Shown one piece after another: positions 1 to 57,190 of a stretch of 57,190 nucleotides of DNA. A program made the position numbers and the translations under genes. Source of the stretch: Bodo saltans (taxonomy: Eukaryota; Euglenozoa; Kinetoplastea; Eubodonida; Bodonidae); contig CYKH01000275.1 of the NCBI GenBank assembly GCA_001460835.1, positions 1 through 57,190 of the forward strand. The letters are read 5' to 3'. The first letter of the stretch is position 1. Each line of letters begins with the position of its first letter. A model generated the notes under the pieces. The model worked only from the letters and a program-made list of their open reading frames with translations, did not search any database and had not been told where the DNA came from.

Positions 1-2442
1 ATTCTCAGCATCTACGGAGCACAACTAATTCCTCTTCTAAAGCCAAGTGCCTTGATTCAATGCATGGGTGGGGAAATAGCAGACGTATTTGTGGAGTTGC
101 TGGACAAACATGCAGTATCGCTTGCTGTGATCTTGGACGACGACCCTCAATCGAACGCATTTGCTTTGTCGTCATTGGAAAGCAGTGGTGCATCGCCATG
201 GTGCAGTGGTGCTCTTGCCTCGCTCATCCTTAGCGCAGTCGGCCAGAGAACCATTTTGAAGGGAGCAGAAGTACAATCACCCTTTGGATTTGTGGTGGCC
301 ATGGTTCTTTGGCTACGCGTGCTTGCTGCGAGCTGCAAGACGAGTGCAGCAGCGCTAATACAGCTGCCTGTTGAGAACTTGCGTGCTCTACCGAACTTGG
401 TTCTCCAAGCACTAAACATGTTGGGGTCGCAGCAACAGCGCTTCGGCTCACAACGATGGCTCGTTCTCCTCCACCAGGCACTAGACCTTTTGGCTACCTT
501 GGTCGACAAGCACGTGATTGATGACGCGCTCACAGGGAACACAAGTGTTCTGTGCGACCTTGTCACTCCGCTGCTGCAGGCAACCATTGCGCCGCCTGTG
601 ACTGCGCCCATTGCTAATCCAAAGAAACAGAAACCAGCTAAAAGTTCTGCGGTCGAAGCATCACCAGCTCTTCCGCTATTGAGTGTCCTTGACAATCAAG
701 GTGTTGTGGCTTCGTTGCTTGCTGTTGCAAGTTTTTGGGCAGAACTGCCAGGCTGTGGTACATTGCTGGAAGTTTTCGTGAATAACATGATCCCTTGGTT
801 CTGTACTATCTCGCCTCGAAAAGAGTTGACAGAGGCATTGTCGCAGTTCTTGGTGCGGACCAAACTAGTGAATCACGTTTACTTGAAGTCGATGGAAGGC
901 CAATCAGTTGTGACAGCGATAATACGCGCCTCAAGCCCAAGTAGTTCACTAGTGTTCGCTCAACTGGTGAGTACGGTGTCATCAAGCAGCGGCAAGCTGA
1001 CAGCTGCGACTGACGCGTTGCTGGCCTCAGTTGTGTCAGCAACCAGTAGCACTTCAAGTCAACATCTTCGTGACTCTTTTCTCGCGCTTCATGCGCATCA
1101 TTCAGTTGCTGAAGTTATTGATCTCGTCGTTACGTTTTGCCGCAAGCAACAAAACATTTCTGGCGATGCAATAATCAGTCGAATCGATCACCTTGCCATC
1201 GAACATTCTGATTTCAAGAACGTTGTGACCGGTGTCACGAACGAGCTTCATGCAATTGCTCAGAAGCATGCCGCAGACGAACAGAAGCGCCAAAGCGAAC
1301 GTGTTGCTCAGGCGTCCTGTGCTGCGCAAGAGGAGAATTTAAAGCGGCAGCAGCAAGCGAAAGAATTGAATGCGATGAGAAAGCAATACGCAGCGATGAT
1401 GGCTCGACGCGAAACGTTGTCTGAAGTGGCTGCGCAACGACTCGCACACGCCAACGTAGCACTTGAGACGCGCAATTCATCGCGCAGTCGAACAGCACGT
1501 GAAAATCTAGATGCGTTGCGCAAAGCAGAACAACAAGCGAAAAAGAACCGTGAGGAAGCGCTTCGAGCTTCGGTGGCATCTTACCGTGAGCGCATTGCAC
1601 AAACGCGCAACGTCACAACGTTCTTGAAAACGCTTGGGTTATCAGATGCTCGAGCATACGCAGTGCCGCGAGAATTGCAATCACGTCTTCTTTCACTTTC
1701 CCCGCAGGAAGTTATGGAGTACATTGTTCACGGGGATGCTGCGATGCCCCACGATCTTGCAACAGCTGCCCAGCGGTACGATGAACGCGAAGCATCAGAG
1801 CGGCAACAAATTACGTTTACTGACGAGATCACAACGTCAACTGGCGTGGTTGCAAATGGTAGGAATCAAGCTCCGTCGTTTTGGGAATTAGTGATGGCCG
1901 ATGTGGAGCAATTGAGCTCAGAAGGGCAGCCGTCATCCGCAAACACCACCGATACCACTGCAACGAAGGGAAATTCTTTTCACTTCAGAGTCGCGCCACT
2001 TCTCGACTTATTCAACTTCGACGGTGAGCCTGACGAGAATGAAGAGCCTAAATCAGTGCCGAAGAAATCCTTACCTGTGCGTTACGTAAAACAGTATTTA
2101 GAGGAGCCATGTGGACAAGGAGAACGCACGCCAAACGACAATTCCGTTTCTACCACGTGGGCCTCTTTATGCGGCTTCGAAGATGCGCTGCACATGGTTT
2201 ATGTTGCGCAACTAAAGGGTCTTGTAAAACTCGAGAAAGGTTTTATTGCATTGACGCCGCTTGGGCACGCATACCACGAAGACTTCTGGGACCCAGAACG
2301 GTCCCTTGCCGTCACGCTTGCTCGGCGGCGAGAAGCAGCGCAAGCGGCTTTGCAGTTTGCTGCGACTGAAAGTGCCAATGTTGACAATTTTGATGATTTG
2401 GACAATGAAGATGTCAACTGGTTTGATGACGAACTTCTGTGA
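1..2442 (+). CDS. Coiled-coil protein of unknown function, 5' end outside the window
   Basis: The frame is open from base 1 with no upstream stop, so the protein is probably truncated at its N-terminus by the window edge. The first in-frame ATG is at 64. About 800 residues are visible. The first half is rich in Leu, Ala and Val and reads as helical, possibly ARM/HEAT-like. Counting from the ATG, about residues 400-530 form a strongly charged region rich in Gln, Arg, Lys and Glu, typical of a coiled coil. The C-terminus is acidic (the last 20 residues carry many Asp and Glu). No catalytic motif, signal peptide or membrane span is visible. I do not recognise the family; a cytoskeletal or scaffold role is only a guess. 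The gene ends 113 nt before the next ATG. Confidence 0.8.
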   Translation: MLSIYGAQLIPLLKPSALIQCMGGEIADVFVELLDKHAVSLAVILDDDPQSNAFALSSLESSGASPWCSGALASLILSAVGQRTILKGAEVQSPFGFVVAMVLWLRVLAASCKTSAAALIQLPVENLRALPNLVLQALNMLGSQQQRFGSQRWLVLLHQALDLLATLVDKHVIDDALTGNTSVLCDLVTPLLQATIAPPVTAPIANPKKQKPAKSSAVEASPALPLLSVLDNQGVVASLLAVASFWAELPGCGTLLEVFVNNMIPWFCTISPRKELTEALSQFLVRTKLVNHVYLKSMEGQSVVTAIIRASSPSSSLVFAQLVSTVSSSSGKLTAATDALLASVVSATSSTSSQHLRDSFLALHAHHSVAEVIDLVVTFCRKQQNISGDAIISRIDHLAIEHSDFKNVVTGVTNELHAIAQKHAADEQKRQSERVAQASCAAQEENLKRQQQAKELNAMRKQYAAMMARRETLSEVAAQRLAHANVALETRNSSRSRTARENLDALRKAEQQAKKNREEALRASVASYRERIAQTRNVTTFLKTLGLSDARAYAVPRELQSRLLSLSPQEVMEYIVHGDAAMPHDLATAAQRYDEREASERQQITFTDEITTSTGVVANGRNQAPSFWELVMADVEQLSSEGQPSSANTTDTTATKGNSFHFRVAPLLDLFNFDGEPDENEEPKSVPKKSLPVRYVKQYLEEPCGQGERTPNDNSVSTTWASLCGFEDALHMVYVAQLKGLVKLEKGFIALTPLGHAYHEDFWDPERSLAVTLARRREAAQAALQFAATESANVDNFDDLDNEDVNWFDDELL

Positions 2443-2555
2443 GTTTCTTTTTGACTTCATTTGCACCAGAAGAATGCATAACTTCCATCATGTATCGTCA
2501 CCGGTACTTCAGTATTTCTCTTGTCATTCATTTCCCAAGTCATAACAATAGAACG

Positions 2556-5500
2556 ATGCGAGAGAAAGTCATCGCACACTTCTGTGTGATGATACTGGCG
2601 GCCAATTTCCTCTCACAGCCAGCAGTCGCTCCTGCAACTCCGGCAGCACCAAACCTTAACTACACGCGGTCTACTGATAGTTCGTCACGCGAAATGACAG
2701 CCACTATTTTTTTTTTTTGTCAATGACGCCATCTGTCTCTCAATCGTTCACTCTAACGATGTCGCCGGAACAAGGAAGTCTTTCGCACTCCATGTCAATG
2801 TCACTGTCATCAACGTACAGCGTGACACCGTCATCATCGGCATCTCAGTCGTCATCCACTAGCGATAGCAACCGCCGCTCCACTAGCAACTCTCCAACTC
2901 GAGACGTAACCGCGTCAAGAACGATAACGCCGCCGCCGACACCAACACAAAGCAGCACGGCAACGCTCTCTCAGGAGTCCAGTATTTCCGAAAGTCCTTC
3001 AATGAGCACCACGGCATCCAAGCACGTGTCAAAGTCATCAGGAACTCCCTCATCCTCTTACACAAAAGACGAGACAATGTCGCGATCACCTTCACAAGAG
3101 CAAAGTGCTTCGAGAACCCAAACTGTGACACCACCACCGACGCCCACACCGTCCCCATCGGCGAGTTCGGAAATTTCACTAACCAAAACTCCTATTTTGA
3201 GCTCGTCACCGACAATAACAGCCACCATATCATGGCAGCAGTCAATGACGGAAACAGTAAGCCCTTCGCTGAGCATGACACAATCGCCAACTCAAAGTTT
3301 CTCCAAAGAACCCACCCTTACACACTCTCCATCGAGCTCGTCAAGTCGATCTCCCTTCACCCTGAGCAATGAACCTACCGTCACTGCAACACCGCGGTTC
3401 ACTGTTTCACCTACTTTGAAGAGCACACCAACGTGGAGCCTGACTCCAACGTTGACAACGTCACAGTCGTCGTCCCTATCCGTCTCTCTCAGTGAGGAAA
3501 TCTCAGCAACTAGAACTCAGTCCCCTTCGCTGACGACGTCGACGACGCTGACAGATTCAGCCACACCGTCGGAGGAAATATCCAACTCTCCTTCCGATAG
3601 TGCCACTCCTACCGTATCAACCACTGAAGACTTGTCGTTGTCAGACTCTCCAACCATTTCAACGACTCCTAGCAAATCTTCGACACCGAGCAGCTCAGAA
3701 AGCAGTTCGCCGACGCAAACTGCCTCTGTCACCTCTTCCTATTCGCTGACTTTGACGCAAAGTCCGTCAGTCACCATCAGCAACTCTTTGAGCGTTTCAA
3801 TGTCTGTCACACTGAGCACTTCACCAACTGTGTCTCAATCAGAGACTGAGGAAACGTCGTGGTCGAAGACATCCACCATCACCATTAGCATCGGGACCAT
3901 CTCTGGGGTCGCCACAGGATCAGTGGACGTCACGCCATCTCGCACCAAAGGGACTCCTACAACAACCGCATCCCTCACGTCGTCGTACACTCTTACCACA
4001 TCATTGTCAAACTCACTTTCCGTTTCAAGCACAATGTCCCAGTCGATGAGTCAAAGTGACTCGACATCAGTGTCAGAAACGTTGACTTCGTCTACCACAA
4101 TTTCAGATATCTTGACGCCAACTGCAACCATGACCCCGACCCGGTCAAGCAGCTCGGAACCCTCGGAAACGAAAACTCTCACACTGACTCAAACTCCCTC
4201 GTTCACTGACAGTGCTTCGCCCACAGCAATGAACTCCTTCACAGAAACACAAACCATCACTGAAGATGGAACTGCAACCATGTCGTATGAACTGACAACA
4301 TCCGTGCAGCCTCCCACAACCACCCACGTACCAACCCCAACTTGGACTCTTCCGACCCGTTGCCCAACCGATTGCATGAAAGGGACGTGTAGACAGATCA
4401 CTGCCTTCGTCTCGCAATCCGTGTTTTATTGTGTCTGTCAAGCATCTTCTGCTACGGGCTATTGGAGTGGCTCAGAGCGTGGTGGTCCTTGCGACAAGTG
4501 TGCAACCGGCTACTATGGCCTTGGGTGCCTCAACGCCTGCCCAGGTGGTGCGTGCTCAATTTGCAGCGGTCACGGTTCTTGTGATGATGGGCTGTACGGC
4601 ACTGGCACATGCACGTGCTTCAACGACCCGGTCAGGGGGTTCTGGCAGGGATTCGCGTGTACCGTGTGCCAGTCGGCGAAGTACGGCCTATCTTGCAATA
4701 AGAACTGCACATGTGGCTCGCAAGGAACGTGCAACTCTGGAACCGTAGGTGATGGAAGTTGCAAATGTAACGCCGGTTGGATCGGTCAAAATTGCACCAC
4801 TTGCGACATCAGCACCAACACGGAATGCGACTCATTCCGCACTTGTCCTGGTGATGGAAATTGCAATGGCAACGGTGCGTGCAACTACAACAAATCCGAC
4901 ACCGGCGTCTGTGATTGCTACCCATTCTACGCAGGTTTAGATTGCAGCCTCCACTGCAGCAACAATTGCAGTGGTCATGGAACGTGTAGCGACGGTCGAT
5001 ACGGAACTGGCATTTGTGCTTGCAATGCACGGTATGGCTCTGCAGACTGCAGCACCTGCCAAGCGGGTTACTACGGCACAGGGTCCAGCTGTGTCGGTGT
5101 GTGCCCTGGATCAGAAACAGTCAAAACAAACGCATGCTCCAACCAAGGAACGTGTACTGACACTGGTATTTGCCTCTGCACTGGCACATGGGGAGGAACA
5201 AAGTGCAACCTTGTGTGCCCAACCGCATCAACAAATTCATCTCTCGTCTGTGCAGGACATGGCGTCTGCAACTCCAACGGACTGTGCGTTTGCGACCAGG
5301 ATGAAATCAACGGCTTTTGGTATGGTGCTGCCTGCGAAGTTTGTGATCCTGACTACGGAGCGACAAGCTGTCGAACAAAGTGCCCCACGTACAACACAGA
5401 TGTACAGACGTGTGGCGCAACTTATGGTTACGGCTTATGCAATAACATCACCGCAACTTGCGATTGCAGCGCGTCAAAGTGCGGGGAATCGTGCCAAGTG

Positions 5501-8500
5501 GATACGGTCAATGGTGAGTGCCCGAAGTGCAACAATACCATTCCAGGGGACAACGTGCAATATTACGGGTTTGATTGTGACAAAATTTGCCTCTGTGAGA
5601 ACGGCATTTGCAATGACGGCGTTGGTGGAGATGGAACTTGTTCGTGCTCATCCGGCTGGTCTGGTCAGTATTGCAACATTACATGCCCTGGCGGCATCAT
5701 CGCGCCGTGCTCCAACAACGGTGCCTGTGTGCAAGCAACGTCTCGGTGTTTGTGCAACGCGTCATATGCCGGTTCAACGTGCTCTCTTGTGTGCCCCAGA
5801 ACGAGCTCCGGCGTCTGCAATGGCACTGGAACTTGTTTTGATGGCTCTACAGGAAATGGCACATGCCAATGTGCTGATGGGTGGGTGTGGCCACAAACAA
5901 CATGCACAACTGTGTGTCAATGCAACGGTCATGGAACCTGCTACTTCCCCAACGCAACTTGTGTATGCGATCAAAACTTCGAAGGATCTCACTGCGAACG
6001 GTGCGTGAGTGGCAAGTTTGGTACGAAGTGCGACAAAGAGTGCATTGCGGGAAAGGGTGTCACTGTGGGGTACACATGTCTGTGCCTCAACGGATATGCT
6101 GGCGCCAACGGGTGCTCCATCTCATGCCCCAACACCACTCTTGGTGTGTGCAACGGTCAGGGCACGTGCAGCAACACAACCGGGACGTGTCGATGTGCTG
6201 ACACGTGGCTTGGTCCTGGATGCACATGCAACAATATTCAGTGTCGAAATGCAAACGCGTTTACCACTTGTGACACAACCAGTGGCGTTTGCATCTGTGT
6301 GACGGGAAGGACCGGCGCCGCGTGCGCTAGTTGTGTGTTTGGATACTATGGTGCCCCCGTCGGTGGCGTGTCGTGCGCGACGCTGTGCGACTGTAGTAGC
6401 AACGGCCCCTGTGACATCAACACTGGGGTGTGCAGCTGCTTTAGCGATAGTACCAACGGCTACTGGACTGGAGGCACATGCAACCAGTGTGCTGCCGGCT
6501 ATATGGGCACTCGTTGCAATCAGCTCAGTAATGCGATCACACAGTCGACTGATTTGGTGAGGCGTCTCTCAGGATCTGTGGTATCCTGTACCACCTACCA
6601 TGCGTACCTTGACGCCGTGCATCGCTTGTTGTACGTTGGTACGTCGTGTTTCCAATCTCGCTTCAATGTCACGTCAGTCACTCCGTTCTCACCTGACTCG
6701 ATGAACTTTAACACCACTGTCGACGGTTCAGAAATTAATGGCGATGTAGTGGATCTCCAAGTGAGTATCACAAACCCCGATGAACTGCTTTTCATTTTGC
6801 AACAGAATTCAACCGCAAATGCGTTCTACCCAACGCTTTTCAACGCTTCGATGATGCCGTTCCTTGCCAGCGTCAACCTCCTTCAAGACGTCACTGTTCC
6901 TACTAACAGCCCTTTCAGTGGAACAACACTGTTTGCGTATTTTGATCAGGTCAGCGGAAACGTTTGCACAATGCCAAGCGGCCAAGCGTACTCTCGCCTG
7001 TACTGCAAGAAGCTCACCGGGAACGTCACAGCTGTCCTTCTTACTGGATTTTCGTATCAGACATCTGCATTCGTAAAGAGTCTATCACTGATCGTCCTCG
7101 GCGGTCTCGCAAATGCGATCACGTGTAGCTTTATGACGGTTCTTCTCGATGCGTCCACTGCTGGTACGCAATTCCAACTAGACTTGGTCCATCACGTCGC
7201 GAGCGCCAACCTCAGCACGTGCACCGCGGTGAACATTGTCACAGCAACCGATGACGTGATCTTTTTCTCCATCAAAGCCCCTACGAATTATATCGGAGGG
7301 TACAACTTCTCGACTCGCACTTTCTTCACTGGTTCGCTCATCGGTGGTGAGACCGCTGGAACTGCAATGACGTACAACAGTCGTGCCAACATCGGTTATG
7401 TGGTCTACAACACTTTACTTGTCAAGTTTGAAGTTGTCCCTAGTGCGACCCCAGGAGGACCATCAGTCGTCAATGCGTATGGTCAAGCGTACACCTCTAC
7501 CACAATCAAGCTCTTCGTTCAGGATGACTTTCTGCAGCTTGTGTATGCCCCTGTTGTCGTGAGCACAGGTGTTCAAGTGATGCGATTTCTCCTTGTTGAA
7601 GTGCACTCTATTTACCCTATTGTCGCTGATCGTGCAGGAGGTGCACTGATTACTGTCATCGGTAAAGGATTTCGAAATGTTCCAGGTGCAGTGTGTTTGT
7701 TCGACAAGGACTCTGTCTCCTTCTACCAGTTTATCAACAGCACAACAGTTGTGTGTCAAGCTCCGCAAAAAATCAGTTCTGAAGTTTGTGTCACGCAGTT
7801 GTTAGAAATTTCTATCAACAGTATTCAAACCGCTAACCTGTTCTCCATCGAGCGTCCGGCGAGTCCGACTCTCCTTAGTGTCACGCCAGAGTTTGTACGC
7901 GTTGGTGACGTTGGAAAGGAAGTTGTCATTCAAGGCCGAGGCTTGACAGATAGCAATTACTCCCGATGTCGATTCTTTGACCCAGTGTCGAATCAGAGCG
8001 CACTCTCAATCGCCATCTATTCAGCAACAAATTACACGTTCACTTGTGTAGCACCAACTGTTACTTCTCCATGGTCGTCACAAACGTACATTCACATTAC
8101 GCTGGATGGCTTCGTGTTCTCAGCGTCGACACTGAAGTTTTTGTTCGTTGGTGAAGCGACAGGCATTCTAATCGACACTGCATCATTTTCAGCTGTCTCT
8201 TCCGTGCGATCATTCCTGACGCCGACACTCACCGTCTACACCGTTGATCCAAACCAAAATAAACTTCTGACAGTTGATACAGAGCTTCGGTTCTCTGTGG
8301 TGTCTGCTCCAAACGCAACGACAGGCAGCCAGCCATGGGTGCTGCAGAATCCGAACGCTACCTCCGTGAACGGCGTCGCAACGTTTTCGAGTCTCTCGCT
8401 GAAGGATCCACCATATGGCGATTTTGTTTTCAGCGTACGAATGGGTAACTTCATCACAAATTTTTCACTTGTGATTCAGCCTGGAGAAGTCGTTCGTCTC

Positions 8501-11245
8501 ATTGTCACAACACAGCCTCAGCTGACCGCAGCTGACACTGTGATCCCTGGCTCGTCGATTCCACGTCCGATGGATATTGTCGCAGTAGATGCAGGAGGAA
8601 ACGATGCCGCGTCCGCTAGCAGCAATCGTGCAAGTTTTTCTCTCATTCGTACATACGGAGGCAAACTTCTCCTCAACGAATCAGTTTTGCTGGGCTCGGC
8701 GTTGTTCTCAGCGACTGGGAGTGCCAACATCGGTTCACCCGTTGTCACACCAATGTTTGGCTTCCCATACGTCATTTTCTTCTCATATGACCTCAATCCC
8801 ATGATCAACGTCTCTTCGAATCCATTTTACGCGGGGTGTGCTACCACACAATACTTTGTCAACGGAACTCAGGCCTGCCAAGCGTGCAACAACGATTTGT
8901 ACTTCTGCAACGGAACTGACATCCTCGTTGCCAAAGCAAAAAGCTGGAGAGCGAATGCCGCGGCTGCTTTCTTTTACAGCTGCCCCATTGACGGAGCCTG
9001 CTTAGAAGGTGGGTGGTGCGCTGAGGGGTACGAAGGACCGCTTTGTGGAATTTGCAGTCCAGGTTACGGCACCGATTTTACCAACAAATGTGGTCAGTGT
9101 CCGAATCGTGCAGTCTCCTACGTCATTTTCATCCTCGTGGTGCTGTTTCAACTTGTGTTCTTGGTGTTTGTGAGCATCGCATTTATCCAAAACTGGCAAG
9201 CTCTCAACTCACTTTTTACGCAAGCCGTCATCACAATGTGTATCTCTTTTAGCCACTTTCAGTTTCTTTCGCTCATCGGAAAACTTGATTTGGAATGGAC
9301 TCCGCTTGTTCAAGATGTTCTCTCATTCCTTGGAATGCTCTTTGCATTTGAACTACATCGCGTTCGAGCAGTGAATTGCATCCTCGTGAGCAACGGGATC
9401 GATGCCGTGTGGTTTGCGATGATTTACTCCTTCATTGTGATTTGTGCTATTCCAATTCTCTCACTCGTTGTGCATCGAATCCTTCGTGTCTTCCCGACAC
9501 TGCTGTTGACTGGTTACGCACTGAATGCACGAGCTGTGATGGAGTCTCGGGCCGACGCGCTAGCAAAAGCAAAGCTCGTCAAGCGAGCGCGCAATGAAGA
9601 CGGATCCATGTACATCAAAGAACATCAGAGGAAAGGAATTGTTCTCAATGTAGCGCAAGTTGTGGTGACCTTCTGTTTTCAGACATCGTGTCGTTCTGCG
9701 TTGCAATTGTTCCAATGCTCCACGATTCAGTACAGCAGCACACAGGTCAGCAATTACCTTACTGCAGATTTGAGCGTCAGCTGCGATACGAGCAACTATC
9801 AAACCGTGTTGGGGTACTCCATGTTTCTTGTCGTGTTCTACGTCGTCGCTGTCCCAGTTGTCTTCATCTTCGGTGTCGCCTATTCACGAAAGCGGCACAC
9901 AGAAGAAGACTATCGGTTGTACACTTCCTTCACAACACTTGGTACGCGCGACATGGCCTTCTTCTGGAACGGCCTGCTGTTCTGTCGCAGGGCCGCACTC
10001 ATCGCCATTGAATTGTTTCTCGACTACCCACTACAAGGCTGGATGGGCATGTGGCTGGTGACACTGTCTGCGTGGGCGGAACACTACGCGCTTCCATGGG
10101 AGAAAGGCAAACATATGAACATTGAACGCGCTGGGTTCATGTGCGCCGTGTTCATTGCAAACCTTGGAATCATCATTCCGTTGATTTATAACAATGCTGC
10201 GAGCAAGACAGTGGATGCTCTTCTGATGGCGGCGTTGTGCGCCCTGTTTGCATTCACCTTGTATGCTGGGTTGTACAAATCAGTCCGTGAACTTCAACAA
10301 CGTGTCAAGGAGCACAACATGAGAGACACTGAGGACGGTGAAGATAGAGAAGCAGACGTTGGATTCACCGATGTTCTCCGTAACGAAGCAAAGCAAGTGA
10401 CCAACGTCATGAAGAACATGGCTGACCAAGCAAAGAACGGATTGTTGGAAGCTCGCGGAAAAATGACGCACGCAATGGAAGAGATTGCCAATCTTGCCAA
10501 ATTGAAACAGCTCGAGAACAGCAACACCAACGCGTCTCAAGCACTAGATAAAAGCTACGCGAGTATGCCGGTGCGATCTGCGGTAGGTGCCATGGCGAGA
10601 GAACGATCGCCATCAGTCAACGACGATGCTCCTCGTCGCTCCGGCAGCATGCGCAGCTCTGCTGACATCGGAAAGCCTCCTTCAATCGTTTTCCCGGATG
10701 ATGACCAGGAACAAGTGACTCGACGTCGATTCCAAGCGAAGCCTCCTGAGCCGCTGAGAAGAGAAGCGTCTGGCCACTTTGACGAAATTGACGACGTGGA
10801 ATCGATGGATAGCAGCAACGAGGATTACGCTGCTCCTCCGAATACTTCAATGGCCGGTGGCTCTACTGCTCCGCTCTTGAATCGATCAGCGCTGTCGATG
10901 CTTCGCGCTAGCGTTGGTACTTCGCAACGACGTACCGTTAGAAACGACGATGGAAAGTCTGTCGATCCTGCGAGCATGCGTCGGATGGAGCTTGAAAAAG
11001 ACATTGATGACTTCATTGCCGCAAAAGGTTTCGGTTTGTACCAACAAGATGCTGCCGAAAACAGTCTCTACGATACTCGAGACGCGTCTCCGTTGGCGGC
11101 ATCTCCCATCGCTCAGCGTGCCGCGGCAATGCGAGCACTTATGAAAAAACAAGGAACAATTCCCAAGGCGTTGCAAGACGTCATTGGAGACTCGAGTGAT
11201 GAGGATGATGACAGTGACGATCGTAGTGCAGACAGTGACCTGTGA
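2556..11245 (+). CDS. Giant multi-domain surface protein (Ser/Thr stalk, EGF repeats, TIG, multi-pass C-terminus); frame broken once
   Basis: ATG 2556 starts a clear signal peptide (basic start, hydrophobic core, Ala-x-Ala-like end near residue 25). That frame stops at 2724-2726, just after a run of 12 T (2707-2718). One more T would join it to the 2,840-codon frame that ends at 11245, giving about 2,895 residues. In the long frame, numbered from 2717, residues 1-545 are a Ser/Thr/Pro mucin-like stalk. Residues 547-1267 are Cys-rich EGF-like modules with repeated GYYG and GxGTC patterns. TIG/IPT-like domains lie near 1628 and 1714, beta-rich segments near 1833 and 1948, and a Cys-rich collar at 2040-2130. 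About eight hydrophobic spans lie at 2134-2522, followed by a charged cytoplasmic tail of 320 residues. It is probably a glycosylated cell-surface receptor or adhesin; the ligand is unknown. Without the correction, an internal start at ATG 2723 would lack the signal peptide. Confidence 0.85.
2707..2718 (+). repeat. T12 homopolymer at the frame break
   Basis: Twelve consecutive T lie between the signal-peptide frame and the main frame of the giant surface protein. Thirteen T would give a continuous reading through Phe codons into Leu-Ser-Met-Thr-Pro. No AG follows within about 40 nt, so it does not look like a trans-splice acceptor for the downstream frame. Confidence 0.85.
2717..4340 (+). repeat. 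Low-complexity Ser/Thr/Pro coding region
   Basis: This is the stalk-coding part of the surface protein gene. Ser and Thr make up most residues, with recurring short words such as TPPPTPT and SxSxS. Such regions are usually densely O-glycosylated and extended. The DNA is degenerate rather than a perfect tandem repeat. Confidence 0.8.
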
Positions 11246-11649
11246 GCTGAAAACTCGACATAGAGAAGAAAGCGAGTGAGTTAGTAGCAGTTCTTTTTTT
11301 TTTTAAGAAAAAACGTGGAAAAAATTAGAGAGCGGAAAGGTTTTTGGATGTGGTGCACTCATGTGGTCCACTCTATTCACCTCTCTGCTCATCCTTCTCT
11401 CTGAAGGACGACTCGAAGGATCTCCTCCCTCCCTATTCCCCATCATTCAGTCACACGTTATTCCCTTCCAGTCACAGACTCCCATCGGGTTTGCAACCCG
11501 CATGCATGCGTTCCGCTTTTTTCTTGCGCGAGCAATTATGTCGATCGCACACAAGATTGTTGTATTTCCAGTTTGCGCTGATGCGACACATTTCTTTTGT
11601 ATGCTGAAAGATCATCCACATGAAGTTTCCATTTGTCACCCCCAATTTG
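11246..11649. other. Gene-free stretch: 3'UTR and intergenic region
   Basis: It holds a T-rich run followed by an A-rich run (about 11291-11317) and pyrimidine-rich DNA from about 11365 to 11500. Short frames here have no recognisable content. It probably contains the polyadenylation region of the surface protein gene and the 5' region of the helicase gene. Confidence 0.6.
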
Positions 11650-11667
11650 CACTTTTGTGTGTTTTAG
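11650..11667 (+). promoter_or_regulatory. Probable trans-splice acceptor for the RecQ-like gene
   Basis: A T-rich tract ends in AG at 11666-11667, 28 nt before ATG 11696. It is the last tract-plus-AG before the coding region and rules out the longer TTG-initiated reading. Confidence 0.55.
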
Positions 11668-11695
11668 TAAGTGCTCCGTCTACTTCATTGAATGC

Positions 11696-12910
11696 ATGTC
11701 GCTAAAACGCCCTCGCGACGATGAAAATCATCAATACCACAACATCTCTGACGAGCTGATTTTCAACTCCGACAGCGATGATGATGTCGATGATGTTCCT
11801 CCGCCACTTCTGCTCAGGCCCAATCGAAGTAGCGGACTGAGAACGTTCAATATTGCTGCGATGGGTGTCGATAATGGAGTGTCTGTTGAACAAGCTGCGA
11901 GCTCAAAGAACGTCGACGAAGATGACAGGAGCTTGCTTGAGCAGCGCCTGTCCGCGTTATTTCACGAATCGCCCTGCACGTTCTCAGGCAGTACACTCGA
12001 AGCCACTTCACCTGTGTTTTCATATTTGCTACGAACTTACTGTGGAATCACGGAAGGATTTCTTCGCTCTGGGCAAGAAGAGGTAGTTCGACGCATCCTC
12101 AGGCGTGAGTCGGTCCTTGCACTTTTTCCAACAGGCTGGGGAAAATCTTTGTGTTACCAGCTTCCCATGCTTGTTCATCGGTTGCTCAACGCATTTGATA
12201 AAATGAAAGCCTCAGGTGATTGCACGCAGACTGAAGGGAAGGTGGCGACGCCGCGCGACAATCGGCAACGCTTTGCCGTTGTTGTCTCACCCCTCCTGGC
12301 CCTCATATCTGACCAATTGTCTTCCATTCGGCGCCAAGATGCAGTCTGTGCTGCATCTATTTCTTCTATGACCGGAAGAGATGCAGAACAGAAAATATTC
12401 ATGTCGCTTGCCAATCCATCAGGCAACGACATTGATATTTTGCTCGTGTCACCCGAAGCATTTGTCACAAAGCAGCGTCTTCGCACTGTCCTGAAGGAAA
12501 CGTTTGATCGCATTGCTTTTGTTTGCATTGACGAAGCGCACTGCATTTCGTCGTGGTCTCACGACTTTCGTCCAACGTATTTGTACTTGCAGAAGTCGTT
12601 GGAAGACCTTCATCGACAAGCGCAGCAACATCAGCGCCAGCGACCTCAGTATGGCGCCTCTAACGGTGACCGTGCGGTGATGTCAGCGCCTCCGATCCTA
12701 GCTCTCACTGCAACGGCTTCAGCTTCCGTAATTCGTGAAGTGACGCAACTCTTAAGAATTGAGCACGTGGTCAACCGCATGACGCCACGCTCAAATATTT
12801 CACTGGAAGCAGCAAGACTTCCAAGTGTTGCAACGGGGGGACTCGGCCAAGACCGAACAAAGGAAATGAGATCACAACTGCTGAGTGCCGTACGTACGTT
12901 TCAACGGCCG
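11696..12910 (+). CDS. RecQ-type DNA helicase, N-terminal part (3' end lost in assembly gap)
   Basis: A 3'-5' ATP-dependent DNA helicase of the RecQ family, acting in recombination and replication-fork repair in the nucleus. The 405 visible residues hold an acidic N-terminus and a Q-motif-like FRSGQEE near residue 122. Walker A follows as FPTGWGKS with SLCYQLP near 143-155, then motif Ia (SPLLALISDQ), DEAH within DEAHCISSW near 279 and motif III (LTATAS) near 336. The frame then enters 300 N. The second helicase lobe (motifs IV-VI), RQC and HRDC are not visible. Walker A has Trp where many RecQ proteins have Gly. ATG 11696 is chosen because it follows the AG at 11666. Confidence 0.92.
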
Positions 12911-13210
12911 NNNNNNNNNNNNNNNNNNNNNNNNNNNNNNNNNNNNNNNNNNNNNNNNNNNNNNNNNNNNNNNNNNNNNNNNNNNNNNNNNNNNNNNNNN
13001 NNNNNNNNNNNNNNNNNNNNNNNNNNNNNNNNNNNNNNNNNNNNNNNNNNNNNNNNNNNNNNNNNNNNNNNNNNNNNNNNNNNNNNNNNNNNNNNNNNNN
13101 NNNNNNNNNNNNNNNNNNNNNNNNNNNNNNNNNNNNNNNNNNNNNNNNNNNNNNNNNNNNNNNNNNNNNNNNNNNNNNNNNNNNNNNNNNNNNNNNNNNN
13201 NNNNNNNNNN
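12911..13210. other. Assembly gap of 300 N
   Basis: Exactly 300 undetermined bases. A second RecA-like lobe needs more than the 100 codons this gap would allow, so the true gap is probably longer or the flanking frames belong to different genes. Confidence 0.99.
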
Positions 13211-13514
13211 CTCATCGGCAGGAAGCCAACTTCGTTGGACTCCACCGGCACCGCGACTTTCGAAGCTTCAAGCGGTTGAGATAGCCAATCAATTTGTGAC
13301 CCAGAATAGAGAGCGCATCCTTAGCGCCACAGAGGCCGTGAAAGCCCTCATGGGTATCGCCCCAATGCTGAACGGGTCGGCCTCGGCTGGTGATGGAGGT
13401 TTTGTGCCTTTGACAGGAAGCTGGTATTTGCGGCACTCTCACTTTGGTGCACTACAAGAATTCGACCATGATTGGATCCTGAAGGTTGTGTCAGCGCATG
13501 CACTGCCAGCGTGA
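13211..13514 (+). CDS. C-terminal fragment after the gap, possibly the helicase C-terminus
   Basis: The open frame leaving the N run ends at TGA 13512-13514, giving about 100 residues. It contains a helical stretch rich in Gln, Glu and Arg and a GSWYLRHSHFGALQEF segment. It is on the + strand with no sign of a new start, so it is either the end of the RecQ-like gene or of another gene lost in the gap. I do not recognise a domain; it does not clearly show HRDC or RQC motifs. The other frame, ending at 13279, is short and less likely. Confidence 0.55.
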
Positions 13515-13580
13515 TGCAAGTTATGTTCAACTCATTTTGATTTACACATATCGAAACTTTGTTGTGACGCACAAAATAAC

Positions 13581-13626
13581 TTGTCCTTCCTTTTCTTATG
13601 ACACCAATTCAAAAAAGGGATATCAG
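13581..13626 (+). promoter_or_regulatory. Probable trans-splice acceptor for the TTLL gene
   Basis: A pyrimidine tract at about 13581-13599 is followed by AG at 13616-13617 and 13625-13626. ATG 13632 is immediately downstream. Confidence 0.5.
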
Positions 13627-13631
13627 TGGAA

Positions 13632-15323
13632 ATGCTTCGACGAGGAAAGTTGCTTTCCAATGTATGCGCGTCATCGGCTACCGTTGCTGATGCTGCGTCC
13701 AACTTCTCAAATTTGATCTCTTTGGAAGTGCCTGAAGCACGAACCGTCTTTCTCAAACCCTCCACTAGCCCTCGTCGAAAGCCAAGTGTCTACATTCCGC
13801 ACAACATCGACTCAATCCCTGCCGACGTTGTTGCAGTCAATCCCGCCGACCTTGGTGGCGCGATTCCAACGTTCCGCATCGCTTCCCCAACTTGTGACTA
13901 TTATGCCCTTCGTATTCCGCTTCTGAAAGCTGGTTTTCGTCGCGTCCCTGACGATGCGGTTGTATTCTCAAGCAATATTGTCTGGGGGAAGTCAGCACCC
14001 GTCGCTGTTTCTTCCCCGAGGTGGGAGCACTACGTCCCTCGAAATGCCTACCAAAAGTTCAATCACTTCCCTCGAAGTCACAAGCACCTTGGTGACAAAC
14101 GTGGGATGGCGCAGTCGCTCCGTCAATGGGACGAGTCTGTTGCAAACACTTTCACCCCTCAAACGTTGTTTTACCCGGCTGAAAAGGAAGCCATTGAAAA
14201 ATTGATGACAAACGGCGCACCCGGGAAGCGCTACATCTGGAAACCTTCTCGCGGTAGTTGCGGTCGCGGTATCATGATCAGCCGATCGGGCGCTGAGGAT
14301 AACAGCTGGCGGCTGATCATGAAGGAGATTGATTATAAGGCATCTGACACCACGGCTCCCGATATGGCCCGAATTCCTTACATGTCTTACGTCGTCCAAG
14401 AATACATTGAGAATCCATTGATTGTGGATGGTCGTAAGTTGGACTTGAGACTTTACGTTGGAGTCACATCTTTCGACCCTTTGACAGTCTATCTGCACAA
14501 CGAGGGCCTCGTGCGTTTTGCCGCAGAAGCATATGCAAACAACTCTCCTCCATCATCACTTGCAGCAGCACCAGGAAGTAATTCGGATATGCGATTTAAG
14601 CACCTCACGAACTATTCGCTCGGTCGAAAGCTTGAAGCAGATCAGCACGGATCACTGGACTTAAAATGGCCTCTCAATAAATTTCGCACTCGTCTTGATG
14701 AAATTTATGGTGCTGATCATGCATCATTGTCCTACACCGCACTGATGGCGAAAGCAAAGAGGGTGATTGTGGAAACACTCCTCGCAGCCAAGTCGAACAT
14801 CTCCGCAGCAACAAAACGCCAAAATGTTGGTAACGGAGGAGATAACTACGTGGAGCTGTTTGGCTTCGATATCATGTTTGATGATAGTGGTAACGCGTGG
14901 CTCATTGAAGTCAACACGTTGCCGTCCCTCGAAAGTTCGTCCACGATGGACTACCACGTGAAGAGTGCAGTGACGACAGACCTCCTAAATATGGGGCAAC
15001 TCGAACTGTTCCGACGCCCTGCGAGCGCGTTTGAAACTTGCGGAGTGATTCCACCGATGGAAACTGCTGACCCCAATGTTCTGCGGCGACTCGGTGACCT
15101 CCTTCACAGCGAATCGGGACTGTGTCACGAAGGCGCCAGTAGCGATATGACAATTCCGTCCTCCTCCAACAGCTTATTCGAATTGCAAATGAAACTTTAC
15201 GACGAACACCGGTACCGAGGTGGTTTTGAGCGAATATTCCCATCATCAAAGCACCCACTTGTCCCGCATCACATGCAAACACTGTCACCGTTGGATCTAG
15301 CCGCTGCTCAGTTTACGTTATGA
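13632..15323 (+). CDS. Tubulin tyrosine ligase-like (TTLL) enzyme, probable tubulin polyglutamylase
   Basis: An ATP-grasp enzyme that ligates an amino acid, probably glutamate, to tubulin or another protein, acting on axonemal or subpellicular microtubules. The protein has 563 residues. Visible TTL signatures are WKPSRGSCGRGI near 200, QEYIENPLIVDGRKLDLR near 255, FKHLTNYS near 321, and FGFDIMFD followed by WLIEVNTLPSL near 410-425. The last carries the Glu and Asn that bind metal and ATP. The KxDLRxYV pattern is typical of the glutamylase branches. The nucleotide-loop segment reads KPSRGSCGRG rather than the more common KPxxxSRGRGI. The N-terminal 130 residues are not conserved in a way I recognise. 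Start chosen at ATG 13632, just after the splice AG. Confidence 0.93.
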   Translation: MLRRGKLLSNVCASSATVADAASNFSNLISLEVPEARTVFLKPSTSPRRKPSVYIPHNIDSIPADVVAVNPADLGGAIPTFRIASPTCDYYALRIPLLKAGFRRVPDDAVVFSSNIVWGKSAPVAVSSPRWEHYVPRNAYQKFNHFPRSHKHLGDKRGMAQSLRQWDESVANTFTPQTLFYPAEKEAIEKLMTNGAPGKRYIWKPSRGSCGRGIMISRSGAEDNSWRLIMKEIDYKASDTTAPDMARIPYMSYVVQEYIENPLIVDGRKLDLRLYVGVTSFDPLTVYLHNEGLVRFAAEAYANNSPPSSLAAAPGSNSDMRFKHLTNYSLGRKLEADQHGSLDLKWPLNKFRTRLDEIYGADHASLSYTALMAKAKRVIVETLLAAKSNISAATKRQNVGNGGDNYVELFGFDIMFDDSGNAWLIEVNTLPSLESSSTMDYHVKSAVTTDLLNMGQLELFRRPASAFETCGVIPPMETADPNVLRRLGDLLHSESGLCHEGASSDMTIPSSSNSLFELQMKLYDEHRYRGGFERIFPSSKHPLVPHHMQTLSPLDLAAAQFTL

Positions 15324-15493
15324 TCATCACAAGTTGTCATTATGCATTGACATTTTTACTGCTCATTGCTTCCCTCACAACGCAACCCCAGTTTCAAAAG
15401 AGAAAAAAAGAATTTCGCCAGGAGAACAACCTCCACCCGTGGCATGTAGGTCTAGTGCTGCTACATAATTCGAAGTTGCTTTTCAACTAAGCA

Positions 15494-15515
15494 TTTTTTT
15501 GATTTATTTTTTTAG
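15494..15515 (+). promoter_or_regulatory. Trans-splice acceptor for the twin CX9C gene
   Basis: A nearly pure T tract ends in AG at 15514-15515. The first ATG after it (15530) opens a three-codon uORF (Met-Phe-Ile-stop) out of frame with the main start at 15589. Confidence 0.6.
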
Positions 15516-15588
15516 CTGGATTATTATTGATGTTCATTTGATTGACGATTTTTTCAATCTAACAAGAAGCGAGCACTACGCCAAAAAA

Positions 15589-16230
15589 ATGCGGCACACA
15601 GATGTTCTTCAAATGTATCGCGCTTCACCGATCTTCCTAAAAAGTCAATCTTCTGGAGTCAACCAATATGGTCTCAAGCCACAAACTGCGTACGACTATT
15701 TGAACCCAACAAATCTGATTAACTTTGGTCGCGGCACAAAATTTGATAATTTAGGCGTTCGTAGATCAGATCGCGGTGAGATTGATAGTTCACCCTCAAT
15801 GAACGGTACTGCTGTGTTTCAGCAAGCCAAGATGTTGGGTCTGTCTAGCGGCGATGCGCAATTGAACATGTGCCAGGGTGAAACTATGGCTCTTCGCGTC
15901 TGCATGGCGAAGGGTACTGAACCTTGTGACAGAGAAAGCTCCATTCTTGACACTTGTCTTGGGAGGGTCGGTGAACTTAGGCGTGCTATCTCAACTGCTG
16001 GTTTTGAATATGGGGATTGGTTTATTCAAAACGTCAGCGATAATCACACGAAGCCGTTTCAGCATCGTCCTCATGATTGGCGCGAGCACTATGCACAAGA
16101 AAAAATTCAAAAGAGCGACGTGCAGGGTGGTCGTGCCTACGGTAAGCAGCCAAAACTGATGGCGTGGAATGCGAGGTACACAAAAACAGAAGGTTATGGT
16201 AAACGCCCGCGTCTCCCTATCAACAAATAA
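15589..16230 (+). CDS. Twin CX9C (CHCH-like) protein, probably mitochondrial
   Basis: The 213-residue protein has four Cys spaced exactly C-x9-C then C-x9-C at residues 95, 105, 113 and 123. This is the twin CX9C signature of helical-hairpin proteins oxidised by Mia40/Erv1 in the intermembrane space, some of which are mitoribosomal subunits or assembly factors. The flanks are basic and aromatic, and the C-terminal 70 residues are rich in Lys, Arg, Trp and Tyr (LMAWNARYTKTEGYGKRPR), which would suit contact with rRNA. No membrane segment is present. I infer a mitochondrial role, with a mitoribosomal protein as the leading option. ATG 15589 is the first in-frame Met after the splice AG; a tiny uORF lies upstream. 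Confidence 0.75.
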   Translation: MRHTDVLQMYRASPIFLKSQSSGVNQYGLKPQTAYDYLNPTNLINFGRGTKFDNLGVRRSDRGEIDSSPSMNGTAVFQQAKMLGLSSGDAQLNMCQGETMALRVCMAKGTEPCDRESSILDTCLGRVGELRRAISTAGFEYGDWFIQNVSDNHTKPFQHRPHDWREHYAQEKIQKSDVQGGRAYGKQPKLMAWNARYTKTEGYGKRPRLPINK

Positions 16231-16327
16231 ACGTGAAATGGCGTTTGTCTTTGGTGCGGCGGTTGACGTTGTCAAGAGATTCGTTCGCGGAGTTTCCTTG
16301 TCTACTCTTACATCAAAATTCCCTGTC

Positions 16328-16367
16328 ATGTTTTTGTTTTTTGTTGTTGGTGTTGTTGCTCCTTAAG
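16328..16367 (+). promoter_or_regulatory. Trans-splice acceptor for the IQ/coiled-coil gene
   Basis: A T/G-rich pyrimidine tract of about 35 nt ends with AG at 16366-16367, ten nt before ATG 16377. Confidence 0.6.
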
Positions 16368-16376
16368 AAGTGTACT

Positions 16377-17642
16377 ATGCAAGCTGTACCTCGGTTATCG
16401 CATGTGCGTCGTGAAATCGCACAAGGCTCCCCGACAGCGCTACTGAAAGCTCGACTTAAGCATGAAAAGAGAGCTGGTTCTAGCAAAGATCACAATGAAC
16501 GCTCCATTACATCTCTCGACATCGACACAGAGACAAATACTATCCCGCAAATCACTCATGTTCAGCGCCTTCATGAGATGAAAGCGAAGCTACGAGATCA
16601 GCGTGCCACTGGAACTGATTCTGTAAAATACTTGACCCCTATTGATGTTTCTGAAGAAGATTTATCCTGGGGTGCAACTGCAGCTGCACCGTTGTCGCCG
16701 CAGCTACTCATCAACAACGCAGTTCGATTCATTCAACGTGTAGGAAGAGGATATTTACTTCGATCGTTCCAACCGCAAACACATAGTGCCGAATACGATG
16801 CGGTCGAAAGAAGCACTTCAGCTTTGCGAACAGCAGTGCTTCATCGTCACAAGCGAGAGGATGAATTCACCAAGCACCGTGGTGCCTCTGTCTCTTTCGT
16901 TGGAAGTGACAACGATTTCACTCCAGCGCCGTTTCAAGCGCCATTTAATGTGCGAGCAAAAACTCTTAGGGGAATCTACGCTCTATCACACCTGACTGCC
17001 AACGAGCTTGAGGGCATGATCGATGAGGCTAAGAAGGATCGCGATCGATCTACTTGGAAACGGCTTGCATCACCGCAAGCTTCTCGTCTGCAGCGCAGTG
17101 CTTCAACGCTCTTCTTAGCACCCCCTGAAGAACCGTCTGCTTTAAAAAAGCCGACTGAACGCGAGAACATTCGACAGACGCTGATGAAGGTAGAAAAGGC
17201 CATGAAGCAGCGCCTAGCAGAGCTTGACAAGAAAACACGAGAAGCTCAACGAGTTCAAGACCTGAAGATGTTAGATCTTGCAAAAGATGAGGCGACTGCT
17301 CACGAACGCCAGCGCCAAGCGAAAGCTCATGCACGAGAGCAAGCACGAGCGACTCGACAACAGCACCGAGAAGAAGAACAAGCTCGCGAAGCGGAAGCCA
17401 TCGCTGAGCGGAAAGCCCTGCAACGTGAATATGACATCAAGCGTGTAGAAGTTCATGTTGAGCTGCGCCAGCGATATATGCTCGAAGATCGAGTGACTGC
17501 ATTGCGCAACACCTTGTCGGAACTCACCAACATTTCTCACCTTAGTTCCACTGTCCCTAGTTTGAACCTAACGCAAGCGACGAAAGAAGCGCACTTTCGT
17601 GCGGAAGGTCTTGTTAGTCGCAAAAGCCAAGAAGACCCCTAG
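16377..17642 (+). CDS. IQ-motif coiled-coil protein, possible flagellar component
   Basis: The protein has 421 residues. Near residue 120, IQRVGRGYLLRSF matches the IQ consensus (IQxxxRGxxxR), which binds calmodulin or EF-hand light chains. From about residue 265 to 395 the sequence is almost entirely Lys, Arg, Glu, Gln and Ala with heptad character, predicting a long coiled coil. There are no membrane segments or enzymatic motifs. IQ plus coiled-coil proteins are common in the kinetoplastid flagellum and basal body, so that role is inferred. The longer reading from GTG 16233 would place the pyrimidine tract inside the coding region and is rejected. Confidence 0.82.
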   Translation: MQAVPRLSHVRREIAQGSPTALLKARLKHEKRAGSSKDHNERSITSLDIDTETNTIPQITHVQRLHEMKAKLRDQRATGTDSVKYLTPIDVSEEDLSWGATAAAPLSPQLLINNAVRFIQRVGRGYLLRSFQPQTHSAEYDAVERSTSALRTAVLHRHKREDEFTKHRGASVSFVGSDNDFTPAPFQAPFNVRAKTLRGIYALSHLTANELEGMIDEAKKDRDRSTWKRLASPQASRLQRSASTLFLAPPEEPSALKKPTERENIRQTLMKVEKAMKQRLAELDKKTREAQRVQDLKMLDLAKDEATAHERQRQAKAHAREQARATRQQHREEEQAREAEAIAERKALQREYDIKRVEVHVELRQRYMLEDRVTALRNTLSELTNISHLSSTVPSLNLTQATKEAHFRAEGLVSRKSQEDP

Positions 17643-17778
17643 CCGAGCGACCCGATCGAAGTGGTCGGTTGGATGTTTCATCTCCGCGTGTACATTTCAT
17701 TTTTTTGTGTCTTCTGGTCACAACCAAAGTGTTTACTTCCCTTCACAACGTGCAACGAGGTGACAATCGCTGTAAAAT

Positions 17779-17805
17779 GTTCCTGCTCATTCTCTTGTCG
17801 CGCAG
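17779..17805 (+). promoter_or_regulatory. Probable trans-splice acceptor
   Basis: A C/T-rich tract is followed by AG at 17804-17805, 11 nt before ATG 17817. Confidence 0.5.
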
Positions 17806-17816
17806 GGAGATTTAAA

Positions 17817-18623
17817 ATGATACAAAACTCGCACAGCATCATCACCGATCGCGGAACCATCGCGATTGTTCGCCAGGCGGAAAATCTTGCGCAAGAAATC
17901 AAGAAGGGCTTTGAACAGCGCGATCATCGTTTTGTGAAGCTTAAGAAGCTGGAAGATCGCAGACGACGACAAGCTCTGAAAGACAGCGTAAGAGCGATTC
18001 AGCTTGCAAGCTCATCCACCCGTTCCCGATTTGTGGCTGATTTAGAGAACTACCAACCTCCGCTAGACCCTGTTGGGGAATGGGGCACAGAAGCAAATAC
18101 TGACGATGTCAATCGAAGTGGAAGTTCATCATCGTCCTCCTCCATCACAGAAATGTTGTTTAAGATGGCTAACCAAGAATCTGAGACAATGAAGTCTATC
18201 GTTTCAAGTCTTCGGGAGGGAATTCCCGTGAAGAAACTCCTCCGAATTGCACAAGATGCAAAGCAATCTAAAGAAACGATTGAGGCCCAGCATGCGCGAG
18301 CTGAGCAATTGCTCTCCGCGCTGAATTTGTCGACTTCTTCGGATGCACTTAAAGTGGAAATTTCTCGAGTCCTTCAGGAATCCCATCAATTGCCACTCCC
18401 AAAGAATCCAAAGCCTATTCCAACACTTCAAGATGAGATGAGTGATCATTCATCAAGTAGTGAGGACGACGTTAGCAGCTATGGAAGTGACGATGACCTC
18501 AGCAGCAGCAGTCGCTCGGGCGCGCAAAACATTCTTGAGTTCGTTGCACGTGCACCGCCACCACAGCACCGCTCAAACTTGCGGGGTGGAACGCCAGCCG
18601 CAACCCGTCAAAAGCGCCTTTAA
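17817..18623 (+). CDS. Small charged protein of unknown function
   Basis: The protein has 268 residues. The N-terminal third is basic and helical (many Lys, Arg and Glu; KKLEDRRRRQALKD near 40). The middle is polar with a Ser run. The end has an acidic Ser/Asp tract (HSSSSEDDVSSYGSDDD) and a short basic tail. No domain, signal or membrane span is recognised. The acidic Ser tract is a likely substrate for casein-kinase-type phosphorylation. ATG 17817 follows the only good pyrimidine-AG signal; the in-frame upstream extension is hydrophobic and spans that signal, so it is excluded. The gene lies between two probable cytoskeletal genes. Confidence 0.75.
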   Translation: MIQNSHSIITDRGTIAIVRQAENLAQEIKKGFEQRDHRFVKLKKLEDRRRRQALKDSVRAIQLASSSTRSRFVADLENYQPPLDPVGEWGTEANTDDVNRSGSSSSSSSITEMLFKMANQESETMKSIVSSLREGIPVKKLLRIAQDAKQSKETIEAQHARAEQLLSALNLSTSSDALKVEISRVLQESHQLPLPKNPKPIPTLQDEMSDHSSSSEDDVSSYGSDDDLSSSSRSGAQNILEFVARAPPPQHRSNLRGGTPAATRQKRL

Positions 18624-18700
18624 AGTCGCAAGAGGAAGTGTATATTCACAAAAAAAAATGTTCACTATTGAGGATCCCTGGGCAGGTTTAGTTCTGGTGA

Positions 18701-18730
18701 GTTTCTTTTCTTGTTTTATTTTTGGCGCAG
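18701..18730 (+). promoter_or_regulatory. Trans-splice acceptor for the NEK kinase gene
   Basis: A T-rich tract (18701-18724) is followed by AG at 18729-18730. The 64-nt leader to ATG 18795 contains a seven-codon uORF (18747-18767). The same AG is also the 3' end of a possible 34-nt GT-AG intron discussed in the findings. Confidence 0.6.
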
Positions 18731-18794
18731 CTAGAACAGGAGTCATATGACGCCACACCTGTTGTAGAACGCAATCGGTAAGAAGAATCTTAGT

Positions 18795-21431
18795 ATGCCC
18801 CCAACTACTTTTTCCTGTGATGGTGTTCAGTGGAAGAAGGTGAAGGTCCTTGGCAAAGGATCCTTTGGCGAAGCGTTCCTGATCGAAACAGTTTCCTCAC
18901 CCTCGACGCAAGCAGTTTGCAAGTTAGTTCACTTGGCTGCCATGAAACAAGATGAACAACGTGAAGCGCTGAACGAAGTCAAAGTTCTCTCGCAGCTCCG
19001 GCATCCGAATATCGTGCAGTACATTGGGAGCTTTCAAGCAGACGGTCATCTGCACATTTTGATGGAGTACTGCAATGGTGGTGATGTGGATCAGCTCATT
19101 AAGAAGTTCAAAACTCTTGGAAACTTTATGGAAGAAGACCTTCTAGCATCTCTTTTTATTCAAATTTGTAGTGCCCTGCGCTACCTCCACGAACGGCGTA
19201 TTCTGCATCGCGATCTTAAATCTCAAAATGTATTCCTATGTCGCAATGAAGCGGCAGTTGGAAGCGGGAAGTACATCGTCAAGCTTGGCGACTTTGGCAT
19301 CTCCACCGTATTGCGAAACACACTTGCACTTGCGAAAACAGTTTGTGGGACGCCCTACTACTTCTCTCCAGAGTTGTGCATGAATCGCCCGTACAACAAC
19401 AAAAGTGATGTTTGGTCACTTGGTTGCATTCTTTACGAAATGGCCACCCTTCAGCATGCATTCGATGCAAAGAATATGAAGGCACTTATGCAACGCATTC
19501 TCACTGGAAAGTACAACCCTGTTGATGCGCGGTACCACAAATCACTTCAAGACGTCATTGATGGAATGCTCCAGCAGAAAGTTGAAAAGCGTTTAAGCAT
19601 CCAACAAGTTCAAAAGATGCAATTCGTGGTGCAGCATACCGAAAGACTGTATCAACAGTATGAACTTGATTCATCCCAGAAGCGAAGAGACAAGGAAATG
19701 GCTGCAGAAGCTGAGCGCCAGCGAAGGCGTGCGGCAGAAGAGCCGAATGTCAGAATGTCGTCCGGGATGCAAGAGTCTTCGCCTCGCAACCCACGAAGTG
19801 TGGAGCGCGATGCAAAGTCCAAGGCTGCACGCCAGCGGCGTGAAGATCAAGATGCGCAACTGCAAGCTCGCAACCGTGATATTGAAGATCAACGACGAAG
19901 AAGGAACCTGAAGGCTGCTCAACGATACGACAGGAATCGAGAAGAAATCAAAGATCGAATGGCTGACCTGGAGCGCCTTGATGATGTTCGAAGGAGAATT
20001 GAAATCTGCTCGTACGAAGATCAAGAGAAGTTTGTTGAAAAAGGCTGGAAATTGGTGCAAGACACCAAGGTGCGCCAAGACGAAAGAGGCCGCGATCATG
20101 ATGAGCGAGATCGAAAGCTTCAAGAACTGATGGAACAAATGAACGCCATTGACTCCAAAATGAGGTCGCGAAGGATAAGACGAGAGAGAGACGATGACGA
20201 CACGCCACCACCTCCACCACAGCAACATTTCGTTCCTAGTGGTCTTCCGCCAAAGCCTGTACGAGCTCCAACCGCCAGAGAACTCGCTCTTGCATACAAA
20301 AATCGAGTCAGTGCTGAAGCACCATGGAACCGAGGCCGTGAGGTGCCGATGGGTTTTACAAAAGAATCGTGGGATGCGCACTGTAAAGTGATGGGACACG
20401 CGGTTCCTATAAGTGGTGGCGGCGGCCGCCCTGGCTCCCGTGGGATTGTTGGCGGTCCTTCACCCCTTCCCACTGCGACAATTGGAGCACCACCAACAAA
20501 AGGCCAACTTTCAGATGGCGATGTCAGCGTTCTTCTCAAAGGAGAATTTCAGCGTCTTTCGAAAGATCCCGTTTTCCTTCAGCAACAAGCTGCAGATGAT
20601 GAAGCGCGAAGAAAAGTATCAGCAATGGCGGAATGGGAAGCGCAAAAAGCTCGGATACGATTTAACTTGGGTGCTTCACAGCAACAGAATGGAAGCAGTG
20701 AGAAAACCTTCATTCCGCCGCCCGCTCAACGAGGGCCACCGCCAGTGCCGCGATCAGGTGTCCAGCACCACCAACCCGATCGACAAGAGCAAGCGAGACC
20801 ACCTTCACTTTCTCCTCCGCAACCTCCAAAAGTCGAGCGACCTGGGTTCCGCTTTGACAATCAAGGGAAGTTCAACGAAAATGCACAAGTGCCCTATCGT
20901 CAGCCGCCACCGGCCCCCGTCGTTCACGACGATGATGATGATGCCTACGAAAGCAGCCGCTCATCTTCAACAGCATCCTCCAGTGGGTCATCATCGGTGT
21001 CATCTGTTGATGTGGAAGAAGAGGACTATAATGACGTGATCCACGCCATGAAAGATCAAGCAAGACGACCAGAGCCTCCTGATCTTTTCGAAGAAGCTCC
21101 TCTTCCGCCGAATGATCTCTCTCGAGTTGCGAACACGGTAAAGTTCACCCTGGACGGAAAAACGCTGCACCTTGATGGTGTTCGCGCAAATGATCCAATG
21201 GAAGTACGAGTGGAAGCACTGCGCGTTTTCTTGTCAGATGCACTCGGAGGGGCTCGAACACTTGAACGATTGATCCAAAACTTACAAAATATTCAATGTG
21301 CCGGGGTCGATGATGCCGAAGCAGATGCAATGCTAGCCAAATTAGAAGCGCAATACGGCAACAAAGGCTCGCTTGTAGATTTGGCTATTCAGCTAGTTGT
21401 CTGTGAAGCAATGATGGACCAACCATCCTGA
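18795..21431 (+). CDS. NEK (NIMA-related) serine/threonine protein kinase
   Basis: The protein has 878 residues. The kinase domain spans about residues 12-275: glycine loop GKGSFGEAF, EVKVLSQLRHPNIVQY in helix C, HRDLKSQN at 138-145, DFG with FGIS, activation segment GTPYYFSPEL, and SDVWSLGCILYE. The GTPYY-SPE pattern and overall order fit NEK kinases, which act at basal bodies, flagella and in the cell cycle. A basic coiled coil follows (about 295-460), then proline-rich stretches (PPPPPQ, PPPPAP). The C-terminal domain begins after a Ser/Asp-rich region near 720 and ends in a helical segment (ALRVFLSDALGG). NEKs with long coiled-coil tails commonly dimerise. The start follows the tract-AG signal. 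Confidence 0.93.
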   Translation: MPPTTFSCDGVQWKKVKVLGKGSFGEAFLIETVSSPSTQAVCKLVHLAAMKQDEQREALNEVKVLSQLRHPNIVQYIGSFQADGHLHILMEYCNGGDVDQLIKKFKTLGNFMEEDLLASLFIQICSALRYLHERRILHRDLKSQNVFLCRNEAAVGSGKYIVKLGDFGISTVLRNTLALAKTVCGTPYYFSPELCMNRPYNNKSDVWSLGCILYEMATLQHAFDAKNMKALMQRILTGKYNPVDARYHKSLQDVIDGMLQQKVEKRLSIQQVQKMQFVVQHTERLYQQYELDSSQKRRDKEMAAEAERQRRRAAEEPNVRMSSGMQESSPRNPRSVERDAKSKAARQRREDQDAQLQARNRDIEDQRRRRNLKAAQRYDRNREEIKDRMADLERLDDVRRRIEICSYEDQEKFVEKGWKLVQDTKVRQDERGRDHDERDRKLQELMEQMNAIDSKMRSRRIRRERDDDDTPPPPPQQHFVPSGLPPKPVRAPTARELALAYKNRVSAEAPWNRGREVPMGFTKESWDAHCKVMGHAVPISGGGGRPGSRGIVGGPSPLPTATIGAPPTKGQLSDGDVSVLLKGEFQRLSKDPVFLQQQAADDEARRKVSAMAEWEAQKARIRFNLGASQQQNGSSEKTFIPPPAQRGPPPVPRSGVQHHQPDRQEQARPPSLSPPQPPKVERPGFRFDNQGKFNENAQVPYRQPPPAPVVHDDDDDAYESSRSSSTASSSGSSSVSSVDVEEEDYNDVIHAMKDQARRPEPPDLFEEAPLPPNDLSRVANTVKFTLDGKTLHLDGVRANDPMEVRVEALRVFLSDALGGARTLERLIQNLQNIQCAGVDDAEADAMLAKLEAQYGNKGSLVDLAIQLVVCEAMMDQPS

Positions 21432-21485
21432 CAGGTGTAAAGTATCGATGAACGTGTCGAAGTTTTTTCGACGAAAAAATGCTAA

Positions 21486-21501
21486 TCCTCTTCTTTAACA
21501 G
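21486..21501 (+). promoter_or_regulatory. Probable trans-splice acceptor
   Basis: A short C/T tract ends in AG at 21500-21501. The leader contains ATG-TGT-TAA at 21504, a minimal uORF, before the in-frame ATG 21576. Confidence 0.45.
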
Positions 21502-21575
21502 TTTATGTGTTAAACTGTTGATTGACCACTCATATTTCTGCTTTGTTGCAAACAAAAAGTCTAGATATCAACTCG

Positions 21576-23771
21576 ATGAGTAGTAGTCCGACAGCAGAAT
21601 TAACTGCGGAAGAAGAGGCTGACCTGCTGGCCGTGTACGGCACCCACAACCCGTTCTACGATGAGCTGCTACAACTGCAAGCACCGTCGCAGTACAGATC
21701 CATCTACGAATCTCGCAACTTATTTTTGACAACAGGAGATGACGACGGTGTGAATAGGCCAGTCACGTCTAGTGGCTCGATTGAAATTGACGCGCTTGAT
21801 TGTGTAGGCCCACTAGATCTATTTGTATTGCGGCACTTGAACAGCGGCTCCGTAGCTGCGCGACCTAGTTCCTATTCCGATGCTTTGACGTTAGCTGTCG
21901 AATCGCTTCAAGGCACCCAATTTTCGGATGGAAGCGGAGCAGGGCCTCTTGAGCAGTGTCGAAACGCCATCAGCGCAGTCGAAGGTGGCATGAACATTCA
22001 TTGGGCGCTGAGCAAGGCCGAAGGTGGCGACGATGCAGATGCATTTGATCGAGAGCTTCAGCAACTTATCGCTGATGCAGAGTCGGAGATCAATCATCGT
22101 AACTTTCATTATGATCCCGCAACGGATCCAGTCTTCCAGGCGCGACTCAAAGAGCTGCAGGAGCGCGAGCTTACTCCACTCAACGACGAAGCTTTTGAGG
22201 ACGATGGAGAACTTCTAGACCAAGCTGAACTTGCTACAATCGAAGCTGCTGCCGAAGAACGTTGTCGGCTCGCGCCCGTACTGCTCCCCGATGAGGCTGA
22301 AGAGCTGGCCCAGCTTCGTGCCAATGACGAGATTGCTGCTGTCAAGAAAGCAAAGAATCTAGACATGCACAAAGTGCATATGGATGTCATGGAGAAGCTC
22401 GGGCACGAAGAGAGAAGCAAAATTCCCAAGAAAGATTCTGATGAAATTGAAACTATTGAGGCACTTCTTGAGAAGATCAAGACAATTGATCTACGCGATG
22501 CGGAATTGCAAGAGCACGCCAAGGAAGAAGTTCGCCGTGTTGCGGCGGCATCTGCACATCTAGTTGCAGAAGATTTTCATCAAGAGCATCAGCAAGGTGC
22601 TTCTTCAAAGGGTCTTGTTGTTTTCGAAGATATTGCGAAAAAGATTGACAAGTTTTTTCCTCCTCCTGCGGACATTACCGAGTCCTACACCACTTCCCTT
22701 CAACAGCAAGGTGCCAGTGGAGCGTCACTGGCAACAAAACAACCTAGAAAAACGCTTCAAGATCTTCGCAAAGCGTCTGCACGGCTCGAAGTGCTGGCTA
22801 AGTTCGAAGCCGTAGAGCCTCGCCTTATGCGTGACGAAGAAGAGCGAGTCAACGCGTGGCAACGAAATATCGATGCTCAACGCATCACGCAAAGCAACGA
22901 TCGAGATGCTCTCACAACTTCTGAAGACGTCAAACGAAGACATATCCTTGGAGAAGAAGCCGTAGCACACGTTGAGGTTCTCGTACGAGAGGAACGGCAA
23001 CGAAACAACTTGGTTCAACTTCTTCAGCAGCGTGATATGCACCAGCGAGCTATGGTGATGTCTGAACTTTCAGAAGCATATGATCAGATTCGGAGTATCA
23101 TTTCGAATGTAGAAGCCTACGAGTGGACTGACTTGTCATCTTCTGAGCGCTCCGAGAGGCAAGCGCTTCTCTCGCATGCGCAGCAAATTGAAGAAATGCT
23201 TCGTGAGATGGAGCGAACGATGATCTTGGAGCAAGCAGAAAGCATCCGCGTCTCTTGGGCTGCATTGCTAGAAGCATCTCAGGCACGAACAGAGTTCATC
23301 ATCGCAGCTGCCCTAACAACAGACGCGTACGGCGACCGTTATCCCAACACATTTGAATCATCTGCACTCCAGCGGCTCGCTCACTGTGACTCGTGCGGCT
23401 TTGGCACTCGCTGTGAGCAACTCATCGCTGCCGCAGTGACCAAGTCGCAGTGGACGCAGTTGTCCAAAACCGAAACAGCAACAGCTCTTCAAGCCCTTGG
23501 CGTTGCATTGCACGCAGCATTGATTGGCGGAAAGAACGTCAAGAAATCTAAGTCCTTCCGAGCGAGTCCTCCACCTCCGAGAACGCCAACACCGCCCATG
23601 ACGCCGCTTCCCACTTCTGTGAAAGACAGTGACTCAACTTGCGTCAAACTCAACGATCGCCTTGCTCGAAAACTACTTCCGTTCGAAAACTACTTCCGTT
23701 CCAGTTTGCCGCTGCTTCTGCTGACGTTGTACGAGCACCGCAAGTGTTTCACCTTCTATCGTTTGCACTAG
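21576..23771 (+). CDS. Acidic coiled-coil protein of unknown function; C-terminus altered by a 17-bp repeat
   Basis: The protein has 731 residues. It is strongly acidic overall (EEEAD near the start, many Glu and Asp), with predicted coiled-coil stretches around 190-340 and 400-560 and a Pro-rich segment (PPPPRTPTPPMTP) near 680. No catalytic motif is visible. The final 30 codons follow a perfect 17-bp tandem repeat (23667-23700). Removing one copy would put the frame directly into the LRR gene downstream, so the true product may be an approximately 1,430-residue fusion. As written, the gene ends only 38 nt before the next ATG, far less than elsewhere in the window. Cytoskeletal function is a guess. 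Confidence 0.78.
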   Translation: MSSSPTAELTAEEEADLLAVYGTHNPFYDELLQLQAPSQYRSIYESRNLFLTTGDDDGVNRPVTSSGSIEIDALDCVGPLDLFVLRHLNSGSVAARPSSYSDALTLAVESLQGTQFSDGSGAGPLEQCRNAISAVEGGMNIHWALSKAEGGDDADAFDRELQQLIADAESEINHRNFHYDPATDPVFQARLKELQERELTPLNDEAFEDDGELLDQAELATIEAAAEERCRLAPVLLPDEAEELAQLRANDEIAAVKKAKNLDMHKVHMDVMEKLGHEERSKIPKKDSDEIETIEALLEKIKTIDLRDAELQEHAKEEVRRVAAASAHLVAEDFHQEHQQGASSKGLVVFEDIAKKIDKFFPPPADITESYTTSLQQQGASGASLATKQPRKTLQDLRKASARLEVLAKFEAVEPRLMRDEEERVNAWQRNIDAQRITQSNDRDALTTSEDVKRRHILGEEAVAHVEVLVREERQRNNLVQLLQQRDMHQRAMVMSELSEAYDQIRSIISNVEAYEWTDLSSSERSERQALLSHAQQIEEMLREMERTMILEQAESIRVSWAALLEASQARTEFIIAAALTTDAYGDRYPNTFESSALQRLAHCDSCGFGTRCEQLIAAAVTKSQWTQLSKTETATALQALGVALHAALIGGKNVKKSKSFRASPPPPRTPTPPMTPLPTSVKDSDSTCVKLNDRLARKLLPFENYFRSSLPLLLLTLYEHRKCFTFYRLH
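23667..23700 (+). repeat. Perfect 17-bp tandem duplication, frame-shifting
   Basis: Two adjacent identical 17-bp units at 23667-23683 and 23684-23700. Because 17 is not a multiple of 3, the duplication shifts the frame. Collapsing it merges the upstream acidic protein with the LRR protein in one open frame. Confidence 0.95.
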
Positions 23772-23809
23772 AATCAATCGAAGTGATTGACTTTTTAAGC
23801 CTATCAACG

Positions 23810-25888
23810 ATGTTTGTCCAAAGCCAACAAAGTAGCTCGGAGGCCACGAATGCGGGTAAATCAATCTTTGAAGCTGAGCGGCTGCGGATTGCTCCCTATG
23901 TGAAATCGCTTGATCTCAGCAGCAATAGCATTGCGAAGCTTGATGTCGATGCGCTCATGGAAACTTTCCCATCGCTATCCACAATTCTTGTGAGTAGCAA
24001 CCAACTCGGCGGAATTGACAGCTTCAAACCCTCGTGTTCATTTCCCACTGTGACGCAACTTGACATTTCTGCCAATCAGCTGTCTCAAGCGCGATTGGGG
24101 TTGTTTCCGAATTTGCGAAAAATATACTGTTTCACAAACAAGCTCGTCGACTTCAACGCGATCACCAATGGCGCTACATGTCTACATGAGATCGAAATGA
24201 GTCGTAATGCTATCACCTCATTGAATGGTGCGACTCAGTTGCCGATATTGGGTACGCTAGACCTCAGTCGCAATCAACTCACTAGCATAGACGAACTACG
24301 ATCTGCTATCTTGCTCCAGAAACTCTTTCTGTCTTGCAACAAAATTTCTCAGTTTCCCACAAGCGGTTGTCTGCTGTTTCTGCGACAACTTTTCCTCAAC
24401 GAAAACGCACTAACGGAAATTCCTGAGTGCATTGCGTGGCTGCCTCTGCTCTCGGACTTGCACTTGGAAAGCAACGCAATTCGTTCCCTAGCAGGACTTA
24501 AAACTTGTCAGCAGCTTGTCACGCTCAAAATGGCGTTTAACCAGCTGAGAAATGGAGTAGATGACATAAGACCACTGGCGGCGTGTAAGCGACTGCGATC
24601 GCTTTCGCTCAACGATAATCCGATGATGCTCATCCCATCTGTCAATAAAGAAGTGGAGCTGTTTGTGTTGGTCACCTTCCCACTTCTTCGAGAGTGGAAC
24701 ACGGACACAGTTTCCAAAGTGAAAGTAGAAAGAGCGCACCGCTTCTATCAACTTACGGATGGCAGTTTTACGTTTGGTCTAGCAGGAATGACCATGTTTG
24801 ATGGCAATCTCACGACGTTCCCAGCCATTAATCGTTTCACAACTGCATTGGCGATGCGCAATGCAGCGCAACCCAGTGCATCACCGGCCGTCAAATCTGC
24901 GCTATCGAAAGTCCCGTTAGCGTTCGCTCAAGACGCTATGTTCGATCGGCTTCAAAAAGATTACGATGGGCTGAAACTCTCTGCCCACCGCAAATACCAG
25001 CTAGCATTATCGCTTGAAGAGAATTTCAAAACGAGGCTGAAGGAACGTGGAGGGTATCTCCTTGGCACGTTGTTTATGCAATCCGACACTATTGAGCAAC
25101 GCAACTACGTAGCGTCTTTGCAGCAGTCCCAGAAGCACCTTGAAGCCCTTCGTGAGACAGTTAGTCTGGACACTCACATGAATACCCACATGGTCTCACA
25201 ATCGTACGAGCGTCGCGCCAAGGCACACAAAGAAGCGAAGGCAAAGCAACGGCTTTCTGAGTGGGTTGTCGGACGGCTGTTGATTCGAAAAGCAGTCGCG
25301 GAGCTGGAAATATTGCGCGAGGCCAGTGAAATTGGTCGCATGCGCCGTGTGCTCAAAGCCGTTCTTAAGATTCAACCGCTGATGCGCGGAGCTCTGATTC
25401 GAAAGAGATTGCGTGCTGTTCGACAAATGGCCGATGACGATGACGATGATGAATTTCAAAAAGTATCATTTGATTTACCAGACCACAGACCGCTTGGTTT
25501 CAGCAACTTCAATTCACTTCTGCAAGGGGCGATGCTGTCACACCCGCAGGCACCGCAGTTCACGATGAAATCACTTGCGTTAAGTGCTGCTCCTCTCGAT
25601 ACATTTGGTCGTGTCAGTAGTGCCCCAACCATGACCTCGGACATGGACCACCAGCGACCTCAGTCTCACCCAGTCCCACCGCGAGGTGGATCCACATCAC
25701 AAGTTGATACATTCACACCAACGAAATCGGCAAGGACGAAATTGGATGATGAATGGGGAAGCGCGCTGGCAGACCAACTTCGTAAGAAGCAAGCAAAGAT
25801 GAACAAAGCGCAGCAATCAGCGATGCAAAAAGTGCGGTTGACCGATCCGCTGCTCGCAAAAAAGCTGATGAGCGGCTCGAAGAACTGA
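23810..25888 (+). CDS. Leucine-rich-repeat protein with C-terminal coiled coil and IQ motif
   Basis: The protein has 692 residues from ATG 23810. About residues 20-310 are SDS22-type leucine-rich repeats (SLDLSSNSIAKLDVDAL, TLDLSRNQLTSIDEL, LRSLSLNDNPMM). The LRR cap region continues with FPLLREWNTDTVSKV. A helical region lies at 380-520, and an IQ-like motif (IQPLMRGALIRKRLRAV) near 524. The tail is basic and Gln-rich. LRR plus IQ proteins are often ciliary or flagellar scaffolds. The open frame continues upstream into the preceding gene past the 17-bp repeat, and no good pyrimidine-AG signal lies in the 38-nt gap. It may therefore be the C-terminal half of a larger gene. Confidence 0.85.
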   Translation: MFVQSQQSSSEATNAGKSIFEAERLRIAPYVKSLDLSSNSIAKLDVDALMETFPSLSTILVSSNQLGGIDSFKPSCSFPTVTQLDISANQLSQARLGLFPNLRKIYCFTNKLVDFNAITNGATCLHEIEMSRNAITSLNGATQLPILGTLDLSRNQLTSIDELRSAILLQKLFLSCNKISQFPTSGCLLFLRQLFLNENALTEIPECIAWLPLLSDLHLESNAIRSLAGLKTCQQLVTLKMAFNQLRNGVDDIRPLAACKRLRSLSLNDNPMMLIPSVNKEVELFVLVTFPLLREWNTDTVSKVKVERAHRFYQLTDGSFTFGLAGMTMFDGNLTTFPAINRFTTALAMRNAAQPSASPAVKSALSKVPLAFAQDAMFDRLQKDYDGLKLSAHRKYQLALSLEENFKTRLKERGGYLLGTLFMQSDTIEQRNYVASLQQSQKHLEALRETVSLDTHMNTHMVSQSYERRAKAHKEAKAKQRLSEWVVGRLLIRKAVAELEILREASEIGRMRRVLKAVLKIQPLMRGALIRKRLRAVRQMADDDDDDEFQKVSFDLPDHRPLGFSNFNSLLQGAMLSHPQAPQFTMKSLALSAAPLDTFGRVSSAPTMTSDMDHQRPQSHPVPPRGGSTSQVDTFTPTKSARTKLDDEWGSALADQLRKKQAKMNKAQQSAMQKVRLTDPLLAKKLMSGSKN

Positions 25889-26411
25889 CGTCATCTGACG
25901 AGCTCTCTTTTGATGACCGACGAGTAGATCATTTTTTTTGTTGCTCGAGGTGCTTTCGTGCTCTGTAGAAAACAGTGTTTGCACATTCAAATTAAACAGT
26001 GTGTAAAGGTGCTTAATGTTTCTTATTGTGGTGTATTTAAATCACCCTCATTGTCTTTAAAAGGTTCAAATTCCAAAAATTTTTCGAGGTAAAGAAAAAC
26101 TGCAAAGCGGTGACCGCACAATTTCGGATCCTGTGGCGTTAGAAGACGCCAGACCAACGATTCTTACACAACAATCTTCGCCCGGTGGCACTGGGACAAC
26201 ACCTCCAAATTCTACTTTGCCCAAGGGACGCCAGTCACCGTCGCCCTTGCAAAACAGCGGTCACTTTAAGCTGTCGTGCAAGAAATTCTTCAATCGAAAT
26301 CGAGGAAAGGCACGTGACTTGCTCGCCATCATTCGCAAAGCACTATCTGGCAGGACAGCTTCAAGCGCTAATAGCATCGCCAACGTGATCCATCGAAAGA
26401 CATCGCTTGCC
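25889..26411. other. Intergenic region plus AUG-less leader of the P4-ATPase gene
   Basis: The first 170 nt are AT-rich with T and A runs and look like 3'UTR and spacer. An AG at 26062-26063 after a CT-rich stretch is a probable splice acceptor. From 26061 to 26411 the P4-ATPase frame is open for 117 codons, and the stretch from the AG to 26412 contains no ATG in any frame. Confidence 0.6.
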
Positions 26412-29400
26412 ATGCGTGTCGTCGTTCCTCTGGATGGCACCACCGCAGCAGCCCACCCAAACAATCTTGTGACCAACAGTCGCTACACGTTGTGGAACTT
26501 TCTTCCTATGAACTTGTTTGAACAATTTCGAAAGCCCCTCAATTTTTACTTTCTTTTGGTCGCCGCGTTGCAGTTCATTTCGGTCATTGCACCAGTCAAC
26601 CCTCTCTCGACTTTGCTGCCACTGCTCTTCGCTTTCACGCTCACGGCTGTGAAGGAGGGGTACGACGATGTCAAGCGGCATCGGCAAGACAGCCTCTACA
26701 ACAACAGACGATGCACCACTCTTGATCCTGATCGAAAAGAATGGCGATCGATTGTTAGCAGCCAAATTCGCGTTGGAGATGTTGTGAAAGTGAGACGTGA
26801 TGAAGAGTTTCCTTGTGATTTAGTGATCGTAGGTGCCCCATTATCTGCGGAAGGTGTTATCTACATCAGAACTGACAATCTTGATGGAGAACTTGACTTA
26901 AAACCGAAAGAAGTTGTGCCAATCAGATCAGTTGGAACGGCTGTCGATGACTCCACCACCCGCGACTCAGAAAGCAACGCAGCGCTCGCATGTGCAACGT
27001 CGGATTTGCATCCCGGTACACTGGCGAATTTACTCGAAGATGTTTCTTTGGTTTGCCCACCGCCTATTGCCTCCCTTGACTCTTTCGATGCGGCTGTCGA
27101 TGACTCCACCACCCGCGACTCAGAAAGCAACGCAGCGCTCGCATGTGCAACGTCGGATTTGCATCCCGGTACACTGGCGAATTTACTCGAAGATGTTTCT
27201 TTGGTTTGCCCACCGCCTATTGCCTCCCTTGACTCTTTCGATGCGCGCCGAGAAATTCTTAATTCTGGCGCTGCAGTGCCATCATTGACACTGTCGTTAT
27301 CAGCAGCTCATTTGGTGCCTCAATCATGCCTCCTCAAGCATACCGAAGAAGTTGTTGGTATTGCAGTTTACACAGGCAATGAAACAAAGTGCGGGATGAA
27401 CAAGCACGACCCACCTGCAAAATGGGCAAAAATCGACCAAGCCGTTTCTCACTACTCCAAAGTAATCTTCATCTTTCAGCTTATTTCGGCGTGCGTGATG
27501 GGCTTTGTTGGAAATTCGATGAATGACGACACAGAATCGAAAGGAATGTGGTACCTTGGCCCGGCTCCCTCTTCCGCTGGCGTGCAGTTCGCCATCTATC
27601 AGCTTCGTTTCTTCCTTCTCACGACGGTGATGATTCCAGTCTCGTTTAAATTCGTCGTAGACTTGAGCAAACAAATGATGGCGTTAGTCCTTGAGTGGGA
27701 CCTTGCGATGTACGACGATGAGCTTGGTGGCGGTGTGAAAGTGCGGAACTCTTCTATCGTTGAAGATTTGGGGCAAGTGGAGTACATTCTGTCAGACAAA
27801 ACCGGAACGATGACCCAAAACGTGATGGCACTCAAGAGTATGAGTCTCTCAGGTGAGGTGATTCCTTTCCCAGGAAACCAGCTGGCGACTACTTCGCTTG
27901 CACAGGAATTGGAAGAGTTTATTCTCTGCGCCCTTCTGTGTAATGCTGTTGATGTGGAAACTGCGTTACCTCCACGAGCCACTTCTGAAAGAGAACCACA
28001 GCAAACGGAGACTCGCCCAGTGTATCACTCACCTTCGCCTGATGAAGAAGCAATTGCTTATGGGATGTTCGACTTCGGCTTTTCAATCGTCAGCCGAACC
28101 AAGACAGAAGTAATCCTCTCTGCTAGAGGCAAAGAACGAGCTTATCGATTGCTTCGTGTGTTTCCGTTCTCGTCGGAAAAGAAGTGCATGGGAGTTCTTG
28201 TTGAAGAGAAGACGAGGACAGCCACAGAACCATCGCCGAAAGTCCTGTTGTACGTGAAGGGCGCCGACGATCAGGTGTTCCGCTATTCGCGACAGGATCC
28301 CTCCGTTGCAAGTCAGGAACGTAGGTTTCAAAAGAATGAAGAAAAAATTCAGCAACTCACTAATGTCCTCGACCAGTTTTCAACTCAAGGCCTGAGGACC
28401 CTTGTATTTGCTTCCCGCGAGATTTCTTCCGACGAATATCGCATTTTTCACAGCAAATTCTCAGACGCTCTCATTCGCCTCGAGGGACGTCAAGAAGCGT
28501 GCGATGCACTTCAGGAATCACTAATGAATGGGATTGGAGTTCTTGGCGTCTCGGCTATTGAAGATAAACTCCAAGACGATGTGAAGAGTAGCATCGAGAC
28601 CATTATTGAAGCTAACGTACGTGTGTGGATGCTCACCGGTGACAAAATGGAGACAGCAGAGCAAATTGGCCTGACATGCGGGCTTCTCAACGCAAACGAT
28701 GTTGTGGTGAGGATTTCAAAAGATGCGAGTGATAGAAGTCTCCATTGGAAAGAACGATTATCTCAGGCCGTCACGATTTACTGTGATCAGCACAACCAAA
28801 TTCGCCCTAGCACGAACCGTCAAGTGGGCTCTGCGCACCGAGTACCGCCAACAGTGAGCGTTGAAGACCCAGCAAGCCTGCGCCACGAAGATAGCGATGA
28901 GGCTCACCATGAAGACAGCGATGGGTTAATGACGAAGTCCCGAAAACCTCATGTGCGTCGCAGTGCGGCCTCATCATCATCGCAAGATCTTCCTACGTTT
29001 GTCATGATTGTGCAAGGAGGGGCCACACTTGATGAAATCCTCCAGGATGGTTCCCTTTTGCAGCAATTTATGAAACTAGCATTGCGCGCAAAAAGCGTTA
29101 TCTGCGCTCGTGTCACGCCGAGTCAAAAAGCCATGATCACAAAGCAAGTCAGCAGCCAAGGTTTTACGACGTTAGCAATTGGAGACGGAGGCAATGACGT
29201 TGCGATGATTCAGCAAGCGCATGTTGGCGTTGGGATCTGCGGCAAAGAAGGATCGCAAGCATCTCGTGCCGCGGACTTCTCCATTTCAAAGTTTTCCCAC
29301 TTAAGGTCGCTGATGCTGTACCACGGGCACGCATCATACGCTCGGACTGCTTATGTTGTTCAATACAGCTTCTACAAGTCGATGTTGATTAGTTTTATTC

Positions 29401-30218
29401 AACTCGTGTTCAACGTATTTTCAACGCACATGTCTGGCGGATCATTTTGGAACTCATTTACACTCACCATGTGGAACGGCGTGTACACGCTTCCTCAAAC
29501 ATTGTGTTATTGCCTTGACCGCGTTGCTCCCCGCCAGGTGCTGGAGCGCCATCCATTCCTGTATCGGTTATCGCAGCGAGGGGCTGACTTCAACTCCAAA
29601 ACTTTCTTTGGATTTGTTCTTCGCGGTGCTGCGCAGTCAGCCGCTCTCTATTGGCTAATCTCGCAATCAACTGGACACAGTTTCGCCCTACCGCACAGTG
29701 GCTTCACAGAAGCAAAGGACATCACGTACACACTTGCCTACAGCGCACTTGTAATTCATCAAGTTGCAACTGTCGTGATAGAATCGAATAGTATGACCAT
29801 CATCAATCTGATTGTGGTGTTCGGCATGCCAGTTTTCTACTACTTCACTGTCTTCGCGTACAGCTCCATTCCCAGTTTCGCATACTATGGCGTGTTCTCT
29901 AAGACTGACAACATTCAAGGCTTTCTATTTGCGTTTTCTATCGCTGCAGTTCTTTTCCTTCCGCATGTTGCATATTCGGGATTCCGTTCCTGGTGGTGCC
30001 CAAATCCTCGTGTCAGTATGACGCTTTCTAAGCTTGGATCATCGCGTTATCCTCAGCAAGCAATGGGGTCTCCTTACGTCAACCCCAGAGAACGAACAGC
30101 AAGCGGGGGATGGAATCGCCACGGATGTTGCGGTGGCTCCTGCTGGGCCGTTGAGCAGCCGTCGCTTTATACCGCTGGCGCTCATCAGAACGAACACAGT
30201 CCACTTCGTATCGTGTAA
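26412..30218 (+). CDS. P4-type ATPase (phospholipid flippase)
   Basis: A membrane ATPase that moves aminophospholipids to the cytoplasmic leaflet of plasma or endomembranes, usually with a CDC50 partner. It has 1,268 residues from the first ATG. Family marks are the N-terminal RYTLWNFLPMNLFEQF, the A-domain DGEL near residue 158, the phosphorylation motif DKTGTMTQN at 462-470, MLTGDKMETA in the P domain, and DGGNDVAM. Predicted membrane spans lie before and after these. The M4 segment reads IPVSF where IPISL is usual. The A-domain loop is DGEL rather than DGET. A perfect 153-bp tandem duplication (51 residues twice) lies just after this loop. The frame is open 117 codons further upstream without any ATG. 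Confidence 0.93.
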   Translation: MRVVVPLDGTTAAAHPNNLVTNSRYTLWNFLPMNLFEQFRKPLNFYFLLVAALQFISVIAPVNPLSTLLPLLFAFTLTAVKEGYDDVKRHRQDSLYNNRRCTTLDPDRKEWRSIVSSQIRVGDVVKVRRDEEFPCDLVIVGAPLSAEGVIYIRTDNLDGELDLKPKEVVPIRSVGTAVDDSTTRDSESNAALACATSDLHPGTLANLLEDVSLVCPPPIASLDSFDAAVDDSTTRDSESNAALACATSDLHPGTLANLLEDVSLVCPPPIASLDSFDARREILNSGAAVPSLTLSLSAAHLVPQSCLLKHTEEVVGIAVYTGNETKCGMNKHDPPAKWAKIDQAVSHYSKVIFIFQLISACVMGFVGNSMNDDTESKGMWYLGPAPSSAGVQFAIYQLRFFLLTTVMIPVSFKFVVDLSKQMMALVLEWDLAMYDDELGGGVKVRNSSIVEDLGQVEYILSDKTGTMTQNVMALKSMSLSGEVIPFPGNQLATTSLAQELEEFILCALLCNAVDVETALPPRATSEREPQQTETRPVYHSPSPDEEAIAYGMFDFGFSIVSRTKTEVILSARGKERAYRLLRVFPFSSEKKCMGVLVEEKTRTATEPSPKVLLYVKGADDQVFRYSRQDPSVASQERRFQKNEEKIQQLTNVLDQFSTQGLRTLVFASREISSDEYRIFHSKFSDALIRLEGRQEACDALQESLMNGIGVLGVSAIEDKLQDDVKSSIETIIEANVRVWMLTGDKMETAEQIGLTCGLLNANDVVVRISKDASDRSLHWKERLSQAVTIYCDQHNQIRPSTNRQVGSAHRVPPTVSVEDPASLRHEDSDEAHHEDSDGLMTKSRKPHVRRSAASSSSQDLPTFVMIVQGGATLDEILQDGSLLQQFMKLALRAKSVICARVTPSQKAMITKQVSSQGFTTLAIGDGGNDVAMIQQAHVGVGICGKEGSQASRAADFSISKFSHLRSLMLYHGHASYARTAYVVQYSFYKSMLISFIQLVFNVFSTHMSGGSFWNSFTLTMWNGVYTLPQTLCYCLDRVAPRQVLERHPFLYRLSQRGADFNSKTFFGFVLRGAAQSAALYWLISQSTGHSFALPHSGFTEAKDITYTLAYSALVIHQVATVVIESNSMTIINLIVVFGMPVFYYFTVFAYSSIPSFAYYGVFSKTDNIQGFLFAFSIAAVLFLPHVAYSGFRSWWCPNPRVSMTLSKLGSSRYPQQAMGSPYVNPRERTASGGWNRHGCCGGSCWAVEQPSLYTAGAHQNEHSPLRIV
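26938..27243 (+). repeat. Perfect in-frame 153-bp tandem duplication
   Basis: Units 26938-27090 and 27091-27243 appear identical base for base, encoding the same 51 residues twice (starting at AVDDSTTRDSESN). The length is a multiple of 3, so the ATPase frame is kept. Lack of any synonymous difference implies a very recent event or an assembly artefact. Confidence 0.95.
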
Positions 30219-30325
30219 GTGACCGCGAAACAAGTCAAGATTCTTTGCTCAAACTTGCGAATTTCATTTATTATTTCTTATTCTACGATAATGGGCTTGA
30301 CGCGAGATCTTGTTGGCCATTCTCA

Positions 30326-30355
30326 AGTTTTCTCATTTCGTTTTATTTCTCATAG
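30326..30355 (+). promoter_or_regulatory. Trans-splice acceptor for the REI1-like gene
   Basis: A T-rich tract over about 25 nt ends with AG at 30354-30355, 36 nt before ATG 30392. Confidence 0.6.
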
Positions 30356-30391
30356 TCGCTCAATACACAGCAAACAAGCAACGAAAAGCCA

Positions 30392-31507
30392 ATGACCGAC
30401 GTTGCTGCCCCACTTCCACTTGCCAAGTGCGCAACTTGCACTATTACGTTTGAGTCCAAGGAGCTGATGCGGAAACATTACGAAACCGACTTCCATCTGT
30501 CGAACGTGCGCCGCCGCGTAGAGGGACAAAAGATTCTCACTCAATCCGAATTCCGCCACTCAAATCCCAACAGCACCGGTGAAGAAGAAGCCGATGGCAC
30601 TCCTCTTTACTCCTGCAGCCTGTGCAAGAAAGCGTTCCGTAGCATTCAAACTCTCCAATCTCACGTCAAGTCCACCGCTCATCTTATGCGCAAAGAGCAG
30701 CGCATCATTTCGCGTGACTCCGAGGCAGCATCCATGCTGTCATCGACGTCGTTGGGTAGTGCCGCCATTGGGCTTCACAGGAGGCATAAGATGCACAACA
30801 AGGTGCGCAGTGCACACGAAGATCCCTCCCAAGAAGCGCCCGTAAAAGTTTCCGCTCAAGACAAGGATGAAGATGTTGATGAGCTTCGTTGCCTCTTCTG
30901 CGGGTACAAATCAGCGACTGTGGAAGCAAACTTGGAGCACCTTCTGAAGGAACACGAATTTACGATCCCACTTGTGCATCGATGCACCGACGTGAAGGGT
31001 CTCTTGTTGTACCTTGCCCGCAAAGTGAACGGTCTGATGTGCTTAGTGTGCGGTGCTGACACCAAGAACCTTTCCTCTCTTAGCGGTCTTCGCGACCACA
31101 TGAAAGCATGCGACCACGAGCACCTCGTTTTGTCAACAGAGTACAACGAATTCTATGGAAATACTCTCGACGACTACGATGCAATCACCACGCTGCCGAA
31201 CGAAGAAGGTCAGCTCATCGTTGGTGCTCGCACTGTTTTCAAGCGCGATGCGGCACCAGGGCTTCATCACCGACTTTATGAGACCGAGGAACAACACGTG
31301 GAGCGAAAAGCAATCACCACCGCTGCGCAGCAAGCGGCTGTGGCTCTTCGAAAGGAGCGTGCAGACCTCATCAGACCCGAGCTCACTCGCCAGGCAAAGG
31401 ATTTCCAGAAACAAGACCAGCGCTACCAGAGAAAGATGTTGTGCGTATCTCTGCGTGCCAACAAACTTCACGTCAAGGGTTATGATGGTGAGGGCGAGGT
31501 TAACTGA
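30392..31507 (+). CDS. REI1/ZNF622-like cytoplasmic 60S ribosome maturation factor
   Basis: A zinc-finger protein of 371 residues that in other eukaryotes joins late pre-60S particles in the cytoplasm and helps recycle shuttling factors. Four C2H2-type fingers are visible. The first is C13-x2-C16 with H29 and H35, followed by NVRRRVEGQ, a REI1-like junction. The second is YSCSLCKKAF with a later HVKSTAH. The third is LRCLFCGY with HLLKEH. The fourth is CLVCGAD with HMKACDH. The C-terminal half carries the segment seen in the REI1 family, including DDYDAI, a basic helical region and a YQRKMLCVSLRANKLH ending. Cys and His spacing and order match the family. It is probably essential and constitutively expressed. 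Confidence 0.87.
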   Translation: MTDVAAPLPLAKCATCTITFESKELMRKHYETDFHLSNVRRRVEGQKILTQSEFRHSNPNSTGEEEADGTPLYSCSLCKKAFRSIQTLQSHVKSTAHLMRKEQRIISRDSEAASMLSSTSLGSAAIGLHRRHKMHNKVRSAHEDPSQEAPVKVSAQDKDEDVDELRCLFCGYKSATVEANLEHLLKEHEFTIPLVHRCTDVKGLLLYLARKVNGLMCLVCGADTKNLSSLSGLRDHMKACDHEHLVLSTEYNEFYGNTLDDYDAITTLPNEEGQLIVGARTVFKRDAAPGLHHRLYETEEQHVERKAITTAAQQAAVALRKERADLIRPELTRQAKDFQKQDQRYQRKMLCVSLRANKLHVKGYDGEGEVN

Positions 31508-31761
31508 TATTGCCATCAACAAAACTTTGTGTTGTTGACGAAATTTACGTGCTTGTCGATCCTTCATCGCACGAGTGAGACAAGATAATTTTTATTTCCT
31601 TTCCTTCGCTAAAACAAAATGAAACTCAAAGTGAACGATTAAGAATATCACCGAAGGACACGATCATCCTGCGAGGTTTAAAAAATATTTTGAATGTCTG
31701 TAGCTCTCATATATTCTGTTTCGTTGAATTCAAGGGTTTTTTCGATTAGAAGCAGAAGAAA

Positions 31762-32403
31762 ATGTGTTTTACGCTTTTTGCGACAGGAACCGCGTGGGTA
31801 GCCGACAAGTTCAAGAAGCTTGAGAGCAGAGGATCCATCGTGTTTGCTGATCCTTTTGTATTCCTCTCTGGTGGGCTTGCCGCAATTGCCGGAAGAGCTA
31901 CATTCTTTATCGGGTTCCTCGCTGGCCTCGTCATGCGTGTGATCTGCAATCCCATCAACCGTGTCCGAGATGAATCACTACGGACGGGCGAGAGCTTCCT
32001 TACCACCGCGCAAAGTCTCAGGAAGAAGACCTACTTGCAGTTCTACTACACGACACCCAATATCCTTGCCAACGCCCTCTACATTGGTGTATTGATGGTG
32101 TGCTTCGAAGGTATTCGCCGCTTCATGGAGCGAAATGGTGCAAGCACTGACAACTACCTCTCAGTAGTCGCCACCAACACTGTAGCCGGTGGTGCAGCTG
32201 CAGCAGTTGCCAGCACCGTCACTTACCCTTATAGTGCCCACCGCTACCTCCAAACGGTCATTCACGATTCTGCAATCTGCCGTGGCCTGCCAGCTACATT
32301 GTTGAAGGAGGTTCCAATGATGGCAGTTTCGTTTGGTGTCTTCTCGGCCCTTCAGCCCGTTATTGCTCCTCACCACGGAAAGCGCGTTGGATTTGGCTAC
32401 TAG
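31762..32403 (+). CDS. Short divergent mitochondrial-carrier-like membrane protein
   Basis: The protein has 213 residues. Two segments resemble mitochondrial carrier (SLC25) repeats. NPINRVRDESL is a P-x-[DE]-x-x-[RK]-type signature followed by a loop and a YTTPNILANALYIGVLMVCFEGIRRF helix pair. Later AGGAAAAVASTVTYPYSAHRYLQ is followed by a KEVPMMAVSFGVFSAL helix. Normal carriers have three repeats and about 300 residues; here only two are clear, and the second signature lacks its acidic residue. The N-terminal 60 residues are hydrophobic and glycine-rich and may be a degenerate first repeat. The substrate cannot be predicted. ATG 31762 follows AG 31748-31749. Confidence 0.7.
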   Translation: MCFTLFATGTAWVADKFKKLESRGSIVFADPFVFLSGGLAAIAGRATFFIGFLAGLVMRVICNPINRVRDESLRTGESFLTTAQSLRKKTYLQFYYTTPNILANALYIGVLMVCFEGIRRFMERNGASTDNYLSVVATNTVAGGAAAAVASTVTYPYSAHRYLQTVIHDSAICRGLPATLLKEVPMMAVSFGVFSALQPVIAPHHGKRVGFGY

Positions 32404-32830
32404 AGAGTCGTGGACTTTGATGGTTTCATGGGTTTCATTTTCATTTTCATTTTTTTTTTTTTAGGTTGCTGGTCCTTGCCAAAATGCTTTGCAACGCCGG
32501 CATGACCTGTTCAACACGCATGAGGCACTATCTGGCTGCAAATGGTGCGCAACGTGTTGTGAGGGGTTTTATTTTCGTGCATGGTTTTCCACCCACTCAC
32601 CTTTTTTTGTTTCCTTCGAGTGGCGCTTCTCGCATGCGCTGCGATTGCTGTCTCGTGAGCATGTGTCGTTGAGCCATTCTCCATGTGTGTGTGTTTGGCT
32701 GTGTTGTTGTTGTTGTTAAGACGCTTCGGAGGAATTCAAGACATTTCCTCGATCTACTACACAAAAAAAAGGAAACGAGAATGAAATGAAATCCTCTTGT
32801 ATGTTTTCTGGACCTGATCAAACTTTACTC
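32404..32830. other. Gene-free stretch
   Basis: A run of 12 T after 32451, a GTGTGTGT and TTGTTGTTGTTG stretch around 32685-32716, and an A run near 32762. Short overlapping frames here lack recognisable content. It appears to be 3'UTR plus spacer. Confidence 0.6.
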
Positions 32831-32858
32831 CTTTTCCAGACAAAGGCGACTTGAGGAA

Positions 32859-33626
32859 ATGTCCCAAGTTTCAATTTCTCAGCGGCGTCAGCCCGCCAAA
32901 AAATGCGCAATTATCACACCAATTGGTGACGCACCATTCGAAGTAGAATTTTCTGTTCATCAGCCCTCAAAGTCCTTCCGAAAAACAGATATTGAACCCG
33001 CGTTTCCCGATGCAATTTCTTTTCGTCATCAGCCATTATTCTGTGTGGTGACGTTCCAGCTAGCGAATTACATTTTTGGGATCGACAGTGACGCGAATAT
33101 CAGCAAAGACGCCGACGGAACCTCCTCTGATATTCAAGAACCCTCAAATTCAATCAACACGTTTTCAATGATATCCTCTGATGATCGTACGATAGGCTAC
33201 AAGGATGTTGCTAGAGATCGCTATTTTTACTTTATGAAGAGGCTGAAGGGTGCCTGTGAAATCGCTATGCAGGAGATCTGCACCGGTAGTGTAGTGAATC
33301 CACCCGACGAGGAACCCCTCGAGCGCGACTCCACTGCCCAGCCACCATCATTGTGGGTTGACTGGACTGATCCCGCTACAGGCCTACCAATATTAGGACA
33401 ATGTGGCCCAACAACGTACTGCGAGTCTGACGCCATTGAGCAGCTCATGGTCTGCGACATCGTCGTCGTCGCTGGTAATGGCGGTGCATGTCGCATGATC
33501 CAGCACGAGCGATGGGGAGTCGACGTGTACCCAGCAACAGGATTCGTGTCCGTACCAAGCTTTGAGGTTCTCCAGCGAGGATTCGACCTACTTTTACAAG
33601 CCCCTGAGTTCAAAATTGTTTCGTGA
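32859..33626 (+). CDS. MMADHC/CblD-like cobalamin trafficking protein
   Basis: The protein has 255 residues. Its C-terminal half matches the pattern of MMADHC (CblD), the protein that directs processed cobalamin to methionine synthase and methylmalonyl-CoA mutase. The landmarks are WVDWTDPATGLPILGQ (residues about 166-181), a YCESDAIEQLM segment, and CRMIQHERWGVDVYPATGF, followed by a terminal helix. The C-terminal region of MMADHC carries a related WxDPxTGLP...H..WG...A..F pattern. The N-terminal half is variable, as expected. No mitochondrial presequence is obvious. The identification is from motif memory, so it is moderate. The splice AG is at 32838-32839, 19 nt before the ATG. Confidence 0.68.
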   Translation: MSQVSISQRRQPAKKCAIITPIGDAPFEVEFSVHQPSKSFRKTDIEPAFPDAISFRHQPLFCVVTFQLANYIFGIDSDANISKDADGTSSDIQEPSNSINTFSMISSDDRTIGYKDVARDRYFYFMKRLKGACEIAMQEICTGSVVNPPDEEPLERDSTAQPPSLWVDWTDPATGLPILGQCGPTTYCESDAIEQLMVCDIVVVAGNGGACRMIQHERWGVDVYPATGFVSVPSFEVLQRGFDLLLQAPEFKIVS

Positions 33627-33940
33627 ACCCAACAAACATATGCAGGGGACGAATAACAGGAGCAATATTCTAATATGAGTGTGGTTTACCACTGGATTCG
33701 TTGTGCAACAGTTCATAATAAACATCCGCGGAGCATCTACAAACAATCTGGAACTTGAAATGTGTATGGTACGTGTTTTTTTCCTCGTTTGCTTTATGTT
33801 TGAAGAGGAAGGTGGTAGCTTTGAGCTGCAACAAAAAAAGACATGAATATCTTGCGACGATTTGCTGAAAGAAACTGCTTTCATAAAAGCAACTGTTGGT
33901 TAATATGCGATGTTGAGCATTGTACTGATCATTTCTGAAT
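33627..33940. other. Gene-free spacer
   Basis: An AT-rich 3'UTR and spacer with T and A runs (about 33777-33783, 33831-33840). No coding potential is recognised. The pyrimidine tract at about 33941-33957 starts the next gene's splice region. Confidence 0.55.
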
Positions 33941-33972
33941 TTCGAATTTCTCTTTCCACAAGATATTTAAGG

Positions 33973-35433
33973 ATGCATTCACCATCTGCAAGTGAACCAC
34001 CAAGCAGTAGCCACTCCTCGCCCGTGGGGCCTTCGCCCAGCAGGGTTGCTGCTGCTACTCCACCACGTGAAGATAATTCAGACAGAGGGGGAAGTGATGA
34101 TGAACAATACTCAAGGAGTCCACCTTCGAGCCGTGGCTCGAGCCCTGCAACACTCCCCAAACCCCAAAAGCACGTGACCTATGCGAATTCCCCAAGCGAC
34201 GATGACTCCCACGCATTGCATGAACCTCAGAAAACGTCCACATATGATGAAATGAATAAAGTGGTATCGCAGGATCCTAGACAAATCATTGAGGGTATGA
34301 TTGTGGAGTCAGGTCAGATCAGTATTCCCTTTGACGAAATCGAGAGAGACCTACGGTGGTCAGAACTGTATGAAGATTTTTATGGCACAATCCACGAGTA
34401 CTTGCAAAGCTACCAAGCGATCTTCGTCGTCTCACCGATCGCAGACAGCGTCGCCCTGCGCAGTCAAATGACGACAGTGAACAAAGGGCGTCGATCTACG
34501 AAACCGCAGAGGCGTCAAGTGATGTCTCGCCAAGTTGGTAGCGTGAGTTACTGCAGTATTGCTGAGTCCTTCGAGCTCGCAGGGTTGGAGCAGCTGTACC
34601 GCAATCGTGGCTACTCCGTGATTCGAAATGACGAGATGCTACAAGTCACCTCTCCTGGGTGCCTCGATTTGTTTGTCCTTGCCAATGGTGTGGTTGTATG
34701 GTGGGGGGCTGATCGCCCAAATCACTGGGTCGTCGATGACGATTTCCTCACAGATACGTCAACCGTCAATCAAAAGTACGCGTCCGAGCGGCATTGGCAA
34801 GCTGACATTGATGAATTGTTCCCAACGTGGTGCACATTTGAGTACGACAGCATGAGCGTCGACAAGTCTGCTGTGGATGAGGCCGCGCTGTTGAGGTTTA
34901 ACGAGAAGTTGTGCTTCGACCACTACCTCATTCCATCCGAAGAGCCAATGAGATCGCAAGTGATGATGGCTGTGTCATTCTCGCTCGGCCGAGCCGCAAA
35001 AGTGGACTACCTAGAACACGTTACGAGGGCATCACAGAAAGCTGTCCTTGATGTCCCCTCAGACGTGCACAGCTTGATGGACTACTTCTCTGCACACAAG
35101 AAGATTGCCAAACTTGAAGGAGAGCTGCGCATCACTAGTATGACGATCACAACGCTGCACGACACACCAGAATTCTTGTGGGAAATGCCTTATCTAAGAG
35201 GATATTTCGTCATGGCTGAAAATCAAAATTCGGTTGAGGCTCGACGTGATTGGTTCCTTGCTCGCGCAGATGCGTTGTTTGAAAAGCTCAAGAGTATTCA
35301 AGCACGACGACATCGTCTGTTTATGATGAGTTCAGATGTGTTTCTCATTGTATTGCTCGTGCTTGACGTGGTCGCCATGCTAATGCGTCTGTCTATGGCA
35401 ATGTACTTTCCAAGGGAGCATCACTTCAATTGA
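33973..35433 (+). CDS. RMND1/RMD1/SIF2-family protein (DUF155) with C-terminal membrane anchor
   Basis: The protein has 486 residues. Residues about 1-100 are low-complexity, rich in Ser and Pro. The DUF155 domain follows: DLFVLANGVVVWWG near 235, a DHYLIPSEEP segment, then MMAVSFSLGRAAKVDYLE. It ends with a helical pair (EFLWEMPYLRGYF...RRDWFLARADALFEKL) and one hydrophobic span (VFLIVLLVLDVVAMLM) at about 455-475. Yeast Rmd1/Rmd8 and human RMND1 share this layout; RMND1 supports mitochondrial translation. The C-terminal anchor is the family norm. AG 33961-33962 after a CT-rich tract makes ATG 33973 the best start. The in-frame ATG at 33910 lies upstream of the splice site. Confidence 0.9.
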   Translation: MHSPSASEPPSSSHSSPVGPSPSRVAAATPPREDNSDRGGSDDEQYSRSPPSSRGSSPATLPKPQKHVTYANSPSDDDSHALHEPQKTSTYDEMNKVVSQDPRQIIEGMIVESGQISIPFDEIERDLRWSELYEDFYGTIHEYLQSYQAIFVVSPIADSVALRSQMTTVNKGRRSTKPQRRQVMSRQVGSVSYCSIAESFELAGLEQLYRNRGYSVIRNDEMLQVTSPGCLDLFVLANGVVVWWGADRPNHWVVDDDFLTDTSTVNQKYASERHWQADIDELFPTWCTFEYDSMSVDKSAVDEAALLRFNEKLCFDHYLIPSEEPMRSQVMMAVSFSLGRAAKVDYLEHVTRASQKAVLDVPSDVHSLMDYFSAHKKIAKLEGELRITSMTITTLHDTPEFLWEMPYLRGYFVMAENQNSVEARRDWFLARADALFEKLKSIQARRHRLFMMSSDVFLIVLLVLDVVAMLMRLSMAMYFPREHHFN

Positions 35434-35505
35434 CCCATCATCAGCCACAGGATCACCAGTGTGTGTGCCGAAAAATAGTCTCGTCTCACTTACGATTAAG
35501 GACCA

Positions 35506-35527
35506 TTTCATTCTTTGCATGTTGTAG
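35506..35527 (+). promoter_or_regulatory. Probable trans-splice acceptor for the CDKAL1-like gene
   Basis: A T-rich tract ends in AG at 35526-35527, about 88 nt before ATG 35615. Confidence 0.5.
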
Positions 35528-35614
35528 CCCGTTGCTTGTGATTCAAATGCAACAAAGCGATTCCCGCTTGCTTTGGTCTTGTTGGAACATCAAACCATTC
35601 ACAACAAAAAGAAA

Positions 35615-37228
35615 ATGAAGGATATCGAAGACACAACTCCTCAGGTTGGTGCCTCAGGTGCACAAAACCTTCCTACTGTCAACCCGCGGGAGAACCCCAA
35701 GCGGCAGCGAGAAAAGCACGGCAATGATGTCCCTGGAGACGCCACAATCTTCGTTCATACATTTGGTTGTGGTCACAACGTGAGCGACGGCGAGTACATG
35801 GCGGGACAGCTGGTAGATCACGGGTATCGAATCACCGATGATTTTAAGTCCGCTGATTGTTTCCTTATCAATTCGTGCACGGTGAAAAACCCTAGTGAAG
35901 ATCACTTTGTGACTCTTGTGCGAAGAGCGAAAGAAAGCGGTAAGCCTGTCGTCGTTGCAGGGTGCGTTCCGCAAGGAGATCCTCAGGGTAAGGAATGGTC
36001 TGATGTCAGTGTCATTGGTGTGAAGCAAATTCATCAAGCTGCTAGTGTTGTGGAAGAAGCACTGAGAGGACACATTGTGCGCGCAATTGACGAAAAGGAA
36101 ACATCGCATGCTGGAGGACGACGTCAAGTTGTGAGAGAAGAAGTACTGCCAATAGTTGCAGAAACAATTCCACTACCCCGACTTGATCTCCCAAAGGTTC
36201 GCAGAAATAACTTCATTGAAATCATTCCTATCAACGTTGGGTGCCTCAACAACTGCACCTATTGCAAGACGAAGCAAGCTCGTGGGGACTTACAGAGCTG
36301 GCCTGTTGATGAGATCGTAAACCGTGTTCGTCAAGTAGTGCTGGAGGGTGTGCGAGAAATCCGCTTAACATCAGAAGATGTGGGCGCGTATGGCATCGAC
36401 ATTGGCACCGATATTGTGCAACTTCTTCTAGCAATTTCAAAGGAAGTTGAGCGCACTGACGTCATGATTCGCGTCGGAATGAGTAACCCCCCTTATCTGT
36501 TGCGGCACGTTGGAGCTGTAGCAGAAATTCTGAAACACAAAAACTTTTTCGAGTTCATCCACATACCGGTGCAGTCAGGAAGCAACGCTATTCTCGACTC
36601 TATGAAGCGTGAATACACCGTGGAAGAGTTCCTCGAATGTGTCGATGGTTTCCGGGCCATCCTTCCGAGTATTTCTATTGCTACGGACATCATCTGCGCT
36701 TTCCCTGGAGAAGGAGAAACAGAATGGGAAGATACCATGAGTCTGTGTCGTCGAGTTCAGTTCCCTGTGGTGAACATTTCGCGCTATTACGCGCGCAGAG
36801 GCACTCCTGCGGCGGCAATGCCGCAGATTCGAACTGATATCGCGAAGAAGCGAACAGTGGAGCTCACAAACTTTTTTAACTCGTATGAGACATACGGGCA
36901 AGTCGTAGGGACTAAGCATTGGATCTGGCTTCTTGAAGTCGCTCACGATAAGCATCATCTCGTTGGCCATACGAAGAATTTTGCCCAAGTTCTAGTGGAC
37001 CCGGCTGAAGCTAGTCTCGGTGATTTCGTTGAGGTGTCCATCACCTCGTCAACAAAGTATTCCGTGCAAGGCGTTGTGCTTCAAAGAGTTCGTCCAACGA
37101 AAGATGGGAAAGGGCTCGAGAAAATCACGAGGAGTCGCCTTTCCAGCAATTACAAAATTGCAGCTACGGTAGGCATTGCGTTGATTATCAGCGTTGCCGC
37201 AATGATAGTGCTGCGAAAGAGGCGATGA
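35615..37228 (+). CDS. CDKAL1: CDKAL1-type threonylcarbamoyladenosine tRNA methylthiotransferase
   Basis: A radical-SAM, two-cluster iron-sulfur enzyme that converts t6A37 to ms2t6A37 in tRNAs reading ANN codons, usually lysine tRNA. The protein has 537 residues. The N-terminal UPF0004 domain holds three Cys ligands in FGCGHNVSDGEYM, INSCTVKNPSEDHF and VAGCVPQGDP. The radical-SAM cluster is C210-x3-C214-x2-C217 in GCLNNCTYCKTKQARG, followed by LTSEDVGAYG. A TRAM-like domain precedes a C-terminal hydrophobic span (IAATVGIALIISVAAMIVL) and a KRR end, matching the tail-anchored ER form known for animal CDKAL1. Motif order and spacing are close to the family. The start follows the AG at 35526-35527. 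Confidence 0.96.
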   Translation: MKDIEDTTPQVGASGAQNLPTVNPRENPKRQREKHGNDVPGDATIFVHTFGCGHNVSDGEYMAGQLVDHGYRITDDFKSADCFLINSCTVKNPSEDHFVTLVRRAKESGKPVVVAGCVPQGDPQGKEWSDVSVIGVKQIHQAASVVEEALRGHIVRAIDEKETSHAGGRRQVVREEVLPIVAETIPLPRLDLPKVRRNNFIEIIPINVGCLNNCTYCKTKQARGDLQSWPVDEIVNRVRQVVLEGVREIRLTSEDVGAYGIDIGTDIVQLLLAISKEVERTDVMIRVGMSNPPYLLRHVGAVAEILKHKNFFEFIHIPVQSGSNAILDSMKREYTVEEFLECVDGFRAILPSISIATDIICAFPGEGETEWEDTMSLCRRVQFPVVNISRYYARRGTPAAAMPQIRTDIAKKRTVELTNFFNSYETYGQVVGTKHWIWLLEVAHDKHHLVGHTKNFAQVLVDPAEASLGDFVEVSITSSTKYSVQGVVLQRVRPTKDGKGLEKITRSRLSSNYKIAATVGIALIISVAAMIVLRKRR

Positions 37229-37422
37229 ACTTTCCGTTCAGCCTAATTTGAAATACCTTCTTGCACAAGAACGCACACTGCGCTTTCCACTCACAAGGTT
37301 ACTAGTAACCGACCATAAAAACGTAACATTTTACGAAATGAATGATTGACTCTTGTGGTACGCTCTTCTCTGCACCACTTTATTGATGTTTGAATTTTTT
37401 GATCAACTCAATTACAAAGTAA

Positions 37423-38808
37423 ATGAAATACACGACATTGATCATAGTATTGGCTGTCGCTTTGCTCTTTTCAGAGCTGAGCACTGCTCTCAGTCATAGC
37501 ACCGCCGTCTCGGTACTTGACGAAAATTTTGACCTCCATGAAGCAGTTCGAGTGTTCGACGAGTGGTTTGATGCGCATTATAAATTAAAGCGCAGTGTCA
37601 AGCTTGCAGTTGCTGGTGAAGGCATGCGGCTTGGAGTCGTCGCAACTCAACGTATTGCCGCAGATTCTCTTTACCTCTCCATACCCCTGAACATTATCAT
37701 TTATGATAACACGATCTTTAGCACAAACGGTATTGGTGTAGCCTTACAAAAAGTTCTCAAGCTTGTTCCCTCGTCATTCCAGAAGCAACAACTTGCGCTG
37801 AACCTTTTCCTCACGCATCAACGATTTGTCGCTGGAAATAGAAGTTTCTTTCACCCTTACATTCAGCTGCTCCCGTCGGAGCATGATGTGCCTGAGTTCT
37901 ACAACGACGATGACCTAGCACTGCTAAAAGGAACGCAAATCCCTTCCAAGGCAAGAGCCGAAAGGAGCCGCCATCGCAAAGAATATGAAGCTCTTGTCAC
38001 CGTTCTCCGTAACTTTGCCAATGTGTTTCCGCTTCACACGTTTTCCTACGAGAACTATGTATGGGCACAGGGAATTCTCAACACAAGAATGATTTGGTGG
38101 GATGGGGTGCCCCACCTAGTGCCGCTCCTCGACATGATCAACTGTCGCCAAGGGCCGAAGGGTCATCGAGTTCACAGCACTAAGCGAGGAGCATCTAACA
38201 GAGCAGATACTTACGCTCCGTGGGAATTTCAAAGCGGTGATCAAGTTTTTGAAAACTATGGGCAACCAAATCCAACATACTTCTTGTGGCATGGATTTGC
38301 AATGGAGCCCAACATGCATGATTGTGCTCAAGTAGTTCCCTCACCAGTGTCATTTTGGTCGAAAGCAACGCGTGTTCATCAAGAAGCAGTGCAGCGGCTT
38401 CAACTGTCACGCCCAGAGTTTTGCGTGCGGCCTGACGCGTCCAAACTGGAAGAGTTTCTTACCCTTGCCCGAGTTGTCTCAATGTCGGAAAACGATGCAA
38501 AACTTCTAAAAGCACCACCAACCAAGTTTGTGTCTCGCGTGAACGAAGGCAAAGCATTGACCCTCGTCAAAAAGAGCGTCGAAGCTCATCTGAATGCAAT
38601 GAAAAACGAGAGTGATATTATGGCAATTACCGACTCGTTGGAAACGCCATTCCGTCGAAAGATGATCCAGCTGTTTTTGAGGGGCCAGCGAGCGATACTT
38701 TCTGAAACCGTAGACGCTCTAGAAAAGAGAATTGCACCTCTTCGCCGCAAGAAGCCCCAAAGTTCAATAGAACCGTCAAGTGAATCTGGAAATAGCGATG
38801 AACTATGA
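37423..38808 (+). CDS. Secretory-pathway SET-domain protein (SETD3/Rubisco-LSMT-like)
   Basis: The protein has 461 residues. Residues 1-23 are a signal peptide (MKYTTLIIVLAVALLF core, then SELSTA). SET-domain landmarks are GMRLGVVATQRI near 67, a LPLNI-like segment (YLSIPLNIII), VPLLDMINCRQ near 238, and GDQVFENYGQPNPTYFLWHGF near 270. The last resembles the GEQ-[IV]-x-x-[SN]-YG...Y-GF end of SETD3-type lysine or histidine methyltransferases. Many relatives have DxxNH at the LLDMINC site; here Cys replaces His. The C-terminal 150 residues look like the helical Rubisco-LSMT substrate-binding domain. A signal peptide is unusual for this cytosolic or plastid family and suggests an ER or Golgi substrate. 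Confidence 0.85.
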   Translation: MKYTTLIIVLAVALLFSELSTALSHSTAVSVLDENFDLHEAVRVFDEWFDAHYKLKRSVKLAVAGEGMRLGVVATQRIAADSLYLSIPLNIIIYDNTIFSTNGIGVALQKVLKLVPSSFQKQQLALNLFLTHQRFVAGNRSFFHPYIQLLPSEHDVPEFYNDDDLALLKGTQIPSKARAERSRHRKEYEALVTVLRNFANVFPLHTFSYENYVWAQGILNTRMIWWDGVPHLVPLLDMINCRQGPKGHRVHSTKRGASNRADTYAPWEFQSGDQVFENYGQPNPTYFLWHGFAMEPNMHDCAQVVPSPVSFWSKATRVHQEAVQRLQLSRPEFCVRPDASKLEEFLTLARVVSMSENDAKLLKAPPTKFVSRVNEGKALTLVKKSVEAHLNAMKNESDIMAITDSLETPFRRKMIQLFLRGQRAILSETVDALEKRIAPLRRKKPQSSIEPSSESGNSDEL

Positions 38809-38965
38809 CGATCATTTTTCTTGTTGAATTACAACATACTCTTAATTTATGTTCGCTGTGCTCAATAAATCACTTTAATTATATGATTTTCTGTTGAAAA
38901 TTGAACGTGAAGTCGCCGCTACTAGCAAACAAGAGGAGCAATATTTCCTTACCAACAAGCACAAA

Positions 38966-39328
38966 ATGCAACAGCAAAGGACTGGTCAACTAAATTGCAG
39001 CGGGTGCAACGTCGCTCTCGCATATCCCCTCGGAGCTCCGTCGGTGCGCTGCCCTATTTGCACTGTCGTCACCCCAGTCCAACAAATTCAAGTGACGTGC
39101 GTCACTTGCCGCTGCTCTTTACTGCTTCCTGCCAACACATCACTAGCAATGTGCCCTCGCTGTCGAACCGTTATGGCAGTTCCAGCATCGGTCAGTCAAT
39201 CCGCGCTGCAGCAAGCAATCGGCCCGACAAAACAATGTGTTTACATTGAGCGGCCCACAACCAAAGATGCCAGTGGGAAAAAGATTTCGCGGCTGTGCAT
39301 CGGTACAAAACTAGACGACGATCAGTAG
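38966..39328 (+). CDS. LSD1-type zinc-finger protein
   Basis: The protein has 120 residues. CSGCNVALAYPLGAPSVRCP fits the LSD1 finger consensus (CxxCxxxLxYPxGAxxVxCxxC). A second finger follows in CVTCRCSLLLPANTSLAMC with a further PRC. LSD1 fingers occur in plant cell-death regulators and in small proteins of other eukaryotes; the molecular role in protists is not clear. The C-terminal 40 residues are basic and unstructured. ATG 38966 is the first after AG 38911-38912, so the in-frame upstream extension is treated as 5'UTR. Confidence 0.85.
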   Translation: MQQQRTGQLNCSGCNVALAYPLGAPSVRCPICTVVTPVQQIQVTCVTCRCSLLLPANTSLAMCPRCRTVMAVPASVSQSALQQAIGPTKQCVYIERPTTKDASGKKISRLCIGTKLDDDQ

Positions 39329-39840
39329 CACCTCTTTTTTCGATCGTCGTTTTTTTTATGCGCTTTCTTTGCTCCCCGAGAATAACCGCACAATCAGAGT
39401 AGCGGCAGGCACCTCCGGAAGTTTGGTGACGTTTCTTGATTGCGAGGGTATCGAAAGGATTCAACGCTGTCCTCCCTGCTCCATAAACAAACAGTACACA
39501 CAATGAGAGGTATTTTTTTTTTCTTGAAGCAAATCAAAATAGTGAACACACGGCGAGAACAAAGTGAAGATTTGCTTTTGTCAGTCCAAAAAGTTGTTTG
39601 TTGCTGTGTCGTTTTCCCCTCTCATCTCTCAATCCATTCTACGATACTGCCAGATACACTTTACATTGAACGAGCGTTATCTTTTGCTGAGAATTTGTTG
39701 AAACTCATTTTCAATTTCACTTTCGATAACAAAAAGGATCGGAAAGTCGTGTTTTGCAATTGTTGCAGAACCCGCTCCGGCAATAACAAAACAAACATTA
39801 TCAATCACACAATCGTTGCAAGAAAGAACTGAGCCCATTC
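39329..39840. other. Gene-free 512-bp spacer
   Basis: It holds T runs (39347-39355, 39511-39520) and AT-rich DNA. One frame in this region (39440-39832) is open for 130 codons but is rich in Lys, Asn and Cys with no recognisable domain. It has no good start context and ends at the next splice site, so I read it as spacer and UTR. Confidence 0.6.
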
Positions 39841-39866
39841 TTCTAGTAAGAACACACGACAATAAA

Positions 39867-42800
39867 ATGTCTTCCATTGCCGCTCCGGCTACGCAGGCCA
39901 AACCTCGGCACCACAAGGATGCCGAGGATTACACAAGCCGCTATGTTGTTGTGAAGAGTTCATGGAAGGGAAAGTACACTCGAGTGCTGTGCATTAGCCC
40001 CACCAAGTGTGCCACCATCAACCCAAATTCTGTTTTCAAAGCCACGAATGAATGGGACTACCAAAACTCCTTCTTAGACTTATTAGCCGTGCCGAAGACT
40101 CCTGCCGATATTCTGCTTATTAAGCGCAAAAGTGGGAAGAAGGAAGAGCAACAATTTACTTGCATGTCTTCCGCAGAGCGCGCAGCATTGCTGACGGATA
40201 TTCAGCGATACCGAGAGAAATTCGACACGCAGTACAAGGTCAACGCTGGGCGCCATTCGTTTCAAGCTCGAAAGTATCGCAGCAACGAAGAGTTCGGCAA
40301 CTGCCAACTTGTCCTTACTAGCACAGGTATCTCTCAACGTGGCATCGACGGCAAGGAGGTGGGGCATTACTATTACATGCATATCAACGCGCTCACCGTC
40401 ATGGGCGATAATCCGAATGGCCTCGTGATCTCGTACGGAAAGCAAAACAAATTGCACCAATATCAAATCGAAGCCCCAAAGGAATTCATCAATCTCACGA
40501 AAGATTACGCGGCACGCTATGTTGGTGTGACACACATTCGTGAAACCGACAAAGTCCATCAGCAGCACTTCGACACACATCGCCTTGGTGTTGCTCGCGA
40601 GAAGCTGGTGTCTACTGGTGAATTCGTCGTGACAAAGTCGACGCCAAAGCATCCTGATGTCCCCGTTCGACGACTCCTATCGACCACTGCCGAATGCATT
40701 GTGGAACGTGATCCTGCAACTTACAATTGCGTCAGCGCCTACCTTCTTCAAGACGTGTACGCCCTTGTTCGATGCGAAGAGGACGCACAAAAGTTCTACG
40801 TCGAGTACAAAGATCCACATGTCATCAAGACGTACATGTCTCCCACCCGTGACGCCGTGCTTGCGCATATTGTCGACTCCTGTCGTCACGTTGGCAACAC
40901 AAATGTGTCAGTGACCATGGAAGTTGTCAACCGTGGGCTCCGTGCCGCTCCTCTCAACGCGCTTGTTGAGGAAGAGATTGAGTCCACTTTGCTTCGTTGC
41001 TTAATCGAACCTCAGAAGGGCGGCGGCCCAACGGCGATGCCGTTCTCCGAGGTGGTGGAGTTTTTTAACGCCAATGTGGAGTATAATGGTCTGCGATTTA
41101 CCGAGAATCGCGACGGCCTCTTTGCAGAGAATCGTGAGAAGCTGATTTTTGGTGCTCTTATGGCCCTCTTAGATAATTTCCCGAAGTCCGATGATCCCCA
41201 CGTGATTGTTCAACAATTCTACGCACTGCGGCGCTTATGTGTCACCCGCATCGGTTTCAGCTCTGCCGCCATCGTCCCAACCCTCGTGAAGGGCGTTGGT
41301 GCCGTTTGCGTTCGAGCGCTAAAGATGCACCACACTGCTGTTGCGCACGCCGTGATTGACTTTTTGAACACTCTCATGACACCGCATCACGATCATTACG
41401 AGCCTATCCATGAGCAAATCAACAAGAATCGCATGCTGGCGTCCGATAGCTTTCTTAAGCATCTACTTACGTTGCTTCGAGGTCACATTGAGTCCGACAG
41501 TGGTGCCCTCGTCATTCAAGCGCTTTTAGACTTCTTTGTCAGTTCGATTTGTCCGCCGTACAGCGACGCAACCGATGAAACAATATTTGGCAATGTGATG
41601 ACGCAGGTGGTCGACACGATCGGCAAAAGTCTTTATCAACTTCTGGGTCACACATGCAAAGCGATCCGCTTCAGCTCAGGCATGATCATCCGCGTCATCA
41701 TGGAAGAAGGAAGTGAGGATCAATTCTTCATGATGCAGCGCGCGGCGCTTAGTGAAGGAGGTTTCTTACGCATGTTCAGCGTGTCAGGATTTAGCAATGA
41801 TCGTGAGATGCGTGACCTAGCACGAAAACTTGTCAGCTACTGGACGTTTGACAACCAGACCAGCCAAGACTTACTTCGTCGCATGGTGCCAATAACCATG
41901 TTACATTTCCTTCAGTCCAAAGATCAGCCCCCTGCCTCCGAGCTTGAGAAAGTCCGCACCCTAGGTGTGAAGATCATGAGTGACGAGTTCCGTGAAGCCA
42001 AGAGCGGATGGTTCAAGAAACGATTCCACCCCAAAGACACGCTTGACTCCAACGCTCCTCAAGAAAACGTCGTCATTACGCGCGCTCGGCTCATATCTGT
42101 GAAGCCGACTCTCAATTGGACTCTCTTCTTCTACCAGCTGAAGAACGATCACGCTCGACCAGATTTGATTTGGAATCACAACACACGAAACGAACTGCGT
42201 GAATCACTAGAAGGTGAAATCGCAGCATTCCAGCTTGGCGCAGATATGCGTCGTGAAAAAGCGATCAGCTGGAACTATCAAGAATTCGAAGTGACGTACC
42301 CAAGCCTAGTGGATGAGCTCAAGATTGGTCACCACTACCCCCGTCTCCTCTTTGAATCTCAAAACCCAGTGATCTCACGCCCTAAGGAGTTCTTCAACGA
42401 CCTCTACCACCGATTCCTCCTTGTGCAAGACTTCAACATGAAGATTCAATGCCTTCACGGCATGTCACTGCTCTACAAGCACTACGCTGAGGAAATTGGC
42501 CAATTCAATGATATTGAGTACATGGTGCAGATGTTGGAGGCTGCCGCGCATCCGTTGTTTCGCGATCGAATGCTGCTATTTATCTCGCAGCTTCTTCGTG
42601 CTCGACTTAACGTGAAGCCTTTTATCGATTGCAACGGCGTCAAGCCCCTCATGGATCTCCTCACGCTGGCTCACTTGCACATTGACCGCCCTCAGATTCA
42701 CAATGTTGCAAACGCGTTGGAGTTTACTGGCAGCCCAATCGACCTACAAGATCAAGAAAAGGAGTGGCATTTCACAAACAAGCAAGGCGAAAAGTGCGAC

Positions 42801-45800
42801 CCTGTTAGTTTTTCTCAACTCCGCAAGCTGTATGCCGAAGGCACCATCCTCCCCACGACAAAGGTCTGGGCCCAAGGTCTGGGTGGGTGGAAAGACTTCA
42901 AAGAAGTTCAGCAGCTGCGTTGGGGTATCATGCACAAGGATCTCCCTGGTGTCCTCACTCTGAGTGAGGTAACGTGCAACATTCTTGACATTTTTATGCT
43001 TCTCTGTGCATATTACCCAACCCGCGATCCAGACGGCTCCGTCATGCAACCTCTCCCAAAGGTGAAGCGTTACCTCTCTGATCCGTCCGTCCTCCCCCAT
43101 ATCGTGCAGCTTTTGCTGACATTTGACCCAACCATCTGCAGCCGTGTTCACTCACTGCTGTTCATGTTGATGGAAGATAACCCGCTGATGCCTCGATTCT
43201 TCCTCTCTGGTGCCTTCTTCTTCAGTCTCATGTACATGGGCTCTGATGTGCTGCCGCTGTGCCGTTTGTTGTCATTGGCCCATCGAAAGCAATCGTTCCA
43301 GATTGCTCACGACAATGAAATTATTCGCACAAGTGTGCTCAGCCCATTGCTGCCGCCAGCACTTGTCTGTTTCCTCCACAACCACGGCCCTGAGAGGTTC
43401 GCCGATATTTTCCTTGGTGAGTACGAGACGCCCGAGGCAATTTGGGGAAAGGATATGCGCCGCTACCTTGTCGAAAAGATCGCCGCCCATGTGAGTGACT
43501 TCACTCCACGCCTTCTCGGGAACTGCCGTGCCCAATATCAATATTGCCCTATTGTTGGTGTGGAATACGCCCAGCTCGAAAATGAGCTGTTCTGTAGCCA
43601 GTACTACCTGCGCCATTTTTGCGACTTTGCGAAGTATCCCAACTGGCCTGTCCAAGATCCCATTGCGCTTATGCGTGACGTCCTCTGCGCGTGGAAGCTG
43701 GAGCTCGAGAAAGAACCTTGCACTTTGTCCAAAGAGTCATGCCTCGAAGAGCTTGAGATGACAGAAACATCGCCCACAACTACGCAAGTGCGCAAAGCGT
43801 ACTTCAAGCTTGCTGCCATTTACCACCCGGACAAGAACCCCAATGGTCGCGAGCGGTTCGAGAAGATTCAGGCTGCATACGAATTCCTTGCATCCGACAA
43901 GGTAGTGTCCAATGCTCCCGATCCAAAGCGCATCTCGCTCATTCTCAAGACTCAGTCTATTCTCTTTAGTCGCTTCTCTGATGTGATGTCCAAGTACAAG
44001 TATGCTGGATACGCGTTGTTGCTAAAGCTCATTCAAATGGAATACGATGATCCAGAGATGTTGCGCAAGGACGTTATCTTAATGGATCCCGCGACGGAAT
44101 TGTGCTTTCACACGGTCAACAACGTCCCACTCAACACCGATGAGCTGTTGCACGAAGGCGGTCTTGCCCTCTTAACAACAGTCATGACCCGTTGCTTTGA
44201 AATGATGACGCCCTCTATCACCGATACTGAGATTCAGTCACGCATCGCGAAGCATTGTATGAAAACATTGCACGTGTCTGCCAATTTCCCTGACTGCCGT
44301 GAGCGCATTAAGGATCTTCCTATGGTCCCTCATCTTGCCGCTCGCGGTATTGCGTTTGAAAAGGCTCCTGGGCTCTCTCGCGCAAGCATTCACTGCGCTG
44401 AGTCGCTGTGTCTCGAAGAATCTCTTCAACAGGCAGTCACCGAGGCTGGAGCAATCTGGCACCTTCTCCTCTTTGTGTTCCGCTACGATTACACTCTTGA
44501 AGACAGTGGTGTCCAAACAAACGAAGAAAACCACACGCAACTCTTCGCTAATCGTGCTGCAAAGGGAGCCCTTCGCACTATTTACGCCCTCGCTGGGTTC
44601 CGGCCCGGTGACTCCTACATCGAATCAAAACCCAACGTCACCCTGTATCGCCTATTATCGCAGCTGCTTACTCCGTTTATCGTCAAGAAGATGCGCACAT
44701 TGCCAGAATCCGAAGATGTGATTCTGAAGCTCGTCAACTCGAATCACGAAACACCAACGTTCTTGTGGAATAATCAGTCCCGCACGGAGCTGATGGACTA
44801 CATCAAAAACAATTCTAACAAGTGCCGTGATGCCGGACCGCACTCCACTGATCTGCCATCTCTGGCTTGCGAAGATTTTGGTTACTCTGCTCACCAGAAG
44901 GAGCTCATTGTGGGGACTATCTTCGTCCGCATCTACAACTTGCAACCACTTTTTAAGCTTGAAGAACCTCATGAATTCTTCCAATCGCTTATCACACGTG
45001 TGCAAGAACACGAAGGTGAAACCAACAACCTCGATCTTGCCATGATGCTTGAGGCCATGGTGCATGTCATGACATCTTACCCATCTGTGCACACTATTGC
45101 AGAGCAGTACATGGTCGTTTTAGTGAGGGCTCTTCAGTTCAAGTCGAAGGAAGTCATCCTCGCAGCATTCCACGCGCTTAGCAAGGCCGCAAGCTTCCCT
45201 GCTTGCGTCGAATCACTTGGTAAGATCCCCACGGTGATCTCTGATATTACACTTGCTCTGGCAGAGGGTGGTGACGCAGTGTTCGGGAATGCGCTGGAGC
45301 TCATTCGCCAGATTATGTCAGATAGAGTGATGGTGCAGCAAGCACTAGAGCGTGGGTTTTACGTTGTGCTGTTGCACATGTTTGCCGTCTCCCGAAAACA
45401 AGAAAGCAGAGAGGAAGCCTGTGTCTGCATGGCCAAGGCGTGCTCAGACAAGTTGCATGGACCAAAGGTCTTCTTGCGCAGTTGCAAATTAATTCCGGGA
45501 GTATTTATCGAGACAATGAAAGAGAACCCCACTCAATCTTGTCAAATGTTCGAAACGTGGCAAGAAAATCCAGAGCTTGTTTGGAATGCAGAGCGCCGCG
45601 ATCGCTGCGTAGAGCTGCTCTCCAAACTCCGTTCAAACATTTTAGAGGCTGTAGCAGCCGACCCTGCTGTCTACTGGAAGCTCCCCGATGACGCCGCGCA
45701 CGAACGCCCAGAAGATATCCAAGTTGGAGGTGTGTATCTCTCGTTGTTCCTTAAACAGCCAAACTGGTCTGTCCGAAAGCCTAAAGACTTCCTCATTGCC

Positions 45801-46499
45801 CTTCTCGAGAAATTCGTGCAGTGCGCTTCGGATCAAAATATTGAAGCCGAAACGCTAGACCTTGTGACTAGCTGCACTGCATCGTTCCTTGCTGGGCAAC
45901 CATCGATCACAGACTTCATGGTAGCCCTCGGCTACACACAGAAGCTCTTCAAGATGATGGAATCAAAGGAAGCTGCTGTTGTGATCAGCGCTGCAAGAAT
46001 TGTTCATGAGGTGGCGAACTCGCGTGCTTGCGTCGAGAGCATGTCTCACTTCGACCCTGTTTCGTCTATCATGGTAGCGTTCGAAAAGCTGCCAGATGAA
46101 ATCACGTTGATCATGGACACCTTGGAACGTCTTGTGACGCGATCTTCAGAGAAGGCAAATATGATCAAACTTGCTCTGAGCGCTAAAGTTCCACAGCGTC
46201 TCTTGGCTCTCCTGGAGACAGGCATGTCAAACTGCGCTCAACCTGCTGCTGCCCGAGCAATCGTCGTAAAGGTGATCAAGAGCATGCTTGGAGCTAATGA
46301 TCCAATTTACGGTCCTCAGCTCGTGTCCATATTGGAAGCAAACCCTGTCTGGTTGAAGTTCAAGGACCAGAGTCATGACCTCTTCCTTACGAACACGCAG
46401 TTTGGAGGTTATCTCACCGGCCCAAGTCGACAGCCAGTATTGTCACTGGCGGCGCCTCCAGCCTCCATGAACGACTCCGAACCTCCGCCGCTTGACTAG
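39867..46499 (+). CDS. RME-8/DNAJC13-like endosomal DnaJ protein
   Basis: The protein has 2,210 residues. RME-8 is a large J-domain protein on early endosomes that recruits Hsc70, interacts with sorting nexin and WASH, and controls recycling versus degradation. The N-terminal 230 residues resemble the PH-like region of the family. A GYF_2-like motif (EWHFTNKQGEKCDPVSFSQL) lies near 964. The J-domain runs about 1290-1345 with the intact catalytic HPD in AAIYHPDKNPNG. IWN-type repeats are visible as LIWNHNTRNEL near 766, FLWNNQSRTEL near 1631 and LVWNAERRDRC near 1904. The rest is ARM-like helical repeat. Length matches the animal and plant (GRV2) proteins. ATG 39867 follows AG 39845-39846. Confidence 0.95.
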   Translation: MSSIAAPATQAKPRHHKDAEDYTSRYVVVKSSWKGKYTRVLCISPTKCATINPNSVFKATNEWDYQNSFLDLLAVPKTPADILLIKRKSGKKEEQQFTCMSSAERAALLTDIQRYREKFDTQYKVNAGRHSFQARKYRSNEEFGNCQLVLTSTGISQRGIDGKEVGHYYYMHINALTVMGDNPNGLVISYGKQNKLHQYQIEAPKEFINLTKDYAARYVGVTHIRETDKVHQQHFDTHRLGVAREKLVSTGEFVVTKSTPKHPDVPVRRLLSTTAECIVERDPATYNCVSAYLLQDVYALVRCEEDAQKFYVEYKDPHVIKTYMSPTRDAVLAHIVDSCRHVGNTNVSVTMEVVNRGLRAAPLNALVEEEIESTLLRCLIEPQKGGGPTAMPFSEVVEFFNANVEYNGLRFTENRDGLFAENREKLIFGALMALLDNFPKSDDPHVIVQQFYALRRLCVTRIGFSSAAIVPTLVKGVGAVCVRALKMHHTAVAHAVIDFLNTLMTPHHDHYEPIHEQINKNRMLASDSFLKHLLTLLRGHIESDSGALVIQALLDFFVSSICPPYSDATDETIFGNVMTQVVDTIGKSLYQLLGHTCKAIRFSSGMIIRVIMEEGSEDQFFMMQRAALSEGGFLRMFSVSGFSNDREMRDLARKLVSYWTFDNQTSQDLLRRMVPITMLHFLQSKDQPPASELEKVRTLGVKIMSDEFREAKSGWFKKRFHPKDTLDSNAPQENVVITRARLISVKPTLNWTLFFYQLKNDHARPDLIWNHNTRNELRESLEGEIAAFQLGADMRREKAISWNYQEFEVTYPSLVDELKIGHHYPRLLFESQNPVISRPKEFFNDLYHRFLLVQDFNMKIQCLHGMSLLYKHYAEEIGQFNDIEYMVQMLEAAAHPLFRDRMLLFISQLLRARLNVKPFIDCNGVKPLMDLLTLAHLHIDRPQIHNVANALEFTGSPIDLQDQEKEWHFTNKQGEKCDPVSFSQLRKLYAEGTILPTTKVWAQGLGGWKDFKEVQQLRWGIMHKDLPGVLTLSEVTCNILDIFMLLCAYYPTRDPDGSVMQPLPKVKRYLSDPSVLPHIVQLLLTFDPTICSRVHSLLFMLMEDNPLMPRFFLSGAFFFSLMYMGSDVLPLCRLLSLAHRKQSFQIAHDNEIIRTSVLSPLLPPALVCFLHNHGPERFADIFLGEYETPEAIWGKDMRRYLVEKIAAHVSDFTPRLLGNCRAQYQYCPIVGVEYAQLENELFCSQYYLRHFCDFAKYPNWPVQDPIALMRDVLCAWKLELEKEPCTLSKESCLEELEMTETSPTTTQVRKAYFKLAAIYHPDKNPNGRERFEKIQAAYEFLASDKVVSNAPDPKRISLILKTQSILFSRFSDVMSKYKYAGYALLLKLIQMEYDDPEMLRKDVILMDPATELCFHTVNNVPLNTDELLHEGGLALLTTVMTRCFEMMTPSITDTEIQSRIAKHCMKTLHVSANFPDCRERIKDLPMVPHLAARGIAFEKAPGLSRASIHCAESLCLEESLQQAVTEAGAIWHLLLFVFRYDYTLEDSGVQTNEENHTQLFANRAAKGALRTIYALAGFRPGDSYIESKPNVTLYRLLSQLLTPFIVKKMRTLPESEDVILKLVNSNHETPTFLWNNQSRTELMDYIKNNSNKCRDAGPHSTDLPSLACEDFGYSAHQKELIVGTIFVRIYNLQPLFKLEEPHEFFQSLITRVQEHEGETNNLDLAMMLEAMVHVMTSYPSVHTIAEQYMVVLVRALQFKSKEVILAAFHALSKAASFPACVESLGKIPTVISDITLALAEGGDAVFGNALELIRQIMSDRVMVQQALERGFYVVLLHMFAVSRKQESREEACVCMAKACSDKLHGPKVFLRSCKLIPGVFIETMKENPTQSCQMFETWQENPELVWNAERRDRCVELLSKLRSNILEAVAADPAVYWKLPDDAAHERPEDIQVGGVYLSLFLKQPNWSVRKPKDFLIALLEKFVQCASDQNIEAETLDLVTSCTASFLAGQPSITDFMVALGYTQKLFKMMESKEAAVVISAARIVHEVANSRACVESMSHFDPVSSIMVAFEKLPDEITLIMDTLERLVTRSSEKANMIKLALSAKVPQRLLALLETGMSNCAQPAAARAIVVKVIKSMLGANDPIYGPQLVSILEANPVWLKFKDQSHDLFLTNTQFGGYLTGPSRQPVLSLAAPPASMNDSEPPPLD

Positions 46500-46827
46500 A
46501 GAGGATGTCAAGCATTTCTCCGGTCAAACCCCCCGGTTATTAGCGATAATGTTTGAAGTGAGAGATGAAGAATCCGTTTGAGAGTGTGGTTGTGTTTTTT
46601 TGAGAAATACAGAGAATGAATGTTTGCCGACTTGCTCGTCGCTTATGCGTATTTGAAAACAAAAAAGCTGATGTGGAGTTGTCGATGAACAATTGACTGA
46701 TAATGTTTTCGTCACACAAGAACGATTGAGCTTTCTTACCAATGCAGCACCGCAAACACAGCAACACAATAATAATAAGAATCCCTTCGAGCAACGTTAA
46801 CAAAATCGACGCTGATACGACACACAA
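46500..46827. other. Gene-free spacer
   Basis: An AT-rich 3'UTR and spacer. The last pyrimidine-rich part before ATG 46828 contains AG at 46790-46791, a weak acceptor candidate. No coding content is recognised on either strand. Confidence 0.5.
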
Positions 46828-47547
46828 ATGAATGCAAAATCCTTTGAGAGCGAAGAGTATTGGACGGAACGCTACAACGATCCGCAGCAACGCCGCGGTC
46901 AGCTCTTCGACTGGTACATTATCTCATTCGCGAAGCTAGCTGACATCATCGGGCCAGTTCTTCTCCAACAATTTGCAGTAGATGATCACGATGAGAATAA
47001 CGCAACCAACGCGATTCTTAGATCATCTCCAGTCGCGCTGATTGACGTTGGTTGTGGCAATAGCCCATTTCTTACAGACGCCGCGGCTTACGTCAAGGCG
47101 CATTGCCGCTCACCACTTATTAACGAAAAAGTGTTCATCGGAACCGATTTCAGTGAAGTCGCCGTGTTGGAGCAGTCTCAGTTGCTGTCTCGCAATACTG
47201 AAGTGGAAAACATGCAAGTTCGCTTCACTCACGCGGATGCCAGGATGACAATTGGTGCTGAGGAATCATCTGTTGCAGTTGTTATGGACAAGGCTACACT
47301 GGATGCCGTAGATTGTAGCGGCAACGAAGAAAATGCGTCGGCGGTGGTGTCAACTTGTGTGAAGAGCTTAGTACCTGGTGGTTATTTCTTTTCACTGACG
47401 TGTCGGCCTGCTGCCCGAAGGACCGAAACAATCCTAAGAGGGATTACGACCTCAGGTGTTCAATGCGAACACATTTCTACAGTATCACTTAACAACGACC
47501 CTGTGTCACCGTCACATTTGCTTATTTTCAAACGGAGTGCTGAATAG
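46828..47547 (+). CDS. Class I SAM methyltransferase, eEF1A-KMT4/METTL13-like
   Basis: The protein has 239 residues. It opens with EEYWTERYNDP and FDWY, the pattern of the METTL13/EEF1AKMT4/See1 group that methylates lysines or the N-terminus of elongation factor eEF1A. Motif I is LIDVGCGNSPF near 70-80. A GTDFSEVAV motif and DARMTIGAEESSVAVVMDKATLDAV carry the remaining SAM-binding and post-motif signatures. The C-terminal strand LVPGGYFFSLTCR completes the Rossmann fold. Substrate assignment is by family only. The gene is compact and shares no overlap with its neighbours. Confidence 0.85.
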   Translation: MNAKSFESEEYWTERYNDPQQRRGQLFDWYIISFAKLADIIGPVLLQQFAVDDHDENNATNAILRSSPVALIDVGCGNSPFLTDAAAYVKAHCRSPLINEKVFIGTDFSEVAVLEQSQLLSRNTEVENMQVRFTHADARMTIGAEESSVAVVMDKATLDAVDCSGNEENASAVVSTCVKSLVPGGYFFSLTCRPAARRTETILRGITTSGVQCEHISTVSLNNDPVSPSHLLIFKRSAE

Positions 47548-47660
47548 TCCCACAGCAGCCAACCAACTTGTTCATTCAATCTCTTAACGATTTTGTTCAT
47601 AAGAAGAATTGGACAAAGGTGAAAAGAGATTCGATGACATTAGGTGAGCTCTTCAGCAAT

Positions 47661-47691
47661 CTTTTTTTTTCTTTTTTTTTGACTTGAAAAG
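47661..47691 (+). promoter_or_regulatory. Trans-splice acceptor for the first CCCH protein
   Basis: Two long T runs separated by one C (47662-47680) are followed by AG at 47690-47691. The leader to ATG 47810 is about 118 nt and free of upstream in-frame ATG codons. Confidence 0.65.
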
Positions 47692-47809
47692 GGCACAGCA
47701 AAGCAATCAAGGTGAAGAAACACAGCTTATCAGGACACAGAAATCCGATCGCCAAAACTTCAATCCAATCCAACCAGCAATCCACTTTCCAACCAACTTC
47801 TACAACACA

Positions 47810-48262
47810 ATGTACTCCAAGAACATTTACGTGAGCGAGAGCTCGATGAACTACTCTGACGCGAACCTTTCTGAGAGCGACGTTGACAGCCCGCTGTACA
47901 ACAACACTCCAATTAAGGGAAGCCGCAACAACTCCATCGACTACTCCAAGTTCAAGACGAAGGTGTGCCGCAACTACATGTTAGGGCTCCGATGCCCATT
48001 TGAGGACCGTTGCGCATTCTCTCACGGACCGATTCCTCGCAGCAACTCCGCCTCTGTTGCTGCCCCGCCACCACCACCATCCTACGCTGACTCTGTCAAT
48101 GAGAGCGCAATTGCTGATGCTGACGCTGATGCTCCACCAACCTACGAGAACTTCCTGACCACCGAGTCACCAGACTGCTCTCAACCCCCGTCCCCACCCC
48201 AGTACCCCTCGAAGTACCGCTACGACCCCTACTCTTGCCAAGGCGTCATCTTCGAGAATTGA
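47810..48262 (+). CDS. Small CCCH zinc-finger RNA-binding protein (ZFP family), copy A
   Basis: The protein has 150 residues. One zinc finger fits exactly C-x8-C-x5-C-x3-H (CRNYMLGLRCPFEDRCAFSH), the RNA-binding type found in trypanosome ZFP1/2/3 developmental regulators. It is preceded by YSKFKTKV. PPxY-type sites occur after it (PPPSY and PPTY), possible ligands for WW domains. It ends KYRYDPYSCQGVIFEN, which includes an R-x-[DEN]-P-Y motif shared with the two following genes. Its neighbour at 49949 is a clear paralogue. Kinetoplastid proteins of this type bind mRNAs and alter their stability. The long 3' region downstream suggests it is itself post-transcriptionally controlled. Confidence 0.9.
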   Translation: MYSKNIYVSESSMNYSDANLSESDVDSPLYNNTPIKGSRNNSIDYSKFKTKVCRNYMLGLRCPFEDRCAFSHGPIPRSNSASVAAPPPPPSYADSVNESAIADADADAPPTYENFLTTESPDCSQPPSPPQYPSKYRYDPYSCQGVIFEN

Positions 48263-49793
48263 TCGGTTTGAACGTGATTATCCCACTTCAACAGCATGGA
48301 CGTGTGCTCGCGCTTGGTGAGGATTTGATACTGTGGCGAGGAAGCAACTGAACGAGACTATGTGCAACGACAGAACTCGGTACTGTTTGCGATCTTGAAA
48401 CTTGAGACGATCCTACACGCGAATCCCCTCAAACCCTTTCTATTTTTACTTTATTTTTCAATTTTCCGTCGTTTAAAGCAGTCTGTGTGAACCTGCAAAA
48501 AAAAAAACAAAAAAAAACATACAACCAAAACAAAACAAAAGCACAGGTCTGGAACTACCTGCGCTCACTGCATGGTGCTTGGGTTCTTTCTTGTGCCTCA
48601 AATAGTGTGACTAAGAGCTCAAGAGAGAGAAGCATGTGTTACTGAGACAGGTGCTCCTTTTTTTTTCTTTTCTCGTATCTTCCCTCCTCGCCCCTCCCTT
48701 TCAGTCCCTCCACCCTCTACAGCTACGCTTTTTACAAAAAAAAATACAATTGCAAGCACCTAGACAAAAAATGTAAGACTAGTGCTCAATTCGCCCTCGC
48801 ATTTTAAAAAAAGAGTGATGCTAGAGAGCTCCTCCGAAACACAGTATTTTAATACGAAGACGATTTGCCGTGTTGCAAGAAAAAGTTTGAAGATCTTGCT
48901 TTTGCAGGTGAGAGAACGTCAATTTCGGAAGCCAGAGTTTTGATACTGAAAAATCGTGCACGATTCCCCGGTTATGTGAAATAAAAACAACAAATCAAGG
49001 AAAAAAAGTGCGAATTACTAGCCGTGCATGTTGCAGTGTTGAGGGGAAGACTAGAACTACGAGCAAACGTAGCGAACGCGTTTCAAACTGGAAGAAAACT
49101 AAAGGAGAGTGTGGTTACGTTACAAACATGTGCTTCTTTCAAGTTTTCAAGCAAAGCCTCTTTTCCTTACCTAGTGGCACACTTAGTGTACAGGCAAAAG
49201 CTCGAAAGAAAGCAGTTTACGCACTCCGCCGACGAACGAGAGCAGAACGAAAGAACATTATTGGTAGCTTCGCAAACAAAAAAAAAGAAGGAGAAAACGT
49301 ATCAACGAGACCCTCGTCTCACAAAAAAAAAATCCTGCGGCAAAAGAGCTATTATGTGTGCTTCGCAAAGCTCAAAAAATATTGAACGGAGACAAAAAAA
49401 ACAAGGATGAAACACAAAGGTGGCTTGAAAAGAAAACGAAGAACGAAAGACATGAAGTGAGTTTGGATTTCAGGAATGCCCTCTGGACACAGTTTCTTTC
49501 TCAGGAAGCAACAGCCTTCTTCCTAGTCCAGACTTTTTGTGGCTCTCGTTCCTCATTTTCACGATTCCTTCTATTGAGCTCATAGTGTTGTTTTTTGGAA
49601 GAAGAAAAAAAAAGAGTTTTGATGGATGCAAGAAACCACGTGGCATTATCCACTTTGTGTGGCAAAGGGATATTTCAGTGGGCGCTTGCAATATCATTAT
49701 TCGCACGTCTCAACTCAAATCAAAAACACCTTGAGAGACTTTCACTCGTCATTGTGTCGCTGAATAATTCATTATCATTCCATGTTTTCTTCA
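48263..49793. other. Long gene-free region (about 1.5 kb), probably 3'UTR and spacer
   Basis: It holds T-rich and A-rich homopolymers (48451-48475, 48497-48540, 48656-48673) and several A-rich tracts to 49410. Two overlapping frames at 49008-49410 reach 128 codons but are Lys-rich, low-complexity and lack conserved content. No RNA gene was recognised. Such a long unit after a regulatory protein gene is consistent with an extended 3'UTR carrying control elements. Confidence 0.65.
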
Positions 49794-49808
49794 TCTTTTT
49801 TTTTGTAG
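49794..49808 (+). promoter_or_regulatory. Candidate trans-splice acceptor for the second CCCH protein
   Basis: A run of T (49797-49804) is followed by AG at 49807-49808. A closer AG (49943-49944) after a T-rich stretch is an alternative; either leaves ATG 49949 as the first in-frame Met. Confidence 0.5.
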
Positions 49809-49948
49809 CCCAGAGAACCATTGTCGCGTAGCAGATCTTTTTTTTCGCTGCCGTGGAAGTTCTAGAACAGTCGGCAAAACAACAAGCAAGAAGAAAAAGT
49901 CAATCCCTTCGCTTACGCGTATTATTATTGTGTTTGATCTGCAGAAAG

Positions 49949-50629
49949 ATGGACCCTTCGATGAACGCTCCACCACCACCACCACCCCCACCACCGTCCT
50001 ATGCATCTGCAACGCACGACATTGATGGTGCATACAGCGGTGGCAATGGCTACGCTCCGCAACAGCAGAGTGGTCCTATTCACAGCCCCACACGCCGTGG
50101 GCCCCCCGTCACAGACGGTGATGGATTTAGTGAGTCAATTGATCCAGCAAAGTACAAAACAAGATTGTGTCAAGCGTACATTATGGGAACTCACTGCACC
50201 TTTGGTGCACGATGTGCATTTGCTCATGGCAACTCTGAACTGCGCCACCACTCTACGTCTTCCCCAACTCCTGCTCAGCTCCCGCCTGCGCCGCAACAAC
50301 AGCAGCAGCAGCAAGCACCGCCTCCCCCACCTCCATCGTACAACGACTTCCACCACCATCACTACAGTGCTGGCCCCTCTTCGCCGCTTCACTCACGCCC
50401 TCAGACGCCAAGAGGTGCTCCAACATTTGGTGGCGGTTCTGCTGATGCACTTCTCTCGCCTACGCGTGGGATCCATCCTCGCAACTCCCTTCCAGGCTCT
50501 CCAGTGACGGCTGGAGATCAGATGGTGTATCCAACTGCTGCCACTCAACGCTTCCGCAACGAGCCCTACTCGCCTTCCGGTTTTGTTTTCCAAGGCAGTA
50601 ACGGTGGCGAAGACGACAAGCAAGAGTAG
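49949..50629 (+). CDS. CCCH zinc-finger RNA-binding protein, copy B, with Pro/Gln-rich regions
   Basis: The protein has 226 residues. It starts with a proline run ending in SY (a PPxY-type site). The finger is CQAYIMGTHCTFGARCAFAH, an exact C-x8-C-x5-C-x3-H with the same flanks (KYKTRL) as copy A. A Gln run (QQQQQQQ), a second PPPSY site and a His run follow. The end contains RNEPYSPSGFVFQG, aligning with copy A's RYDPYSCQGVIFEN. The two genes are tandem paralogues, longer here by insertion of low-complexity sequence. The role is inferred as mRNA binding and control of translation or decay, with PPxY sites available for a WW-containing partner. Confidence 0.9.
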   Translation: MDPSMNAPPPPPPPPPSYASATHDIDGAYSGGNGYAPQQQSGPIHSPTRRGPPVTDGDGFSESIDPAKYKTRLCQAYIMGTHCTFGARCAFAHGNSELRHHSTSSPTPAQLPPAPQQQQQQQAPPPPPPSYNDFHHHHYSAGPSSPLHSRPQTPRGAPTFGGGSADALLSPTRGIHPRNSLPGSPVTAGDQMVYPTAATQRFRNEPYSPSGFVFQGSNGGEDDKQE

Positions 50630-51480
50630 TGTTTATTCAGCGATGGCGAAGCAAGCAAAAAGAAAACGAAGTATCAAAAGCAAAGAACAGATGTGTTCCC
50701 TTTTTTGTTTGATGCTCGATTTCAACCGTTTTTTTGCATATGTGTGTGGGAGTGGTGAAGGCAATTCATCGATCTTTTTGTGTTTGGTGCATCCTCGATT
50801 GGCTGTTTGCAACTTGAGCCAAAGCAACTGATGGCGATGCCCCAAAATTCGAAGAAAAATGCAATTACAGAAATATGGTGAAGTGCGAAATGAGTCTTTC
50901 AGCTCTATCGGTATAGTTAGTTGTTGAACCTCACTTGTTCACATCTTCACATTTATTACTATTGATTGCATGTTTTCTTCGCTTTGGTGATGTCGCGACA
51001 CTCCCTTTTCCTTTCACTCGAGCATCGCGCATCGATGCTTCACCACGTTTTCCACTTTGCCCCCTTCACTTTTCTTTTGATTTACTCTCTCCCCTCTATT
51101 TTCCCTCCTCTCCTGACCTCGTGGTTCTCGTGCGAGCTGTGGTTACGTCTCGAGTTTGAAGAAATGCAGAGAATGTTGTTCTCACAATTTGTGTGCTTAC
51201 ACGTGTGGACCAGTGAATTTCTCAGTTCAACGAACCATGAAACCGAAAAATGCAAAGACAGGATCGCCAAAAACAGAAGCAAACCAAACAGAAAAAAAAA
51301 AACAGAAAAAAAAATGAGGGAAGCGAGGAGCTGAGACAATGATCGGTGGGCCTACATCGTAGAACCAAAAGAATTTGTTGAACTATTGTGCTGCTCATTA
51401 TCTGTGTTTTGTCTAACGCTCACGTATTTTGCTTGTTGCCTTCACACAAACACACGAAATTAAGAATTCAAAGCGTAGAT
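50630..51480. other. Gene-free region, 3'UTR and spacer
   Basis: T-rich with pyrimidine stretches (50940-51120) and an A-rich run at 51280-51315. No coding or RNA gene is recognised. It forms the 3' region of the second CCCH gene and the upstream region of the RRM gene. Confidence 0.6.
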
Positions 51481-51506
51481 CTTACTATAATTGCTGCTCT
51501 CTAAAG
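51481..51506 (+). promoter_or_regulatory. Candidate trans-splice acceptor for the RRM gene
   Basis: A T/C-rich segment (TTGCTGCTCTCT) is followed by AG at 51505-51506. The leader to ATG 51576 is CA-rich and free of upstream ATG codons. Confidence 0.45.
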
Positions 51507-51575
51507 GTGTGATACATCCAGACTTCGACAAACAACACCATTCCCACAACCCTCTCCATCACACACATATCCGCA

Positions 51576-52556
51576 ATGACAAGCCTCCAGAATCTTTTCG
51601 TGACCAAACTTCCGAGGAACATCACTGACATTCACCTGCAGCAAGTGTTCGCCGAGTTCCGTCCTACAAGTGCCAAGGTCATGCTCGACGCCGCCTCTGG
51701 AAAGAGTAAAGGCTTCGGTTTTGTTCTTTTCGACTCCTTAGAGCAGGGTACTAAGGCATTCGACGCCATGAACCACAAGCACGTGAACGTAAATGGCCAC
51801 GGCTTCACGCTCAACATTTTCCCCTCGAAGCACGATGGAAAGACCGCAAGCATGGAATCCAATGCACTCTATATTCGCAACATCCCCACATCCATGTCGA
51901 AGCAAGGTGTCGAGCAGTTCCTCAGTAACTTTGGTACCATGATCTACTGTGCAATGCGAGAGGACCATTACGGAAATCCGGTGTGGGTTGTGTATGTGGA
52001 ATACGACTGTGTCGACTGTGCTAAGACAACTCTCAAGGCCCTCCATGGCAGCACGTCTTACTTCACCAACGCCCCAGCCCCGATCCTTGCCAAGTTCGCA
52101 GATTGCGATGAAGCAAAACGTGAGCGCCGTCGCCGACGCGAAGAAACGCGACAAGTTGCTTCGAAGAGCACCGACAACAAAGATGAGGCTGCCGCAGAAG
52201 AACACCACCACTCTGCCGCGGATGAAACCGTGGCGACAATTGCCGTTGCTGCTGCCCCCGTCGTCCACCATCACCACTCAGCCCCAGCTCCTCCATTACC
52301 TAGTGTCTCGATGTTTACCCCTGCTCCGGTCGTCGACCGCGCTGAAATCATTGCAGGGAAGACCATTCATACCAACCCACTCGGAGCTGCTGATAGCCAC
52401 GATGTATCTTTCCGCTCAGATTCCTACAGCTGGGCCAGCATGAGCAGCATGTACCGACACAACCCCTACGGCGGGACATTCGCCCAAGTCCGTACACCCG
52501 TCGTGGACCGCTCCAACGACAGTGGCAATGCCTCACCAGAAAATCATGCAAACTAA
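51576..52556 (+). CDS. Two-RRM RNA-binding protein with C-terminal HNPY motif
   Basis: The protein has 326 residues. RRM1 runs about 5-85: RNP2 LFVTKL, RNP1 KGFGFVLF. RRM2 runs about 95-175: RNP2 LYIRNI, with RNP1 degenerate (WVVYVEY). An Arg-rich helix (RERRRRREETR), a His- and Pro-rich low-complexity region and a Ser-rich tail follow. Near the end, SMYRHNPYGGTFAQV contains HNPY, the motif known in trypanosome proteins that bind MKT1. That complex with PBP1 stabilises or activates target mRNAs. The gene follows the two CCCH genes in the same orientation, which share a related motif. Function as a post-transcriptional regulator is inferred from domains and context. Confidence 0.9.
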   Translation: MTSLQNLFVTKLPRNITDIHLQQVFAEFRPTSAKVMLDAASGKSKGFGFVLFDSLEQGTKAFDAMNHKHVNVNGHGFTLNIFPSKHDGKTASMESNALYIRNIPTSMSKQGVEQFLSNFGTMIYCAMREDHYGNPVWVVYVEYDCVDCAKTTLKALHGSTSYFTNAPAPILAKFADCDEAKRERRRRREETRQVASKSTDNKDEAAAEEHHHSAADETVATIAVAAAPVVHHHHSAPAPPLPSVSMFTPAPVVDRAEIIAGKTIHTNPLGAADSHDVSFRSDSYSWASMSSMYRHNPYGGTFAQVRTPVVDRSNDSGNASPENHAN

Positions 52557-53700
52557 CGACGTGGCGTAGTTGGATTTCTTAATTATTTTTTTTTTGGAGT
52601 GAACGTGCGTGACATATTGTTTTCCCATGTGTGTGTGTACGTGTTTATTTGTTTTCTTTTTTGTGATTTTTTTTTGGTTGAGCTAAGACCACAGGGTTTT
52701 CACTTGTTAGCTTGCGATGTTAGGTACGCTTGGTGGTCGCAAGACAATCTCTCAAAGTGTTTGCACTCGTGTTTCCCCTGTTTGTTGTTTTCCCTGTCCC
52801 CACCTCTCTGCGCGCACACCACTCCACTTTCTCGTGCTGAGAATTTTCATCGGCAATTATTTTTTTTGCCACTGTGTTGGACGGTGGATTGCAAGATCGC
52901 TTTTTATTTATTTTTGAGAATTAGGTTTGCGGATGCTTGTTTGGGGCTCTTATTTTAAAATTTCACCATATCCCGGCTTTGGCCATCAAAATCAACGACA
53001 ATCCCGCGTACAATCGCGATCATTTTTGGGTGAGAATCCTTTTCATGGTCTCGTTTGCATCGGGCGCTTTGGCTCCCTTCACCTCGTCTTATGACTTATT
53101 ATTTTTTAGTTTTGCTTTCTTGGATTTTCTTCCACCCGCTTCACTCCGCACTCATTTGGCGCGTCATTGCCCAACAGTGCTGACAACAACAACAGCAAGA
53201 AATCACACGTCTCTACCGGAAACTTGAAAGAACAAACTGACGGACGTGATAGCAAGAATATTTAAACACCGTGTCAGTGTTCCCCCTTTTTTCTCACAAA
53301 CAATCACACACAAAGTTATCAGTTAATTTCCATGACTCTTGTGTGTGCAATTATTTCTTCACTTTGCTTGCGATGAATGTTTCGTGTCGAGCCAGCTCAC
53401 GCGCAAAGTCATACGAAACTCGTTCGTTGCGAGCTCTTTTTTCAATTTTTTTCCCCTCCCCAAACATCCCCTACAATCAATGACCCCTTATTTTGTGATG
53501 TGGCCGGTTCTAGCCGCTGCAATTAACAAACAGAAATGAAATATGCCTGTCAGAAAAAAATGCATGTCGCTTCATAGCGTTGTCAGCCCTTTTGGGTAAA
53601 CGATGAGCCAGTGCGCAACCACTCGAGACGAATTCTGCGAGAAAATTCATAAAATTTAATTAACTGTTCTCTGCTGAGAGTGACAGTTTGTTTTCAACTT
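52557..53700. other. Long gene-free region (about 1.1 kb) after the RRM gene
   Basis: Strongly U-rich on the transcript strand: T runs at 52584-52594 and 52667-52674 and a TTATTTATT nonamer at 52904-52912, the core of an AU-rich instability element. Short frames (52599-52958, 52937-53227) are low in conserved content. Probably a long, regulated 3'UTR plus spacer. Confidence 0.6.
52904..52912 (+). promoter_or_regulatory. AU-rich element nonamer in a probable 3'UTR
   Basis: TTATTTATT matches the UUAUUUA(U/A)(U/A) element that destabilises mRNAs in several eukaryotes, including trypanosomatids. It lies about 350 nt after the RRM gene stop. A single nonamer can occur by chance in T-rich DNA. Confidence 0.35.
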
Positions 53701-53755
53701 CTTTCGCTTGTTGCATTTCTCAAACAAATTAAACAGAGGCTACGTGTTTCTTGCG

Positions 53756-54706
53756 ATGACTCAATTTGCAACTGTGCTTTTGGCTGCAATTATTGCCTGC
53801 ACAACACTTGTGGCGTCGGTATCTGCCTCTCGGCGTGATCTACCCTCTTGCTTCAGCAACACAGACGCGTATATTTTCAAATCCTTGGTTGTCGCTACGC
53901 AGCCTCTCACGTCAACATTAATCCAGCGATATCAAGGACGTCAGCTCACCATTATGTGTATGTCGTTTGTCGAGTATGGCCCGTCCTGCGGCACTAGCAG
54001 CGTTCCGCAGTTGTGCTCTCGCTTGGTATCCGACGCATCTGCTGCATTTACATGCGAAACTCTGAGCCAATACGTAACTGACCCAAGCGCCGAAGTAGTT
54101 CGTGGTTCCCGTGATGGGCCAGAGATGATCTGGTTGGTGAAATGGGATGGCACGTCGAAGGCTGTCAGTTGCTACCCTCGTCAGGTTGACATTCGAATGC
54201 TCGCGTTCATTGAGAATGGAGTGGAGTCTAGCAAAACAGTCTGGGCATTCTTGCTCATTCTCGCCATCCTCAGTGTTCTGCTCATTCTCGTGGCCTTTTT
54301 CTCGTACTTGCGAACGCGGTACTACCAAATCGATGCCTCTGGGGCTACCACGATCGCTGGTCCAAAAGCTGTTTTCCGTGGTCCTCAAATGTCGGTCAAC
54401 GCTCCTACCGCCCAGTTCAAAGATATTACGACTGTCTACCTCCCTGTGCGTGATAGCGCTGCGCTGAACGATATGACTACGGCCAAGATTGGGCAACTGC
54501 TGTCAGATCCCAATACACCGCGTGGCCGCAGAGATGCTATTTATTTGGATGAAGAATTTGGACCTGATGGAACACAACTATCTCGCGGCCCGGGAGGATC
54601 AAGCATCCGCCGAAAAAAAAAACTCGCGGCCCGGGAGGATCAAGCATCCGCCGCCGCAAAGCATCGCCGCCTGCTCCTGGTGATGGCATTCACGATCCAG
54701 TCTTAG
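53756..54706 (+). CDS. Signal peptide and single-pass membrane protein, N-terminal part of a frame-split gene
   Basis: As written the frame encodes 316 residues, but its last 30 codons follow a 41-nt insertion and look artificial. Residues 1-24 are a signal peptide (MTQFATVLLAAIIACTTLVA). An ectodomain with six or more Cys follows to about 155. The membrane span is VWAFLLILAILSVLLILVAF, then a cytoplasmic region with a Pro/Gly-rich end. Deleting the 41-nt insertion (54613-54653) would join it to the next frame, giving a type I membrane protein of about 729 residues with a glycine-rich cytoplasmic tail. No family is recognised. The start lies 19 nt after AG 53735-53736. Confidence 0.82.
   Translation: MTQFATVLLAAIIACTTLVASVSASRRDLPSCFSNTDAYIFKSLVVATQPLTSTLIQRYQGRQLTIMCMSFVEYGPSCGTSSVPQLCSRLVSDASAAFTCETLSQYVTDPSAEVVRGSRDGPEMIWLVKWDGTSKAVSCYPRQVDIRMLAFIENGVESSKTVWAFLLILAILSVLLILVAFFSYLRTRYYQIDASGATTIAGPKAVFRGPQMSVNAPTAQFKDITTVYLPVRDSAALNDMTTAKIGQLLSDPNTPRGRRDAIYLDEEFGPDGTQLSRGPGGSSIRRKKKLAAREDQASAAAKHRRLLLVMAFTIQS
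54582..54653 (+). repeat. 31-bp direct repeat with A10 spacer, frame-shifting
   Basis: A 31-bp sequence occurs at 54582-54612 and again at 54623-54653, separated by ten A (54613-54622). The period is 41 nt, so the extra copy shifts the frame. Removing 41 nt restores one continuous reading through the repeat into the following frame (reading SSIRRRKASPPAPGDG). Confidence 0.95.
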
Positions 54707-54714
54707 CGCAGAAG

Positions 54715-55983
54715 ATGAGCGAAGGTCGCCAAATGCGGAGTAGGCTGCGACGTATCGGTGGTGGCCGTCGCGGCGGTGGCGGCGATGACGACGATGAAAT
54801 CGATGATGAAGACTTTTTCCAGAGCCGCAATCGCGGAGTTGATGGAGGTGACTACGATGATTTCGAAGATGAATTCGATGGACACCCATCGTCTGGCGGT
54901 GGTCGCCGCCGTGGGATGCCCGGAAGTGCCAATCGGCGAGGTGGAAGCCAACAAAAGCCACGTCATGGTGTTCTGTTCCCCACGCAGCCCAACTTCACCA
55001 TTGGCGGAGACGAGGGCAACGATGGCCTTATGCGCCAGCAGTATGGAGGGAACTCCACTCGTGGCTTAGATTTTAATGATGATGATTTTGACCCAGAGAA
55101 GCCAGAAATGCGTGCTCCCAAAGGCAGCGTTAACGCCAGTCAGCACACCATCCGATACGTTCCTCAATGGATGCAAGGTTCGTTTGGTCGTGGAGGCGTT
55201 ATTCCAGAGACCGGCGACGGACCTGAAAGCCAAAGTGAGGGGTACGATGGAGGACAGCCGCGTTCCATTCACTTGGATTCATACAACGGTGCCCCGGGGA
55301 CTGCTTCGAAACGGTTTTATGAACCTGTCCCTGATCAAGAAAACGATCCCAACTCAACTCAGTTCCGCATTGGTATGAGGAATTCCACCCCCAACGGGAA
55401 CAAGTCTCAGTACCCCAACGGAATGGACTCTGGCCCTCGATCCGCGTTGAAGCGCCGTGGAGGAAACGGCGGTGTCGGTGGTGGTGGTAATGGATTCGGC
55501 GGCGATGCCGACGATTTGTTGCGCAGAGGTGTGTCGTTTGATGGAGACTACGTCGGCCAAGACCGCGGTGGAGGTGGTGGTGGTGCCGGTGGTCGTTCCT
55601 TCGGCGGGTTAGGAGGAGGAGGAGGTCAAAACGGAGCCCGGCAGGGAGGCAACAACCAACAAGACAACTTTTCGAGGAATAAGGCCAAAATTCACAACCG
55701 AGCAATGCAACTAGATCCCTCTGCATCTCAAGAACTTGGTAAAGGGCGTGGAGCAGTTGGTGGAAACGATGGCTCTGCAATGAGCAACGGCGGAGAGCGA
55801 ATGGCAGTAATTGGCGTTGATGAGCGCGGAAACCCAATCTACGGCCCCACCCGCCAAAGTAATGGAGCCCAGTCAGTTGATGCTAACGCTGCAGCTTCTT
55901 ACGAGTGCGAAGATTGTCATGAACGTGTTCATCCCGGCTCTCATCCAGTGTTCTGTGAGGCTACTGGACTTCGTCACTTCTAG
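54715..55983 (+). CDS. Glycine-rich C-terminal part of the frame-split membrane protein
   Basis: The frame encodes 422 residues, rich in Gly, Arg, Asp and Asn (GGGRRGGGGDDDDE, several GGGGGG runs). It ends with a conserved-looking Cys/His segment, YECEDCHERVHPGSHPVFC, which could bind a metal. There is no membrane span or signal. ATG 54715 is the first Met, but no pyrimidine-AG signal precedes it and it lies only 8 nt after the previous stop. It is therefore most likely the C-terminal part of the upstream gene rather than an independent gene. RGG-rich tails often bind RNA or self-associate, but a cytoplasmic tail role is equally possible. Confidence 0.75.
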   Translation: MSEGRQMRSRLRRIGGGRRGGGGDDDDEIDDEDFFQSRNRGVDGGDYDDFEDEFDGHPSSGGGRRRGMPGSANRRGGSQQKPRHGVLFPTQPNFTIGGDEGNDGLMRQQYGGNSTRGLDFNDDDFDPEKPEMRAPKGSVNASQHTIRYVPQWMQGSFGRGGVIPETGDGPESQSEGYDGGQPRSIHLDSYNGAPGTASKRFYEPVPDQENDPNSTQFRIGMRNSTPNGNKSQYPNGMDSGPRSALKRRGGNGGVGGGGNGFGGDADDLLRRGVSFDGDYVGQDRGGGGGGAGGRSFGGLGGGGGQNGARQGGNNQQDNFSRNKAKIHNRAMQLDPSASQELGKGRGAVGGNDGSAMSNGGERMAVIGVDERGNPIYGPTRQSNGAQSVDANAAASYECEDCHERVHPGSHPVFCEATGLRHF

Positions 55984-56160
55984 AATATGTTGCCCAGTCT
56001 CAAGCGTAGAACCACAGTTGATTATCGTCAACAATTTTTCTTTTATTTTCTTTTCAAATAGAGCTGTGCGGCGGCCAAGTGCCTTTAGATCCAAAGAATA
56101 AACACTCTTCCACGGACGTTTTCAATTGAAACGTAATGCGGCATAAATATTCGTTCGAGG

Positions 56161-56200
56161 TTGTTTGTTTTGTTTGTTGTTGTTTTTTTTTCACTGCTAG
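56161..56200 (+). promoter_or_regulatory. Trans-splice acceptor for the CaaX-protein gene
   Basis: A TTG/T-rich tract of about 35 nt ends with AG at 56199-56200, 12 nt before ATG 56213. Confidence 0.65.
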
Positions 56201-56212
56201 TGAACGTTGAAC

Positions 56213-56590
56213 ATGCCGAGCGAGGCACAATATTATTGGGAGATTCTTTTCGACTTGCTCGAAAGTTGGAAGCCGCGTCCCCGTGAGTTTTTTGAAACTG
56301 TTGAAGAGCGCCAGAGAAAACTCACCGTAAGAATTCCTAAGGCCTTGAAGCAATATCGGAATGAGGTTGACGCTATGGCTGAAGTTTCTTCAACTGATCG
56401 AAGACAAAAAGCATCTGCTCAAGCGCGCGGCGTGTTAGGCGAAGCCATCGTATCTCGGCTGCTTTCGTCGCAAAGAGAACTGCTTAGAATCCAAGACCTA
56501 GAGTCGAACAAACACATTAAGTTGGCGAAGGAAAAGTTGGAAGTTGTTGTTGAAGAATGCTTCCCACTGCTCAGTCTACTTCAGCAGTAA
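56213..56590 (+). CDS. Helical protein, N-terminal part; in-frame stop before a possible C-terminal part
   Basis: The frame encodes 125 residues, mostly helical and charged (SWKPRPREFFETVEERQRKL near 16-36). It contains no recognised domain. It ends FPLLSLLQQ at TAA 56588-56590, but the same frame stays open after the stop to 57001, where it ends in a CaaX box. This suggests either a premature stop (sequence error, allele or pseudogene) or two genes without a usable spacer. An alternative frame from ATG 56598 (44 codons) also reads as protein-like, so two compensating indels are possible. Confidence 0.7.
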   Translation: MPSEAQYYWEILFDLLESWKPRPREFFETVEERQRKLTVRIPKALKQYRNEVDAMAEVSSTDRRQKASAQARGVLGEAIVSRLLSSQRELLRIQDLESNKHIKLAKEKLEVVVEECFPLLSLLQQ

Positions 56591-57001
56591 GACCACAATG
56601 AAAGATCCGACGATGGACGTCACCAAAGTAATGCAGAAGGCGTTCAGTGTGCTTCGTCCTCAGATCCGATTCTCCCCGCGATGCGTGGAAACCTACACCT
56701 GCGGATCCTTGAGCTGCATGACGTCTTGACGTTGCTACGTGGCCTCGAGGACTCTGATGATAACAACGGTAATGAAGTATCGCTGCGAAACATTATTCAT
56801 TGCGTCGAACGTTTTGTTGGATTTGCCGATAACATCGGCGCGAAATGCGGTGTTCTTGTGTGTCCACCAGCTGTGGGGGGTCACCAGGCCGAGTTCGCGG
56901 CTAACGACGTCAGCGTCGTGAGCGACGACATCTCAAAAAAAAGCGCTGCTATCGCAGCGACTTCAACTTTAGATGACCAGGGATACTGCACAGTAATGTA
57001 A
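56591..57001 (+). CDS. Possible C-terminal part of the same protein, ending in a CaaX box
   Basis: In the same frame as the upstream gene and open for 136 codons after its stop. The first Met is at 56681 (MRGNLHLRILELHDVL). The sequence is helical then polar. It ends Cys-Thr-Val-Met, which fits the CaaX prenylation signal; Met at the last position favours farnesylation. A farnesylated protein would be membrane-associated, often a signalling or trafficking factor. There is no pyrimidine-AG signal between 56590 and 56681, which argues against an independent gene. Confidence 0.6.
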   Translation, partial: DHNERSDDGRHQSNAEGVQCASSSDPILPAMRGNLHLRILELHDVLTLLRGLEDSDDNNGNEVSLRNIIHCVERFVGFADNIGAKCGVLVCPPAVGGHQAEFAANDVSVVSDDISKKSAAIAATSTLDDQGYCTVM

Positions 57002-57100
57002 ACAGTGCCTTGTGCGCTTACATTTTGACGTACTTACACAATTCGTTGAATTTGCACTTTTTGTTTGCGTCGCCGTGTGCTACTGCGACTCCCGCACATT

Positions 57101-57130
57101 TATCTCGTTGTATTTCTCTCTTGCGTTAAG
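57101..57130 (+). promoter_or_regulatory. Probable trans-splice acceptor for the last gene
   Basis: A T/C-rich tract ends in AG at 57129-57130, 14 nt before ATG 57145. Confidence 0.55.
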
Positions 57131-57144
57131 GCTTTGTCACCTCA

Positions 57145-57190
57145 ATGACAGGGAAATTAGTCTCAAAACCCTTCACCGTAGACGTGAAGG
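57145..57190 (+). CDS. Start of a gene that runs off the window
   Basis: ATG 57145 opens a frame of 15 codons to the window edge (MTGKLVSKPFTVDVK). It follows a well-formed pyrimidine tract and AG on the same strand as every other gene. The fragment is too short to assign a family. Confidence 0.5.
   Translation, partial: MTGKLVSKPFTVDVK

What the first reader, a model, noticed from the sequence alone, without database searches (positions are those of the whole stretch)
47810..52556. Three adjacent RNA-binding proteins share a C-terminal R-x-[DEN]-P-Y motif
The endings are RYDPYSCQGVIF (CCCH A), RNEPYSPSGFVF (CCCH B) and RHNPYGGTF (two RRM). They fit R-x-[DEN]-P-Y-[SG]-(x)-G-x-F. In Trypanosoma brucei an H-[EDNQ]-P-Y motif is known in several proteins that bind the MKT1/PBP1 complex. 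A linked cluster of unrelated RNA-binding folds with one shared tail looks like a functional module, where each binds its own mRNAs and recruits the same effector. The link to MKT1 is inference, since two copies have Tyr or Asn where His is expected.
Basis: partly seen in the sequence, partly recalled or inferred. Interest (0 to 1): 0.75.

Follow-up and report, generated by a model that had tools for sequence, protein, structure and literature searches.

The report
Shared MKT1-docking tail in RNA-binding proteins
Three neighbouring RNA-binding protein genes of a trypanosome relative carry the same short tail peptide, which very probably plugs each of them into the MKT1/PBP1 machinery that protects and translates messenger RNAs.

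Summary
The motif is real and not chance. The two-RRM protein carries YRHNPY, an exact match to the published trypanosome MKT1-docking motif. The CCCH proteins carry YRYDPY and FRNEPY; they are ZFP1-type paralogues, and the RRM protein is DRBD5-type. ZFP1 and DRBD5 are neighbours in T. brucei by gene number. In 49 motif-bearing RRM relatives (of 89 examined) YRHNPY is the only tail stretch with at least 80% identity. All 28 A-type CCCH rows (the window's own included) keep [YF]R[YFH][DEN]PY; five, with Angomonas ZFP1 among them, have the canonical His. All 9 B-type rows keep FRNEPY. Genome-wide the degenerate motif occurs 18 times, against 4 for each of three codon-permuted controls and 5 to 9 for base-reversed ones; 12 of the 18 (9 of 15 outside this cluster) lie in CCCH, RRM or PSP1-type proteins. 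MKT1, an MKT1-like gene, PBP1 and a WW-CCCH (ZFP2/3-like) gene are present. Best reading: an old linked set of MKT1 clients with a relaxed motif. Corrections: the CCCH pair are paralogues, so there is one sharing across folds, and the downstream G-x-F is not shared by the RRM family. MKT1 binding is inferred, not shown.

The parts
47810..48262 (+). CCCH A, 150 aa, ZFP1-type (single C-x8-C-x5-C-x3-H finger)
47951..48031 (+). CCCH finger of A
   Evidence: (E 5.4e-6)
48074..48205 (+). region with three PPxY motifs of A (residues 89-92 PPSY, 109-112 PPTY, 129-132 PPQY), candidate WW ligands
48215..48232 (+). tail motif YRYDPY of A
   Evidence: 28 of 28 A-type rows (own included) have [YF]R[YFH][DEN]PY
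49949..50629 (+). CCCH B, 226 aa, paralogue of A with an N-terminal proline run and PPSY
50153..50230 (+). CCCH finger of B
   Evidence: (E 5.1e-5)
49991..50002 (+). N-terminal PPSY of B
   Evidence: read; the 9 B-type relatives have 2 or 3 PPxY each
50330..50341 (+). second PPSY of B
   Evidence: read; conserved in the 9 B-type relatives
50552..50569 (+). tail motif FRNEPY of B
   Evidence: FRNEPY in 9 of 9 B-type relatives
51576..52556 (+). two-RRM protein, 326 aa, DRBD5-type
51594..52100 (+). RRM1 and RRM2 (limits of RRM2 approximate, from the predicted model)
   Evidence: (2 stretches, E 1.7e-21)
52452..52469 (+). tail motif YRHNPY of the RRM protein, in a tail modelled as disordered

Best explanation
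The three genes encode post-transcriptional regulators: a ZFP1 orthologue (CCCH A), a ZFP1-like paralogue (CCCH B) and a DRBD5-type two-RRM protein. Each binds its own mRNAs through its finger or RRMs (inferred from the domains). Each then presents the short linear motif [YF]-R-[H/Y/F/N]-[N/D/E]-P-Y, outside its RNA-binding domain, to MKT1 or its paralogue. MKT1 brings PBP1 and poly(A)-binding protein, so that bound mRNAs are stabilised and translated (known in T. brucei, inferred here). The CCCH proteins also carry PPxY motifs that can dock on the WW domain of a ZFP2/3-type protein, so they can bridge a ZFP complex and MKT1 (inferred). Shown here: sequence, conservation, genome-wide enrichment, presence of the partner genes, His in part of the CCCH family. 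Inferred: the physical interaction and its effect.
For: The RRM tail matches the published motif exactly. Twelve T. brucei MKT1 interactors carry H(E/D/N/Q)PY, described as necessary and sufficient (PMC6597758, passages). CFB2's RYRHDPY is required for MKT1 binding and an intact motif is essential for activation (PMC8051951, passages). In 49 motif-bearing RRM relatives the only tail columns with at least 80% identity are YRHNPY, while the modelled tail has pLDDT under 50 at 242-324. CCCH: 37 of 39 profile hits bear [YF]R.[DEN]PY; A-type third residue Y 17, F 6, H 5; B-type N 9 of 9. The 5 His rows need 5 changes on a tree built with the motif masked, that is, they are scattered. Genome-wide 18 forward matches against 4, 4 and 4 for three codon-permuted patterns; 12 of 18 lie in CCCH, RRM or PSP1-type proteins, 7 over a Pfam cut-off and 5 recognised below it, by eye or by paralogy. 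MKT1 (746 aa, MKT1_N and MKT1_C), PBP1 (SM-ATX and LsmAD) and a WW+CCCH protein are present.
Against: No binding was tested. CCCH A and B lack the His of the strict motif; B-type is FRNEPY throughout. Under 1% of ZC3H32 (Asn variant) is with MKT1 in cells. The CCCH searches used queries that contain the tail, and 12 of the 39 profile hits are the window's own protein or seeds of the profile, so 37 of 39 is biased upwards. Well-supported branches alone force only 1 change for the His rows. 40 of 89 RRM relatives lack the motif, among them the listed T. brucei gambiense, T. congolense, T. cruzi and Phytomonas rows, some rows of the 40 being partial, so it is dispensable in some lineages. 3 of the 18 genome matches look like chance and 3 lie in proteins without a known domain; base-reversed controls reach 5 to 9 forward matches. 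LSM12 was not found by its AD domain, but that search rang nowhere, controls included.
Confidence: 0.72

Rival explanations
1. The tail docks on a different partner, for example MKT1L only, PBP1, or another adaptor; the CCCH variants (Y/F/N for His) have diverged to a new partner while the RRM protein binds MKT1.
For: B-type tails are FRNEPYSP in 9 of 9 and A-type tails mostly aromatic, with their own conserved flank. The genome has a second MKT1-type gene (C898).
Against: His recurs in 5 of 28 A-type rows on scattered branches (branch support modest). PSP1-type paralogues on C382 show the same H/Y exchange in one flank (YRHEPYGARVI and FRYEPYGARVI). ZC3H32 NNPY fragments interact with MKT1 in two-hybrid.
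Confidence: 0.15
2. The tails are PY-type nuclear import signals (R-x(2-5)-P-Y), read by transportin, as in many RRM proteins (family knowledge, recalled).
For: R-x2-PY formally fits the core consensus, and the carriers are RNA-binding proteins.
Against: In the RRM tails the two residues between R and PY and the aromatic before R are as conserved as R, P and Y, which a PY-NLS does not need (recalled). No basic patch: 0 of 84 tails counted have 4 or more K/R in the 20 residues upstream. Of 40 motif-lacking RRM relatives only 6 have any looser [RHK]-x(2-5)-PY in the tail. The same kind of peptide has a shown MKT1 role in T. brucei. The hydrophobic PY-NLS subclass was not tested; fixed spacing is no argument here, since the tails were picked by a fixed-spacing pattern.
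Confidence: 0.07
3. The shared tail is only inheritance: A and B are paralogues and the RRM similarity is coincidence, so there is no common effector.
For: A and B are homologous over the finger, PPxY and tail. Only the six-residue core is shared with the RRM protein.
Against: The RRM core is nearly invariant in an otherwise variable tail. A Neobodo CCCH protein, P0158, has YRHNPY, the identical hexamer. Genome-wide matches concentrate in RNA regulators, 18 against 4 for permuted motifs.
Confidence: 0.05

Closest known systems
MKT1-docking regulators of trypanosomes (ZC3H11 HNPY, CFB2 RYRHDPY, ZC3H32 NNPY; ZC3H12 HNPY by prediction)
   Same: Short aromatic-R-H-[ND]-P-Y peptide outside the RNA-binding domain; MKT1 and PBP1 present; the RRM protein matches exactly
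   Different: CCCH A and B carry Tyr and Asn in place of His; binding not shown for any of the three proteins
ZFP1 / ZFP1A / ZFP1B of trypanosomatids
   Same: Small single-CCCH protein with proline-rich regions, linked to DRBD5; Angomonas ZFP1 (P0145) is in the same profile family
   Different: No passage that I saw links ZFP1 to the MKT1 motif; the T. brucei ZFP1 tail was not available to me
DRBD5 (Tb927.6.3480) and its tandem paralogues
   Same: Two RRMs; named trypanosomatid rows are mostly 50-64% identical over the aligned part; neighbour of ZFP1 by gene number
   Different: The listed T. brucei gambiense and T. congolense rows lack the motif; tethered TbDRBD5 suppresses expression (PMC4055773, table passage)

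Membership tests
Proteins with the MKT1-docking motif | H(E/D/N/Q)PY, more fully (Y/W/T)(R/T/Q)H(N/D)PY, in the RRM protein | tested here: met
   YRHNPY; motif text
Proteins with the MKT1-docking motif | The same, in CCCH A and CCCH B | tested here: not met
   YRYDPY and FRNEPY lack His; A-type rows have His in 5 of 28. Filed as works-like, not as strict members
Proteins with the MKT1-docking motif | Motif conserved in orthologues | tested here: met
   37 of 39 CCCH hits, a set biased towards tails; 49 of 89 RRM relatives, 27 of 29 in the clade of the window's closest relatives
Proteins with the MKT1-docking motif | MKT1 and PBP1 encoded by the organism | tested here: met
Proteins with the MKT1-docking motif | Motif necessary and sufficient for MKT1 binding; tethering activates | not testable with these tools
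   needs two-hybrid, pull-down and tethering
ZFP1 family | Single C-x8-C-x5-C-x3-H finger in a small protein | tested here: met
   A and B; sequence
ZFP1 family | Proline-rich regions that bind WW domains of ZFP2/3 | tested here: inconclusive
   PPxY present in all 28 A-type and 9 B-type rows; a WW+CCCH partner gene exists; binding not testable
DRBD5 family | Two RRMs, closest to trypanosomatid DRBD5-type proteins among named relatives | tested here: met
   the identity of the listed proteins with DRBD5 rests on family and gene numbers, not on an accession
DRBD5 family | Gene linked to ZFP1 | tested here: met
PY-NLS | R-x(2-5)-P-Y core | tested here: met
   R-x2-PY in all three
PY-NLS | Basic patch upstream (basic subclass) | tested here: not met
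   0 of 84 tails counted with 4 or more K/R in 20 residues
PY-NLS | Hydrophobic upstream epitope (hydrophobic subclass) | not tested
   -

The most novel reading that the evidence does not exclude
The ZFP1/ZFP1-like/DRBD5 locus is an ancient linked set of RNA regulators that all recruit the MKT1/PBP1 effector. The third motif position is a selector: His tails prefer MKT1, while aromatic and Asn tails prefer the second MKT1-type protein (MKT1L). Relaxing the published motif then enlarges the MKT1/MKT1L client list, for example by PSP1-domain proteins. Lineages that lost the tail, such as T. brucei in DRBD5, changed that protein from activator to repressor.
Probability: 0.12. Interest if true: 0.7.

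Novelty: new member of a known kind. Interest (0 to 1): 0.5.

Why it matters
Kinetoplastids control genes mostly after transcription. ZFP1 and DRBD5 are implicated in life-cycle development (passages), yet the passages I saw do not explain how they act on mRNAs. The tails give both a concrete, quickly testable effector, widen the motif by which MKT1 clients can be recognised, and suggest that the MKT1 code exists outside the trypanosomatids (a Neobodo CCCH protein carries YRHNPY). The lineage-specific loss of the DRBD5 tail is a natural experiment on activator versus repressor behaviour.

Tried and rejected
Considered and rejected. NPxY sorting motif: Tyr follows Pro directly. PPxY/WW docking by the tail core itself: the core is not PPxY; separate PPxY motifs exist. 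PY-NLS: see rivals. The downstream G-x-F consensus: CCCH only. RRM fold for the C459/C197 proteins: the profile comparison aligned only eight columns around YRHNPY with the RRM family, so they are not counted as RNA-binding. MKT1-peptide structure: no convincing PDB relative of this MKT1 by sequence (two hits with E 0.57 and 0.87). LSM12 by its AD domain: inconclusive. The AlphaFold model of CCCH A is poor overall (mean pLDDT 58), though its last 20 residues score highest (72 and 78 per ten) with strands at 136-138 and 146-148; little weight, with 13 sequences. The spacing counter gave a 4:27 / 2:9 split because the expression could start at an upstream Arg; it is not used. The first version of the conservation script failed on a format error and was rerun.

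Rows dropped or not read. Of 229 RRM hits 120 were listed and I used P0001-P0089; by the listing the rest are PABP-like or generic RRM proteins. P0077 (197 aa) was left out of the tree (88 rows). P0157 and P0159 were counted as motif-free CCCH hits and left out of the CCCH tree (37 rows). The A/B sorting of the CCCH hits is mine. In one search the A-type set was 26 of 28 (P0144 and P0158 left out). One search counted 84 tails: 48 of 49 RRM and 36 of 37 CCCH. Of the permuted controls, the 4 matches were read in context (none in a recognisable RNA-binding protein, by eye); those were not. In the wider scan (23 matches) I read 19 in context; C459:15637, C460:792, C661 and C765 were not read. Of 16 CCCH places, one search scanned 15; one (C43, first) gave no ORF row, and C138 B was not in that list.

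Change of odds after checking: the PY-NLS rival went from 0.06 to 0.07, because the fixed-spacing argument against it was circular.
Full report
OBSERVATION. The window is a whole contig (C138, 57190 bases) of an unnamed 29.3-Mb genome. The ORFs that I took as its main genes all run on the + strand. At 47810-48262, 49949-50629 and 51576-52556 lie a 150-aa CCCH protein (A), a 226-aa CCCH protein (B) and a 326-aa two-RRM protein. Their tails read KYRYDPYSCQGVIFEN, RFRNEPYSPSGFVFQG and MYRHNPYGGTFAQVR. The block common to all three is [YF]-R-x-[DEN]-P-Y. In 24 ORFs taken as main genes, PY occurs 16 times and is preceded by D, E or N only in these three.

CONSERVATION, RRM PROTEIN. A protein search gave 229 hits, 120 of them listed, of which I examined the first 89. 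49 of 89 carry [YFW][RST]H[ND]PY. In an alignment of these 49, identity to the reference averages 0.66 over the first 195 residues and 0.25 over the tail; the only tail columns with at least 0.8 are Y, R, H, N, P, Y. The modelled tail has pLDDT under 50 from 242 to 324. This is what a short linear motif looks like. On a tree of 88 members, 27 of 29 rows of the clade that holds the window's closest relatives bear the motif (support 94/87). In several Leishmania and Leptomonas species and Porcisia, and in T. theileri, T. melophagium and T. grayi, one of two listed copies bears it. The listed T. brucei gambiense, T. congolense, T. cruzi and Phytomonas rows lack it; some motif-free rows are partial proteins. 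The label needs 6 changes against 29.1 in shuffles, to which near-copies contribute.

CONSERVATION, CCCH PROTEINS. A profile search with A, B and relatives gave 39 hits; 37 carry [YF]R.[DEN]PY. The query contained the tail, and 12 of the 39 are the window's own protein or seeds, so the share is biased upwards. 28 rows are A-type, with third residue Y in 17, F in 6, H in 5. The His cases include Angomonas deanei ZFP1 (FRHDPY), and P0158, whose label carries the taxid of Neobodo designis, has YRHNPY, identical to the RRM hexamer. 9 rows are B-type, all FRNEPY. On a tree built with the hexamer masked, the B-type rows form one group (100/100), and the 5 His rows need 5 changes, that is, they are scattered; well-supported branches alone force only 1. 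Every A- and B-type row also has at least one PPxY.

WHAT THE GENES ARE. ZFP1s of trypanosomatids have one CCCH domain and two proline-rich regions; WW domains of ZFP2 and ZFP3 interact with ZFP1; T. cruzi has an extra ZFP1B (PMC3070815, passages). A and B fit this. The genome encodes a 144-aa protein with a WW domain, RGG repeats and a CCCH finger, like ZFP3 (C188). In T. brucei, DRBD5 is Tb927.6.3480 and ZFP1 is Tb927.6.3490 (PMC5746284 and PMC5176191, passages), neighbours by number. In the protein database the RRM P0010, A-type P0128 and B-type P0149 all report a 12049-base contig, and the Angomonas RRM proteins and ZFP1 a 774942-base one. I take equal lengths as the same contig, which is an inference.

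LINK TO MKT1. Published text gives the MKT1 motif as (Y/W/T)(R/T/Q)H(N/D)PY (PMC5435347, passages). [quoted passage not shown] CFB2's RYRHDPY is required for MKT1 binding, and an intact motif for activation (PMC8051951, passages). ZC3H32 has NNPY: all interacting two-hybrid fragments contain it, but under 1% of the protein is pulled down with MKT1 in cells. The RRM tail fits exactly. The CCCH tails fit except for the His (and B has F and E where the longer form lists Y/W/T and N/D). The genome encodes a 746-aa MKT1 (MKT1_N and MKT1_C), a second MKT1-type gene split over two ORFs, and PBP1 (SM-ATX and LsmAD).

GENOME-WIDE TEST. The degenerate DNA pattern (read as [YF][RS][HYFNIL][DENK]PY) matches 18 times forward and 0 reverse; its base-reversed control 5 and 6. 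Three codon permutations of the same motif match 4, 4 and 4 times forward and 0, 2 and 3 reverse, with base-reversed controls of 6/2, 9/5 and 7/3. Of the 18: seven lie in proteins over a Pfam cut-off (A, B, the RRM protein, CCCH C156, PSP1 C382, PSP1 C675, RRM C692). Five are CCCH- or PSP1-like below the cut-off, by eye or by paralogy (C156 second, C216 two, C789, C382 second, the last cut by the contig end). Three have no known domain (C197, C459, C588). Three look like chance (C370 and C512 in short open frames, C396 in a DNA polymerase domain). Leaving out the window's three, 9 of 15 remain. That PSP1-domain proteins belong to RNA regulation is recalled (Crithidia cycling-sequence-binding proteins). 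A second, His-only pattern gave 21 forward and 2 reverse against 7 and 3. 19 of the 23 were read. They include a Pumilio protein with RYTHNPY and two more CCCH proteins (C591, C790), but also a membrane-like protein (C244), three without an RNA domain (C197 second, C490, C663) and one out of frame with its CCCH ORF (C43). Among 14 CCCH loci with an ORF row, 12 have no [DENQ]PY, so the motif is not a general property of CCCH proteins. The two PSP1-type paralogues on C382 read YRHEPYGARVI and FRYEPYGARVI, a second case of His/Tyr exchange in one context.

MECHANISM. Most likely each protein selects mRNAs through its finger or RRMs and hands them to MKT1-PBP1 through the tail, raising stability and translation. 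The CCCH proteins can also join a WW-type ZFP partner. Shown: domains, tails, conservation, enrichment, presence of partner genes. Inferred: binding, RNA targets, outcome. T. brucei DRBD5 suppresses expression when tethered (PMC4055773, table passage), and the T. b. gambiense family member P0075 lacks the motif. This fits the model but could have other causes, and I equate P0075 with DRBD5 by family only.

NOVELTY. The motif and its effector are known, as are ZFP1 and DRBD5. I found no passage linking ZFP1 or DRBD5 to the MKT1 motif in what I opened from searches (25 of 40 papers listed; 10; 4; 13 of 14 listed). The main source papers (Singh 2014; Melo do Nascimento 2020) are not held, and I did not open PMC11405848 and PMC3820711, so a table entry may exist. 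I therefore call it new members of a known kind with a relaxed motif.

Noticed in passing
whole genome G000 (C138 is the window): All 48 Pfam-family matches in four searches (16 CCCH, 2 MKT1, 1 LsmAD, 29 WW) are given on the + strand of their contigs, so the contigs seem to be oriented along the coding strand.
   Followed up: no
L051:1059-2717 and L051:2788-3429 (C898): A second MKT1-type gene (MKT1_N in one ORF, MKT1_C in the next) appears split over two ORFs; described only, not joined.
   Followed up: no
L061:3206-4096 (C382), L042, L066:1482-2483 (C675): PSP1-type proteins carry the same hexamer in the N-terminal part, with Y, H and N in the third position: candidate new MKT1 clients.
   Followed up: partly
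L067 (C459:10500-15000): Neighbouring ORFs that begin M[YF][RC]HNPY, no Pfam domain in the two scanned; C459:15637 and C460:792 match the wider pattern too but were not read.
   Followed up: partly
L073:798 (C397): A Pumilio-repeat protein carries RYTHNPY in its N-terminal part.
   Followed up: no
P0023, P0045, P0044, P0051 (trypanosomatid DRBD5-type copies without the motif): These tails end in another similar-looking peptide around VP[FY] (for example PMVFVPYNAS), perhaps an alternative docking motif of the second copy.
   Followed up: no
L007:1369-1929 and L007:1878 (C43): A CCCH ORF overlaps, in another frame, a stretch reading FQHNPY; chance or a sequence error, left as found.
   Followed up: no
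window 48263-49948 and 50630-51575: Long spacers (about 1.7 and 0.9 kb) separate the three genes; they may hold regulatory UTRs.
   Followed up: no
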